Part shown: piece after piece, positions 1 through 44,317 of the stretch | Numbering within the stretch: the first letter of the stretch is position 1 | How the letters are laid out: each line of letters begins with the position of its first letter | DNA from: Gammaproteobacteria bacterium | Lineage (GTDB): Bacteria > Pseudomonadota > Gammaproteobacteria > Acidiferrobacterales > Sulfurifustaceae | NCBI GenBank assembly: GCA_029863005.1 | Contig: JAOTWF010000015.1 | Location: 1 to 44,317, forward strand | DNA length: 44,317 bases | Direction: 5' to 3' | The notes under the pieces: generated by a model | Database searches by the model: none | The model's input: only the letters and a program-made list of their open reading frames with translations | Told to the model about the DNA's origin: nothing | Made by a program: the position numbers and the translations under genes

Positions 1-1
1 G

Positions 2-193
2 TGGATCGTAATCGTGCCGGCGGAGTTTTTCGGTGTGACCTCGGGCCTCGGCTACGCCATCGAGGACGCGCGCGAAGGCCTTAACTATGATCATCTCATG
101 GCGATGGTTCTTGTTATCGGAGCCATCGGCTATATGCTCGACAGTTTCATTGTGCAGCTCATTAAGCGTTACAGCTGGCACCGTCAGGCATGA
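2..193 (+). CDS. ABC transporter permease, C-terminal fragment (SsuC/TauC-like)
   Basis: The window opens inside a gene; 63 codons remain before the TGA at 191-193. The visible part starts WIVIVPAEFFGVTSGLGYAI and continues through a hydrophobic helix to a basic tail (KRYSWHRQA). The stretch VPAE..GV.SGLGY is typical of the last cytoplasmic loop and final membrane helix of permeases of the nitrate/sulfonate/taurine ABC family, which form the inner-membrane channel for small anions or sulfonates. The neighbouring genes deal with sulfur transfer, so a sulfur-containing or anionic substrate is plausible, but the substrate cannot be read from this fragment. The family call is fairly safe; the exact role is not. 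Confidence 0.75.
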   Translation, partial: WIVIVPAEFFGVTSGLGYAIEDAREGLNYDHLMAMVLVIGAIGYMLDSFIVQLIKRYSWHRQA

Positions 194-210
194 TCGGAAT
201 GCGGAGACCA

Positions 211-252
211 GGTGGATGTCCGCTCTTAACTATCCGAACCATTCCACCCTTT
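211..252 (+). terminator. imperfect hairpin between ABC permease and cbtB
   Basis: GGTGGATG (211-218) can pair with CATTCCACC (240-248), leaving one bulged T, and the right arm is followed by CTTTT. It lies just after the permease stop and about 40 bases before the cbtB start. It could be a weak terminator or a leader hairpin. The 96-base gap is too short for a full cobalamin riboswitch, which often precedes cbtAB genes, and I saw no such motif. Confidence 0.25.
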
Positions 253-294
253 TAGCTGTATTAACTGGTGTTGTTTAATATAGGAGAAATGACC

Positions 295-489
295 ATGCAA
301 AACCAAACATCCGTCGCTGCAACCCCACGTGCCGCAACTGTCTCGACAACTGTTTCGAAAGGACTACAGCTCACGACCGCTTTTCTCTTGGGCGCCGTGA
401 TCCTGTTTGCTGCGGGATTCGTGTCGACGTCCGCTGTGCATAATGCGGCCCACGACGCCCGTCATGCACAGGGCTTCCCTTGCCACTGA
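295..489 (+). CDS. cbtB: CbtB family cobalt transporter subunit
   Basis: A 64-residue single-span membrane protein. A hydrophilic N-terminus is followed by one membrane helix (about residues 24-43, rich in L, A, F, V) and a histidine-rich C-terminus, HNAAHDARHAQGFPCH, with the H..HD.RH....PCH pattern characteristic of CbtB. The family is the small subunit of the predicted CbtAB cobalt transporter; the His/Cys tail is the presumed metal ligand. I chose ATG 295 because AGGAG at 282-286 sits 8 bases upstream; ATG 289 is in frame but only 2 bases from that site. cbtA follows after 7 bases. Cobalt transport is predicted for the family rather than well proven, and here the pair leads a sulfur-transfer cluster. 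Confidence 0.88.
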   Translation: MQNQTSVAATPRAATVSTTVSKGLQLTTAFLLGAVILFAAGFVSTSAVHNAAHDARHAQGFPCH

Positions 490-496
490 TTCGACG

Positions 497-1252
497 ATGC
501 TATTTCGTCGCATCGTACTTTGCGCACTGCTGGTCGGGGCGCTCGCAGGGTCGCTGCTGAGCGCTATCCAGTTATGGCAGGTAATTCCCATCATCCACCG
601 CGCCGAGCATTTCGAGCAAGCGCGCACGTCGCAGATGACCGAACCGGCGCGTGAGGTGACACATGGCCACAAGGATGCGGGCCACGCTCATCCGGCAGGC
701 GAATGGGAACCGGCAGAAGGTGCGGAGCGGATGGGCTACACGTTGCTGGCGAATGTCTTGACCGCCATCGGTTTCGCCTTGGTGATGCTGGTGGGCATGG
801 CATCCTCACTCAAGCTCAATTACGTAGCCAAGCTTGATTGGCGATACGGATTGCTCTGGGGAGTAGCAGGATATGCCATTTTCTTTGTGGCACCGTCGCT
901 TGGTCTTCCGCCCGAGATTCCGGGTGCCGCCACGGCGGACCAGCAAGCGCGCCAGCTTTGGTGGCTTCTCGCGGTGGTCTGCACGGCCACAGGACTCGCC
1001 GTCGTGGCCTTCAGCAAAATCCGCTGGCGCTGGGTAGCCCTCGGGCTGCTTGTCGTGCCGTACTTGGTGGGTGCCCCGCATCTTGCGACAGGTCCCTTCG
1101 CGGATTATCCGCCACCGGTGGCCGCCGAGCTCGCAGATCTCGCCCAACAGTTCTTTTGGGCAACGGCGCTCGCCAACGCCCTGTATTGGCTCGTACTGGG
1201 GAGCGCGTCGGCTTGGGCCGTTCGACGCTTTTTGAAGGAGGCGGTCACTTGA
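497..1252 (+). CDS. cbtA: CbtA family cobalt transporter subunit
   Basis: A 251-residue polytopic inner-membrane protein with about five membrane helices. The N-terminal helix (MLFRRIVLCALLVGALAGSL) is followed by a His-rich periplasmic-type loop with HGHKDAGHAH near residues 56-65, a likely metal-binding segment, and a CbtA hallmark region APSLGLPPEIPG..TADQQARQLWW near 135-160. I start at ATG 497 because family members begin at this first helix; the open frame extends upstream without coding character. No good ribosome site precedes it, so translation is probably coupled to cbtB, 7 bases upstream. A strong AAGGAGG (1235-1241) lies inside its 3' end and serves whatever is translated next. 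Confidence 0.88.
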   Translation: MLFRRIVLCALLVGALAGSLLSAIQLWQVIPIIHRAEHFEQARTSQMTEPAREVTHGHKDAGHAHPAGEWEPAEGAERMGYTLLANVLTAIGFALVMLVGMASSLKLNYVAKLDWRYGLLWGVAGYAIFFVAPSLGLPPEIPGAATADQQARQLWWLLAVVCTATGLAVVAFSKIRWRWVALGLLVVPYLVGAPHLATGPFADYPPPVAAELADLAQQFFWATALANALYWLVLGSASAWAVRRFLKEAVT

Positions 1253-1361
1253 GTATGAGAAATACGAGCCAGAAACGAGATATCCGGCCACGGAGCGCCA
1301 GAACATCGATAAGAGTCTGCGTCGCGCAAAGTTCGAGATCCTGAGCGAGGCAAGAGCATAA
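1251..1361 (+). pseudogene. small broken or cryptic ORF between cbtA and dsrE
   Basis: The frame from 1251 reads as a plausible small soluble protein, about 36 residues, beginning EYEKYEPETRYPATERQNID and ending FEILSEARA. Its TAA (1359-1361) overlaps the ATG of the next gene as TAATG, a classic translational-coupling junction. A strong ribosome site AAGGAGG (1235-1241) with TTG at 1249 stands ready upstream, but TTG is one frame off, and no ATG, GTG or TTG is in the coding-like frame before a stop at 1233-1235. A one-base deletion just after the start, either real or a sequencing error, would explain this. I do not recognise the product. The alternative frame from TTG 1249 gives an Arg/Ser-rich peptide that looks non-coding. 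Confidence 0.45.
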
Positions 1362-1750
1362 TGTCCCAGAAAATCAGTATCGTTTGCGTTTCCGGCACGC
1401 GCGAAAAATTGCAGATGGCCGCAATGATTGCCTCGGTCGCCGCCGCGACAGGCGATGCGGTTTCGGTGTTCTTCTCCATGAATGCCCTGACCTACTTCAT
1501 TAAGGGCCACTCGGCAGGCGTACCGACCGAAGGCGAATTCGGAAAACTCTTAGCGCAGAAGGGCGTGCCGCCCTTCAAGCAACTGTTTAAACAGGCGGTC
1601 GAGCTCGGCGATGCGAAACTTCTGCCCTGCTCGATGGCTTTGGATTTACTAAAGATCACGAACAACGAACTCGACTCCGAATTCGGGCCACCGACAGGGT
1701 TGACGCGCTTTCTGAGCCAGTCCGAGGGTGGACAGTTGCTCACTTTCTGA
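1361..1750 (+). CDS. DsrE/DsrE2-like sulfur carrier family protein
   Basis: A 129-residue cytoplasmic protein with the DsrE-like fold pattern: strand KISIVCVSGT, a helix, strand DAVSVFFSM, and a late Cys in KLLPCSMALDLL (Cys90). That Cys followed by a Met and an acidic residue is the position of the persulfide-carrying Cys in DsrE2-type proteins. The family passes sulfane sulfur between TusA, rhodanese and reverse-Dsr or Hdr-like enzymes. Cys9 is a second candidate. DsrE2 proteins often carry membrane helices and are somewhat longer; this one is short and looks soluble. A tusA gene follows 43 bases downstream, matching the common dsrE-tusA pairing. Family assignment good, subfamily uncertain. 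Confidence 0.8.
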   Translation: MSQKISIVCVSGTREKLQMAAMIASVAAATGDAVSVFFSMNALTYFIKGHSAGVPTEGEFGKLLAQKGVPPFKQLFKQAVELGDAKLLPCSMALDLLKITNNELDSEFGPPTGLTRFLSQSEGGQLLTF

Positions 1751-1793
1751 CCATGGCGGAAGACCAATTCGAGATTGACAGGAGATAGGGTAA

Positions 1794-2024
1794 ATGAGTG
1801 AAAGCAAGATCATCGACGCACGCAACACATTCTGCCCCGGGCCACTCATGGAGCTGATTACCTACATGAAGCAGGCCAACGTGGGTGATACCCTTGAACT
1901 GCTATCGACCGATGATGGCTCGGCCGCCGATGTGCCGGAGTGGATTCACAAGGTTGGGCACGAGATGGTCAGTAGCGAGAAAATCGAAGAGACCTGGCAC
2001 ATCAAGGTCCGCAAGATTAAATAG
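1794..2024 (+). CDS. tusA: TusA-family sulfur carrier
   Basis: A 76-residue protein with the TusA fold. The N-terminal strand IIDARNTFCPGPLMEL carries the CPxP motif with the sulfur-accepting Cys14 at the start of helix 1, and LELLSTDDGSAADVPEWIHK matches the conserved second strand and helix. TusA proteins carry sulfur as a Cys persulfide and, in sulfur oxidisers, deliver it to cytoplasmic oxidation systems. AGGAG precedes ATG 1794 at normal distance. Position between a DsrE-like gene and an SQR-like flavoprotein gene suggests it receives sulfur produced by, or delivers it to, those partners. A second, diverged copy lies at 15824. Confidence 0.9.
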   Translation: MSESKIIDARNTFCPGPLMELITYMKQANVGDTLELLSTDDGSAADVPEWIHKVGHEMVSSEKIEETWHIKVRKIK

Positions 2025-2099
2025 TGTAATATGTGCGAAGTTAAGATATGTCTGGCCGGCCGCCAGAAACATCCCGGGAATATTAGATAGGAGAATGCA

Positions 2100-3233
2100 A
2101 TGAGAATCTTAATCGTCGGTGGTGGCACGGGCGGTACCATTCTGGCGAATCAGCTCGTGCGGCGGCTGAAGGATGAAATTCGCGCCAAAAAGGTCCGGAT
2201 CACCTTGCTGTCTGATTCCGACCGGCACATGTATCAGCCCGGCCTATTGTACGTCGCTTTCGGCCAGATGGCACCGGATCAGCTTTATCGCGATGAAGCG
2301 AGTCTGCTCGAGTCGAGTATCAAATTTCACGTGGACGCGGTCACCGAGTTCCACCTCGACCGGAACCAGGTCAAGACCAAAAGTGGCAAGACCCACGATT
2401 ACGATATTCTCGCGATCGCCACCGGCGCGCGCATCGTGCCGCAGGAAGTGCCCGGCATGAGCGAAGGCGCGGAAACTTTTTACACGGAGGAAGGCGCCAT
2501 CCGCATGCACAAGCGCCTCATGGAATTCAAGGGCGGTACCGTGGCGATGGTGGTATCGATACCCCACAAATGTCCCGTGGCGCCGGTGGAGGCGATGTTC
2601 ATGCTGCACGACTTCTTCAAGATGCGCGGCATCCGCGACAAGGTGAAACTGCAGTACAAGTATCCTGTCAACCACGTCCATGCCACCGCGAACGTTGCCC
2701 GATGGGCCAAACCGGAATTCGACAAGGCCGGCATTGAGTACGAAACCCTGTTCAACGTACGAGAAGTTGACCCGGTCAAGAAGATCGTCTACAGCGAAGA
2801 AGGCACCGAGTGCAAATACGATCTGCTGATTGCTATTCCGCCCCACCGTGGCATGGAAATGATCGAGGCGAACAACCTTGGACAGGGCGGCTGGATCCCC
2901 ACGGACCGTTTCAAGTTGACCATGGACGGTCATGAGAACGTCTATGTGATCGGCGATGCCAGCAATGTTCCGGTCAGCAAGACCGGATCGGCGGCGCATT
3001 TCGAGGCGGAAATCGTCGCCGAGAACATCGCCTCCGTGATCAAGACCGGCGTCCCGGTTCGGGAGTACGACGGCAAGGTGTATTGCTTCATCGAGGCCGG
3101 TTACGATCGCGCCACCTACAACGCCTTCGATTACGTCAATCTGCCCGAGTTGAAGCCTCCGTCCAAAGCCATCCACTGGTTCAAGGTGGCATACAACCAG
3201 TTGTACTGGACCACAGTACGTGGATTGCTCTAA
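2100..3233 (+). CDS. SQR-like FAD-dependent pyridine nucleotide-disulfide oxidoreductase
   Basis: 377 residues. An N-terminal FAD-binding Rossmann motif (ILIVGGGTGGTILA, 3-16), the ATGA segment of the second dinucleotide domain (107-110), and a late FAD contact VYVIGDASNVP (281-291) define the two-dinucleotide-binding fold. HKCPVAPVE (156-164) places Cys158 where sulfide:quinone reductases have their redox Cys; Cys329 (KVYCFIEAGY) can be its partner. The third Cys of classical type I enzymes is not evident. The C-terminus KVAYNQLYWTTVRGLL resembles the membrane-surface helix of SQR relatives. Known SQRs oxidise sulfide to polysulfide and reduce quinone at the inner membrane. The next gene, DUF1641, starts 13 bases after the stop. 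Specific SQR activity is an inference. Confidence 0.85.
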   Translation: MRILIVGGGTGGTILANQLVRRLKDEIRAKKVRITLLSDSDRHMYQPGLLYVAFGQMAPDQLYRDEASLLESSIKFHVDAVTEFHLDRNQVKTKSGKTHDYDILAIATGARIVPQEVPGMSEGAETFYTEEGAIRMHKRLMEFKGGTVAMVVSIPHKCPVAPVEAMFMLHDFFKMRGIRDKVKLQYKYPVNHVHATANVARWAKPEFDKAGIEYETLFNVREVDPVKKIVYSEEGTECKYDLLIAIPPHRGMEMIEANNLGQGGWIPTDRFKLTMDGHENVYVIGDASNVPVSKTGSAAHFEAEIVAENIASVIKTGVPVREYDGKVYCFIEAGYDRATYNAFDYVNLPELKPPSKAIHWFKVAYNQLYWTTVRGLL

Positions 3234-3246
3234 AGGAGAAATGACC

Positions 3247-3672
3247 GTGGCAGCAAACGAAACACCACAAGTCCCAGCAATGCTGGATGAGGCGTCCATA
3301 AAAAGCCTTGTAGAGATGATTAATCTACTGGAGGCGGCCAAGGATGCCATGTCCGACGAGATCGTGTCTCGAGTGGCGCGCACGGCGAGCGAGGGCATGA
3401 CATTGATCGACCGCTTCACCCGCAACGAGGGATTAATGTGCCTGCTGCAGGCGCTGGATCGCCCGGAGACACAGCGCCTTCTTATAAGCCTGTCCGATAC
3501 AATCGGCCAGATGAGCCGGGAACTCGCGTCCGCCCCGCCGACCAAAGGCGGCATCATCGGACTGGTGCAGCTAGCCCGCAAGCCCGGCACGCTGGAAGGA
3601 CTCCGGGCGCTCTCGCTGCTCGGCCAGTACTGGAACGACAGCCTGCGCGAGCTGCACCGACACGGCGGTTAG
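3247..3672 (+). CDS. DUF1641 domain protein
   Basis: A small helical protein of 141 residues from GTG 3247. The C-terminal segment SAPPTKGGIIGLVQLARKPG.LEGLRALSLLG (the conserved run is split around residues 97-130) is the DUF1641 signature; the N-terminal half is an amphipathic helical bundle. DUF1641 genes are recurrently found beside SQR-like flavoproteins and may encode a partner or membrane-associated subunit, but their biochemistry is unknown. GTG 3247 is preferred because AGGAG (3234-3238) is 8 bases upstream; ATG 3241 is only 2 bases away. The leader is identical for 13 bases to that of cbtB. No obvious terminator follows, apart from a short CGGCG/CGCCG repeat over the stop codon. Confidence 0.8.
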   Translation: MAANETPQVPAMLDEASIKSLVEMINLLEAAKDAMSDEIVSRVARTASEGMTLIDRFTRNEGLMCLLQALDRPETQRLLISLSDTIGQMSRELASAPPTKGGIIGLVQLARKPGTLEGLRALSLLGQYWNDSLRELHRHGG

Positions 3673-3706
3673 TTCGCCGAATGAGGTGCAACCGGCAATG
3701 CCGTCA

Positions 3707-4020
3707 TCAATAGGCATCCAAAATCATCGCATCCCGTGGCGCCGTGCGCACCTCCTTGCCGAGGCGGTCGGTGACGCGGATCGAAAGCACCGTGAGCCAG
3801 CTCCCGGACAAGCCGATCAGGGGCCGGACCAGATTCGATAATAATTATCCGAAGACCATATTTAAAGTCTGCGGCGCTGTCCGTAGAGATCCGAATGTCG
3901 TCCGGCCCAAAACTTGAGAAAGTTGGAAACGGTATCGGCCATGCCTTCGATCAGTCTAGGCGCTACCCGGCCCGCAGCCAATACCGTCTCGAGCTGCAGC
4001 GGGATGAGCGGTCCCGTCAT
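3707..4020 (-). pseudogene. decayed MFS transporter fragment
   Basis: No intact gene lies between 3673 and 4196, but the minus strand carries recognisable pieces of a major facilitator superfamily protein. From 4020 one frame reads MTGPLIPLQLETVLAAGRVA and then PRLIEGMADTVSNFLKFWAG, matching the first helices and the LIEG.AD....LK motif. After a frameshift near 3866-3880 and an in-frame TAA, another frame gives NLVRPLIGLSGSWLTVLSIR and then VTDRLGKEVRTAPRDAMI, the conserved DR.GK..RTAPRDA loop. It stops at 3707-3709, some 270 residues short of a whole transporter. I read this as a pseudogene with a frameshift, nonsense mutation and loss of the 3' half. Confidence 0.75.
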
Positions 4021-4196
4021 GTTTTGGGGTCATTATTGCTGCACGGTTACAGTAATGTACTGTTTTTCGCCATGCAAAAACTCGTCAATACGCCATGTAT
4101 AGCGAATTGGCGATTTCTCTCAGAATTATCCCTGTGATATGGTATTCCAAAGCAATTTCTCTGCTGCCACTGCGGTAACTTAAGGAGGAGATAATC

Positions 4197-5375
4197 ATGA
4201 AATCCAGATTTTCGCTGTCATTTCTGCTTTCTATTCTTCTGTTTCTCTTTGCCTCTCCCGCGCTTACCCAGAACAATGAGATTCACGTGGGTACTTCGGT
4301 GGCACTGACGGGCAAGTACGCCCGCACCGGTCAGGAGCAATTGCAAGGTTTCCAGATGTGGGTCGAGGAAGTCAACGAGCGGGGCGGGCTGCTCGGCAAA
4401 AAGGTGCATCTCATTCATTATGACGATGAGTCCAAACCGGAAACCGGCGCCAAGCTTTACGAAAAACTCATCACCGATGACAAGGTCCAGTTGCTGATCG
4501 GGCCGTATTCCTCCGACGTGACCCTGGCCGCCAGCACCATCGCCGAGAAGCATAATTTCCCCATGGTGTCCTCCGGTGCTTCTTCGAGCGAGATCTGGGC
4601 TCGCGGTTACAAAAACATCTTTGGCCTGTACACCCTGGCCGATCTCTACATGGACCAGATTATCGAACTCGGCAAATCAAAAGGCTTAAAAAAGATCGCC
4701 CTGGTTTACGAGAACACAGCGTTCCCGCGCGGTGTGGCCGAAGGGGTCAAGCGCAAGGCGAAAGAACTTGGCATGCAGATCGTATTCGAAGAGGAATACG
4801 GCAAGGCCTCGACCGATTTCTCCTCCATGATCATCAAGATCAAGGCCAAGAAAGCGGATATGGTCATCGGCGGTTCTTACCTGCCTGACTCCACCGGTTT
4901 CATGCGCCAGGCGAAGGAAGCCCGGCTGTACGCCAAGATCTTCGCCTTCGCTGTGGGACCGGGATTGCCGGACTTCGGACATAACCTGGGTCTCGATGCC
5001 GAAGGTGTCATGGGAAATACCCAGTGGGAGCCTACGCTCAAGCTTCCCGGCGCCAAGGAATTTGCCGAGAAATACAAGGTCAGGCACGGCCATGAACCCG
5101 GTTACCACGCGGGCGGCGGTTATGGCGCGGGTCATGTACTCGAGGCGGCGGTCAAGAAAGCCGGTTCGACAGACCGCGACAAGGTACGCGCGGCACTGTT
5201 CGCGCTCGACACGGTCAACGCCTTTGGCCGTTTCAAGGTGGATGCCACCGGCAAGCAGATTGGCAAGCCGGCTTACGCCGTCCAATGGCTCGGAGGCGAG
5301 CGCCATATCGTGTTGCCGGAGGAGGCCGCCACTGCCAAGGTGTTCTATCCGTTCAAGGACTGGAACAAGCGCTGA
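4197..5375 (+). CDS. livK: periplasmic branched-chain amino acid-type binding protein
   Basis: 392 residues with a clear signal peptide (MKSRFSLSFLLSILLFLFAS, cleavage near ALTQ, about residue 25). The mature protein starts EIHVGTSVALTGKYARTGQE, the standard opening of the Peripla_BP_6 family, with the internal region LLIGPYSSDVTLAAS near 100-114 and VSSGASSSEIW near 123-133 that line the ligand cleft. It would capture an amino acid, amide or short organic acid in the periplasm and hand it to the LivHM channel. A very strong ribosome site AAGGAGGAG (4182-4190) precedes ATG 4197, fitting the need for excess binding protein. First gene of livKHMGF. The ligand is not deducible; no urease or amidase genes are nearby. 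Confidence 0.9.
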   Translation: MKSRFSLSFLLSILLFLFASPALTQNNEIHVGTSVALTGKYARTGQEQLQGFQMWVEEVNERGGLLGKKVHLIHYDDESKPETGAKLYEKLITDDKVQLLIGPYSSDVTLAASTIAEKHNFPMVSSGASSSEIWARGYKNIFGLYTLADLYMDQIIELGKSKGLKKIALVYENTAFPRGVAEGVKRKAKELGMQIVFEEEYGKASTDFSSMIIKIKAKKADMVIGGSYLPDSTGFMRQAKEARLYAKIFAFAVGPGLPDFGHNLGLDAEGVMGNTQWEPTLKLPGAKEFAEKYKVRHGHEPGYHAGGGYGAGHVLEAAVKKAGSTDRDKVRAALFALDTVNAFGRFKVDATGKQIGKPAYAVQWLGGERHIVLPEEAATAKVFYPFKDWNKR

Positions 5376-5440
5376 CGACCGGATCGCCACGAAGACAGCA
5401 GGTGGCACGAGAATAATGCGGCTGACACGGAACGCGCCAC

Positions 5441-6316
5441 GTGGAGCTTCTCGAGCCTGAAATCCTGCTGCAGATGTTAATCAATGGGCTGCTGGCGGGG
5501 GCGCTGTACGCGCTACTCGCCGGTGGGCTCAATCTGATATTCGGCGTGATGCGCGTTATCAACATCGCTCACGCCGAGTTTATGCTGATAGGCGCCTTCG
5601 GCGCCTACGTGCTGTTCAACGTTTTCGGACTGCATCCGCTGTTTTCCCTGTTGATTATCGTTCCGATAATTTTTGTCGTGGGCTACTATTTCCAGCGCGT
5701 GCTGATCGAACGCGTGGTGGACCGTCCCATGCTCACCTCGCTGCTCGCCACTTACGGTGTATCCATTATCCTGATCAACGTCGGCTTGCTTATATTCAGT
5801 TCTGATTTCAAATCAGTCCCAGTGCTTCAGGGCTCGTTCCTGATTGGCGACTTGGCCGTCTCGAAACCACGTGCCGTGGCCGGACTGGTTTCGCTCGTGC
5901 TGAGTGTGGGCGTGTACCTGTTTCTCGATCGGACACGCTTGGGCAAGGCCGTGCGCGCTGTGTCGGAGCATGCCCAGGTGGCCCAGATTTGCGGCATTGA
6001 CGTGCGCCAAATCCGCATGCTGACCTTTGGCATGGCCGCGGCCATGGCTGGCGCCGCCGGTGTAATGCTTTCCATCATCTATTCGTTCTGGCCCGGATCG
6101 GGTGTGGATTTCATTCAAAAGTGTTTCGCCATTATCATCATCGGCGGTATGGGCAATTTCGTCGGCGCGTTGTATGGCGGCATTTTGCTAGGTGTGGTGG
6201 AGTCCTTCGTCGGAGGTTTCATTTCGACACAGTGGGCCGAGGCCGTAGCCTACCTGCTGCTTGTGACCGTGCTGCTGGTCCGGCCGACCGGTCTCAAGGG
6301 GGTGGCGCGTGCCTGA
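5441..6316 (+). CDS. livH: ABC transporter permease LivH
   Basis: 291 residues and about eight membrane helices. GLLAGALYALLAGGLNLIFG followed by MRVINIAHAEFMLIGAF is the LivH signature, and GIDVRQIRMLTFGMAAAMAG is the cytoplasmic coupling loop for the ATPase. It pairs with LivM to make the inner-membrane path. Start is GTG 5441, giving a short hydrophilic lead-in; ATG 5474 is an alternative. Neither has a strong ribosome site. The 3' end overlaps livM by 8 bases, indicating coupled translation. The 65-base gap after livK holds no clear terminator. Confidence 0.9.
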   Translation: MELLEPEILLQMLINGLLAGALYALLAGGLNLIFGVMRVINIAHAEFMLIGAFGAYVLFNVFGLHPLFSLLIIVPIIFVVGYYFQRVLIERVVDRPMLTSLLATYGVSIILINVGLLIFSSDFKSVPVLQGSFLIGDLAVSKPRAVAGLVSLVLSVGVYLFLDRTRLGKAVRAVSEHAQVAQICGIDVRQIRMLTFGMAAAMAGAAGVMLSIIYSFWPGSGVDFIQKCFAIIIIGGMGNFVGALYGGILLGVVESFVGGFISTQWAEAVAYLLLVTVLLVRPTGLKGVARA

Positions 6317-7265
6317 GAATGACCAGCGGTCGATCAGCTTCTGGGCGGGTACTGTGCTTGTGGGGCTTGCCCTATTAGCGCCGTTCGGGGTCAACGAGTA
6401 TTACCAGTCGTTTTTGCTTCAGGTGTTCCTCGTGATCGCGCTGGCACAGGCCTGGAACCTGATCTCGGGCATGACCGGATATGTTTCATTCGGTCACGCG
6501 GCGTTCTTCGGTGTCGGCGCATATACTGGTGCGCTGTTTCTCACCTGGGGATATCCGTGGTGGATCGCCATTTTTAATGGCGCTGGTATTGCCGCGCTGA
6601 TTGCCGTGCCCCTCGGTTTCCTGACACTGCGCTTGCGCGGGCCGTACTTCGCCATCGCCATGCTTGGGCTGAACGAGGTTGGGCGCATTGTTGCCACGCT
6701 CTGGGTGAGTGTCACGAAGGGCGGAACCGGTCTTCCGCTTCCGCCCTCGTTACTGCCGTCACTCGATATTACGTACTTCATGATGCTTTCCCTGGCCCTG
6801 GGCGCGACGCTGCTCATCGCCTGGGTGCACCGCAGCCGCTTCGGACTGGAGTTGCGCGCCATCCGTGAAGACGAAGAAGCGGCCGAAATGGTGGGTGTCA
6901 ATACCACGCGCAACAAGGTGACTGCCTTTGTGCTGTCGGCGCTGATTCCCGGCGCGGTCGGTGCGGTTTATGCCATGTACACCAGCTACATTAACCCCGC
7001 ATCCGCCTTTGATCCTGCGCGCAACATTGAAATGATCGTAGTGGTTCTGTTCGGCGGCAGTGGCACGGTCTGGGGGCCGATCATCGGTGCGGCAACCGTA
7101 ATGTTTCTGCGTGAGATGCTGTGGGCGCAGTTTCCGGCGGCACATCTCGCCGCACTCGGTGTCCTGCTGCTGATCGTGGTGCTGTACCTGCCCGGTGGGC
7201 TCGTTTCTATAGTGCGTGAACGTCATCGCGAGCGTCCAGACGCGCGTCCGGGAGAATCACCATGA
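6309..7265 (+). CDS. livM: ABC transporter permease LivM
   Basis: 318 residues, about nine or ten membrane helices. AWNLISGMTGYVSFGHAAFF is the LivM hallmark and GLELRAIREDEEAAEMVGVN is the ATPase-coupling loop. VVVLFGGSGTVWGPIIGAA near the C-terminus is also conserved in the family. Start is GTG 6309 inside the 3' end of livH. It forms the heterodimeric channel with LivH. The final four bases, ATGA, are shared with livG, so the operon is tightly packed. The C-terminal tail is hydrophilic and Arg-rich. Confidence 0.9.
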   Translation: MPENDQRSISFWAGTVLVGLALLAPFGVNEYYQSFLLQVFLVIALAQAWNLISGMTGYVSFGHAAFFGVGAYTGALFLTWGYPWWIAIFNGAGIAALIAVPLGFLTLRLRGPYFAIAMLGLNEVGRIVATLWVSVTKGGTGLPLPPSLLPSLDITYFMMLSLALGATLLIAWVHRSRFGLELRAIREDEEAAEMVGVNTTRNKVTAFVLSALIPGAVGAVYAMYTSYINPASAFDPARNIEMIVVVLFGGSGTVWGPIIGAATVMFLREMLWAQFPAAHLAALGVLLLIVVLYLPGGLVSIVRERHRERPDARPGESP

Positions 7266-8008
7266 CAGAGCCTGTCTCCCACCCGGATCATATCCTTTGC
7301 GCCTGGGGTATTGCGCGCGATTTCGGCGGTGTCCATGCCCTGCGGGACGTGGACTTGCATGTGGTGCGAGGGACCATCACTGGGTTGATCGGCCCGAACG
7401 GCTCGGGCAAGACGACAATGTTTCAAGTGATTTCGGGAATGGATCAAGGGGCGACCGGCACGATCAGCTTCGATGACGAATCCATCCTCGGATGGCGGCC
7501 ATCGCAAATCTACCGTCGCGGCTTGGCGCGTACCTTCCAGCTTTCACGCGTCTTTCCAGAATTAACTGTGTTGGAAAATCTGGTCGTGGCCGGCAGCCGC
7601 CATGACCGCAGTGTCGAGGAACGCGCATTTGGTTTGCTCGAGCGCGTGAGGTTGCGCGAATACGCCAAAGTCCGAGGTAAAAATCTTTCTTATGGACAGC
7701 AGAAGCTTGTCGAATTTCTGCGCGTGCTCATGAGTGATCCCGCGCTGATTCTGCTGGATGAGCCGGCGGCCGGGGTGAATCCGACGCTGCGCCAGACGCT
7801 GTGGGACATGGTGCGGCACCTCAACGGTTTAGGCACGACGTTTCTCGTCATTGAGCACAACATGGAAGTGATTGCCGATCTTTGTTCGGACGTTTATGTC
7901 TTGAGCGAAGGCGAGATGATTGCCCACGGTGACTTTGCGGCGATCCGTAACAATGAACAGGTGCTGGAAGCCTATTTCGGCAAAAAACGCAAGTCGGGCA
8001 CAGCATGA
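7262..8008 (+). CDS. livG: ABC transporter ATP-binding protein LivG
   Basis: 248 residues, a complete ABC ATPase: Walker A GPNGSGKTT, Q-loop region RTFQLSRVFPELTV, signature LSYGQQKLVEF, Walker B LILLDEPAAG, and switch His in VIEHNME. The signature begins LSYGQ, as is common in LivG proteins. It energises uptake together with LivF on the cytoplasmic face of LivHM. Start ATG 7262 overlaps the livM stop by four bases, and the stop overlaps livF by four bases. All catalytic residues are present. Confidence 0.92.
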   Translation: MTEPVSHPDHILCAWGIARDFGGVHALRDVDLHVVRGTITGLIGPNGSGKTTMFQVISGMDQGATGTISFDDESILGWRPSQIYRRGLARTFQLSRVFPELTVLENLVVAGSRHDRSVEERAFGLLERVRLREYAKVRGKNLSYGQQKLVEFLRVLMSDPALILLDEPAAGVNPTLRQTLWDMVRHLNGLGTTFLVIEHNMEVIADLCSDVYVLSEGEMIAHGDFAAIRNNEQVLEAYFGKKRKSGTA

Positions 8009-8724
8009 AGGAACCACTGTTGACCGTTCACGATATGGAAGTTTCCTATGGGGCGGTGCAGGTCCTGTTCGGGGTCAGTCTCGAGGTGCGTGCTGGCGAG
8101 ATCGTGTGCATCATCGGCCCCAACGGCGCCGGAAAATCCACGGTGATCAAGGCGGTGATCGGCCTGGTGCCGGCGCAGAAGGGACAAGTCGAGTTCGATG
8201 GTCAGCCCATCACGAATTCCCCGGCGCACGAGATTCCGGCTCTGGGTATTACCTATGTGCCCCAAGGGCGTATTGTCTTTGCCCAGATGACAGTGGCCGA
8301 TAATCTGGAAATGGGGGCGTTTCTGAAACGTGACTCCCACAAACGCCGCGAGGCGGTGCAGGCGGTGTTCGACCAGTTCCCGCGTCTGTACGAACGGCGT
8401 AACCAGCCGGCCGGCAAGCTTTCCGGAGGTGAGCAGCAGATGCTCGCTATCGGCCGCGCACTCATGATGAATCCACGCCTCGTGATCCTCGATGAACCAT
8501 CGCTTGGTCTCTCCCCGAAATATGTCGACCTGATCTACGAGAAATTGCTGGATCTGAAACGCCAGGGCCGGACCCTGCTCATGGTGGAGCAGAATGCAGC
8601 CCGCGCCTTGGAGCTATCGGACCGTGGCTACGCCCTGGAACTGGGGCATAACCGCTTCGCCGACACCGGTGCCAAACTACTTGCGAATGAAGACGTTCGT
8701 CGGATGTACCTGGGCGGCGCCTGA
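8005..8724 (+). CDS. livF: ABC transporter ATP-binding protein LivF
   Basis: 239 residues with Walker [11 protein letters not shown]-loop [13 protein letters not shown], signature [16 protein letters not shown], Walker [11 protein letters not shown] and switch region LMVEQNA, where the usual His is replaced by Gln as in other LivF proteins. Second ATPase of the livKHMGF transporter. The start overlaps the livG stop. Its TGA (8722-8724) touches a hairpin terminator, so livF is the last gene of the operon. Confidence 0.92.
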
Positions 8725-8746
8725 TTCCACGGCGGTGGAATTTTTT
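8724..8746 (+). terminator. Rho-independent terminator after livF
   Basis: ATTCCAC (8724-8730) and GTGGAAT (8735-8741) form a perfect 7-bp stem with a GGCG loop, followed directly by a T tract (8742-8746). It begins on the last base of the livF stop codon and marks the end of the liv operon. Confidence 0.85.
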
Positions 8747-8881
8747 CTCAGGCTGGATCGCCATTTCTTTAATAAGGTTTGTTTCCCGGTCCAGGAACCT
8801 TGGCACAGAAACGCGATCCTAAATAACGATAACTATCGTACACGCAACTCGAAAATGCTGATTACCCTGTTTCAAATCTCA

Positions 8882-10861
8882 ATGTTACGAATCCGTGCCT
8901 GGAAGTCCCCTCCAAGTATCAGGCAGTTTTTACTGGGTCTTCTGCTGGTATTTCCGGCTAACGCCGACGCCGCGGATCCGGTCGGAAAGCTCACGGGCGG
9001 ATGGCGGCTCGCCGAGGAGTCCAGCCCCTATTTGCGCATGCATCAAGACAATCCTGTGGAGTGGTATCCCTGGGGTGAGGAGGCCTTGGCCCGGGCCAAG
9101 AAGGAAAACAAGCCATTGATGATCTCAATCGGTTATTTCACTTGTCACTGGTGCCATGTGATGGAGCGTGAGTCGTTCCGCAATCCGGAGATTGCCCGTC
9201 TGTTGTCCGACGGTTTTATCTCCATCAAAGTGGATCGCGAACAGCGGCCGGATCTCGATGCGGCCTATATGACTTTTGTCGTGGCCACGCAGGGATATGG
9301 CGGCTGGCCCATGACTGTTTTGGCCACGCCCGATGGCACGCCGTTTTTCGGAGGCACCTATTTCCCGCCGGAGAACCGGGAGAACGCACCGGGTTTCGCC
9401 CCGCTCCTGCGCAAGGCACGCACTCTCTGGGAAAAGGACCGTCAGAACATAATCGAGACGAGCCGACAAGCGGTGGAGCAGATAAAGCAGGCCATGGTCA
9501 AGAACAAGCCGTTATCCACGTTAACGAACGAGACAGTCGCGAAGGCTCGCCAGCTGTTCCGTGCGCAATTCGATCAGCACGAGGGGGGATTCAGTTTAGC
9601 GCCTAAATTTCCGCAACCGGCGGAATTGTTGTTCTTGTTGCAGGATGATGACGCACAAAGCGCGGAGATGGCGTTGTTCACCCTTGACCGGATGGCGGCG
9701 GGCGGCATCCATGACCACGTCGAAGGGGGCTTTCACCGCTACGCCACGGATCCGGGCTGGCGTGTTCCACATTTTGAAAAAATGCTTTATGACCAGGCTT
9801 TGATCGCGCGCGCATACCTTGCCGCGTATCGCCGGACGTCGAATAAAAAATACGCCGACGTGGCAGAAAGAATTCTGGATTTCACCATGGCAAACATGCG
9901 CGATGCTCGCGGGGGTTTCCATTCGGCACTGGGCGCAGACAGCGCTGTCAATGCCAAAGCCCCGCACAAGATGGAAGAAGGGGCTTATTACGTTTGGGAA
10001 TGGAAACAATTGCGCGAGGCCATACCCGATCTAGTGTTGCGCAAGTGGGCGATTGCCTACTACGACCTTAAACCGGAAGGCAATGTCGTGGAAAGCGGCG
10101 TGGCCGAACTGGCGGGGAAAAACATTCTTTATATCTCCAGGACCGCGGAAGAGTTGGCTAAGCAGTTCGGTGAAAACCTGACTACGGTGCACACTCGAAT
10201 CAGAGCGTTGAATCGCCTGCTGTTCTCGGCGCGCCGTGTACGACCGGCGCCACCACGCGATGAGAAAGTCGTCACGGCGTGGAACGGATATATGGTGACG
10301 GCGCTGGCGGAAGCTGGTCAGCTTCTGAACCAGCCGCGTTACCGGCAGGCGGCGGAGAAAACCGCTCGATTCATCCTGACGGTGCTTTATGATGAAAAAC
10401 CCAACCTGCTGTACCGCGATTGGCGCGGTGGCAGGCGGGGTGTCACTGGTTTTGCGGAGGATTATGCCGCCATGAGCGAAGGGTTGCTCGCGCTATACAA
10501 TCTGGATGGAAATAAGCAATGGCTCGCCGCCGCAAAAAATCTAACCGATACCCAGATCAAGTTATTCTGGGACGATGAGGATGGCGGATTTTACGGCGCA
10601 GATCGCAACACCGGTTTGTGGCTGCGCGATAAACCTGCCGCTGACAATGTAACGCCTTCCGCCAGCGCCATGTCGGTCGGGAACCTGTTGAAACTCGGCT
10701 CCCTGACGCGTGTGAAAAGCTATACTGAAATGGCTGTGCGCACGGCGGCCTGGCAGGGCGGCATGTTGCGTGACACACCGGAGGCAATGCCTTATACGCT
10801 GGCAATCTGGCCGATATTGTTGGCACAGACAAATCGGTCAGAGCCTGTCATAACCCGCTAA
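8882..10861 (+). CDS. exported DUF255 (YyaL-type) thioredoxin-fold protein
   Basis: 659 residues from ATG 8882. The mature protein begins [19 protein letters not shown], and [14 protein letters not shown] carries the Cx2C-type CHWCH motif of the DUF255 thioredoxin-like domain (about residues 40-200); the rest is an (alpha/alpha) barrel related to N-acylglucosamine epimerases, with CxxC-free repeats such as [13 protein letters not shown] and [12 protein letters not shown]. The family's reaction is unsettled. Unlike cytoplasmic relatives it has a signal peptide: basic RIRAWK, hydrophobic FLLGLLLVF, cleavage near ANADA. ATG 8855 is an alternative start nine codons upstream; no ribosome site supports either. 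It stands alone after a terminator. A role in envelope thiol or sulfur chemistry is a guess. Confidence 0.82.
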
Positions 10862-11216
10862 GTCACTGTATCCCCTATCAAAGCACCCAAGCTCCTGCGC
10901 GCCAATCGCTCTATCGAATTGGTGCTATTCCTTACTCAATCAGGGGATTAACCCCGTTATTGGCACAACCTATGCAATTGGTAAGGGCAGGTTGTCTCCG
11001 TAGGCTGGTCCATGATTTTCGGGCTGGGAACCGGCTGGGCGTGAATCGCTTGCCGATGTTTTTGTGCAAGAAGTCGAGTACGACGAGAAGCTTTCCTCCC
11101 ACGCGAGCGGCGGACATCCATTGTTACGACGGTGAAACGTTAACGAGACTTTAGGGAATTCCGGGGCGAATGATGAAGGATATCGATAAGCCGTCCGCCA
11201 TGCCAGGGGAGATGTA
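10862..11216. other. 355-base intergenic region, no gene recognised
   Basis: No credible coding frame on either strand. A hairpin GCGCCAAT ... ATTGGTGC (about 10899-10926, one G-T pair, 11-base loop) is not followed by a T run. I saw no c-di-GMP riboswitch (GEMM) consensus ahead of the GGDEF-EAL gene and no tRNA. It probably holds the promoter of the gene at 11217. Confidence 0.4.
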
Positions 11217-13283
11217 GTGTTCCGCCTCACGCGCAATTATTCCATCGCCAGTCTCGTTGGCATCGCTCTGGTTGCCATCGCGCTCGGTTTTTTCTATCGC
11301 ACCACCGCAGTGCGATCGCTGATCGAGCATGAAACCCTGTCCAACGTTTCCACCGCTCAGTCGCTCTCCAACAGCTTGTGGCCCACTTACGCGAATTTTA
11401 TTGCGCATGCTGCCAGCCTAGCTCCTTTGGAACTAATCCATCAACCGGAGCTGGCAGACTTGCAAAAAGATGTGTTGCAGAATATTCGCGGACTGCGGGT
11501 GGTCAAGGTGAAGATTTACGACATGGACGGACTGACGGTGTACTCAACGAATTCGGCACAGATCGGAGAGAAAAAGGATAATAACATTGGACTGCAGAAA
11601 GCCCGCGCCGGAGAAACCGTAAGCGAAATGGTATTCCGGGATAATTTATCCACGACCGAGCAGGTGATAACAGACCGCAACCTCCTAACATCTTATATTC
11701 CCATACGCTCTTCCCCCGGAGGGCCGGTCGAAGGCGTATTCGAGATTTATTCGGACGTTACCCCGCTGATGGTGGAGATTGAACGCACGGAGTACAGAGT
11801 ATTTGCTGTGGTCTCATTCCTGTTGTTCCTGCTGTATTATTTTCTGCTGATGATTGTGCGCCGCGCGGATCGCATTATCCGCTCGCATGAGAATGCCGAA
11901 CGCCGGGCGCAGGCGGAGCAAATCCATTACATGGCCTATCACGATCCCTTGACGGGTTTGCCCAACCGTGCGCTGTTCAAAGACCGGTTTCAACATGCCA
12001 TTGCCGTGGCCGAGCGCACTGGCAAGTCGTTAGGTGTCATGTTCATTGATATAGACCGCTTCAAGGTTATTAACGACAGTCTTGGTCACGAAGGCGGCGA
12101 CTCGGTTCTGATCGAGGCGGCCAAGCGCATTCGAACCTGTTTGCGGGCCTCGGACACGGCCTGTCGACTGGGAGGCGATGAATTCACGGTAATCCTGGAG
12201 CATCTTCCCTCGGTGGAGGATGCCGCGCAGGCAGCCGAGCGTCTGCTTAAGAAATTTACCGAACCGATGAAGATTGGTGGGCGTGAGATTATCGTCACCA
12301 CGAGCATCGGCATCGCCGTTTATCCTGGCGCTACAAAGGATATTCTGCGACTGCTGAAGTTCGCTGATGTCGCCATGCACAGAGCAAAGGAGTCTGGCCG
12401 CAATTGCCATGTTTTCTATACGCAGGAGATGGAGACACACGCCCAGGAGAACCTCGAATTTGAGCTGGGCCTGCGCCACGCCCTGCAGAACGGCGAATTT
12501 CGCCTTTATTACCAGCCTCGGGTGAATACGGCCACCGCCAGCGTAACCGGTGCCGAGGCCTTGCTGCGCTGGCAACACCCCGAGCGTGGACTGGTTTTGC
12601 CGGATAAATTTATTCCGCTACTGGAAGACACCGGACTGGTGATTCCTGTGGGTGAGTGGGCGTTGCGTGAGGCCTGTCTCCAGGGCCGACGCTGGCATGA
12701 CGCCGGTCACAATTCGCTGAGTGTATCCGTAAACCTTTCCATGAAACAGTTCCGGGCCGGAACGCTGCTGAGCAGCGTGCGCGAGACGCTCAAGGTTAGC
12801 GGACTACCGCCTCAGTTCCTGGAACTGGAAATCACCGAGAGCGTGTTGGTGGAAGACGTCGAGCAGGCACTAAACTTGATGAACGAACTCAAGAAGATTG
12901 GTGTGTCGCTGTCGATCGACGATTTTGGGACCGGCTATTCCTCGCTCAACTATTTGCGGCGTTTTCCGATCGATCTCCTCAAGATTGACGGATCTTTCAT
13001 CCGTGATGTCACTCGCAATCGCGGTGACGCCGCCATCACCACCACGATCGCCGTCATGGCGAAGTCCCTGCATCTCGGTCTGCTGGCGGAGGGCGTGGAA
13101 ACGCGAGAACAGGCGCGCTTTCTCAAGACCATCGGATGTCACGCCATGCAGGGTTATCTTTTTGGTGAGCCCGTTAGCGCCGACCACCTCGAGTCGCTGC
13201 TTGGCGAGGTGGATGTCCTGAAGCTCGCCGGATTTGATCATTCGCCGTGTGTACCTGGTACTGGAACACCTGCGCCGGTCTAA
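11217..13283 (+). CDS. membrane GGDEF-EAL cyclic-di-GMP turnover protein
   Basis: 688 residues. Two membrane helices (about 8-28 and 198-222) enclose a periplasmic sensor region of about 170 residues of no recognised type. The GGDEF domain has an intact active site RLGGDEFTV (about 317-325) and an inhibitory RxxD site (RASD) five residues before it, so diguanylate cyclase activity with product feedback is expected. The EAL domain also looks intact: EALLRW (about 446), NLSMKQF, EITESV, DDFGTGYSSL, KIDGSFI and AEGVE. The protein could therefore both make and degrade c-di-GMP, acting as a switch controlled by the periplasmic signal. Start GTG 11217 has GGGGAG a few bases upstream. It appears monocistronic and converges with greB. 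Confidence 0.92.
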   Translation: MFRLTRNYSIASLVGIALVAIALGFFYRTTAVRSLIEHETLSNVSTAQSLSNSLWPTYANFIAHAASLAPLELIHQPELADLQKDVLQNIRGLRVVKVKIYDMDGLTVYSTNSAQIGEKKDNNIGLQKARAGETVSEMVFRDNLSTTEQVITDRNLLTSYIPIRSSPGGPVEGVFEIYSDVTPLMVEIERTEYRVFAVVSFLLFLLYYFLLMIVRRADRIIRSHENAERRAQAEQIHYMAYHDPLTGLPNRALFKDRFQHAIAVAERTGKSLGVMFIDIDRFKVINDSLGHEGGDSVLIEAAKRIRTCLRASDTACRLGGDEFTVILEHLPSVEDAAQAAERLLKKFTEPMKIGGREIIVTTSIGIAVYPGATKDILRLLKFADVAMHRAKESGRNCHVFYTQEMETHAQENLEFELGLRHALQNGEFRLYYQPRVNTATASVTGAEALLRWQHPERGLVLPDKFIPLLEDTGLVIPVGEWALREACLQGRRWHDAGHNSLSVSVNLSMKQFRAGTLLSSVRETLKVSGLPPQFLELEITESVLVEDVEQALNLMNELKKIGVSLSIDDFGTGYSSLNYLRRFPIDLLKIDGSFIRDVTRNRGDAAITTTIAVMAKSLHLGLLAEGVETREQARFLKTIGCHAMQGYLFGEPVSADHLESLLGEVDVLKLAGFDHSPCVPGTGTPAPV

Positions 13284-13297
13284 ACCGAGTTGTCGGG

Positions 13298-13825
13298 TTA
13301 CCTATCCCGTGAGTCAGCGTCGTCAATAGGCATGTAGCGAATCTCCAGAACGGTATATATCTTATTCCCGGCAGGCAAAGTAACCGTCACTTGATCGTCC
13401 ACGGATTTCTTGAGCAAGGCCCGCGCGAGCGGGGAATCGATGCTGATGTAACCACGCGTTAAATCGGTTTCATCCGAACCGACGATCCGGTAACGGGTAA
13501 TATCGCCGTCTTCGCCTTTGAGCCGTACCCACGCTCCAAAGAAAATGCATGAGATGTCGGAAGGCGCGCGATCTACTATTACGAGCGAATCGAGTCGTTT
13601 TTGCAGATATCGAATGCGCCGGTCGATTTCACGTAGTTGCTTCTTGCCATAAATATATTCCGCGTTTTCCGATCGATCGCCCTGCGCGGCGGCCTCCGAC
13701 ACCGCTAGGGTGACTTGCGGGCGTTTCACGCGCCATAAGTAAGTCAGTTCCTCGCGCAGGCGCACGGCGCCTTCCGGCGTGATGTAAGAGGAACTTTTCG
13801 GTGAGGGGAGTCGGTGACGGCCCAT
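13298..13825 (-). CDS. greB: transcript cleavage factor GreB
   Basis: 175 residues from ATG 13825. The N-terminal coiled coil contains YITPEGAVRLREEL, VSEAAAQGDRSENAEYIYGK with the acidic D/E pair at the hairpin tip that enters the RNA polymerase secondary channel, and RRIRYLQKRLD, which marks GreB rather than GreA. The C-terminal FKBP-like domain holds FFGAWVRLKGEDGD and ISIDSPLARALLKKSVDD. GreB rescues backtracked polymerase by stimulating transcript cleavage. It is slightly longer than the usual 158 residues owing to the N-terminal RHRLPSPKSS segment; upstream in-frame starts exist but have no ribosome site. Convergent with the GGDEF-EAL gene. Confidence 0.9.
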   Translation of the reverse strand: MGRHRLPSPKSSSYITPEGAVRLREELTYLWRVKRPQVTLAVSEAAAQGDRSENAEYIYGKKQLREIDRRIRYLQKRLDSLVIVDRAPSDISCIFFGAWVRLKGEDGDITRYRIVGSDETDLTRGYISIDSPLARALLKKSVDDQVTVTLPAGNKIYTVLEIRYMPIDDADSRDR

Positions 13826-13959
13826 GGGATAAAGAGTAACGGAAAAGCGTTCACCGGACAGTATTGTCATATTTCGTATTAACCTGTTATTGCGTGGGTT
13901 GTTTGCCAGCAGGCGGGCCATTAAGATGGCCTGAGTTCCCGACTCAAGACCGTTTACGC

Positions 13960-15789
13960 ATGGAACATCATGTCACGCTGGTGCTGGCGCTGGTGGGCCT
14001 GCTCGGCTTCGGCGCACAATGGCTGGCCTGGCGCATTCATTTGCCGGCCATCGTCCTGCTGGTATTGTTCGGCCTGCTCGCCGGACCGGTGACCGGCTGG
14101 ATTCGGCCTAGCCAGGATCTGGGCGTGATGCTCGATCCCATCATCAAGATCGCGGTGGCCGTCATTCTCTTCGAAGGCGGCTTGCGATTACGCTTTCACG
14201 AGTTGAAAACGGCGGCGACGGGGGTTGTGCGCCTGGTGACGCTGGGCGTGCTGCTGAGTTTCCCGCTGGGGAGCCTGGCAGCGCATTACATCGGCGGATT
14301 GTCCTGGCCGGTGGCGCTGGTGTTCGGCGCCATTGTGATTGTGACCGGACCGACCGTGATTATTCCGCTATTGCGCCAAGCACGCTTGCGGCGTCGTCCG
14401 GCTTCGTACCTCAAGTGGGAGGGTATCGTCAACGATCCCACCGGCGCGCTGCTCGCGGTGGTGATCTTCGAATATTTTGTATACAGCGGCACCGGTGCAG
14501 CACTGCCCATCATGATCGGACGCTTGAGCACGGCCCTGGCGCTGGCCGGATTGCTCGGTGTGGGATGCGGCTTTTTATTGGGTGTGTTATTTCGCCGTGG
14601 GCTCGTGCCCGAATATCTCAAGGGTCCTGGGGCACTGGCCGCGGCCATCGGCGTGTACGTGGCAGCCAACCAGGTCCTGAGCGAGTCTGGGCTGCTCGCG
14701 GCCACGCTGCTCGGGATCACGCTCGGTAACATGAATTTGCCCAGCATCGATGAGATGCGGCGATTCAAGGAGTACATTGCGCTGGTCCTGGTCTCCGGCG
14801 TTTTTATCTTGCTCACGGCGGAACTCGACCCATCGATACTGCTTAACCTAGATTGGCGCAGCTTCGCCTTGCTTGGAGCGGTGATATTCGTGTTACGGCC
14901 GGTGTGCATTTTCTTCTCCACCATTGGTGCCGGCATGTCGTGGCAGGAGCGGGCATTGCTGGCCTGGATCGCACCGCGCGGCATTGTGGCGGCGGCGGTG
15001 GCCGCCGTTTTCGGACCGGCGCTGCTGGCGCAGGGCTATCCGGGCGCAGAACTGCTCCTGCCACTGGTGTTCACATTGATCCTGGTCACGGTCGTCGCGC
15101 ACGGATTCAGTATGGGCTGGCTCAGCCGCACGCTCGATCTCAGCGCCCAAAGCACGAATGGCGTGCTGATCATTGGCGCATCGCCTTGGACGATCAGTTT
15201 CGCCCAGGCGCTCAATGAAAAGGAGATACCGGTCATGATTGTCGACAGCGTATGGCATCGCTTGCGCGCGGCACGTCTTGCAGGAATCAAGGTATATTAT
15301 GGACAGATACTCTCGGAGGCCTCGGAAGAGAAATTGGAGTTCAATGATTATGGCTATCTGTTGGCGGCCACGGACAACGACGCTTACAACGCCTTGGTAT
15401 GCAAACATTTCGCCGCCGAGATGGGCCGCAACCATGTGTTCCAGTTGCCAGACACGTCGGTGGAGGAACCTGATCCCCAGCGCCTGTCACGTACCATGCG
15501 CGGCCTGATCATGCCTGCGGAGCGCGCCTGGTATGAGGAGCTGATGTCCAACTGGTATCACGGCTGGACCTTCCAGAAGACCCTGCTGACGGATGAATTC
15601 ACTGATGAGCGTTTCCAGGAAACCATTCCAACGGGCAGCCTGACGGTGGCCGTGATAAAGGCAGACAAATCCATCCAGCTCTATTCACCGGAACTCTCCA
15701 TCAAGCCCAAACCGGGTGACACGGTAGTCTGGTTCGGACCGAAACCGGAAAAGGCCAAGCCATCCGACAAGCCCATCAAGCAGGCTTGA
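13960..15789 (+). CDS. CPA1-type cation:proton antiporter with TrkA-N-like domain
   Basis: 609 residues. About twelve membrane helices occupy residues 1-400 and contain the ion-binding motif EGIVNDPTGALLAV and the helix GPTVIIPLLRQARL, typical of NhaP-type Na+(K+)/H+ exchangers. From about residue 415 a Rossmann domain begins GVLIIGASPWTISFAQAL with IPVMIVD, resembling the TrkA-N nucleotide-binding regulatory domain, followed by a small C-terminal domain ending in a Lys-rich tail. It would exchange cytoplasmic Na+ or K+ for protons and could be gated by a nucleotide. ATG 13960 is the first Met before the first membrane helix. A tusA gene follows 34 bases after the stop, perhaps on the same transcript. 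Confidence 0.88.
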   Translation: MEHHVTLVLALVGLLGFGAQWLAWRIHLPAIVLLVLFGLLAGPVTGWIRPSQDLGVMLDPIIKIAVAVILFEGGLRLRFHELKTAATGVVRLVTLGVLLSFPLGSLAAHYIGGLSWPVALVFGAIVIVTGPTVIIPLLRQARLRRRPASYLKWEGIVNDPTGALLAVVIFEYFVYSGTGAALPIMIGRLSTALALAGLLGVGCGFLLGVLFRRGLVPEYLKGPGALAAAIGVYVAANQVLSESGLLAATLLGITLGNMNLPSIDEMRRFKEYIALVLVSGVFILLTAELDPSILLNLDWRSFALLGAVIFVLRPVCIFFSTIGAGMSWQERALLAWIAPRGIVAAAVAAVFGPALLAQGYPGAELLLPLVFTLILVTVVAHGFSMGWLSRTLDLSAQSTNGVLIIGASPWTISFAQALNEKEIPVMIVDSVWHRLRAARLAGIKVYYGQILSEASEEKLEFNDYGYLLAATDNDAYNALVCKHFAAEMGRNHVFQLPDTSVEEPDPQRLSRTMRGLIMPAERAWYEELMSNWYHGWTFQKTLLTDEFTDERFQETIPTGSLTVAVIKADKSIQLYSPELSIKPKPGDTVVWFGPKPEKAKPSDKPIKQA

Positions 15790-15823
15790 TTTCCCGATTC
15801 GCAACGGAGAAGAGAGGAATACC

Positions 15824-16063
15824 GTGGAACAGAAAAAGCCGGACAAAATCGTGGACACATCGGGCCAATGCTGCCCAGTCCCCATGCTCGAATGCAATCG
15901 TGCTATCAAGAACATGAATACGGGACAGGTGCTGGAACTAATTTCTACCGACATCGGATCGCGCATGGATATCCCGGCTTGGTGTAACCGTACCGGACAT
16001 GAACTTCTCCATGTTGAAGACGACGGAAAGACATTCCGTTATTTGGTGCAAAAGCGCGATTAA
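15824..16063 (+). CDS. TusA-family sulfur carrier, second copy
   Basis: 79 residues, GTG start with AGAGGA close upstream. IVDTSGQCCPVPMLECNRAI holds the CPxP motif, with Cys17 as the expected persulfide site and an unusual adjacent Cys16. LELISTDIGSRMDIPAWCNR matches the rest of the fold. It is about 40 percent alike by eye to the copy at 1794. Its neighbours are an antiporter gene upstream and a convergent merR downstream, so there is no sulfur operon here; the doubled Cys and an extra Cys in PAWCNRTGHE hint at a different partner or at metal binding. Role as a sulfur carrier is from the family. Confidence 0.85.
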   Translation: MEQKKPDKIVDTSGQCCPVPMLECNRAIKNMNTGQVLELISTDIGSRMDIPAWCNRTGHELLHVEDDGKTFRYLVQKRD

Positions 16064-16072
16064 CCTGTCGTG

Positions 16073-16459
16073 TTAATCTGAATTGCGTTCCAGGCTGGCG
16101 ATAATCGGGCAGGGAGGGTGGTTACCGGCGCGGCAGGTACGAATGAGCTTTCCAAGTGTGTTATGCATAGATTTTAAGTCGTGCAGGCGCATTTCGATAT
16201 CCCCGAGCCGTTTTTCCGCGATGGCGCGGGTTTCGGGGCAGGAACCATCCCCCAGCATCAGTAATTCAGATATTTCACGCAGCGTAAACCCCAATTCCTG
16301 GGCGCGCCGGATGAAGCGCAGGCACATAAGCGATTCGGAGGAATAGCGGCGTGCACCGCCCGGGGGCTTGCGCGGCGTGGGCAGCAGACCACGACGCTGA
16401 TAGTAGCGAACGGTTTCGATATTCACGCCGGCTTCGCGCGCCAACCGGCCGATCGTCAT
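16073..16459 (-). CDS. merR: MerR-family regulator, mercury-type
   Basis: 128 residues from ATG 16459. The winged-helix N-terminus is MTIGRLAREAGVNIETVRYY, followed by a long dimerisation helix. Three Cys, at 74 (GSCPET), 109 (IRTCRAG) and 117 (PPCPIIASLE), fall where Hg(II)-responsive MerR proteins have their three ligands; spacing 35 then 8, against 35 then 9 in Tn501 MerR. The closing CPIIASL strongly resembles mercuric MerR. It likely represses and, on Hg(II) or a similar soft metal, activates the promoter at 17524-17555. As the third gene of that operon it would regulate itself. An upstream extension of the frame is not coding-like. Metal identity is inferred. Confidence 0.85.
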   Translation of the reverse strand: MTIGRLAREAGVNIETVRYYQRRGLLPTPRKPPGGARRYSSESLMCLRFIRRAQELGFTLREISELLMLGDGSCPETRAIAEKRLGDIEMRLHDLKSMHNTLGKLIRTCRAGNHPPCPIIASLERNSD

Positions 16460-16484
16460 GCTTGTCTGTGGCACGAATGACGAC

Positions 16485-16751
16485 CTAGAGCGGTTGTCCC
16501 GCTCCTGCCGCGCGCAGGGTTTTCTCATCCGGCCCGCGCCCGGCACAGCAATCCGCGAGCTGTCCATTGATCACCACGGCCGGGATTGAACGAATGCCGA
16601 GTTTTTTCGCTCGTGCGGCCACATCGGGTTTCTTGGTATCCAGCACCGTGACTTCGCAGGATGAGCAGGCGATTTGATTTACCAGCGATATGGTCTCTGC
16701 ACACACCGGGCAGCCGGCGCTGAAGACTTCTATCTGACGTTTTACGCTCAT
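16485..16751 (-). CDS. thioredoxin-like Cys-rich protein of the mer-like operon
   Basis: 88 residues, thioredoxin/glutaredoxin fold: strand RQIEVFSAGCPVC with Cys14-x-x-Cys17, a second pair CSSC at 29-32, cis-Pro strand IRSIPAVVINGQL, and a vicinal Cys68-Cys69 (ADCCAGRGP). Six Cys in 88 residues suggests handling of a thiophilic metal or of disulfides. It overlaps the MerC-like gene by four bases (ATGA) and precedes merR, so it belongs to the MerR-controlled operon. It might take metal from the transporter and pass it to a cytoplasmic sink, or act as a reductant. No mercuric reductase is present in the window. Confidence 0.8.
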   Translation of the reverse strand: MSVKRQIEVFSAGCPVCAETISLVNQIACSSCEVTVLDTKKPDVAARAKKLGIRSIPAVVINGQLADCCAGRGPDEKTLRAAGAGQPL

Positions 16752-17494
16752 GATGTACCTCCTTTGAGTCTTTCAACCGTGCCTGGTTCCCCGTCGGTGA
16801 CACAAGCAGGACAGGGGGCCGATGAATTTCGTCGGGGCCAGGCATTCCACAACGAAGTACCGACAAGTAGGAAGATTCCTGTGTATGCCGCCGCATCGGA
16901 GTTGAACTGGTATTTTCCGATGAGTATCAAGGTTGCCGCCAGCACGCCCAGGATCAAGGGGTTGTATCCACCTCGCGCTTTGGCTTTCCAGGCGAGCGAG
17001 ACAAGCACGATAAAGAGAAAGGCAGTAGTCAGTGGCATCAGAAAAGGGGTGTAGTTGATAAAACCGATGCCCATGGCGCTCAAGATTGCTGTATAGGCCG
17101 GCCAACATACCGGGCAGACCAGTTTTGGCATCAGCACGGTCCCGACCGCTGGAAGAAGGGACACTGCATTCTTGCCTATTCCCGTTTTGGTTTGCTTGCC
17201 GAGCGCTGAAACGATCAGGGACACGGGCGGGATTCCTTGTTTCATGCCTTGGTCATTGGTGTAAATCCGGCAACAAGCCGCATCGGCGGCAGACACATCG
17301 GCAACATCTTGCCTGTTTACCAGAATCGTGGGTGAACCGCATGCCCTGACATAGTTCGGTGCATTAATATCGGCGCGATCCCATTCCCGCCATCGCAGGG
17401 CGTGCCCAGCCCGGTTAAGCGCGCGCAACAGGTTTTCGCGGGTCTGCGTTACGTTGGGGCAATCCCTGTCATAGATAAGTTCAACGGTGGTCAT
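16748..17494 (-). CDS. thioredoxin-fold/MerC-like membrane transporter fusion
   Basis: 248 residues in two parts. Residues 1-100 look like a thioredoxin-fold domain: VELIYDRDCPNV with Cys12, and ACGSPTILVNRQDV with Cys52, plus a vicinal Cys74-Cys75. Residues 108-222 hold about four membrane helices in the MerC pattern: Cys127-x-x-Cys130 in the first helix (PKLVCPVCWPAY), then MGIGFINY, and a last helix ending GTSLWNAWPRR, with a C-terminal pair CPAC (228-231). MerC proteins import Hg(II) through Cys pairs. The Cys pairs along the chain suggest a handover route. First gene of the mer-like operon, starting 30 bases downstream of its promoter. Confidence 0.8.
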   Translation of the reverse strand: MTTVELIYDRDCPNVTQTRENLLRALNRAGHALRWREWDRADINAPNYVRACGSPTILVNRQDVADVSAADAACCRIYTNDQGMKQGIPPVSLIVSALGKQTKTGIGKNAVSLLPAVGTVLMPKLVCPVCWPAYTAILSAMGIGFINYTPFLMPLTTAFLFIVLVSLAWKAKARGGYNPLILGVLAATLILIGKYQFNSDAAAYTGIFLLVGTSLWNAWPRRNSSAPCPACVTDGEPGTVERLKGGTS

Positions 17495-17523
17495 CGCACA
17501 TTCCAGTAAAACGGAGAATACAT

Positions 17524-17555
17524 AGGATATGCTCCGTACCCCGGTACAGTGTCAA
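17524..17555 (-). promoter_or_regulatory. MerR-type promoter and operator
   Basis: On the minus strand TTGACA (17550-17555) and TATCCT (17524-17529) are 20 bases apart, the long spacing typical of MerR-controlled promoters. Between them lies the dyad CTGTAC-CGGG-GTACGG (17534-17549), nearly the mer operator of Tn501 (CCGTAC-ATGA-GTACGG). The -35 hexamer overlaps the cusA stop codon. It should drive the MerC-like/thioredoxin/merR operon. Confidence 0.8.
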
Positions 17556-20500
17556 GTCGAGTAGATTATTACTGGATTTTTTGCCACCACCCTGAGTTTC
17601 CATAATAAATATGCCGCCGGGATCACAACCAGCGTCAGAATGGCCACACTCAGCATGCCGCCCACCATTGGCGCCGCGATGCGCTGCATGGCCTCCGATC
17701 CGGTACCTTCGCTCCATAAAATCGGCAGCAGGGCGGCGATGATGGCGACCTTGGTCATGGTGACGGGCCGCACTCGCAGGAGGGCGCCCTCAACCACCGC
17801 CTCGTGCACATCATCCCTTGTCAACTTCTGGCCCTTGGTGTGGCGTTCCGTTTCGCGTCGCCGGAGCGCCTGATCGAGATACGCCAGCATCACCACGCCG
17901 ATTTCGACCGCGACACCTCCCAGCGCGATGAAGCCCACGGCAACGGCAACAGACAGGTTGTATCCCAGAAGATATAGCAGCCAGAAGCCACCCACCAGGG
18001 CCAGCGGCAGTGTGGCAATCACGATGAGCACTTCCATGCCGTTGCGAAAATTGAGGTAGAGCAGCAGCAGGATAATGACTAGCGTAAAAGGGATGACGAC
18101 CTTCAGGCGTTCGAGAGCGCGCTGCATGTATTCGAACTGGCCGGCCCAGTGGAGCGAATAGCCCGGCGGCAATTTCACTGTTTTCTCCACTGATCTTTTG
18201 GCGTCGGCCACATAAGAGCCGATGTCACGATCACGCATATCGATATAGGTCCAACCTGACAATCGCGCATTTTCGCTGCGTATCATGTCGGGGCCATCCA
18301 CCACGCGGACGTCGGCCACTTCAGATAGCGCGATCTGGATGCCGCTCATGGTGACCAGCGGCAAGGCGCGCAGGCGGGCGAGCGAACCCCGGATGTCCTG
18401 GGGATAGCGGATATTGACCGGATAACGCTCACGCCCCTCGATGGTATCGGTGACATTCATGCCGCCGACGGCTGTAGCCACGGTTTCCTGGATGTCTGCG
18501 ATGTTCATGCCGAAGCGTGAGGCACGATTTCGGTCGATACGAACGTCCACGTAGCGCGCACCGGTGACACGCTCAGAGTAAACCGAAACCGTCCCCGGGA
18601 CGGAACGTACCGCGGATTCGATTTCCTGGCCGATGATCTCGATGGTGGCGAGCGACGGCCCCGAGACTTTCACGCCAACGGGAGTTCGGATGCCGGTGGT
18701 CAGCATGTCGATGCGCGTCTTGATTGGCATCACGTAGGCATTGGAAAGCCCCGAAAACTTCGTGGCTTGATTCATCTCCTGGATGAGTTTCTTGGTGGTC
18801 ATCCCTGGCCGCCATTCGGACTTCGGTTTCAGCTGTATCGTGGTTTCGAACATGGACAGCGGTGCCGGGTCGGTCGCTGTTTCCGCCCGCCCGCTTTTGC
18901 CGAATACGCTTTCCACTTCGGGGAAGGTCTTGAGTATCCTGTCCGTCTGCTGCAGGAGCTGTTGCGCCTTGCCAGAACCGAGGCTGGGTAGGGTGGTGGG
19001 CATGTACAGGATATCGCCTTCATCCATGTCCGGCATGAATTCAGACCCGAGCTGGACAACGGGATAAGCGCCCAAAACGACGAGAACCACGGCGCCCCAC
19101 AATATCGTTCGAGGACGGGCTAAAGTCCACTTCAGCATCGGCCGGTAGCCGCGTATCAGCCAACGGTTCAGTGGATTTTCCTGCTCGCTGCGTATGTGAC
19201 CACGGATGAAGTAACCCATGAGCACGGGCACGAGTGTGATCGACAGCACCGCGGCGGCAGCCATGGCATAAGTCTTGGTGAAGGCCAGTGGCGAGAACAG
19301 CCGGCCCTCCTGGGCTTCGAGGGCGAACACCGGAATGAAACTCAGCGCGATGATGAGCAGCGAATAGAACAGCGGCGGGCCAAGTTCCTCGGTCGCGGTG
19401 CGGACGATGGCCCAGCGATTTTCGTCGGTGACCTTTTGCTTTTCGAAGTGCTTGTGCACGTTCTCGATCATGACGATGGAGGCGTCCACCATCGCGCCAA
19501 TGGCGATGGCGATGCCGCCGAGCGACATGATATTGGCGTTAATACCTTGTTGTTTCATGATGATGAAACTGATGAGGATGCCGATGGGCAGCGTGACTAT
19601 GACGACCAGCGAGGAGCGCAGATGGAACAGGAATACGAGACAAACTACCGCCACTACGATAAATTCCTCTAAGAGCGTCCCAGTGAGATTGTTAACGGCT
19701 CTTTTTATTACTGCCGAACGGTCATAGGTGGTTACAATCTCAACGCCCTCCGGCAGGCTTTTTCTGAGAATCTCCAGCCTGGCCTTGGTCGCGTTGATGG
19801 TGGCAAGCGCATTCTCCCCGTGACGCATGACAATGATACCACCCGTAACCTCGCCTTCGCCGTTCAGTTCGGCAATCCCGCGGCGCATCTCGGGCCCAAT
19901 CCGAATGTCCGCCACGTGATCCAGACGGATGGGCGCGCCGGAGGACGTGACCCCGAGGGGCAAGGCGCGCAGATCCCTCTCGTTCTTGATATATCCGCGA
20001 ACGCGGATCATGTACTCCGCCTCCGCCATTTCGATGACCGAGCCACCGGTTTCCTGGTTGCCTTCTTTAATGGCCTTGCGCAGCGACTCGAGCGTCAGGC
20101 GGTACGCGCGAAGTTTTACCGGGTCCACGACCACCTGGTATTGCTTCACCATGCCGCCCACGGTCGCGACCTCGGCCACCCCCGGGACCGTGCGCAATTC
20201 GTACTTGAGGAACCAGTCCTGCAATGTCCGAAGTTGCGCCAGGTCATGTTTGCCGGTGTGGTCAATCAGCGCGTATGCGTATACCCAGCCGACCCCCGTG
20301 GCGTCCGGCCCGAGCGCGGGTCGTGCCCCACGCGGCAAGCGCGGCAGGACCTGGCTCAGATACTCGAGCACGCGCGAGCGTGCCCAGTACAAATCCGTGC
20401 CATCCTTGAACAGAACATAGACAAAGGACTCGCCGAACTGGGAAAAACCGCGCACCGTCGTTGCTCCCGGTACCGAGAGCATGGCGGTGGTCAACGGGTA

Positions 20501-20698
20501 GGTCACCTGGTCTTCCACAACCTGCGGCGCTTGGCCTGGGTAACTCGTCTGGATAATGACTTGCACGTCCGAGAGATCGGGAATCGCATCGAGTGGCGTG
20601 CGGGCAACAGCATATATACCCCAGGCCACCAGGATGGCGGTGAGCAACAACACCAGGAAGCGGTTGCGGATCGACCACCGGATGAGGCGAGCGATCAC
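17552..20698 (-). CDS. cusA: CusA/CzcA-type heavy-metal RND efflux pump
   Basis: 1048 residues, full length for heavy-metal-efflux RND pumps, with twelve membrane helices and two large periplasmic loops. The proton-relay helix 4 is intact (GAMVDASIVMIENVH, with Asp and Glu). MPIKTRIDMLTTGIRTPVGV corresponds to the region holding a copper-binding Met in CusA, and Met residues are frequent around it, which favours Cu(I)/Ag(I) over Zn/Co/Ni, but this is not decisive. GFIALGGVAVEIGVVMLAYL and RVRPVTMTKVAIIAALLPIL are conserved family segments. It exports metal across the envelope with CusB and CusC. Start overlaps cusB by four bases (ATGA). The stop overlaps the mer-type promoter. Confidence 0.92.
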   Translation of the reverse strand: MIARLIRWSIRNRFLVLLLTAILVAWGIYAVARTPLDAIPDLSDVQVIIQTSYPGQAPQVVEDQVTYPLTTAMLSVPGATTVRGFSQFGESFVYVLFKDGTDLYWARSRVLEYLSQVLPRLPRGARPALGPDATGVGWVYAYALIDHTGKHDLAQLRTLQDWFLKYELRTVPGVAEVATVGGMVKQYQVVVDPVKLRAYRLTLESLRKAIKEGNQETGGSVIEMAEAEYMIRVRGYIKNERDLRALPLGVTSSGAPIRLDHVADIRIGPEMRRGIAELNGEGEVTGGIIVMRHGENALATINATKARLEILRKSLPEGVEIVTTYDRSAVIKRAVNNLTGTLLEEFIVVAVVCLVFLFHLRSSLVVIVTLPIGILISFIIMKQQGINANIMSLGGIAIAIGAMVDASIVMIENVHKHFEKQKVTDENRWAIVRTATEELGPPLFYSLLIIALSFIPVFALEAQEGRLFSPLAFTKTYAMAAAAVLSITLVPVLMGYFIRGHIRSEQENPLNRWLIRGYRPMLKWTLARPRTILWGAVVLVVLGAYPVVQLGSEFMPDMDEGDILYMPTTLPSLGSGKAQQLLQQTDRILKTFPEVESVFGKSGRAETATDPAPLSMFETTIQLKPKSEWRPGMTTKKLIQEMNQATKFSGLSNAYVMPIKTRIDMLTTGIRTPVGVKVSGPSLATIEIIGQEIESAVRSVPGTVSVYSERVTGARYVDVRIDRNRASRFGMNIADIQETVATAVGGMNVTDTIEGRERYPVNIRYPQDIRGSLARLRALPLVTMSGIQIALSEVADVRVVDGPDMIRSENARLSGWTYIDMRDRDIGSYVADAKRSVEKTVKLPPGYSLHWAGQFEYMQRALERLKVVIPFTLVIILLLLYLNFRNGMEVLIVIATLPLALVGGFWLLYLLGYNLSVAVAVGFIALGGVAVEIGVVMLAYLDQALRRRETERHTKGQKLTRDDVHEAVVEGALLRVRPVTMTKVAIIAALLPILWSEGTGSEAMQRIAAPMVGGMLSVAILTLVVIPAAYLLWKLRVVAKNPVIIYST

Positions 20699-21591
20699 GG
20701 TTTGTGACCTTCATGGCCGGTTTGCAGTTCGGCAGGAGCGGACTCCATGCGTTTGAAGCTCGAGCGCACGCTTGCTTCGGAATCGATCAAGAACTGGCCC
20801 GAGGTCACGACCTTATCGCCTTCCTTGATGCCTTGCCGGATTTCAATCCAGTCACCGGATTCCTCACCCGGCACCACCTCGATAGACTGAAACCGGCCGC
20901 CACCCAGCGCCAACACCAGGGCGTTACGGTGTCCGGTACGGATCAGCGCCTCGCGCGGCACCATGATTTTCTTGTCATGAGGCCGCATGTCCCGGATGAG
21001 CACTTCGGCGTACATGTTGGGCTTGAGCACGGTATCCGGATTGGTGATGCGCACGCTCGCCTTGAGCGACCGCGTGCCGATATCCACGTCGGGTTTCACG
21101 CTTTCCACCACCCCGTTCCATTGGCGGCCGGGTAAATCCGGAATGCGGATTTCAACAGGCAGTCCCGCCCGCACCCAATTCATTTCACGGTCGAAGGTGT
21201 CCAGCAACACCCGGAGTCCGCCCCTTTCGCGGAACAAGTAGCCTTGTGCCTCGAGCGTGTGCACGGCACCCCCCTTGGTCACCGTGTGTATCCGCACGCC
21301 GAAGCTCTGGATGAACTCCGGCCGGACCGTGATCACCGGGGGACCATCGTCTCCCGCTTCATCCGCGTACACCGGCACCAATTGCATGTCCATGAAGGGT
21401 GACTTCCCGGGTTTATCGCTGCGATAGCCGGGCACCATTGGATCGGTCCAATAGAGAACCTTGCGCTTCATTTTCGCATCGTCTCCTGCGTTGGCGGAGT
21501 TCTTTTCCCAGTCAAGAAAGTGCCAGCTAACGGCGGCGCTGACCACCATTCCGGCCGCAATGATCATGGTGAATAGTGTGTTCCGCTTCAT
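20695..21591 (-). CDS. cusB: CusB-type periplasmic adaptor lacking the lipoyl/hairpin region
   Basis: 298 residues, compared with about 400 in E. coli CusB. An N-terminal anchor (LFTMIIAAGMVVSAAVSW) is followed by a heavy-metal-binding segment, VLYWTDPMVPGYRSDKPGKS with PFMDMQLVPVY (Met-rich). Residues 86-118 match the start of the adaptor, and residues 127-275 (from RVLLDTFDREMNWVRAG to SGQFLIDSEASV) match the beta-barrel and membrane-proximal domains. The roughly 110 residues that form the lipoyl domain and alpha-helical hairpin in other CusB proteins are missing at about residue 120. The frame is intact, so this is either a genuine compact adaptor or a precise in-frame deletion. Overlaps cusC and cusA by four bases each. 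Confidence 0.85.
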   Translation of the reverse strand: MKRNTLFTMIIAAGMVVSAAVSWHFLDWEKNSANAGDDAKMKRKVLYWTDPMVPGYRSDKPGKSPFMDMQLVPVYADEAGDDGPPVITVRPEFIQSFGVRIHTVTKGGAVHTLEAQGYLFRERGGLRVLLDTFDREMNWVRAGLPVEIRIPDLPGRQWNGVVESVKPDVDIGTRSLKASVRITNPDTVLKPNMYAEVLIRDMRPHDKKIMVPREALIRTGHRNALVLALGGGRFQSIEVVPGEESGDWIEIRQGIKEGDKVVTSGQFLIDSEASVRSSFKRMESAPAELQTGHEGHKP

Positions 21592-22835
21592 GGCTGAGAT
21601 TCTCCGGTGAGATATAAAAGTTCGGCTTGCGCCTTGGTCTGATCGACCCGCAGGCGCGTGTATTCGAGCTCGGTGTCAAACGTCTTCATAAGTGCGTCGC
21701 GGTATTCGACCTGATCGCGGGCGAATCCGGCCACGGTGACCTGTGATTCGCGACGGATGGCGGGCAGGAGTTCCCGCGCAAAGATTTTCTCGCGCTCCGC
21801 CAGCGCTTCAAATTCGGCGCGCATGGAATGGTACATGGCTTCCAGCTCGCGTCGCTTTTCTTCAATCTCGTATCGGGCGCCAGCTTCCATGGATTGTTTT
21901 TCGGCCAGTCGCCGGTCCTGGCGTTTTTCCCGAAAGATCGGCATATCCAGCGTGACCATGGCACTCAACATGTCCGGACGTTCCGTTCCATCCGGCATCG
22001 GCCGGCGATAGCCATAGGTAAGATCCAGCATCCAACCGGGTTTGTATTCCTGACGTGCCATGTCAACCTCGATACGCGCCTGTTCCAGACCGTATTGCGC
22101 CGCTAGCCATTCCGGATGCCGGGTATGATCGAAAGAACTGGAAACGGGCGGAAGTGAGGGGAAATCGGACGGCAATGCTTGATAGGCCGCCTCACCTACC
22201 CAACGTGCCAGTTGCGCCTGCAGGCGCGCGATTTGCGCCCGCAGCATTGGCTCGCGTTCGTTCAGGCGCGCCAGTGCTTGCTGCGCCTGCAACACGGATT
22301 GCTGCATGGCCTGTGCGGCACGGTAGCGCGCCTCCGCTGCTTCCAGCTGTTTCCGGGCCAGACGATGCAGCTCTTGCAGCGTGTTTAGGGATTGCTGTTG
22401 GTAATAAAGCTCAACCCAGGTCTGGCGCACCTGTCGCAACAGATTGCGGTATTCGATCTCGACGCGCGCCTGTTCGCGGGTGAGCTCCTTCTCGGCGCGC
22501 TGTCCCTTCAGCTTGAGCACATCGCCCGGAGGAAACGCTTGGCGGATGCCAACCATCGTCATGGTCATGTCCTCGCGATCGAGCCGGTAGGAGTCTGTCG
22601 GAACATTCAAGAATCCCAGCGTAAGCTGAGGGTCGGGCAGTCGGCTTTCGTAGACCACGCGCTCGGCCGCGGCTTTGGCGCCAGTGCGGTGGTGCTTCAG
22701 CCACGGGGCATTTTCCAGCGCGAGACGCTCGGCTTCAGATAGCGTTAACCCGGGGCTGGCCAGAACCGGGGTTATCCCAGCCAGCAGGGCGATCAGAATT
22801 CCCGCGAGGCGGGATGAAACGATACGAATGGACAT
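21588..22835 (-). CDS. cusC: CusC/TolC-type outer membrane efflux protein
   Basis: 415 residues, signal peptide (LAGILIALLAGITPVLAS), no lipobox Cys, then the duplicated outer-membrane efflux protein fold dominated by long coiled-coil helices (LTREQARVEIEYRNLL, ALARLNEREPMLRAQI, LEAMYHSMRAEFEALA). It forms the outer-membrane exit duct for the CusBA pump. Like many heavy-metal-operon relatives it is short and lacks the lipid anchor of E. coli CusC. AGGAGA lies 5 bases before ATG 22835, but that site is half of a 9-bp inverted repeat and may be masked in the mRNA. First of the three overlapping pump genes. Confidence 0.9.
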   Translation of the reverse strand: MSIRIVSSRLAGILIALLAGITPVLASPGLTLSEAERLALENAPWLKHHRTGAKAAAERVVYESRLPDPQLTLGFLNVPTDSYRLDREDMTMTMVGIRQAFPPGDVLKLKGQRAEKELTREQARVEIEYRNLLRQVRQTWVELYYQQQSLNTLQELHRLARKQLEAAEARYRAAQAMQQSVLQAQQALARLNEREPMLRAQIARLQAQLARWVGEAAYQALPSDFPSLPPVSSSFDHTRHPEWLAAQYGLEQARIEVDMARQEYKPGWMLDLTYGYRRPMPDGTERPDMLSAMVTLDMPIFREKRQDRRLAEKQSMEAGARYEIEEKRRELEAMYHSMRAEFEALAEREKIFARELLPAIRRESQVTVAGFARDQVEYRDALMKTFDTELEYTRLRVDQTKAQAELLYLTGESQP

Positions 22836-22837
22836 AT

Positions 22838-22893
22838 ATCTCTCCTAACAGACATAGACAGAACCACATAGCGCACAAACGCGCAGGAGAGAT
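22838..22893 (-). promoter_or_regulatory. hairpin able to sequester the cusC ribosome-binding site
   Basis: On the minus strand ATCTCTCCT (22885-22893) follows directly after the stop codon of the upstream ORF and is perfectly complementary to AGGAGAGAT (22838-22846), which contains the cusC Shine-Dalgarno sequence. A nested GCGC/GCGC stem lies in the loop. A ribosome terminating on the upstream ORF would disrupt the stem, so cusC translation could depend on translation of that ORF, or on temperature. Confidence 0.6.
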
Positions 22894-23340
22894 TTATATC
22901 AACAGAGTGAGATGCCGGATATGAAGCGGAGGTGCAGGAATATCGGGTGTGAGAAAATCATGCCGTTGATAACGGGCAGCTTCGGACCGGATGATCGTCA
23001 CGGGCAACGTCGTCAGCAAGACCGGTGCTACGGCAAAACTGCCGAAAGCGACGGTTAGCGGCGTACCCGTCTGGGGAATCTGGCAATTAATCGCCGCCAC
23101 CGGGCAGCACTCCGGGGCCACGGTAAGTTCTGCCCTGTTGTGTTTAGAGTGTACGGGGCACTGTTGAGAATCGGGATTGTGATCAACTGTTTGTGCTGCG
23201 ACGCACGGGGTGGCGGCCGCGACTAACCAAAGCGATCCCGCAAGGGCGAGTATTCCCTGCCCAAGAATTTTCAACTTCTTGCGAAACCAGCGCAGCATGA
23301 TTGACAGTCTAGCCCGTATACAAGAGGCGGTTTGCCTCAT
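22894..23340 (-). CDS. small Cys-rich exported protein at head of cus operon
   Basis: 148 residues as an open frame from 23340, or 134 from ATG 23298. A membrane or signal segment (ILGQGILALAGSLWLVAAAT) is followed by a short Cys/His-rich part, QQCPVHSKHN and PECCPVAAINCQ, then a hydrophobic stretch and the ending PPLHIRHLTLLI. Small proteins with this architecture sit at the head of many copper-efflux operons. I do not recognise a named family with certainty. The Cys/His motifs suggest periplasmic metal binding. A GGAAGG site supports the longer start. It is 58 bases upstream of cusC, and its stop codon adjoins the hairpin masking the cusC ribosome site, so it may also serve as a leader ORF. 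Confidence 0.6.
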   Translation of the reverse strand: MRQTASCIRARLSIMLRWFRKKLKILGQGILALAGSLWLVAAATPCVAAQTVDHNPDSQQCPVHSKHNRAELTVAPECCPVAAINCQIPQTGTPLTVAFGSFAVAPVLLTTLPVTIIRSEAARYQRHDFLTPDIPAPPLHIRHLTLLI

Positions 23341-23379
23341 CCATTGACCCTTCCAAGTCGGTAAAGTTTATTCCCGTGA

Positions 23380-23407
23380 ACAATATTTAGTTCTTGACCC
23401 CGGTCAA
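23380..23407 (-). promoter_or_regulatory. promoter with palindromic operator for the cus operon
   Basis: Minus strand TTGACC (23402-23407) and TATTGT (23380-23385) are 16 bases apart, a fair sigma-70 promoter, about 40 bases upstream of the Cys-rich ORF. The -35 box is one arm of a perfect 6-bp inverted repeat TTGACC-CC-GGTCAA (23394-23407), a likely repressor or activator site. No cognate regulator gene for it is adjacent. Confidence 0.5.
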
Positions 23408-23450
23408 TAATAGCCTATCTCCTCGGAGCAGGTCGTCCGGAATGGCCGGA

Positions 23451-24860
23451 TCAGAAAGGGAGCGGGAGACCGGGGTGGGCAGTCAGGACAAGCTCCCGGA
23501 AGCTTACTTGAATACGGTCCAATGCCTGCTGATTGTCCGCTTCGAAGCGGAATACCAGCACTGGGGTGGTGTTGGAGGCGCGCACCAGGCCGAAGCCGTC
23601 GGAGAAATCCGCGCGCAGGCCGTCAATGGTCGTGAGCTTCGCGTCCGGGAAATGTGCGCGCTCCACCAGTTCCTGGATCAGGGCAAAATGCTCGCCCTCG
23701 GAGAGCTTGAGATTTAATTCCGGCGTATTCAAAGTATTTGGCAGCGAGGCGAAGATCTCCTGTGTCGGGCGGGGGTCGCGCGATAGGAGCTCCAGCAGGC
23801 GCGCGCCGGTGTACAGGCCGTCGTCGAAACCGTACCAGCGTTCTTTAAAGAAGATATGCCCGCTCATTTCGCCCGCGAGCAATGCCCCGGTTTCCCGAAG
23901 TTTGGCCTTGATAAACGAGTGCCCCGTTTTCCACATGGTGGGCTTGCCGCCAGCCTTGCGTATTTCGGTATCCAATGTGCGCGAGCATTTCACGTCGTAG
24001 ATGATTTCGCCGCCGGGATGACGCGAAAGCACGTCACGCGCGTACAGGATCATCTGGCGATCGGCCCAGATTACGTGGCCGTCCGGCGCGATGACGCCGA
24101 GGCGATCGCCATCGCCGTCGAAGGCCAAGCCGACGTCGTAACCGCCCTTTTTGATTTCAGCGATCAAATCTTCGAGATTTTCCGGCTTGCTCGGGTCGGG
24201 ATGATGATTGGGAAAGGTGCCATCAATCTGACAGAAGAGCTCGGTTACTTGGCAGCCGAGGCGCTTGAGCAACTGCGGTGCCAGCTCGCCAGCGACGCCA
24301 TTGCCGCAATCCACGGCCACGCGCATCGCGCGTGCGAGCTTCACATCATTCGCCACGCGGTCAAGATAGGCCGTGCGCACGTCAGCTTGAGAAACGGATC
24401 CCTCACCGGTCACGAGATCCTTTTTTTGTATTCGGGCACGTAATTGCTGAATCGCCTCGCCCGAAAGCGTGACGCCGCCAATGACCATCTTAAGGCCGTT
24501 ATAATCGGGCGGATTGTGGCTACCGGTGACGGCCACCCCGGAGCCCGCGCCAAGATGCTGAATGGCAAAATAGACCACCGGAGTGGGCACCATGCCGATA
24601 TCCACTACATCGCAACCGCTGCGGGCGATTCCCCGGGAAAGTGCCGCCACCAGCTCCGGCCCGGAGAGACGCCCATCGCGACCGATCACGAAGCGTTTCT
24701 GGTCTTGCGCCCGTGCCTCGCTGCCGAGGGCCTGGCCGATGACTTCCACGATTGGCGGCGTCAGGGTTTTGCCGACAATTCCGCGGATGTCATAGGCCTT
24801 GAAGATTTCCGGAGGAAGCGCGTGATTCACCGCCGCGGTGACGGTATGGGATTTCGGCAT
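23451..24860 (-). CDS. algC: phosphomannomutase/phosphoglucomutase
   Basis: 469 residues, a complete alpha-D-phosphohexomutase. The phosphoserine loop is VTGSHNPPDYNGLK (catalytic Ser114), the Mg-binding loop is AFDGDGDRLG (248-253), the sugar-binding loop is LAGEMSGHIFF, and the phosphate-binding C-terminal loop is RASNTTPVLVFRFE. The N-terminus IFKAYDIRGIVG is standard for AlgC-type enzymes, which interconvert 6- and 1-phosphates of mannose and glucose for LPS and exopolysaccharide synthesis. The order coaBC-dut-algC is common in Pseudomonas-type gammaproteobacteria; here a GGDEF gene separates dut and algC. Confidence 0.93.
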   Translation of the reverse strand: MPKSHTVTAAVNHALPPEIFKAYDIRGIVGKTLTPPIVEVIGQALGSEARAQDQKRFVIGRDGRLSGPELVAALSRGIARSGCDVVDIGMVPTPVVYFAIQHLGAGSGVAVTGSHNPPDYNGLKMVIGGVTLSGEAIQQLRARIQKKDLVTGEGSVSQADVRTAYLDRVANDVKLARAMRVAVDCGNGVAGELAPQLLKRLGCQVTELFCQIDGTFPNHHPDPSKPENLEDLIAEIKKGGYDVGLAFDGDGDRLGVIAPDGHVIWADRQMILYARDVLSRHPGGEIIYDVKCSRTLDTEIRKAGGKPTMWKTGHSFIKAKLRETGALLAGEMSGHIFFKERWYGFDDGLYTGARLLELLSRDPRPTQEIFASLPNTLNTPELNLKLSEGEHFALIQELVERAHFPDAKLTTIDGLRADFSDGFGLVRASNTTPVLVFRFEADNQQALDRIQVSFRELVLTAHPGLPLPF

Positions 24861-24967
24861 GGCGTGTAATTAAAAAGATTGGATGCGTTAACCAGGAGTT
24901 TACCGTATCCCGGCGATTCAGGCGAGGCACGTGCGGGCTTCGTTTTGAGGAGAAGCGCGCCCTGCCT

Positions 24968-26488
24968 TCAGCTGGCCATGATCTGTTTTTTCACAGGCGC
25001 ACCGGTGACGGGGTCGTATATTTTCGTGTTGTTACGTCCGGATTCCTTGGCTTGCAACAGCGCCTGGTCGGCGCGCCACAGGACGTCGTCCGGTTTGGTG
25101 TCCTTGTCGTGCATGGAGCTTAAACCGCCGGTCCAGCGTAACTGATGGATGACTCCTTTGGTCAACGGAATTTCTCGTGGCAACTGCCGGCGCAGGCGTT
25201 CGACCAACCCCGTGGCTTTATTCAGCGGGGCGTAGGAATAAATAATGCAGAATTCATCTCCGCCGAGACGGACGAGCACGTCCGTCTGGCGTACCACCTT
25301 GCGCAGCGCATTCGCGAAACCGACGATCAGCGCATCCCCCGCGTCGTGTCCATGATTATCATTCACCGCTTTGAAATGATCCATGTCGATGATCAGCACG
25401 GAAGAAGGTCCGTTGGATTTGGCGGCCTCGAACAACTCCTTAAGTCGCTTCTCGAAATGCCGACGGTTGCCAAGTTGCGAAAGATGGTCCATCAACCCCA
25501 TGTCCTTAAGTTGTTCCTTTTCCTTGACCAGTTTCTGTCCGCGGTCACGGAGATACTCAAAAATATCGGTAAATTCCTTCAGGGCCATCGGGTAGCTGAC
25601 GCGCACGCTGCCTTCGCGCAAATCCTGGAACATGCGAATCAGGGATTGGATATCATGCCGCACGGACTTGACGGTTCGGCGATAGAGCCGGTATAGCATC
25701 ATCAGGACAATGGCGAAGATGATTATCGCTGACCAGAAATAAATGTTCCGGTATCCAGACAGAAGGCGGGGAGGCGCCTCGGCGTCTTGGTAAAACAACA
25801 TCCAGCCACTTCCGCCGATTTCACTTATCATGGAAACGCTTCCAGCGTTCGAAGCCGTCCCGACAGTCAGTACGGCTTGAGTGGTTCCACGCGATGCTGG
25901 CTGCTGGAGTTCCAGGTAGGCATTCTGCGGCAATGATTGTTTCAGGATGGCTTGTACCGGGGCGCGGGAGAAGCCCACCAGCAGATATCCGGTCATATTC
26001 TGTCTCTCGTCCCTGACAGAGACGGCCAGCTTGTAATGTTCGGAGGTTGTACCGATCTCGTGAAATTCCGGTTTCGCCGATTGGCTACTGGCTGTCATGC
26101 GCCTGACATAATCGAGAGATGCCGGGTCCAGTGTTGCGGCCGAAGACACCGGGCCGCTATCCGTCCATGGAAGTAGATCAACTGAGACCGCTTCGGGTAT
26201 TTGTGATCTGATCTCGGCTGCCTTGCGTGAGAGTTCTGCCGTCGTACCATGTTGTAACACGGTCAACACACCGGATTGTTTTGCAAAGGCTCCCAGCGAC
26301 TGGCGCTGTTGGGACAGAAGCTCGGCAATCCGGCTGGACGTATCCAGTGCCACCCTCGAGGCCCTGTCCTGATAGGACAATTGTTGCATGTCGCGCACAG
26401 CAAGATAGCTGACGTATCCGATCGCCAGAAAGCAAAGAATCAGAATCAGGATGACCTGAAGATATATGCGAGTCAGCGACTGGGCCAT
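24968..26488 (-). CDS. membrane-bound diguanylate cyclase
   Basis: 506 residues from ATG 26488, preceded by AAAGGA; the open frame extends 11 codons to a TTG at 26521. Two membrane helices (about 8-30 and 245-268) flank a periplasmic sensor region of some 215 residues with a cache-like look (SYQDRASRVALDTSSRIAEL at its start, YLLVGFSRAPVQ near its middle). After a HAMP-length linker and coiled coil (GQKLVKEKEQLKDMGLMDHL), the GGDEF domain has DMDHFKAVND, an RxxD inhibitory site (RQTD), and active-site RLGGDEFC. It should synthesise c-di-GMP in response to an external signal. Its position between algC and dut may tie it to exopolysaccharide production. Confidence 0.9.
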   Translation of the reverse strand: MAQSLTRIYLQVILILILCFLAIGYVSYLAVRDMQQLSYQDRASRVALDTSSRIAELLSQQRQSLGAFAKQSGVLTVLQHGTTAELSRKAAEIRSQIPEAVSVDLLPWTDSGPVSSAATLDPASLDYVRRMTASSQSAKPEFHEIGTTSEHYKLAVSVRDERQNMTGYLLVGFSRAPVQAILKQSLPQNAYLELQQPASRGTTQAVLTVGTASNAGSVSMISEIGGSGWMLFYQDAEAPPRLLSGYRNIYFWSAIIIFAIVLMMLYRLYRRTVKSVRHDIQSLIRMFQDLREGSVRVSYPMALKEFTDIFEYLRDRGQKLVKEKEQLKDMGLMDHLSQLGNRRHFEKRLKELFEAAKSNGPSSVLIIDMDHFKAVNDNHGHDAGDALIVGFANALRKVVRQTDVLVRLGGDEFCIIYSYAPLNKATGLVERLRRQLPREIPLTKGVIHQLRWTGGLSSMHDKDTKPDDVLWRADQALLQAKESGRNNTKIYDPVTGAPVKKQIMAS

Positions 26489-26540
26489 GTTGACTTTCGT
26501 TCCTTTTGTAGGCAGTGACAAACCTTTCCCGGTAAGGAAC

Positions 26541-26563
26541 TCTCCTATTTATAAGATAGGAGA
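26541..26563. repeat. perfect 8-bp inverted repeat upstream of the diguanylate cyclase gene
   Basis: TCTCCTAT (26541-26548) and ATAGGAGA (26556-26563) surround a 7-base AT-rich loop. No T run follows on either strand, so it is a poor terminator. It sits 53-75 bases before ATG 26488 and contains TATAAA on the minus strand, so it could be an operator over a promoter or a hairpin in the 5' leader. Confidence 0.45.
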
Positions 26564-26643
26564 TGCCAGCTTATACCGCCAGTGAATGGGCCCTGGAGCC
26601 GACCTGCGGCGGGAAACTGTAGATTCGCGAAGCGAAAGGGAGG

Positions 26644-27099
26644 TTACTTTCGTCCAGAGTGGCCAAAACCGCCCTCTCCGCGACGACTTTGCGCAAACTC
26701 CTTGACGATGCTGAATTGGGCCTGCAACACTGGCACAAATACCATCTGGGCGATGCGATCGCCCGGTTCGATAGTAAAAGATTTTTTGCCGCGATTCCAT
26801 ACAGATATGAAGATCTGGCCCTGGTAATCCGAATCGATCAGGCCCACGAGATTTCCGAGCACGATGCCGTGTTTGTGTCCCAGACCTGAACGCGGTAGCA
26901 ACACTGCTGCCATGTCGGATTCGCCGATATGAATGGCAATACCCGAGGGAACAAGATGCGTCTCTCCGGGGGCGATATGCAGATGTTCGTCCAGACAGGC
27001 ATACAGGTCCATACCCGCGGATCCGTGAGTGGCATAACGAGGCAGCGGGAATTCAGCGCCGATGCGCTTGTCGAGAATTTTGATCTCTACGTTCGGCAT
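26644..27099 (-). CDS. dut: dUTP diphosphatase
   Basis: 151 residues, the standard length for trimeric dUTPase, with all five motifs: [31 protein letters not shown] (catalytic Asp), GDRIAQMV and the C-terminal lid [11 protein letters not shown]. It hydrolyses dUTP to dUMP and pyrophosphate, keeping uracil out of DNA and supplying thymidylate synthesis. Start ATG 27099 lies inside the 3' end of coaBC, giving a 47-base same-strand overlap in a different frame and probable translational coupling. Confidence 0.95.
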
Positions 27100-28285
27100 G
27101 ATATCTCTCGGCGATATATTGAATCAGTGAACGCGCTAATCTTGTCTTGGGTTGAGCCGTCAGGGTGGTAACACCGTGACGGCCAATAAGCAGAAGGCTG
27201 TTGTCATCCGACTCGAAACCCAAATCAGCTCCCACGCGGTTGGCGGCAATAAGATCGATTTTTTTCTCTTCAAGCTTCCGGCGGGCGTTCTGCTCGAGTT
27301 GTTCCGTCTCGGCGGCGAATCCTACTAGGTAAGGAGCCGGTTTGAGCTCGGCGACGCTCGCAAGGATGTCAGGATTTCGCACCAGTTCGAGCGAAATTCT
27401 CTCAGCAGATTTTTTGGCCTTCTCGGATGCACGGGTCACCGGGCGGTAATCAGCCACGGCGGCAACAGCGATAAAAATCTCTGCAGAGGAGACATGCGCA
27501 AGCACGGCATCATACATCTCCTGCGCGCTCTCCACCCGCAGGGTGCGCACGCGTTCGGGATCCGGCAAAGATGTTGGCCCGGATACCAGCGTTACGCTCG
27601 CGCCGGCTTCCATGGCCGCTGCGGCCAGCGCATAACCCATCTTGCCCGTGCTGCGATTGGTAAGTCCGCGAACCGGATCGATCGCTTCCCACGTTGGCCC
27701 GGCCGTGAGGACGACATGGAGCCCATCGAGCACGCCCGTGGAAAACAATTCCGAAGTCCGGCCCGCGAGATCAGCCGGCTCCAGCATGCGCCCCGGACCA
27801 ACTTCGCCGCATGCCTGAGATCCTTCTCCCGGGCCGAATATCCTGACGCCGTTTTTTTGCAAAGTGGCGAGATTCGCTTTGGTCGCCGCGTTGTTCCACA
27901 TCTGCCGGTTCATGGCCGGTGCCACCGCCACCGGTGCCTCGGTCGCCAGGCAGACGGCCGTCAGCAGGTCGTCGGCGCGTCCTTGGGCCAGTCGTGCCAG
28001 GAAATTCGCGCTGGCCGGCGCGACTAGAACGGCATCGCCCCAACGAGCCAGTTCGATGTGCCCCATGCCAGCCTCGGCATCGGTGTCGAGCAGTTGTTGG
28101 TAAACCGGGTGTCCGCTGACGGCTTGGAGTGTGAGCGGGGTAATAAAACTTCCGGCGCCCCGTGTCATGATCACACGCACTTCAGCACCCATTTCGCGCA
28201 GACGCCGTACGGTGTCGGCGCTCTTGTACGCGGCGATGCCGCCGCTGACGCCGAGCAGAATGCGCTTATTGGTGAGCGTACCCAT
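27053..28285 (-). CDS. coaBC: bifunctional phosphopantothenoylcysteine decarboxylase/synthetase
   Basis: 410 residues from ATG 28285. The N-terminal flavoprotein (CoaC) domain has [20 protein letters not shown], the PAMNRQMW motif and the Cys-containing lid [13 protein letters not shown]. The C-terminal CoaB domain begins near [20 protein letters not shown] and carries [12 protein letters not shown] and the Lys-rich [12 protein letters not shown]. The two activities add cysteine to phosphopantothenate using CTP and decarboxylate the product, on the way to coenzyme A. The extension upstream to 28321 has no coding character. A TTGTAC-17-TACACT promoter-like pair ends 7 bases before the ATG, which would give a nearly leaderless mRNA. 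Confidence 0.94.
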
Positions 28286-28350
28286 GCGATAAAGTGTACT
28301 TGCCCCGCGAGGGGGGTACAAACTAGCCCGATTTGGACCGTTACGGACTT

Positions 28351-28378
28351 TTGTTCCCGGGTACAGATGTGGTATAAA
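28351..28378 (+). promoter_or_regulatory. promoter of rpmB-rpmG
   Basis: TTGTTC (28351-28356), 16 bases, TATAAA (28373-28378). It would give a leader of about 105 bases with several GC-rich short inverted repeats (for example CCCC GTGT GGGG near 28396), as is common for ribosomal-protein transcripts. No named riboswitch recognised in the leader. Confidence 0.6.
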
Positions 28379-28489
28379 AGCCGTCCTTTGTTAGCCCCGT
28401 GTGGGGTTCGCTCCGGTGGATGTCCAGATTTGCTCCCGGCAAATTGATGAGACCCCGGGGGATTATCTACATTAGTTTAGGAGATTTCG

Positions 28490-28726
28490 ATGTCGAGAGT
28501 ATGTCAGGTGACGGGTAAACGCGTCCGCGTGGGCAATAACGTTTCCCATGCGAACAACAAAACTCGCCGGCGTTTTCTGCCGAATCTGCAAAACCGCCGC
28601 CTGTGGGTGGAGAGCGAGAAACGTTGGGTCTCGCTGCGCCTGTCGAGCCGGGGCCTGCGCACCATCGACAAGAAAGGCATCGATGCTGTGCTCGCCGAGA
28701 TGCGTGCCCGTGGCGTTAAGGTATAG
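28490..28726 (+). CDS. rpmB: 50S ribosomal protein L28
   Basis: 78 residues, the normal length. [20 protein letters not shown] and [16 protein letters not shown] are the L28 signature, with the C-terminal [16 protein letters not shown] component of the large ribosomal subunit. It keeps only one Cys, so it is the zinc-independent form. AGGAG lies 8 bases before the ATG. rpmG follows after 17 bases, the conserved rpmB-rpmG pair. Confidence 0.96.
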
Positions 28727-28743
28727 AGTAAGGGAATTGCAAC

Positions 28744-28911
28744 ATGGCCAAAGCAATACGTGAAAAGATCAAGCTGGTATCGAGTGCCGGTACCGGCCAT
28801 TACTACACCACGACCAAGAACAAGCGCACCACCCCGGACAAGCTTGAGTTCAGGAAATACGACCCGGTGGTGCGCAAGCATGTTGCTTACAAGGAGTCCA
28901 AGATTAAATAG
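28744..28911 (+). CDS. rpmG: 50S ribosomal protein L33
   Basis: 55 residues, starting [20 protein letters not shown] and continuing with [20 protein letters not shown], the L33 sequence pattern; it ends [11 protein letters not shown]. This is the Cys-free (zinc-independent) type. A component of the large ribosomal subunit near the E site. It is translated from ATG 28744, 17 bases after rpmB, and ends 17 bases before a strong terminator. Confidence 0.96.
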
Positions 28912-28928
28912 ACAGGTTCAGAAAATCC

Positions 28929-28955
28929 AAAGCCCGGCCCGCCGGGCTTTATAGT
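28929..28955 (+). terminator. terminator of the rpmB-rpmG operon
   Basis: AAAGCCCGG (28929-28937) pairs perfectly with CCGGGCTTT (28942-28950) across a 4-base loop CCCG, followed by ATAGTTTA. A 9-bp GC-rich stem ending in T residues just after rpmG. Confidence 0.85.
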
Positions 28956-29063
28956 TTATACGGTCCCCACGGGAATCCAGACTGAATTGATTCGGCGGGA
29001 TCGGGCCGAAAGGCTATGTACAAGTTATACTTTTTCTGAGATAAATATCCTTCGCATGGATGG

Positions 29064-29684
29064 ATGCAGGATGGAAGGCCCGTTGTGTATGCATTGAATC
29101 AGCTAGTGTTGAGGACCGACGCCTCCGGGATGCCGCTTGAGTGGATTGATTTCAAAGAGGCTGTGCGCGTCTATCACCTCGGGCAGGTGGCCTACACCTG
29201 TGGGGTGCCGCTGTACGAAATTCACGGAGGATACAATGCTATCACCGGCAAGCGCTCCATCCTTGAAATCAGCTCTATTGTCGCCACCCATGGTGACAGT
29301 CATGCGGTCCTGAAGGCGCGGGCACATTACGTTCCGCCGCTGAATAATCAAACACTGTTTGCCCGTGATGCACACTTGTGCATGTACTGCGGCGAACAAT
29401 TTTCCTCCCGTGGCTTGTCGCGCGATCACATCATCCCATTGAGCGCGGGGGGCACAGATTCCTGGAACAACGTCGTCACCGCCTGCAAGCGCTGCAACAA
29501 CCACAAGGCCGGCCGCTCGCCGGAGCTGGCAGGACTCGAGCTAATAGCCGTGCCGTTCATTCCGACGCACGCCGAGTACATCTTTCTTCAGGGAAAGCGC
29601 ATCCTCGCGGATCAGATGGAATTCCTGCTGGCCCATTTCCCGCGCCACAGCCCGCTGCACAAGCGATTTTCTCGGGCGGCCTGA
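29064..29684 (+). CDS. HNH endonuclease family protein
   Basis: 206 residues. The HNH domain is at about 100-150: CMYCGEQF (first Cys pair), LSRDHIIPLSAGGTDSWNNV (the HNH His-Asn core) and CKRCNNHKAG (second Cys pair), together making the zinc-supported beta-beta-alpha-metal site. The N-terminal part contains DASGMPLEWIDFKEAVRVY, common in stand-alone chromosomal HNH proteins of proteobacteria whose biological task is not established. GTG 29085, seven codons in, has a better ribosome site (GGAAGG) than ATG 29064 and may be the true start. It is a single gene bounded by terminators on both sides. Confidence 0.88.
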   Translation: MQDGRPVVYALNQLVLRTDASGMPLEWIDFKEAVRVYHLGQVAYTCGVPLYEIHGGYNAITGKRSILEISSIVATHGDSHAVLKARAHYVPPLNNQTLFARDAHLCMYCGEQFSSRGLSRDHIIPLSAGGTDSWNNVVTACKRCNNHKAGRSPELAGLELIAVPFIPTHAEYIFLQGKRILADQMEFLLAHFPRHSPLHKRFSRAA

Positions 29685-29707
29685 ATAACAATCTCTGTCG
29701 GCCGCAT

Positions 29708-29736
29708 AAAAAAACCCGCCATTGGCGGGTTTTTTT
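29708..29736. terminator. bidirectional terminator between HNH gene and desaturase gene
   Basis: ACCCGCC (29714-29720) pairs with GGCGGGT (29724-29730). A tract of A on the left and T on the right make it work on both strands, stopping the HNH gene and the convergent desaturase gene. Confidence 0.9.
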
Positions 29737-29754
29737 GCTTTTCGTGCTGGTCAA

Positions 29755-30945
29755 TCAGGCAGGCATCGGTGCCAAAGTGTAAGTGCGCAATTTTTGTGAA
29801 AAATTTTGTAGCGCCTCAATACCCGTGGCTTCCGCCTCGCGGCACCAATCCTGCAAGGCATGCAGCAAGTGATCTTGTGTGGTGGCCGATCGTTGCCAGA
29901 TGGATTGCAGCTTTTGCTTCATGGTGTACACCGTGTCGAGCGTGACATTGTGTGCCAGGGCATCGTTCAGCCAGCGCCGGGAAGCCTCGTCCAGCAGCGC
30001 CGCTTCGCGTACCATCAGCCGCCGCGCGCGTTTGAGTAGGGCCCAGGATTCGCGATCATTCGGGTCGGCCTTTTTCAGTTCCTCGCGGTGCACATGGGCC
30101 ATGACTTCGCGCGCAAACTGGGCCATGACCTGGAAGCGCCCGGTGATCACGGCCTTCACGGTGTCAATGTCCATGTTCTGCTTGGCCGTGTCGCAATTGA
30201 GTTCGGGCGGGATTTTCTTCACGCGCGCCATGCCGATTATTTCCAGGGTCCGGATATACATCCAGCCGATGTCGAACTCCCACCACTTGGACGACAGCTT
30301 GGCGGAACTGCCAAAGGTGTGATGATTATTGTGCAGTTCTTCACCGCCGATCAGAATGCCCCAAGGCACGATATTGGTGCTGGCGTCGGCAACTTCGAAA
30401 TTGCGATAACCCCAGTAATGGCCGATGCCATTGATGATGCCGGCCGCGAAAATCGGTATCCACATCATTTGCACCGCCCAGATCGTGACGCCAAGCGGTC
30501 CGAACAGGACGACGTTGATGGCGAACATGAGAACGATGCCTGTTTTGCTGCGGCCGGTGTACAGCTGACGCTCGATCCAGTCATCCGGCGTGCCATGACC
30601 GTACTTCTCCAGCGTTTCGAGGTTTTTGGCTTCGCGGCGATAAAGTTCGGTGCCCTGCCAAAGTACGGTGCTGATGCCGAATTGCTGCGGGCTGTGGGGA
30701 TCATCTGGCGTTTCCACTTTGGCGTGATGCTTGCGGTGGATGGCCGCCCATTCCTTCGTGATCATGCCGGTGGTGAGCCACAGCCAGAAGCGGAAAAAGT
30801 GACTGACGATCGGGTGCAGATCGAGCGCTCGATGAGCCTGATAACGGTGCAGAAAGATGGTGACGGCGGCGATGGTAATATGGGTCAGGACAAGCGCAAC
30901 AACGATATATCCCCACCAGGGGAGACTGATCAAACCTTCCAGCAT
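29755..30945 (-). CDS. desC: membrane fatty acid delta-9-type desaturase
   Basis: 396 residues. Four membrane helices and three His boxes of the membrane desaturase family are present: FLHRYQAHRAL, IHRKHHAKVE and LHNNHHTFG. Together they bind the di-iron centre that inserts a cis double bond into an acyl chain, normally at carbon 9, with oxygen as co-substrate. The C-terminal 120 residues are an extra helical region (EELKKADPNDRESWALLKRA) seen in proteobacterial DesC-type proteins. This implies aerobic adjustment of membrane fluidity. Transcribed alone, convergent with the HNH gene and divergent from the Nudix gene. The exact double-bond position is inferred. Confidence 0.9.
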   Translation of the reverse strand: MLEGLISLPWWGYIVVALVLTHITIAAVTIFLHRYQAHRALDLHPIVSHFFRFWLWLTTGMITKEWAAIHRKHHAKVETPDDPHSPQQFGISTVLWQGTELYRREAKNLETLEKYGHGTPDDWIERQLYTGRSKTGIVLMFAINVVLFGPLGVTIWAVQMMWIPIFAAGIINGIGHYWGYRNFEVADASTNIVPWGILIGGEELHNNHHTFGSSAKLSSKWWEFDIGWMYIRTLEIIGMARVKKIPPELNCDTAKQNMDIDTVKAVITGRFQVMAQFAREVMAHVHREELKKADPNDRESWALLKRARRLMVREAALLDEASRRWLNDALAHNVTLDTVYTMKQKLQSIWQRSATTQDHLLHALQDWCREAEATGIEALQNFSQKLRTYTLAPMPA

Positions 30946-31020
30946 TCGCTAAAACCTCGGTCCATTGAGTGATATGTTACACAAGTATAACCGATAACCT
31001 TGGTTTCTCGCTCGTAGAAT

Positions 31021-31049
31021 TTGAAAAATAAAAAAACGTCGTATATATA
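31021..31049 (+). promoter_or_regulatory. candidate promoter of the Nudix gene
   Basis: TTGAAA (31021-31026), 17 bases of A-rich spacer, TATATA (31044-31049). The start site would fall only about 5 bases before ATG 31061, leaving the AGAGGA ribosome site largely outside the transcript, so the -10 box may be used in a shifted register. Confidence 0.4.
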
Positions 31050-31060
31050 AGAGGAAAAAC

Positions 31061-31501
31061 ATGCCCGTACCAAGAACACCGGCGTTGACCACGGATATTA
31101 TCATCGAGCTTAAAGACCGTACGGATGTTCCGATTGTGCTGATCCGGCGCAAAAACCCACCACATGGTTGGGCTTTGCCTGGTGGTTTCGTGGATATAGG
31201 AGAATCCTTGGAGCAGGCCGCCGTGCGCGAAGCCGGCGAAGAAACGACATTGCGGGTCAGGCTCAAACTGCTGTTGGGATGTTATTCCGACCCAACACGT
31301 GATCCGCGCCATCACACGGCATCAGTGGTATATGTGGCCGAAGCGGAGGGTGAACCGCGGGCGCAGGATGACGCGGCCGGCGTGGCAATTTTCAGTCCGG
31401 AGGCTTTGCCTTCCCCGCTCGTTTTCGACCACGCGCGGATCCTGAGTGATTACCTGGTTTGGCGCCAGCAGGGGACGCGACCCCTGCCGGAAAATCCTTG
31501 A
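31061..31501 (+). CDS. Nudix hydrolase
   Basis: 146 residues with a perfect Nudix box: GGFVDIGESLEQAAV followed by REAGEET, giving G-x5-E-x7-REU-x-EE. The upstream strand IVLIRRKNPPHGWALPGG is typical of ADP-ribose or nucleotide-sugar pyrophosphatases of the MutT/NudF type; the C-terminal HHTASVVYVAEAEGEPRAQD fits as well. It cleaves nucleoside diphosphates linked to another moiety; the substrate cannot be told from sequence. Start ATG 31061 has AGAGGA upstream. The last 110 bases overlap the 3' end of the opposite-strand mechanosensitive channel gene. Confidence 0.9.
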   Translation: MPVPRTPALTTDIIIELKDRTDVPIVLIRRKNPPHGWALPGGFVDIGESLEQAAVREAGEETTLRVRLKLLLGCYSDPTRDPRHHTASVVYVAEAEGEPRAQDDAAGVAIFSPEALPSPLVFDHARILSDYLVWRQQGTRPLPENP

Positions 31502-32777
31502 TGTAGACATCGCGCTGGGGAAAGGGAAAAGTGATGCCCGCGGCGTGGAAGTCAGTCCACATGGCTTTATACATTTCGGTGCGTATTTCTCCCCTGATGT
31601 CGGGATCACTGAGCCAGACTCGCAGCTCCAAGTTGACGCCGTTGTCACCGTAACCCAGCAGGAAAGCCAGCGGTGGCGGGTTCTTCAGGACGCGTGGATT
31701 TTCCCGCGCGAGCCGCTCCAGCCGCTTCAGTGCCTCCTCCGGTTCGTCGTTGTAACTGATATCCACCGGAAGTCGCAGCCGGATCTTTCTGTCGCCCGCG
31801 TAGGACCAGTTGGTGATGTCGGACGTCAGAAGATTCTCATTCGGCACCAGGATGTCGAGCCCGTCCAGCGTGCGAATGACGATGTGACGCGTGTGCAGCG
31901 CCTTCACGGTTCCATAAGTTTCGCCATAGCTGATGACATCCCCCGGACGGATGGATCCTTCGAAAGCGAGAATAAATCCGCTGACAAAATTGCTTACCAC
32001 GCGCTGCAGGCCTAGGCCGATGCCGACACCCAGTGCTCCGCCAAAGACGGCGAAGGCCGTGATGTCGATGCCCGCCGAAACCATGGCAACGAGCACGGCG
32101 ACGGTGAGCAGAATAAACTTGATGAGCTTGGCCAGCGCAATTTTCATGCTTTCGTCGAGCGCGCGACTGCGTCCTACCCGGCTGCGAATGGCGTTGGACA
32201 GCCACAGGGCGACCAGCAGCATCACGGCAATGGACAGGGCGAAACTCAGGACATTCAGCAGGGACACGCGCACCGTGCCGAAGCTGAAGGCGTATTCGTC
32301 GAGCAGTTGCTCTATCCGAGGAAGCCATCCAAGAATATGGAAGGCAACCAGGGCCCAGATCGTGACTGTGAGCACGCCCTCCCAGGCCTTGAGCGGGCCG
32401 CCGGGATTGAGGCTGTGTCGCAGCACGAATACACCCATGCGGATCACCGCCAGGGCGCCGGCCAGGATCATGGCCGGGCGCAGCAGCGCGGTGTCCCAGC
32501 CGTGATGGCGCAGGACGGCGCTGCCGGCAAGCAGCCACACCCAAAGCATGAGCGGAATCAGGGCCAACGCCCCCGAGCGCATGGCGGTACGACGCATTCC
32601 CTCGTCGATGACGCCGGGCTGGATCATGGTCTGCAGGCGTGGCTGCAGCCAGTGTGCGATGAGCTTGACGACCAGCAACCCGGCGATGAATAGGCCGACC
32701 TGCCACCAAGTAGATGGCGAGTTCAGAAAATCGCGAATTAACTCGCGTGAGGGGAAGATTTGCAGCAGTTCCTGCAT
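31392..32777 (-). CDS. MscS-family mechanosensitive ion channel
   Basis: 461 residues. An N-terminal part with about four extra membrane helices precedes the MscS core. The pore helix is AVFGGALGVGIGLGLQRVVS with the Gly/Ala packing of MscS TM3, followed by the beta domain IRPGDVISYGETYGTVKALH and the alpha/beta domain NENLLTSDITNWSY and VDISYNDEPEEALKRL. Such channels open on membrane tension and release solutes on osmotic downshift. After the family's natural end (ITFPFPQRDVYIKD) there is a 30-residue low-complexity basic tail (SGSARGRKRAGKAK), and it is this tail that overlaps the Nudix gene on the other strand. Confidence 0.9.
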   Translation of the reverse strand: MQELLQIFPSRELIRDFLNSPSTWWQVGLFIAGLLVVKLIAHWLQPRLQTMIQPGVIDEGMRRTAMRSGALALIPLMLWVWLLAGSAVLRHHGWDTALLRPAMILAGALAVIRMGVFVLRHSLNPGGPLKAWEGVLTVTIWALVAFHILGWLPRIEQLLDEYAFSFGTVRVSLLNVLSFALSIAVMLLVALWLSNAIRSRVGRSRALDESMKIALAKLIKFILLTVAVLVAMVSAGIDITAFAVFGGALGVGIGLGLQRVVSNFVSGFILAFEGSIRPGDVISYGETYGTVKALHTRHIVIRTLDGLDILVPNENLLTSDITNWSYAGDRKIRLRLPVDISYNDEPEEALKRLERLARENPRVLKNPPPLAFLLGYGDNGVNLELRVWLSDPDIRGEIRTEMYKAMWTDFHAAGITFPFPQRDVYIKDFPAGVASPAGAKPGNHSGSARGRKRAGKAKPPD

Positions 32778-32842
32778 TGTTTGATGTTCTTTCCGGAGAC
32801 GCCAGCGGCGCGCTGGCGGCTAGAATAGCGAGTCATCCGGGC

Positions 32843-32871
32843 AAAAAAAAGCCCGCGATGCGTTGCGGGCT
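32843..32871 (-). terminator. terminator of the sigma/anti-sigma/DsrE operon
   Basis: On the minus strand AGCCCGC is followed by an 8-base loop, GCGGGCT and a run of eight T (the A tract at 32843-32850). It lies 40 bases after the stop codon of the secreted DsrE-like gene and closes that operon. Confidence 0.85.
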
Positions 32872-32910
32872 GGAGGAGTAGGGCGACTAATTTTTTATTA
32901 GGGCTTTCTA

Positions 32911-33351
32911 TTAGGGCTTTACGTAGGAGTAACCCTGTGACTGAAGGTGGGCGATTTCCGCCACGCCGCTGGGAACGATATCCTTTTCGCCGACGTCATA
33001 AAGATCAGTTTTGTAATTGAGCTTCTTGCCCTTGAGGGTGTTGGCGCAGACGTTGAAATGGATGCCCTGGCGCTTCAGGTTGGCGACCTTGTCCGCCATA
33101 TCTGGTTTCGTTTGCGCCAGCTTCAGCAGCGTGACGCCCGGACCGTGCATGACGACGCGCAGATCGAGGTTTTCCTTTCCTACGGCATTAATGTGATTCT
33201 GGATATTTCTCATGGCACCTGTCAGTTCTTTCTCATCAGCATAGTTGATGTGATAGACGACTTTTTGTTTGCCATAAGCTTCCGCGAAAGCCGCGCTCAG
33301 GCCGCCGAGACTGAGTATGGACATGAGAGCGACGATAAGTAGTTTCCTCAT
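32911..33351 (-). CDS. secreted DsrE-like protein, third gene of ECF sigma operon
   Basis: 146 residues with a signal peptide (KLLIVALMSILSLGGLSAAF, cleavage near AFAEA) and a DsrE-like domain: KVVYHINYADEKELTGAMRN, LRVVMHGPGVTLL, and FNVCANTLKGK with a single Cys102, ending SGVAEIAHLQSQGYSYVKP. The conserved Cys is where DsrE relatives carry a persulfide. The domain aligns well by eye with the periplasmic part of the upstream anti-sigma factor (VACQNTI, SGVAQIMRRQHQGWAYIQV). The ribosome site AGGAGA is followed by the odd ATGTTATGA, a two-codon start-stop overlapping the real ATG. It lies 34 bases behind the anti-sigma gene and 40 before a terminator. I infer a periplasmic sulfur-binding effector or competitor for the sensor. 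Confidence 0.85.
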   Translation of the reverse strand: MRKLLIVALMSILSLGGLSAAFAEAYGKQKVVYHINYADEKELTGAMRNIQNHINAVGKENLDLRVVMHGPGVTLLKLAQTKPDMADKVANLKRQGIHFNVCANTLKGKKLNYKTDLYDVGEKDIVPSGVAEIAHLQSQGYSYVKP

Positions 33352-33385
33352 AACATTTCTCCTGACATAAATGGTTGTAATGTAA

Positions 33386-34099
33386 CTAGACCTGGATATA
33401 GGCCCAGCCCTGGTGTTGCCGGCGCATGATCTGCGCCACGCCAGAGTCGATGACGACCACGCCCGGCAATAGCTTTGCCGTCACGCCTTGTTCCTGCTTG
33501 ACACGATCAATGGTGTTTTGGCAGGCGACGAAGGTGAGGTCGAGATATTCTTTCTGCATACGCTGGATGCGATCGGCGAACGGCGAAACATCCGCCATCA
33601 GCAGGCTCAAACCCGATCCGTTCGTGATCACTTCCACACGCGCTTTTTGATGCGTGCGGCGGTAGAGCTGCATCAGATTTTCCACTTCGTCCAGCACGGT
33701 CTTGAGATGTCCCATTTCGTCGTCGCTGACGTGGAACAGAACCTTGGCCAGGTCTTCAGACCCCGGCTTAGCCTGGGCGACAACGGCATTCTGCGGCGAG
33801 TTTGCCTGCGGATGCAGGAACCACCCGCCCAGGCCGCCGACGACGAGCGCGATCCCGGCAGCGACAGCGGTGGAGCATTTCTGTCTGGTGACGACGGCTG
33901 ACACGCACGGCGCGGGCGCGGGAACATTGCGATAGGCCAAGGCCACCAAGTCACGGACTTTGCGCAGCTCACACACTTGAATGTTGAGCGCCTCGTCTTC
34001 GGCCAGGCGGGCGTAGACCTGCGCTTTTTCTTCAGGCGTCAGTTCGTCGTCCACGAAGGCGCTTATGAATTCATCAGAAAATTTTTGTTCTTTGTTCAT
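33386..34099 (-). CDS. membrane anti-sigma factor with periplasmic DsrE-like sensor domain
   Basis: 237 residues in three parts. Residues 5-60 are an anti-sigma-type domain (FSDEFISAFVDDELTPEEKA, then a helix with QVCELRKVRDLV); the zinc motif His-x3-Cys-x2-Cys is reduced to one Cys43. Residues 77-95 form a membrane helix (AVAAGIALVVGGLGGWFL). Residues 117-237 form a DsrE-like domain with strands AKVLFHVSDDE and ARVEVITNGSG, Cys193 in TFVACQNTID, and a C-terminus matching the secreted protein encoded next. The cytoplasmic part should hold the ECF sigma factor inactive; the periplasmic part should sense. Start ATG overlaps the sigma gene stop (ATGA). I know of no described anti-sigma factor with this sensor, but that needs a search. 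Confidence 0.85.
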   Translation of the reverse strand: MNKEQKFSDEFISAFVDDELTPEEKAQVYARLAEDEALNIQVCELRKVRDLVALAYRNVPAPAPCVSAVVTRQKCSTAVAAGIALVVGGLGGWFLHPQANSPQNAVVAQAKPGSEDLAKVLFHVSDDEMGHLKTVLDEVENLMQLYRRTHQKARVEVITNGSGLSLLMADVSPFADRIQRMQKEYLDLTFVACQNTIDRVKQEQGVTAKLLPGVVVIDSGVAQIMRRQHQGWAYIQV

Positions 34100-34647
34100 T
34101 TGATTCTCCGGAGTTTAACTTCATCGGCAGCGACTCTCGGTGCCAGCTCAGTCAACAGATCCTTGAGAGCATATCGCGCCCGACACAGGCGACTCATGAC
34201 GGTGCCGATCGGAACGTTCAGGATCTGCGCCACTTCCATATAGCTGAGTCCTTGGATGTCCACCAGGGTAACGACCTGGCGTTGTCCTTCCGCTAATTTG
34301 GCGATGGCCGCCCTCACTTTGAGGACGATTTCCTGCTCACTGCTCTCCTTCTCCGGGGTGGATTCATGAATTATTGTATTTTCATCGACTTCTTCCGTCG
34401 CGCGCTGGCGCCGGAAATGATCGCGGTAACAATTCGCCAGGATGCTGTACAGCCAGGCATCCCCCGCGCTTGGATCGCGCAGCTGGCTGGACTTTCGCAA
34501 GGCCTTCGCCAGGGTTTCCTGCACTAGGTCATCGGCCAGCGCCGTGCTGTGTGTCCAGGCGTAGGCAATGCGATAAAGCCGCTGACGATGCTGCTCCAGT
34601 ATTGCCTTGGATTCGCGGCTGCGACCAAAAAAGTGAAAAACATCCAT
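34096..34647 (-). CDS. ECF-family RNA polymerase sigma factor
   Basis: 183 residues, with region 2 (LYRIAYAWTHSTALADDLVQ, then ETLAKAL, then DAWLYSILANCYRDHFRR) and region 4 (LSYMEVAQILNVPIGTVMSR followed by LCRARYAL), joined by a charged linker. This is the standard two-domain extracytoplasmic-function sigma factor that redirects RNA polymerase to a small regulon. Its gene overlaps that of a membrane anti-sigma factor by four bases, so the pair is made together. A promoter of ECF type lies upstream at 34688-34715, suggesting autoregulation. ATG 34647 has only a weak ribosome site. Confidence 0.93.
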   Translation of the reverse strand: MDVFHFFGRSRESKAILEQHRQRLYRIAYAWTHSTALADDLVQETLAKALRKSSQLRDPSAGDAWLYSILANCYRDHFRRQRATEEVDENTIIHESTPEKESSEQEIVLKVRAAIAKLAEGQRQVVTLVDIQGLSYMEVAQILNVPIGTVMSRLCRARYALKDLLTELAPRVAADEVKLRRIK

Positions 34648-34687
34648 TCGGTAAACTGTTATTTCCGGTTGAGAAACCTAATAAGGG

Positions 34688-34715
34688 AGACGGGAGGACA
34701 TGCGGGTTTATTCCC
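34688..34715 (-). promoter_or_regulatory. candidate ECF sigma autoregulatory promoter
   Basis: Minus strand GGGAATAAACCC (34704-34715) contains GGAAT, a typical ECF -35 core, and CGTCT (34688-34692) follows 17 bases later, a typical ECF -10. The transcript would start about 35 bases upstream of the sigma gene. Confidence 0.55.
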
Positions 34716-34752
34716 TTCGATTGTACAGTAAAAGTACCTGAAATAAGGCAAA

Positions 34753-35412
34753 TCACCTTGTTTCGGGTTTATTGAGAGAAATATCTTCTTCGATCAGGCC
34801 CTGTTCCGGACGCCGTTGACCATCGAGGAGCACACGCCCCTGATCCACCGAGAGCCGGTTATTCAGAAACCATTCAATCGCTAGGGGATATATCCGGTGT
34901 TCTTCGGCCAGCACGCGTTCGGCCAAGATTTCAGGTGTATCGTCGGGTAAGACCGGGACCGAGGCTTGAATGATCACCGGACCGCCATCCACCTCGTGCG
35001 TAACGAAATGCACACTGGCGCCATGGAATTTCGCTCCGCCCGCCAAGGCGCGGGCATGAGTGTTAAGTCCTGGAAACGCCGGCAACAGCGAAGGGTGAAT
35101 GTTCATAAGGCGTTCGTGGTAATGACCGATGAAGGCATCGCTCAGGATGCGCATGAAGCCGGCGAGCGTCACCAACCGCGGCTGGTAGGCATCGATTTGC
35201 TGCATGAGCGCGTGATCAAACTCCTCGCGTGACGGGTAATCGCGATGATCGATGACGTGCACCGGGATCCCGGCCGTGCGTGCGCGGGCCACGGCCGGCG
35301 CTCCGGGTTCATTGCTGATAACGGCAAGTATTTCAGCCGGCAATTTCCCATCGCGTATCGCATTGATGAGAGCTTGCAGATTGCTTCCGCGCCCCGATAC
35401 CAGAATTACCAC
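34753..35412 (-). CDS. purN: phosphoribosylglycinamide formyltransferase
   Basis: 219 residues from GTG 35412. VVILVSGRGSNLQALI is the phosphate-binding start of GART proteins; LAGFMRILSDAFI, MNIHPSLLPAFPGL (catalytic Asn and His) and THEVDGGPVIIQ (catalytic Asp) complete the active site. It transfers a formyl group from 10-formyl-THF to GAR in purine synthesis. The start is uncertain: the frame stays open to 35592 inside purM, but only TTG codons (35475, 35592) occur upstream and that stretch is not conserved-looking. The C-terminus is a little longer than in E. coli (212 residues). It follows purM in the usual order. Confidence 0.92.
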   Translation of the reverse strand: MVILVSGRGSNLQALINAIRDGKLPAEILAVISNEPGAPAVARARTAGIPVHVIDHRDYPSREEFDHALMQQIDAYQPRLVTLAGFMRILSDAFIGHYHERLMNIHPSLLPAFPGLNTHARALAGGAKFHGASVHFVTHEVDGGPVIIQASVPVLPDDTPEILAERVLAEEHRIYPLAIEWFLNNRLSVDQGRVLLDGQRRPEQGLIEEDISLNKPETR

Positions 35413-35548
35413 GCCATTCCGGGGCGTTCCATGTCTGGGGGCGGACTGATTTGTTGATGAATGCGGTAATGTCAAAATGGTGTGTTCTTTCTGGAGCGTC
35501 CGACCGCCATTGCCTATAGAGCTTTCGTCTCGGGCCGTGGCGCTATGT

Positions 35549-36592
35549 TTAATTGAGAATGACGACCTGATCTTCTTCCGAGCGTGTCTCAACGTGACCG
35601 ATGATGGTCGCGGATTCTCCTGCCGCGGTCAGGAGCTTCAAGGCTTTCTCGGCGTCGCCCGCGTCAAGCGCCAGCACCATGCCAACTCCACAATTGAAGG
35701 TGCGATACATCTCGAAGTCCTCGACCCCGCCCATCTCCTGCAACCAGTCGAATACGGGGGGACGTTTCCAGGCACGAGCATCGATCACAGCGCACATTCC
35801 TGCGGGCAGGACGCGCGGTACGTTCCCGGGCAATCCGCCGCCTGTGATATGCGCCGCAGCATGTACCGGAAGCTCACGCAGAAGTCCGAGCAGCGGTTTG
35901 ACATAGATGCGTGTGGGTTCCAGCAGTATTTCTCCCAGGGGACGTTTGTCCAGAGCTTGATTGAGTTCGATCTTACGCAGCTTGATAATTTTGCGGATAA
36001 GCGAATAGCCGTTGGAATGTGGTCCGCTGGAGGCGATGCCAATAAGTGTGTCGTTGTTCTTGACCATTGATCCATCGATGATTTTTGATTTCTCCACAAC
36101 ACCCACAGTGAAACCCGCCAGATCGTAGTCACCCTCGCTGTACATCCCTGGCATTTCGGCGGTTTCGCCACCCACGAGCGCGCAGCCGGCTTGGCGGCAA
36201 CCTTCGCCGATACCCTTGATCACTTGCTCGGCGATAGGCTTATCGAGTTTGCCTGTGGCGAAATAATCGAGGAAAAAAAGGGGCTCGGCGCCTTGAACGA
36301 TAATATCGTTCACACACATCCCCACCAGATCGATGCCGATGGTATCGTGACGCTTAAGCTCGATGGCGAGCTTGAGTTTGGTGCCGACGCCGTCGGTGCT
36401 TGAGACCAGCACCGGCTCGCGGTATTGGCCCGGGGGAATCTCGAACATGGCCCCGAAACCGCCAACCCCCGCCAGCACTCCGGGCCGTTGGGTGGTACCC
36501 GCAATCGGCCGGATGGCCTCGACCAGGGCATCGCCGGCATCGATGTCCACGCCGGCATCGCGGTAGGTGAGGGAAATACGCGGTTTGTTCAA
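35549..36592 (-). CDS. purM: phosphoribosylformylglycinamidine cyclo-ligase
   Basis: 347 residues, normal length. The N-terminal [20 protein letters not shown], the ATP-binding [29 protein letters not shown], and [14 protein letters not shown] are the AIR synthetase signature; [16 protein letters not shown] and FNCGVGMVL lie in the C-terminal half. It closes the imidazole ring in purine synthesis using ATP. The start is TTG 36592 with GGAG 7 bases upstream; no better codon exists. purN follows after about 136 bases (or overlaps it if a far-upstream purN start is used). Confidence 0.94.
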
Positions 36593-36763
36593 ATCGGGCT
36601 CCGGAGTACGTCAGGGATGCGTATGGTAGGGCGAGCCGGAGTTCGCGTAAACCTCTCGCGGAGGCCGATATCCGGGGCGGGGAGCGGGATAGGCAAATAA
36701 CGGATCCACCATTGACTCGGGGAGCAGCTCTGATGGAAATAGACCGGCTCCGGGTCGTCCTGT

Positions 36764-36773
36764 CATTATAATG
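36764..36773. promoter_or_regulatory. palindromic -10 element between purM and pgsA-like gene
   Basis: CATTATAATG is a perfect 10-bp palindrome giving TATAAT on both strands, in the 256-base gap between the divergent purM and pgsA-like genes. Neither side has a good -35 box at 17 bases. Shared symmetric -10 elements are known to drive divergent transcription. A 51-codon minus-strand frame (36766-36611, Pro-rich) starts at the same point, but I do not count it as a gene. Confidence 0.4.
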
Positions 36774-36848
36774 GCTTGTGGCGGTATCCGACGCGCGCTG
36801 GCGCTGAAAATGCACGGTCGGGTAGACTCATGCCATGCGAGCGAAACC

Positions 36849-37415
36849 ATGTTAAGCCTGTCCCAACTCCCTAACCTGATTACAATTGCCCGCATCGCCA
36901 TGGTGCCGGTGCTTATTCTGCTGCTGAAGGACGAAAAGTATGCCGCCTCACTGGCGGTTTTCGTCATTGCCGGTGTATCCGACGGACTAGACGGTTACAT
37001 TGCCAAGCGCTTCCATTTCCAAAGCCGTCTGGGCTCCATCCTCGATCCGATTGCCGACAAGATCCTGCTGCTGTGCAGTTACGTGATGCTGGTACTGCTG
37101 AACCACATCCCGTTCTGGCTCATGCTTACGGTGGTTTTCCGCGATCTCCTGATCGTGGGGGGTTATCTCATCTACACCTCGATGATCGGGCCGGTGCACA
37201 TGAACCCCAGCTGGCTGAGTAAATTCAATACCTTTCTCCAAATATCGCTGGTCATCATCATTCTGGGGCAGCAGACGCTGGGTCTGGTGTACGCACCGCT
37301 GGTCGAAATGCTGATTTACGGAGTGCTGTTGTCCACGGTGGTCAGTGGCGCGCACTATCTTTGGATCTGGCTGGTGATGAAGGATGTCGAACTCGTGAAG
37401 GAGCGTCATGACTGA
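36849..37415 (+). CDS. CDP-alcohol phosphatidyltransferase family protein
   Basis: 188 residues from ATG 36849, which begins LSLSQLPNLITIARI as in PgsA-type proteins. The catalytic motif DGLDGYIAKRF, then SRLGSILDPIADK matches D-G-x2-A-R-x8-G-x3-D-x3-D except that the first part reads DGLDGYIAKR, with Lys-Arg at the end. There are about six membrane helices. The enzyme moves a phosphatidyl group from CDP-diacylglycerol to an alcohol, probably glycerol-3-phosphate or a similar acceptor; the acceptor is not certain. The upstream 26 codons of open frame are not coding-like. Its end overlaps the next gene by 8 bases. Confidence 0.85.
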   Translation: MLSLSQLPNLITIARIAMVPVLILLLKDEKYAASLAVFVIAGVSDGLDGYIAKRFHFQSRLGSILDPIADKILLLCSYVMLVLLNHIPFWLMLTVVFRDLLIVGGYLIYTSMIGPVHMNPSWLSKFNTFLQISLVIIILGQQTLGLVYAPLVEMLIYGVLLSTVVSGAHYLWIWLVMKDVELVKERHD

Positions 37416-38493
37416 CACCCGTCTCCTGTTCCAGCTGGCTCTGGTGGCGGGTGCGGCCTGGGTGATTTACCTGCTGGCGCCGATGCTGACGCCATTCCTG
37501 GTCAGCGCGCTTCTGGCCTATCTCGGCAATCCCGCGGTGAACTGTCTGGCACGCTGGCATTTCCCACGACCGCTGGCGGTGGCGCTGGTATTTCTACTGT
37601 TCCTGCTGCTCGTGATCGTGCTGTTGTTTTTCCTGATTCCCGCGCTACAGGCACAGATAACTTCTTTCATCACCAAAGCGCCGTCCTATTTTGATTGGCT
37701 GCAGCACACCGCACTGCCACGACTACAGGCCTTACTGGGTATCGAGTTATCGCTGGATGTCACGGCGCTTCGCCAGACGCTGCTCGGGCACTGGCGCGAG
37801 GTGGGTGATTGGGCGACCGCGTTTCTCCTTTATATCACCCGTTCAGGCTTGAGCATTATCGGTTGGTTGGCGACGGCGCTGCTGGTCCCGGTCGTTACCT
37901 TTTACCTGCTCCTGGATTGGGACGGGGTGCTCGCGCGCGTGTTGAGCCTGTTCCCGTCGCGGCGCCGCCACCAGGTGGCGGCGCTCGCGCGCGAAAGCGA
38001 CGAAGTGCTGGGGAGTTTTCTGCGTGGCCAGTTGTTGGTCATGACCGCGCTGGCGGTGGTTTATTCCGTCGGCCTGACGCTGGTTGGGCTGGATCTGGCA
38101 CTACCGATCGGCATCGTGGCGGGTCTCGTCAGTTTCGTGCCTTATCTCGGTTTCATCCTCGGCTTGTTGTCGGCGGCGATCGCGGCCTACCTGCAGTTTC
38201 AGGATCCCATGATCCTGCTCGGCGTTGGCATCGTTTTTCTCGCTGGACAGATGCTCGAAAGCCTGTGGCTTACGCCGAAGTTGGTAGGAAACCGGATCGG
38301 GTTGCACCCGGTGGCGGTTATCTTCGCCGTCATGGCAGGTGGACAGCTTTTCGGTTTTACCGGCATTCTCCTGGCCTTGCCGACGGCGGCGGTGTTGAAA
38401 ATCTGGTTGCGCCATCTGCGTGACTTCTCGCCCGGACAGGCCAACGGTCAATCTGTCCGGAAACGCCGTAAGATGAAGAGGCCCTCGCCATGA
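37408..38493 (+). CDS. AI-2E transporter/PerM family membrane protein
   Basis: 361 residues, seven to eight membrane helices. GTG-free start at ATG 37408 overlaps the preceding gene. The conserved family segments are MLTPFLVSALLAYLGNPAVN, FLRGQLLVMTALAVVYSVGL, GLVSFVPYLGFILGLLSAAI and LTPKLVGNRIGLHPVAVIFA. Members have been assigned to autoinducer-2 export or to Na+/H+ exchange; function is not settled. In gammaproteobacteria this gene is commonly found between purM and hda, as here, and hda overlaps it by four bases (ATGA). Confidence 0.88.
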   Translation: MTDTRLLFQLALVAGAAWVIYLLAPMLTPFLVSALLAYLGNPAVNCLARWHFPRPLAVALVFLLFLLLVIVLLFFLIPALQAQITSFITKAPSYFDWLQHTALPRLQALLGIELSLDVTALRQTLLGHWREVGDWATAFLLYITRSGLSIIGWLATALLVPVVTFYLLLDWDGVLARVLSLFPSRRRHQVAALARESDEVLGSFLRGQLLVMTALAVVYSVGLTLVGLDLALPIGIVAGLVSFVPYLGFILGLLSAAIAAYLQFQDPMILLGVGIVFLAGQMLESLWLTPKLVGNRIGLHPVAVIFAVMAGGQLFGFTGILLALPTAAVLKIWLRHLRDFSPGQANGQSVRKRRKMKRPSP

Positions 38494-39224
38494 GCCATCA
38501 ACTCTCGCTCAATCTCCGGCTCAAGGACGGAGCTTCTTTTAGTAACTTCTTGGCGGGACCAAATCGAGAGGTGCTGGAGCAATTGCGCACCGCCGTGGTG
38601 ACGGCCGCCACTCAATCGAGTGCCAAGGGAACAATTCTGTATCTGTGGGGGCCCGAGGGCTCGGGCAAGTCTCACCTGTTGCAGGCCGCATGCCGGTTGG
38701 TGCAGGAACTTGGCCTGGCACCGGTGTATGTTCCACTCGCCGATGTCGTGGTTCTGTCACCGTCGTTGCTGGAAGATGTCGAAGCCGCGTCTCTGGTTTG
38801 CCTGGATGACGTGGAACGCACGGCTCGTCTTCCTGAGTGGGAAGCAGCGCTGTTCACGCTCGCTGAACGCCTGCTCGCCGCCAGTGGCATGTTGGTTATT
38901 GGCGCCTGCGCGCCGCCGGATAGGATTGGACTGCGGCTTCCCGATCTGATCAGCCGGCTCGCGTGGGGCGCGACCTATGCCATGCAACCCTTGAGCGACA
39001 CGGAGAAACTGGAAGCCGTGAAACTGCGCGCGCACCATCGTGGTTTCAACATGCCTGAGGATGTGGCGCGGTACATCCTCAATCGCTACCCACGCGATCT
39101 GCGGTCGCTTTTTGATCTGCTGGAGCGAATTGACCAGGCCTCGCTGGCAGAGCAGCGGCGCGTGACCATTCCCTTCCTGCGCGAGCTCGAAGAGGCGATC
39201 CGCGAGAATACTGAGACCGCCTAA
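38490..39224 (+). CDS. hda: DnaA-related regulatory inactivation protein Hda
   Basis: 244 residues. The N-terminal clamp-binding motif QLSLNLRL is present, followed by a DnaA-like AAA+ domain: FLAGPNREVLEQL, Walker A GPEGSGKSHLL, Walker B-type SLVCLDDVERT, and the sensor region ISRLAWGATYAMQPLSDTEK. There is no DnaA-type DNA-binding domain. Hda binds the DNA-loaded beta clamp and makes DnaA hydrolyse its ATP after initiation, preventing re-initiation. It is translated from ATG overlapping the perM-like stop. It converges with the ArsC-like gene, with which it shares four bases. Confidence 0.93.
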   Translation: MSHQLSLNLRLKDGASFSNFLAGPNREVLEQLRTAVVTAATQSSAKGTILYLWGPEGSGKSHLLQAACRLVQELGLAPVYVPLADVVVLSPSLLEDVEAASLVCLDDVERTARLPEWEAALFTLAERLLAASGMLVIGACAPPDRIGLRLPDLISRLAWGATYAMQPLSDTEKLEAVKLRAHHRGFNMPEDVARYILNRYPRDLRSLFDLLERIDQASLAEQRRVTIPFLRELEEAIRENTETA

Positions 39225-39568
39225 AGGATTTTCAGCACGTTTTCTGGTGGACGACCCAAGGCGGCCTTATTGCTGGTCACCACGATCGGACGTTCCATCA
39301 GGCGCGGGTATTTCACCATTGCACGGATGATCTCCGCGTCAGTTACATTCGTAGTGTCGAGCTTCGCCTTCTTAAATTCCTCCTCCTTTTTACGCACCAG
39401 CTCCCGAGGCGTCATCCCAAGAAGCTTGATCAGTCGCTTGAGTTCCACTTCCGTCGGAGGTGTGACGAGGTATTCAATGACTTTCGGTTGGATACCGTGT
39501 TTTTCCAACAACGCCAGGGTCTGGCGTGATTTCGTGCAGCGGGGGTTGTGGTAGATCGTGACGGACAC
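39221..39568 (-). CDS. arsC: ArsC/Spx-family glutaredoxin-like arsenate reductase
   Basis: 115 residues from GTG 39568, preceded by GGAGG. TIYHNPRCTKSRQTLALLEK has the catalytic Cys of the E. coli-type arsenate reductase family (NPRCTKSR), IEYLVTPPTEVELKRLIKLL follows, and the C-terminal RPIVVTSNKAALGRPPENVL holds the conserved RP and GRP residues. Classical ArsC reduces arsenate to arsenite with glutathione and glutaredoxin; chromosomal single copies without other ars genes, as here, are often of unproven role. The frame runs on to 39634 but that part is not conserved. Confidence 0.9.
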   Translation of the reverse strand: MSVTIYHNPRCTKSRQTLALLEKHGIQPKVIEYLVTPPTEVELKRLIKLLGMTPRELVRKKEEEFKKAKLDTTNVTDAEIIRAMVKYPRLMERPIVVTSNKAALGRPPENVLKIL

Positions 39569-39668
39569 AGGGCCTCCGGGACAAGGAAGAAAGGTTGGTT
39601 GTACGATTTTGAACGCTGCCACGGCCGTCGGCAAGTGCTGCTACCGGATATTCGACTAACATAAGAGC

Positions 39669-40523
39669 ATGAACTTTTTCCGGGCCATTCCGCGGTTGAC
39701 ACGCTGGGTTGTGCAGCGGTTCCGCGAGGACCGCTGCATGCGTGTGGCCGGATCACTTTCCTTTACCACGTTGCTGGCGATGGTGCCGATGACAGCCGTC
39801 ACGTTCGCACTGTTTTCCCATTTTGAAATATTCCAGTCATGGATGCGAATGACGCTTGGATTCTTTTACGGCAATTTTGTCCCGGCCACGGGCGAAGCGG
39901 TAAGTCACTATATTCAGGAATTCGCCGCCAATGCCGGTAAACTTACCGCCTGGGGCATGTTGCTGCTCTTCCTAACCTCGCTCATGGTCATGGCCACCAT
40001 CGAGCGTGTATTCAATGACATTTGGCACGTGCCGCAGACCCGACGGCGCCTGCACCGCTACTTGAGTTATGGCGTACTGCTGGTGCTGGGTCCGGTGCTG
40101 ATGGGGATCAGCCTGTCGTCGACCTCATACCTATTTTCCATGCCTCTGTTTTCGCGCCATACGACGTTGGGCGAACTGAAGATTTTTCTTCTGGCGGCTG
40201 CCCCTGTCATCTTTGAATGGTTGGCGTTCTGGCTGCTCTATGTCGTCGTGCCAAATTACCGGGTGCGATGGCGTCATGGCCTAATCGGAAGTTTGTTGAC
40301 CACGCTGCTGTTCGAAGTCGCCAAGCGCGGTTTCGCCTATTTCGTGACGCACTTCACGAACTATACAGCTCTCTATGGGGCGGTCGCGGCGCTGCCGGTG
40401 TTTCTGGTCTGGGTCTACTTGTCGTGGACCATCATCCTGCTGGGGGCGGTGGTCACGGCGACCCTTCCGGAATGGCGCCGGCCGCAGGCGGTGCGCGAGT
40501 GGCGCCGACGCCGACCGGTCTGA
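39669..40523 (+). CDS. YihY/BrkB family inner membrane protein
   Basis: 284 residues and six membrane helices. DRCMRVAGSLSFTTLLAMVP is the family's first conserved segment, followed by TSLMVMATIERVFNDIWHVP, VVPNYRVRWRHGLIGSLLTT and YGAVAALPVFLVWVYLSWTI. The family was once called ribonuclease BN in error; its function is unknown. It lies divergently from arsC and convergently with the PilZ-like gene. A basic tail (WRRPQAVREWRRRRPV) closes the protein. Relatives in beta- and gammaproteobacteria can be longer, with an extra C-terminal domain absent here. Confidence 0.9.
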   Translation: MNFFRAIPRLTRWVVQRFREDRCMRVAGSLSFTTLLAMVPMTAVTFALFSHFEIFQSWMRMTLGFFYGNFVPATGEAVSHYIQEFAANAGKLTAWGMLLLFLTSLMVMATIERVFNDIWHVPQTRRRLHRYLSYGVLLVLGPVLMGISLSSTSYLFSMPLFSRHTTLGELKIFLLAAAPVIFEWLAFWLLYVVVPNYRVRWRHGLIGSLLTTLLFEVAKRGFAYFVTHFTNYTALYGAVAALPVFLVWVYLSWTIILLGAVVTATLPEWRRPQAVREWRRRRPV

Positions 40524-40529
40524 CCGGGT

Positions 40530-42161
40530 TCACGCGTTCTGGATATCGAAACTGAATTGTTCGAAAGCCTGACTGGCTTCGATGAGGCGGGTGGGTGTAA
40601 TTCGGTAAAGCCGATATCCGTTATCCATGAAAACACTGAGCTCCGGTTTGAACACACCGCGGTGCGTGATCAGGGTTTGCGTTTGCTTAAGTGGCTTAAT
40701 CTCCGGGAGCAGCAGTGCCGGCAGGAAATCGCTCTCCTGGCCATTCTCATTCACAGTTTTTATGACAACCGGGTTGGCGCTGGGAGCAAGATGCTGGACG
40801 CCAATCTCGATGTTCGAAATTCCGTTGCTGCGTACCCAACGGATAACGCCAACGGTCCAAGGATTGCCTTCGCCGGATGTGCGGGTGATCATGATATCGC
40901 CGACCTGAATATGAAGTTGGATTTTTCCTCTTATGGAAAGTGAAAGCCCGCCGGCGCCTTCATCCTCGACATCCCAGATGGACAATTCACGTCCGGGAAT
41001 TTGGACGTCTTTATGTTTGAATCCCTCCGAGGCGAGCACGGTGCGTTGAGGAACGGGACCCACGAAGGTTGAGCTGACGACGAATTTTTTTCCACCATTC
41101 ATCCAATAGTTGATCCGGTCCATGCCAATGGCAATTTCCACCCGGTGTCCAATCTCCTTGCTACGGCGAAAAGCTCGTTGCGGATTCACGCCCCAATCAT
41201 TGACCAGCCGCCGAAGCAGGTCCTGACCGCATTCCCGGAAAAAGTTTTCTGGCAAGCCCTCGGCAGGCGGCATTTCGCCTTTGACGAGGAGGGTCAACTG
41301 GGCGTGCAGCTGGCGCGCCAACTCGATCGTGTTCAGAAGGCGGTAGCGTTTCGAATTCTCCGGGACGGTGCCAGTGGTGTAGGCGATGCCGGCGTGGTCG
41401 TTCTGCAGATCAATCAGAAATTGGCAAGTGGGGTTGTAGTCGCTGGTTGCTTCCGTCAGCTGGGCCAAAGGCGCCCAGCGGTCGAGATATTGATGCGTCC
41501 AATCGATCATCCGGGGTGGCAGGTGATAAGGGTCGCTGAAATGAAGCAACAAAGCCTGCTTGTACGCATGGTTCACGCAGGTCTTCGGTACCGCCTTGTT
41601 CAGCTCATCGACAATGACAATTTCGCCCAAGCCTAATTCTTCCGCACGAGCATAAAGCGCGTGAATTTCCTTCCAGGTATTCTGGGGACAGGGTGAATAG
41701 GTCTGGTAGGCAGCCCCAAGTTCACAACACAGGTATCGAATTGCGCGCTGGATCGCCAATGCCAGGAAAGCCTGTTCCTCCGCGCCTGGCAAAATCGTGG
41801 TCGACACGTTCATGGCGATGCGCTTGTATCCATTCGCCATTTCCATGTGTAACTGGCGGTTCTGTTCGGCGATGCTCTTGTGCTTTTCGGAAAGTGGCAG
41901 CGGCAACCCGGAGTATTGCTTGGTAAATTCCAGCGAAAGCTGGCTCACCGGGTAGCGAAACAGTTCCAGTATCTGCAGGCGGAGTTTGTCATCAAATTCG
42001 ACACGGTTATGAATCGAAAGCGTGGAATGCAGCTTGCGGCCGGTCTCGGAGGTATTGAGCAGAGGCAATTCCTCGAGCCACTTTTTTACCTTTTGGGGTT
42101 CCAGCTCGATTTCATCGGCGCGACGCGCCGTCAGCGTGGGTAGGACCAGCGTCAGAGACAT
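40530..42161 (-). CDS. large PilZ-like domain protein, probable c-di-GMP effector
   Basis: 543 residues, soluble. Residues 1-320 are mainly helical (FRYPVSQLSLEFTKQYSGLP, MANGYKRIAMNVSTTILPGA) with no motif I can name. From about 345 the PilZ-like part starts: NPQRAFRRSKEIGHRVEIAI, where an R-x-x-x-R-like motif may bind c-di-GMP, then ISIWDVEDEGAGGLSLSI, which would be the D/N-x-S-x-x-G strand in a diverged form, and beta strands to the end. Proteins of this architecture occur widely in beta- and gammaproteobacteria and are annotated as PilZ-domain proteins. An in-frame TGA sits just before ATG 42161, so the start is firm. An orphan AAGGAGG lies 30 bases upstream with no start codon behind it. 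Confidence 0.65.
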   Translation of the reverse strand: MSLTLVLPTLTARRADEIELEPQKVKKWLEELPLLNTSETGRKLHSTLSIHNRVEFDDKLRLQILELFRYPVSQLSLEFTKQYSGLPLPLSEKHKSIAEQNRQLHMEMANGYKRIAMNVSTTILPGAEEQAFLALAIQRAIRYLCCELGAAYQTYSPCPQNTWKEIHALYARAEELGLGEIVIVDELNKAVPKTCVNHAYKQALLLHFSDPYHLPPRMIDWTHQYLDRWAPLAQLTEATSDYNPTCQFLIDLQNDHAGIAYTTGTVPENSKRYRLLNTIELARQLHAQLTLLVKGEMPPAEGLPENFFRECGQDLLRRLVNDWGVNPQRAFRRSKEIGHRVEIAIGMDRINYWMNGGKKFVVSSTFVGPVPQRTVLASEGFKHKDVQIPGRELSIWDVEDEGAGGLSLSIRGKIQLHIQVGDIMITRTSGEGNPWTVGVIRWVRSNGISNIEIGVQHLAPSANPVVIKTVNENGQESDFLPALLLPEIKPLKQTQTLITHRGVFKPELSVFMDNGYRLYRITPTRLIEASQAFEQFSFDIQNA

Positions 42162-42278
42162 TCAGTATCAACTAGTTAGTGCCGAATTAGCCTCCTTGAA
42201 GTGTAGTCGCCACTTCGGGGATTCTCCATCTGTGCAATCAGGCGAAAGACTTAAAGCCCGGAGATCATTAAGGCGAAA

Positions 42279-43685
42279 TCAGCGGCGGGACGGGGTGATA
42301 TTGCCGTTGATCGCAGCGCGTTCGACCAGCCGATCGAATTCCGCGATGCTCATCAGGCCCTTTTCGGCGACGATGTCCCGCACCGGCCGTCCGCTGCGCT
42401 CGGATTCCTTGGCGACCTCGGCAGCGGCGCTGTAGCCGATGGAGGTGTTGAGTAGGGTAGCCAGGCCCACGCTGGTGTGTGCCAGCTCGCGACAGCGATC
42501 GCGATTGATTTTGATCCCACGTAGCCCCTTGTCAGTCGCAGCATTCATGGCCTGGGTGATCCAGTCCATGGCATCAAAGAGGGCCGAACCCAACGCCGGC
42601 ATCATGACATTGAGTTCCAACTGACCCGCCTGCGACATCAGGGCAATCGCGTGATCCTGCCCCTGAACCTGATAGCACACTTGGTTGAGCATCTCGAACA
42701 TGACCGGATTAACCTTACCCGGCATGATCGAAGACCCAGGTTGAACTGCCAAGAGCTGGATTTCAGCAAAACCCGTGCGTGGACCGGAGGCCAGCAAGCG
42801 CATGTCGTTGGCGATGCGCGTCAGTTCCAGGGCGAGCGTGCGGATAGCATTGGAGAGCTGCTGCAGATCGTGCATGGACTGCATCTGGGCCGCGAGGTTG
42901 TCGGCGACACGGATAGGTTCGCCGGTAAGTTTTGCTAGTTCTTTGGAGACACTCGTGGCGTATTTGGGAACGGTATTAAGTCCGGTACCCGCCGCGGAAC
43001 CGCCCAGCCCGATCTGGCACAAGAGGGGAACGGTTTCACGGATTTGAATTGCACTGCGGCGCAGGATCCAGGCGTAAGCGGCGAATTCCCGTCCGAGCGT
43101 GGTCGGAACCGCGTCCTGCAGATGGGTGCGTCCGCTTTTGACGGTTTTTGTCTCGCGTTCCGCGATGGTTTCATAGGCGTCCGCCATTCTGTTGGCGGCA
43201 TCAAGTAGCCTCGGAAGCTTGGCAAGGGCGGTGAGGCGGATCGCTGTCGGGATGGTGTCGTTGGTGCTCTGACCCATGTTCACGTGGTCATTGGGATGCA
43301 CCGGTCTGTAATCGCCTTTTTTTCCTCCCAGGGCAACGTTTGCGAGATTAGCAATAACCTCGTTGGTGTTCATATTGTGCGAGGTCCCGGCGCCGGCCTG
43401 AAAGCGGTCCACGACGAATTCCTCGTGATATTCTCCACTAATTATCGTGTCGGCCGCTTTGAGGATGGCCTTGGCCAGGCGCCCTTCCAGGGCGCCGGCG
43501 GACTGGTTGATTACCGCGGCCGCGCGCTTGATGCGGACATGAGCGATAATGAAGTCGGAATCAGGTCGTCGCCCGGAAATTGGGAAGTTTTCCACGGCTC
43601 GTGCCGTCTGTATGCCATACCAGGCGTCGGCCGGTACCGGATATTCGCCCAGCGTGTCTTTTTCAGTACGGAATTTTTTGCTCAT
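42279..43685 (-). CDS. aspA: aspartate ammonia-lyase
   Basis: 468 residues from ATG 43685, with GGAG 7 bases upstream. RTEKDTLGEYPVPADAWYGI, the substrate loop NMNTNEVIAN, SGRTHLQDAVPTTLG and the signature GSSIMPGKVNPV identify the fumarase/aspartase superfamily. VKSGRTHLQDAVP, with Gln-Asp after HL, and the opening PADAWYGIQTARAVENFPIS fit aspartase better than fumarase C (which has HLMDATP). It deaminates aspartate to fumarate and ammonia, reversible. An exact -10 sequence TATAAT (43709-43714 on the minus strand) lies 23 bases upstream but with a poor -35. Fumarase activity is a less likely alternative. Confidence 0.87.
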   Translation of the reverse strand: MSKKFRTEKDTLGEYPVPADAWYGIQTARAVENFPISGRRPDSDFIIAHVRIKRAAAVINQSAGALEGRLAKAILKAADTIISGEYHEEFVVDRFQAGAGTSHNMNTNEVIANLANVALGGKKGDYRPVHPNDHVNMGQSTNDTIPTAIRLTALAKLPRLLDAANRMADAYETIAERETKTVKSGRTHLQDAVPTTLGREFAAYAWILRRSAIQIRETVPLLCQIGLGGSAAGTGLNTVPKYATSVSKELAKLTGEPIRVADNLAAQMQSMHDLQQLSNAIRTLALELTRIANDMRLLASGPRTGFAEIQLLAVQPGSSIMPGKVNPVMFEMLNQVCYQVQGQDHAIALMSQAGQLELNVMMPALGSALFDAMDWITQAMNAATDKGLRGIKINRDRCRELAHTSVGLATLLNTSIGYSAAAEVAKESERSGRPVRDIVAEKGLMSIAEFDRLVERAAINGNITPSRR

Positions 43686-43783
43686 GGCGGACTCCAATTG
43701 GATTACGGATTATAGAGTTGGCGCTGCCGGAATGCATCCGGAGCGATTCATGTATATTGATGGTGTATTAATAGGAGGCTAGC

Positions 43784-44290
43784 GTGTTTCAACGAATCAG
43801 ATGGTTGGCTGTATTGTTCATGATCCCGGCATTGGTGATGGCGGCGGGTCCGGACTTGCGGCTCAAAGACGTGGAGGGCAAGGAGCACAATGTCAACGAA
43901 TACATCGGCCAGGGAAAATGGACCGTGGTGGCGGTCTGGTCCGCCGATTGTCCCATCTGTCGGCGTGATATCCATCATATGACCTTTTTCCACGATGATA
44001 ATCGGAAGAAAAACGCCACCGTGCTCGGCCTGTCGATCGACGGCTACGATAATCGCGCCAAGGCCAAGGGATTTATCGAGGATCAAAGCCTGAACTTTCC
44101 CAACCTCGTCGGCGAGGTGGACGACGCCATGCGTCTCAGCAAGACCATGTTCATCGGCACCCCAACTTACTATTTCTTCTCTCCAGAAGGCAAGTTTATG
44201 GCGCAGCGTATCGGTCCCGTCACGCAACAGCAGGCGGAACATCTCATCCGTGAATTGGAAAAGCAGCCTCAGGCAACTATCAAAGGATGA
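43784..44290 (+). CDS. TlpA-like periplasmic thioredoxin-family protein
   Basis: 168 residues with a signal peptide (RWLAVLFMIPALVMAAG). The thioredoxin fold of the AhpC/TSA-TlpA type follows: LRLKDVEGKEHNVNEYIGQG, WTVVAVWSADCPICRRDIHH with the CPIC redox pair, VLGLSIDGYDNRAKAKGFIE and GTPTYYFFSPEGKFM with the cis-Pro. The start is GTG 43784 with AGGAGG 8 bases upstream. It would reduce or exchange disulfides in the periplasm, for example in cytochrome c or metal-centre assembly; the partner is unknown. Divergent from aspA. Only 27 bases follow to the end of the window. Confidence 0.9.
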   Translation: MFQRIRWLAVLFMIPALVMAAGPDLRLKDVEGKEHNVNEYIGQGKWTVVAVWSADCPICRRDIHHMTFFHDDNRKKNATVLGLSIDGYDNRAKAKGFIEDQSLNFPNLVGEVDDAMRLSKTMFIGTPTYYFFSPEGKFMAQRIGPVTQQQAEHLIRELEKQPQATIKG

Positions 44291-44317
44291 CGGCGCATCT
44301 CTGGAAATGAGCTGCTG

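Follow-up and report, generated by a model that had tools for sequence, protein, structure and literature searches.

What sets the output of a copper/silver-type RND efflux pump whose genes lie directly behind a small Cys-rich reading frame? Copper/silver RND pumps are regarded as transcriptionally controlled (CusRS, CueR). In the window, that is, the whole 44,317-nucleotide stretch of DNA analyzed here, the genes cusC, cusB and cusA are encoded on the minus strand, and an upstream open reading frame (uORF) ends shortly before cusC. The initial annotation pointed to an inverted repeat at this junction and suggested that it masks the cusC ribosome site until a ribosome terminating on the uORF opens it. 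We propose herein that the uORF is probably a CutF-like cis-regulatory leader of the pump, in which the stop codon abuts a stem that hides the Shine-Dalgarno (SD) sequence of cusC, and translation of the uORF switches the pump on. The features on which this reading rests are collected in Table 1.

Table 1. Features of the uORF-cusCBA region of the window
Feature	Position	Strand	Evidence
-10-like hexamer TAGACT, conserved, 7 nt ahead of the uORF ATG (TAAACT in most relatives)	23306..23311	minus	
CutF-like uORF, 134 aa: signal-peptide-like N-terminus, Cys/His-rich middle, tail DIPAPPLHIRHLTLLI ending at the stop	22894..23298	minus	
Left-arm extension: last Ile codon of the uORF and stop UAA, pairing with the cusC AUG region	22894..22900	minus	
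Anti-SD arm AUCUCUCCU	22885..22893	minus	Sequence; position pairs with the SD in 36/36 loci
Loop with two inner hairpins (GCGC-GUUUGU-GCGC; the second of GUCG-CGAC type in relatives)	22849..22884	minus	
SD of cusC, AGGAGAGAU, right arm of the stem	22838..22846	minus	Sequence, repeat search, folding
cusC, outer-membrane efflux protein, 415 aa, putatively gated gene	21588..22835	minus	PF02321, E 3.9e-40
cusB, short periplasmic adaptor, 298 aa, 4-nt overlap with cusC	20695..21591	minus	
cusA, RND permease, 1048 aa, 4-nt overlap with cusB	17552..20698	minus	TIGR00914, 1282 bits

On the minus strand, the uORF stop codon TAA (22896-22894) is followed directly by ATCTCTCCT (22893-22885), and the SD of cusC, AGGAGAGAT (22846-22838), stands just ahead of the cusC ATG (22835-22833). 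All nine bases of ATCTCTCCT form Watson-Crick pairs with this SD, so that the perfect 9-bp repeat described in the initial annotation, right after the uORF stop and over the cusC SD, was borne out. Its length was understated, since the true arms (22885-22900 and 22831-22846) comprise 16 nt each, are 88% complementary and have 38 nt between them. The longer stem includes the last Ile codon and the UAA of the uORF on one arm and the cusC AUG on the other. The stem also formed when the leader RNA was folded, as had been recommended; the minimum free energy of 111 nt was -26.2 kcal/mol (z = -2.08), and 6 of 200 shuffles folded equally well. None of 500 dinucleotide shuffles matched the pairing of the post-stop 20-mer with the SD region. 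The unpaired probability of the SD in the window was 0.27, so that it is incompletely shut. By duplex energy alone the window is unremarkable, as 6 of 48 control gene pairs reach the same value; the significance of its stem lies instead in conserved placement. None of 4227 Rfam covariance models matched positions 20000-25500 of the window up to an E value of 1.

Relatives for comparison were picked by protein similarity alone. A protein-only search recovered uORF homologues in 19 of the 57 genomes of the order, including 9/9 of the genus, and all 19 have a gene for a pump outer-membrane protein 44-77 nt downstream and an anti-SD at the stop codon. Scanning of genome contigs with the window uORF alone gave no match; a search of genome contigs with the genus alignment gave seven, and the named relatives were Sulfuricaulis and allied groundwater MAGs. 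More distant loci were added by searching 369 genomes of the class, plus several families, with a profile, and a phylum-wide profile search, which returned weak matches only, was excluded from the analysis. Loci with an outer-membrane pump gene within about 110 nt of the uORF were retained, 36 altogether. Left out were four uORF matches without such a gene within that distance (L026, L031, L076 and L077), duplicates of loci that were in the count already (L020, L067, L068, L073 and L078) and the weak matches L061-L066. Start codons of several loci were assigned by eye from the SD. One genome (G049) contains two uORF-pump loci (L018 and L033) with near-identical uORF tails, different outer-membrane proteins and a stem of its own for each, and at another locus (L010, about 890-960; genome G055) the pump gene has an in-frame TAG 17 codons past its start, through decay or an assembly error.

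Placement of the stem was scored in the minimum-energy fold from stop to start, with at least five bases of the SD window paired with the first 15 post-stop nt. Such pairing was found in all discovery loci (30/30) and all out-of-sample ones (6/6), i.e. 36/36, and in 3 of 48 controls (Fisher p about 1e-20); with one locus per genus the score was 23/23 (p about 1e-15). The controls were tandem gene pairs that have an SD and are 40-110 nt apart, drawn with a simple ORF caller from 60 stretches of 20 kb in the genomes of two relatives. In addition, a 12-nt segment was moved along the RNA between 45 nt ahead of the stop codon and 27 nt beyond it, and its pairing energy with the SD was recorded. The mean was control-like, about -4 to -6 kcal/mol, everywhere but at the first post-stop bases, where it peaked at -11.3 as against -6.1 kcal/mol in the controls at offset 0. 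Conservation of the pairing in relatives, on which the initial annotation had staked its reading, therefore held. These comparisons show that the layout, as predicted by folding, has been kept from one gammaproteobacterial family to another and in a betaproteobacterium.

Several helices are kept with a different sequence, namely GCTCCTTTTTC/GAAAAAGGAGC, CTTCCTCCT/AGGAGGAAG, ATCTCCTCC/GGAGGAGAT and GAAGCAACG/CGTTGCTTT. For instance, L028 forms GCUCCUUUUUC/GAAAAAGGAGC as opposed to AUCUCUCCU/AGGAGAGAU in the window, L030 forms CUUCCUCCU/AGGAGGAAG, L075 forms AUCUCCUCC/GGAGGAGAU, and L070 forms CGUUCGCCUUUG/CAAGGAGAACG with one internal mismatch. Such turnover of sequence between families with the helix kept is the real covariation. 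Within the genus, covariation is weak (two pairs changed on both sides, a number equaled by 86 of 500 shuffles), because the SD side is nearly invariant. The register is nonetheless clear there: 91% of cells are paired, and 34-60% when the register is slid.

Named organisms were examined through the regions upstream of plasmid-borne cusC relatives. In SilD-SilC of Cupriavidus metallidurans pMOL30, where the SilD tail is RPPPRPLAILHCCFRI followed by the stop, the SD is sequestered by a post-stop arm, and the stem is also present in a Variovorax pair. On a Pseudomonas plasmid (L125, 1333-1432), a post-stop UUCCUGU pairs with the SD behind a uORF that ends in RPPCA, with prolines 2-3 residues from the end; since this tail is different, hiding of the SD is not bound to a single tail class. 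On a Xanthomonas euvesicatoria plasmid (L123, 1352-1470), there is an in-frame upstream ATG behind GGAGG whose SD is paired with a post-stop arm, and to fit the family layout, the TolC start as annotated probably has to be moved 12 codons upstream. SD pairing was absent from CzcI-CzcC, in which CzcI is the leader of a zinc/cobalt/cadmium pump and has no Pro tail, and from two Sphingobium genes that are not CutF-like.

The uORF had first been called from 23340 (148 aa), a start that was corrected to the ATG at 23298 from relatives that carry a stop just before this ATG. The resulting 134-aa product is within the limit of <150 aa set for CutF-like proteins (rules of PMC9973294). Its tail, PAPPLHIRHLTLLI at the stop, has PP at -11/-12, in keeping with the rule of PP in the last 15 residues, and cusC, which begins 58 nt past the uORF, agrees with the rule of a same-strand copper-related gene at <1000 nt (PMC9973294). 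A basic-hydrophobic-AxA pattern, judged by eye, is conserved in the alignment of the N-terminus. Two Cys residues, C32 and C72, are invariant across 21 uORF sequences. In all 21 (alignments A1 and A4, the latter without L012, which holds Ns), C32 is located within the putative signal peptide, some 4 residues ahead of the likely cleavage site. No Pfam or NCBIfam model matched the uORF protein, and the DUF2946 profile matched 0 of 18 family members at an E value of 1. The pair of CxxC and RAPP about 45 residues apart (the DUF2946/CruR criterion) is absent. Likewise, the uORF lacks the CxxC of CruR and the CxxxC Cu motif of CutF, the genus having Cx7C; other CutF-like clusters are known to carry variants of CxxxC. 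Near its C-terminus a RAPP/RAGP arrest motif of the SecM and ApdA type is absent; the window has PAPP.

Conservation of the uORF C-terminus is anchored at the stop codon and falls off upstream, the last 11-12 residues being the most conserved stretch, with the motif P-P-L-x-L-R-x-x-V-L-L-I before the stop. Among 22 genus representatives, 17 have Pro at -11 and 13 have Arg at -7, and most end in Leu-Leu-Ile; the context around -12/-11 is variable in relatives, and the R at -7 is conserved. The codons of the last residues differ synonymously among relatives (CTGTTGATA, CTGATCTTG, TTGCTGATT and CTGTTAATC), so that selection acts on the peptide.

Upstream of the uORF, a TA(A/G/T)ACT hexamer lies 6-8 nt ahead of the start in nearly all loci of the order (the window, L002-L012, L016 and L018), with no clear SD. 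As a lead only, the uORF transcript may be leaderless. In 8 of the 9 genus members (window about 23394-23407; L002-L008), an FNR/Anr-like palindrome, TTGAY-N4-RTCAA, occurs about 101-112 nt ahead of the uORF start. At some loci it coincides in part with the coding start of a divergent gene that begins M(T/K)LISIN(V/I)G and may be a coding coincidence, yet it is kept in the window, where the divergent gene is absent. As for the pump itself, CusB, at about 285-299 aa in the genus, is a short adaptor that matches HlyD_D23 only over the final third of that model; the part that forms the lipoyl and hairpin domains in ordinary adaptors is apparently missing from it. Beyond the 3' end of cusA (16073-17494) are a protein that resembles MerC but has an additional N-terminal domain, and a regulator of the MerR type, which scored 133 bits with the MerR model (cut-off 151) and 93 with that of CueR.

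How might these elements work together? With no ribosome at the end of the uORF, the stem would form and cusC would be poorly translated. The footprint of a bacterial ribosome extends about 15-16 nt downstream from the first P-site base, so that a ribosome with the stop codon in its A site would cover the first 9-10 post-stop nt, i.e. the anti-SD arm. It would thus melt the stem and free the cusC SD, and the suggestion that a terminating ribosome opens the stem fits the standard footprint well. Once cusC is opened, cusB and cusA would be translated too through their overlapping start and stop codons; given the 4-nt overlaps at cusC/cusB and cusB/cusA, opening of cusC should raise the whole pump, and the reach to all three genes that was originally proposed can be accommodated. 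If CutF is a guide, Cys/His residues of the putatively exported nascent chain may bind metal before its C-terminal tail has left the ribosome. Binding would then prolong the stay of the ribosome at or near the stop codon and yield more pump at high levels of periplasmic copper (or silver). That a metal-stalled nascent chain controls output, as in Rhodobacter capsulatus CutF (PMC9973294), is plausible for this pump, and an increase of output with metal is the direction expected for an efflux system.

Where the ribosome would pause is a separate matter. The Pro pair lies about 10 codons ahead of the stop codon, so that a ribosome paused there would extend only to about 20 nt before the anti-SD arm and leave the stem unreached. 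Since a conserved tail follows the prolines, the decisive pause would be expected at the last codons or at termination rather than at the prolines. It is conceivable, and we put it forward tentatively, that P-P-L-x-L-R-x-x-V-L-L-I at the stop defines a new class of metal-gated arrest peptide, which brings ribosomes to a halt on the last codons or during termination. Their footprint at that stage would then itself open the cus/sil mRNA, and many proteobacteria would have a control of efflux pumps that is separate from transcription control by CusRS/CueR.

A simpler account is plain translational coupling, in which the stem ties the pump to translation of the small protein, for stoichiometry or to avoid stray initiation, without metal-dependent stalling. 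This would satisfy all of the RNA evidence by itself. However, coupling does not need a stop-anchored stretch of 11-12 residues that is the most conserved part of the protein, nor invariant Cys residues, and the best-studied comparable system is Cu-responsive (PMC9973294). We regard coupling of this kind as possible though rather unlikely. A still less probable scheme, which we rate as improbable, follows CruR, a metal-sensing Cys uORF with a Pro motif that heads copper operons (PMC9426467). Metal would relieve stalling and bare the intergenic RNA to Rho-dependent termination, so that the uORF would control transcription of cusCBA. The window uORF nevertheless lacks both the RAPP motif and CxxC, its gap is 58 nt as opposed to 162 nt, and the feature that is conserved is pairing of the SD. 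Moreover, Cu turns an importer off in the CruR system, which is the wrong sign for an efflux pump.

The remaining explanations were rejected. One of them takes the inverted repeat for a DNA operator, or for a palindrome that arose by chance where the SD is rich in purines, and could draw on the equal duplex energy of 6/48 control pairs and on the weak covariation within the genus. It is very improbable nonetheless, because the position is locked to the stop codon in 36/36 loci and the helix is kept with unrelated sequence, unlike a protein operator. The initial annotation had also envisaged that a Cys-limited ribosome could tune the pump; in such an attenuator, slow decoding of Cys codons would set the output of cusC. 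The reading frame is indeed Cys-rich, but its Cys codons are scattered, with no Cys run, at least 62 codons ahead of the stop codon and the stem, and the last 60 codons are free of Cys. A ribosome starved at these codons cannot touch the stem, and the pump would stay off; this idea has next to no credibility.

If this reading is true, a translational switch also governs copper/silver RND pumps in many proteobacteria. Relative to the work on CutF, two points appear to be new from the sequence comparison: a stem over the SD is a general trait of the pump-linked class and keeps a fixed position at the stop codon, and the C-terminal motif anchored there is this class's own. An earlier description of the former, in subscription journals or CutF supplements, is possible. 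From the model follows a sharp prediction by which a stall at the prolines can be told apart from one at the stop codon, and SilD-SilC of C. metallidurans CH34 would be a practical system for laboratory work.

The closest known system is CutF-cutO of R. capsulatus, for which translational gating has already been published and mutants of the start codon, the Cys pair, the tail and the anti-SD behave as the model predicts (PMC9973294), direct proof of stalling being still missing (PMC10987492). Both CutF and the window uORF product, the latter putatively exported like CutF, are small and Cys-containing, with a Pro-containing C-terminus and a short gap to a copper-related target gene, whose SD is shielded by a stem (PMC9973294, PMC8456105). 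In contrast, the target is an RND pump in the window and a multicopper oxidase in CutF-cutO. The prolines are 10 codons ahead of the stop codon in the window and 2-4 residues from it in CutF (PEPEGPPPRL at the stop; PMC8456105), so that a pause at the CutF prolines does reach the stem. Unlike CutF, the window uORF has a conserved LxLRxxxLLI tail after the prolines, up to the stop, and lacks CxxxC, and its class has the anti-SD directly at the stop codon in all loci. Among CutF-like genes in general, the commonest neighbor encodes an outer-membrane efflux protein; gap lengths have been reported for this wider set, whose modes of action probably differ (PMC9973294). The window uORF would thus work like CutF and agrees with most of the CutF-like rules, and we do not claim it as CutF itself.

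SilD, which precedes silCBA on pMOL30 of C. metallidurans, resembles the window uORF in its Pro at -11 and in the sequestering of the SD by a post-stop arm, but it belongs to a beta-proteobacterium and its stem has a different sequence. A literature search short of most subscription journals found no published mechanism for SilD-silCBA. CruR of Bordetella pertussis is likewise a Cys-containing, metal-sensing uORF with a C-terminal Pro motif at the head of a copper operon; it differs in having RAPP 3 residues from the end, CxxC, a 162-nt gap, Rho-dependent termination and a Cu-off response (PMC9426467). Xanthomonas CopL, upstream of copAB, is also a cis-acting leader gene of copper operons, going by such description as PMC9973294 provides. 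Finally, arrest of the nascent chain exposes an SD in SecM-secA, and TnaC arrests at its stop codon with a C-terminal Pro (general knowledge and PMC9973294). Unlike the window uORF, SecM and TnaC respond to export status or tryptophan, and their motifs are unrelated.

What the first reader, a model, noticed from the sequence alone, without database searches (positions are those of the whole stretch)
32843..34715. ECF sigma factor, anti-sigma factor with a DsrE sensor domain, and a secreted DsrE paralogue in one operon
Seen: three closely packed minus-strand genes (4-base overlap, then 34 bases) with an ECF-type promoter in front and a terminator behind. The anti-sigma protein has a membrane helix and then a DsrE-like domain whose end (VACQNTI, SGVAQIMRRQHQGWAYIQV) matches the secreted third protein (NVCANTL, SGVAEIAHLQSQGYSYVKP), each with one conserved Cys. 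Known: DsrE folds assemble into oligomers and carry persulfide on Cys. Inference: the two domains form mixed oligomers or compete for a sulfane-sulfur or thiophilic signal in the periplasm, and this releases the sigma factor. I know of no described anti-sigma factor with this sensor.
Basis: partly seen in the sequence, partly recalled or inferred. Interest (0 to 1): 0.85.

Follow-up and report, generated by a model that had tools for sequence, protein, structure and literature searches.

The report
Sulfur-sensing switch for thiosulfate-oxidation genes
Three neighbouring genes form a sensing circuit, common in sulfur-oxidizing bacteria of one large class but apparently not yet described, in which a membrane protein with a sulfur-handling domain outside the cell membrane appears to hold back a transcription factor that switches on the genes for burning thiosulfate.

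Summary
The window holds an ECF sigma factor, a membrane anti-sigma factor with a periplasmic DsrE domain, and a secreted DsrE protein. Anti-sigma-DsrE occurs in 66 of 369 sampled genomes of the class (counted by hand). Among 102 such genes fetched, sigma is adjacent in 101 and a DsrE gene in 70. The domain's cysteine is kept in 46 of 46 rows. A GGAATA-N15/16-CGT(C/T) promoter precedes sigma in 35 of 46 and 45 of 62 loci (under 0.1 expected). A stricter form precedes soxB in this genome, and soxB, soxX, soxY and sulfur-transporter genes in relatives. SoxB occurs in 65 of 66 system genomes against 84 of 303 others; of 57 soxB loci counted, the motif lies upstream in 23 of 42 with the system and 0 of 15 without. 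Best reading: a periplasmic sulfur sensor that controls thiosulfate oxidation. Cysteine modification, mixed DsrE oligomers and sigma release are inferred, not shown. No earlier description was found in the held library.

The parts
34688..34715 (-). predicted autoregulatory ECF promoter, GGGAATAAAC-N13-CGTCT
   Evidence: exact form once in genome; GGAATA-N15/16-CGT(C/T) upstream of sigma in 35 of 46 and 45 of 62 homologous loci, 0.04 and 0.06 expected by dinucleotide shuffle
34096..34647 (-). ECF sigma factor, 183 aa
   Evidence: Pfam Sigma70_r2 E=5e-15, Sigma70_r4_2 E=3.5e-16; NCBIfam sigma70-ECF over cut-off
33386..34099 (-). anti-sigma factor, 237 aa: cytoplasmic anti-sigma region (about 1-60), membrane helix (about 78-95), periplasmic DsrE domain (about 117-237) with Cys193
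32911..33351 (-). secreted DsrE protein, 146 aa, with signal-like N-terminus and Cys102
   Evidence: Pfam DsrE 44.9 bits; model Z 18.6 to 1l1s; hydrophobic N-terminal stretch in 33 of 35 homologues
32843..32870 (-). probable intrinsic terminator (GC hairpin and T8)
   Evidence: read by eye

Best explanation
The operon is an autoregulated transmembrane signalling unit that controls thiosulfate/sulfur oxidation. Without signal, the membrane anti-sigma factor holds the ECF sigma factor. Its periplasmic DsrE domain is the sensor: a reduced sulfur species in the periplasm (most likely sulfane sulfur, polysulfide, or a thiosulfonate from tetrathionate or the Sox cycle) is bound or carried on Cys193, probably passed on or buffered by the secreted DsrE protein through its Cys102. 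The change in the periplasmic domain releases the sigma factor, which transcribes its own operon and sox and sulfur-transport genes from GGAATAWW-N14-CGTCT promoters. Supported by computation here: architecture, fold, conservation, gene linkage, promoter, predicted regulon, co-occurrence with SoxB. Inferred: the signal molecule, cysteine chemistry, contact between the two DsrE domains, and the release mechanism (proteolysis or conformational change).
For: Fold. Cys193 in 46 of 46 rows, Cys102 in 34 of 36 (one genome is in each set twice); each lies at the end of the third strand of its model (E188-193, E98-102). Gene linkage: sigma adjacent 101 of 102; DsrE adjacent 70 of 102, in two layouts. 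Promoter: 35 of 46 and 45 of 62 sigma genes; in the class set DsrE genes divergent from sigma have their own motif in 18 of 35, those on the same strand in 1 of 14. Regulon, 8 genomes of the order, 40 motif hits (5 for the reversed pattern): 8 sigma (one per genome), 2 soxB (one in the window's own genome), 2 soxX, 1 soxY, 4 Sulf_transp, 4 YeiH-type, 1 DsrE, 2 thioredoxin-like, 16 other or no gene. 8 genomes of other families, 25 hits (7 reversed): 4 sigma, 2 soxB, 2 soxX, 1 Sulf_transp, 1 DsrE-like, 1 thioredoxin-like, 1 porin-like, 13 other. SoxB in 65 of 66 system genomes against 84 of 303 others, Fisher p=3e-29. soxB upstream motif 23 of 42 against 0 of 15, p=8e-5.
Against: No expression, binding or chemical data. 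19 of 42 system genomes show no motif within 420 bases upstream of soxB; operon position may explain some, not checked. In the second census 13 of 25 hits look unrelated, G179 and G192 gave no sigma or sulfur gene at all, and one counted hit (L272, Sulf_transp) lies 275 bases upstream inside an open frame. In the window's own genome only soxB and the sigma operon have a clear target gene; the third hit (L188) has none. The six divergent DsrE genes of the order set have no motif (0 of 6), and 11 of 46 and 17 of 62 sigma genes lack it. Genomes are related by descent, so Fisher p-values are too small (the 66 genomes are from 40 families, counted by hand). Cys43 (37 of 46) leaves a cytoplasmic thiol sensor possible. 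The anti-sigma region itself matches only below cut-off (zf-HC2 E=0.004; NCBIfam antisigma E=7.5e-4).
Confidence: 0.72

Rival explanations
1. Envelope or thiol/disulfide stress response: the DsrE domain reads periplasmic redox state or reactive sulfur as a toxin, and sox genes are induced to detoxify rather than to gain energy.
For: Thioredoxin-like genes (L186, L193, L277) and a cytochrome c' gene (L200) carry the motif; Cys43 kept in 37 of 46 rows; ECF systems commonly serve stress (recalled).
Against: Core thiosulfate-oxidation and sulfur-transport genes are the largest class of non-sigma targets in the order census; SoxB in 65 of 66 system genomes.
Confidence: 0.15
2. The DsrE domain is not a chemical sensor but a docking or oligomerization platform; the true input is the secreted DsrE protein or a protease, much as separate periplasmic sensors feed some ECF systems (recalled).
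For: A DsrE gene is adjacent in 70 of 102 cases, in two arrangements; the secreted protein has its own cysteine in 34 of 36 rows; DsrE-fold proteins form hetero-oligomers (DsrEFH and TusBCD entries).
Against: Cys193 is kept in 46 of 46 rows, also where no DsrE gene is adjacent (L045-L049) or the neighbour has lost its cysteine (L050), so the domain seems to keep a function of its own there.
Confidence: 0.25
3. The motif hits are a shared ECF-type promoter used by another sigma factor, and the link to sox genes is indirect.
For: GAA and GT elements are common in ECF promoters (PMC3511301, passage); 13 of 25 hits in the second census look unrelated.
Against: The motif is upstream of the sigma gene itself in all 8 genomes of the order census and upstream of soxB in 0 of 15 examined loci of genomes that lack the system.
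Confidence: 0.1

Closest known systems
Sinorhizobium meliloti RpoE1/RpoE4 with anti-sigma factors (ECF26; PMC3511301, passages read)
   Same: ECF sigma and anti-sigma pair that controls inorganic sulfur oxidation (sulfite oxidase sorT); activated when thiosulfate or taurine is metabolized
   Different: Alphaproteobacterial; anti-sigma described as COG5662 type, and the only match to the letters DsrE in that text was DsRed in a reference; targets sulfite oxidation, not the sox thiosulfate system; signal proposed to be sulfite
Hyphomicrobium denitrificans SoxR and sHdrR (PMC10451225, passages read)
   Same: sulfane-sulfur-responsive control of sox genes through cysteine modification
   Different: ArsR-type DNA-binding repressors; no sigma factor, membrane sensor or DsrE sensor domain in the passages read
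TspS/TspR sigma54 two-component system of Acidithiobacillus caldus (PMC12194929, passages read)
   Same: signal-dependent control of sox genes in a sulfur oxidizer
   Different: two-component system with sigma54 instead of an ECF/anti-sigma pair
MTH1491 (1l1s), ST0148 (2pd2) and DsrEFH/TusBCD structures
   Same: fold of both DsrE domains; MTH1491 also shares the C-terminal signature (SGV..I.RRQ..GWAYI) of the anti-sigma domain
   Different: stand-alone or complexed proteins, not part of an anti-sigma factor
DsrE3A/TusA of Metallosphaera cuprina (PMC4175335, abstract and passages read)
   Same: a DsrE-like protein takes up thiosulfate from tetrathionate on cysteine, passes it to a partner and forms a heterocomplex: a chemical precedent for the proposed signal
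   Different: sulfur-trafficking proteins, not a signalling system; DsrE3A did not react with polysulfide, thiosulfate or sulfite

Membership tests
ECF sigma factor | regions 2 and 4, no region 3 | tested here: met
   Pfam Sigma70_r2 and r4_2, 183 aa, no region 3 match listed; NCBIfam sigma70-ECF over cut-off
ECF sigma factor | GGAAT/CGT-type promoter upstream of its own gene | tested here: met
   present in the window and in 35 of 46 and 45 of 62 loci; activity not shown
ECF26 group | group assignment by sigma sequence | not tested
   no ECF group models on hand; the ECF reclassification paper is not held
membrane class I anti-sigma factor | encoded directly downstream of the sigma gene | tested here: met
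   in the window and in 101 of 102 fetched cases
membrane class I anti-sigma factor | N-terminal anti-sigma domain | tested here: inconclusive
   matches below cut-off; helical N-terminus with high pLDDT; N-terminal region not compared by fold on its own
membrane class I anti-sigma factor | single membrane helix, N-terminus inside | tested here: met
   hydrophobic window 45 of 45, more positive on the N side 43 of 45 (simple hydropathy only)
membrane class I anti-sigma factor | binds its sigma factor | not testable with these tools
   needs biochemistry
zinc-binding anti-sigma (ZAS) | HxxxCxxC motif (recalled) | tested here: not met
   motif absent from the window protein; no His before residue 95 and one Cys before residue 60
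DsrE/DsrF-like family, anti-sigma C-terminus | profile match over Pfam cut-off | tested here: not met
   14.6 bits against 22.7
DsrE/DsrF-like fold, anti-sigma C-terminus | homology and fold to solved DsrE-fold proteins | tested here: met
   E=1.8e-11 to 1l1s; Z 18.7, 1.6 A, 110 residues; 99.5% profile match to the third protein
DsrE/DsrF-like family, third protein | profile match over Pfam cut-off | tested here: met
   44.9 bits against 22.7
DsrE/DsrF-like family | conserved cysteine after the third strand (family feature recalled) | tested here: met
   46 of 46 and 34 of 36 rows; strands
DsrE/DsrF-like family | sulfur transfer on the cysteine | not testable with these tools
   needs biochemistry

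The most novel reading that the evidence does not exclude
Signalling by sulfur transfer: the secreted DsrE protein picks up a sulfur group in the periplasm and hands it to Cys193 of the anti-sigma DsrE domain within a mixed oligomer, so that a sulfurtransferase relay, not ligand binding, is the transmembrane signal that turns on sox genes in a large share of sulfur-oxidizing Gammaproteobacteria.
Probability: 0.35. Interest if true: 0.92.

Novelty: new variant of a known kind. Interest (0 to 1): 0.83.

Why it matters
How sulfur-oxidizing bacteria sense thiosulfate is largely open: the abstract of PMC10451225 says little is known, and its discussion suggests that dedicated sulfur oxidizers with a truncated Sox system, such as purple sulfur bacteria, have little need for elaborate transcriptional control (passages). 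An ECF/anti-sigma-DsrE circuit found in 66 of 369 sampled genomes of the class, 65 of them with SoxB, would supply a sensor, a promoter and a regulon at once. It would give DsrE-fold proteins a sensing role and offer a part for building sulfur biosensors.

Tried and rejected
Pfam alone would have missed the DsrE domain of the anti-sigma; structure-sequence and fold searches settled it. The hit of the third protein to NCBIfam XopAF (E=0.0011, 18.9 bits against a cut-off of 200) was rejected as chance. In the phylum sample 17 of 398 genomes passed 1e-25; 14 of them have DsrE proteins without an anti-sigma part or a sigma gene beside them and were not counted as the system. A first soxB upstream count (15 of 30 and 3 of 28) misplaced several start sites and was replaced. 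That call saw 58 soxB loci, the best 30 of each of two searches, not every soxB; L250 (G007) has the motif but was left out of the table because its upstream stretch was under 200 bases. The 40 order loci were picked from the matches to the window protein and the 60 class loci from the full-length matches, so they are not a random sample of genomes. The 66 genomes were read by hand from the listing, which was cut at E about 4e-16 and scored at most 7 candidates a genome. SoxB-positive means E<=1e-130; G154 is below the family cut-off, so 64 of 66 by the strict cut-off. The 8 genomes of the second census were chosen by me among system genomes. The binomial values assume 20 or 40 sulfur genes per 2,500 and are illustrative. 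ECF group assignment could not be tested. Literature searches cover only the held open-licence library, and longer lists were shown in part (search 11: 20 of 22; search 65: 20 of 106; search 89: 15 of 22; search 95: 10 of 349), so absence there is not proof of novelty.

Full report
What is there. The minus strand of the window carries, between purN (34753-35592) and an MscS-type channel gene (31392-32777), an ECF sigma factor (34096-34647), an anti-sigma factor (33386-34099) and a secreted protein (32911-33351), with a promoter-like motif at 34715-34688 and a terminator-like hairpin at 32870-32843.

The DsrE domain. Pfam sees DsrE over its cut-off only in the secreted protein (44.9 bits; the anti-sigma has 14.6 against a cut-off of 22.7). 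Against solved structures, residues 119-236 of the anti-sigma match MTH1491 (1l1s) at E=1.8e-11 and the secreted protein matches it at 2.3e-10. Predicted models have pLDDT of about 92-98 over both domains and match 1l1s at Z 18.7 (1.6 A, 110 residues) and Z 18.6 (1.5 A, 111 residues). Profile against profile, the two families match at 99.5%. Between the N-terminal helices and the DsrE domain lies one hydrophobic stretch: 45 of 45 homologues, with 43 of 45 more positive on the N side, which puts DsrE in the periplasm (a simple hydropathy test).

Conservation of residues. In 46 rows of anti-sigma proteins Cys193 and Trp232 are invariant; Cys43 of the cytoplasmic part is kept in 37. In 36 rows of secreted DsrE proteins Cys102 is kept in 34. 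One genome is in each set twice; it supplies both of the DsrE rows without the cysteine (L018, L050).

Distribution. Of 23 loci returned from genome contigs, 22 match over nearly the whole protein; the records include Sulfuricaulis sp., Candidatus Muproteobacteria and Acidiferrobacterales. The Sulfuricaulis record (L075) has the contig length and place of G005, a genome of the window's genus, so the window very likely comes from that genus of sulfur oxidizers. In a sample of the class, 66 of 369 genomes have a full-length anti-sigma-DsrE (counted by hand; 40 families). In a sample of the phylum, 3 of 398 do, all three of the same class; the 14 others above 1e-25 have DsrE proteins without an anti-sigma part.

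Gene order. Over 100 fetched loci with 102 anti-sigma-DsrE genes, the sigma gene is adjacent in 101. A DsrE gene is directly downstream in 35 and divergent, upstream of sigma, in 35; none was scored in 32. In the class set, 25 of 35 divergent DsrE genes are followed on the same strand by a gene of more than 300 codons, 21 of them with a shared [N/D]W start motif. Of ten such products scanned, five reach a Pfam porin cut-off, one of them barely. Two loci carry both layouts in tandem (L123, L124).

Promoter. GGAATA, 15-16 bases, then CGT(C/T) lies within 220 bases upstream of the sigma gene in 35 of 46 loci of the first set and 45 of 62 of the second; dinucleotide shuffles give 0.04 and 0.06. 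In the class set, DsrE genes divergent from sigma have their own copy in 18 of 35, those on the same strand in 1 of 14. In the order set same-strand DsrE genes have it in 2 of 28 and divergent ones in 0 of 6.

Predicted regulon. A scan for GGAATAW-N15-CGTC in 8 genomes of the order gave 40 hits (5 for the reversed pattern). Their downstream genes: the sigma gene in each of the 8 genomes; soxB in 2, one of them the window's own genome; soxX in 2; soxY in 1; a Sulf_transp transporter in 4; a YeiH-type transporter in 4; a further DsrE protein in 1; thioredoxin-like proteins in 2; the other 16 have other genes or no clear gene. In 8 genomes of other families, chosen among those with the system, 25 hits (7 reversed) include 4 sigma genes, 2 soxB, 2 soxX, 1 Sulf_transp, 1 DsrE-like, 1 thioredoxin-like and 1 porin-like gene; 13 are other, and G179 and G192 gave nothing relevant. 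The soxB and soxX calls exceed the NCBIfam cut-offs; soxY has 114.5 bits against 125 but exceeds Pfam's; the YeiH-type genes exceed Pfam PF03601 but not NCBIfam TIGR00698; the DsrE protein of L205 is just over Pfam's cut-off; L292 matches only my own DsrE profile.

Tests of the link to sulfur oxidation. SoxB is present in 65 of the 66 genomes with the system and in 84 of the 303 without (Fisher p=3e-29, not corrected for kinship). Among the 57 soxB loci counted, the motif lies within 420 bases upstream in 23 of 42 from genomes with the system and 0 of 15 from genomes without (p=8e-5). The second comparison argues against a merely shared habitat.

Mechanism. Computed here: architecture, fold, invariant cysteine, gene linkage, an autoregulatory-type promoter and a sulfur-oxidation regulon. 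Inferred: that Cys193 takes up a sulfur group, that the secreted DsrE delivers or buffers it, and that this frees the sigma factor. A DsrE-like protein that binds thiosulfate from tetrathionate on cysteine and passes it on is known from Metallosphaera cuprina; it did not react with polysulfide, thiosulfate or sulfite (PMC4175335, abstract and passages). The secreted DsrE is probably a modulator rather than an absolute requirement, since it is not always adjacent and has lost its cysteine in one genome; whether such genomes have a usable DsrE elsewhere was not followed.

Compared with the known. The nearest functional relative I found is the S. meliloti RpoE1/RpoE4 system, which controls sulfite oxidation (PMC3511301, passages). 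Known sox regulators include ArsR-type repressors (SoxR, sHdrR; PMC10451225, passages) and a sigma54 two-component system (PMC12194929, passages). The paper that classifies class I anti-sigma factors does not contain the words DsrE, sulfur or thiosulfate in its main text (PMC7406223, text search). Searches showed no description of an anti-sigma-DsrE factor or of sox control by an ECF sigma in this class; the library holds open-licence papers only and some lists were shown in part.

Verdict. A real, conserved and apparently undescribed signalling system: a new variant of ECF/anti-sigma signalling with a new sensor domain and a sulfur-oxidation regulon.

Noticed in passing
L127:4451-5881, L137:9302-10642, L175:9075-10418, L177:9123-10541 and others: A porin-like protein of roughly 430-540 aa, mature start near [N/D]WLMLQGTE, follows the divergent secreted DsrE gene in 25 of 35 cases of the class set; five of ten scanned reach a Pfam porin cut-off. 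A candidate sulfur-compound porin or signal component.
   Followed up: partly
L201, L204, L207, L209: YeiH-type transporters (Pfam PF03601 over cut-off, TIGR00698 below it) carry the same promoter motif in four genomes of the window's genus, suggesting that this poorly understood family works in sulfur oxidation.
   Followed up: partly
window 2100-3233 (+): Type III sulfide:quinone reductase-like gene (NF049943 325.7 bits, below its cut-off of 525) elsewhere in the window, in keeping with a sulfur oxidizer.
   Followed up: partly
L050 (same genome as L018) and L045-L049: In one family of the order the neighbouring secreted DsrE has lost its cysteine or is not adjacent, while the anti-sigma cysteine is kept: a natural experiment on what the partner does.
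   Followed up: partly
L306-L322: Genomes of the phylum outside the class carry DsrE proteins close to the sensor domain, most with a signal-like N-terminus, sometimes two in tandem (L316, L322), without an anti-sigma part.
   Followed up: partly
window 17552-20698 (-): CusA/CzcA family heavy-metal efflux pump gene (TIGR00914 over cut-off), with neighbouring genes that look like its partners and a regulator (not tested).
   Followed up: no
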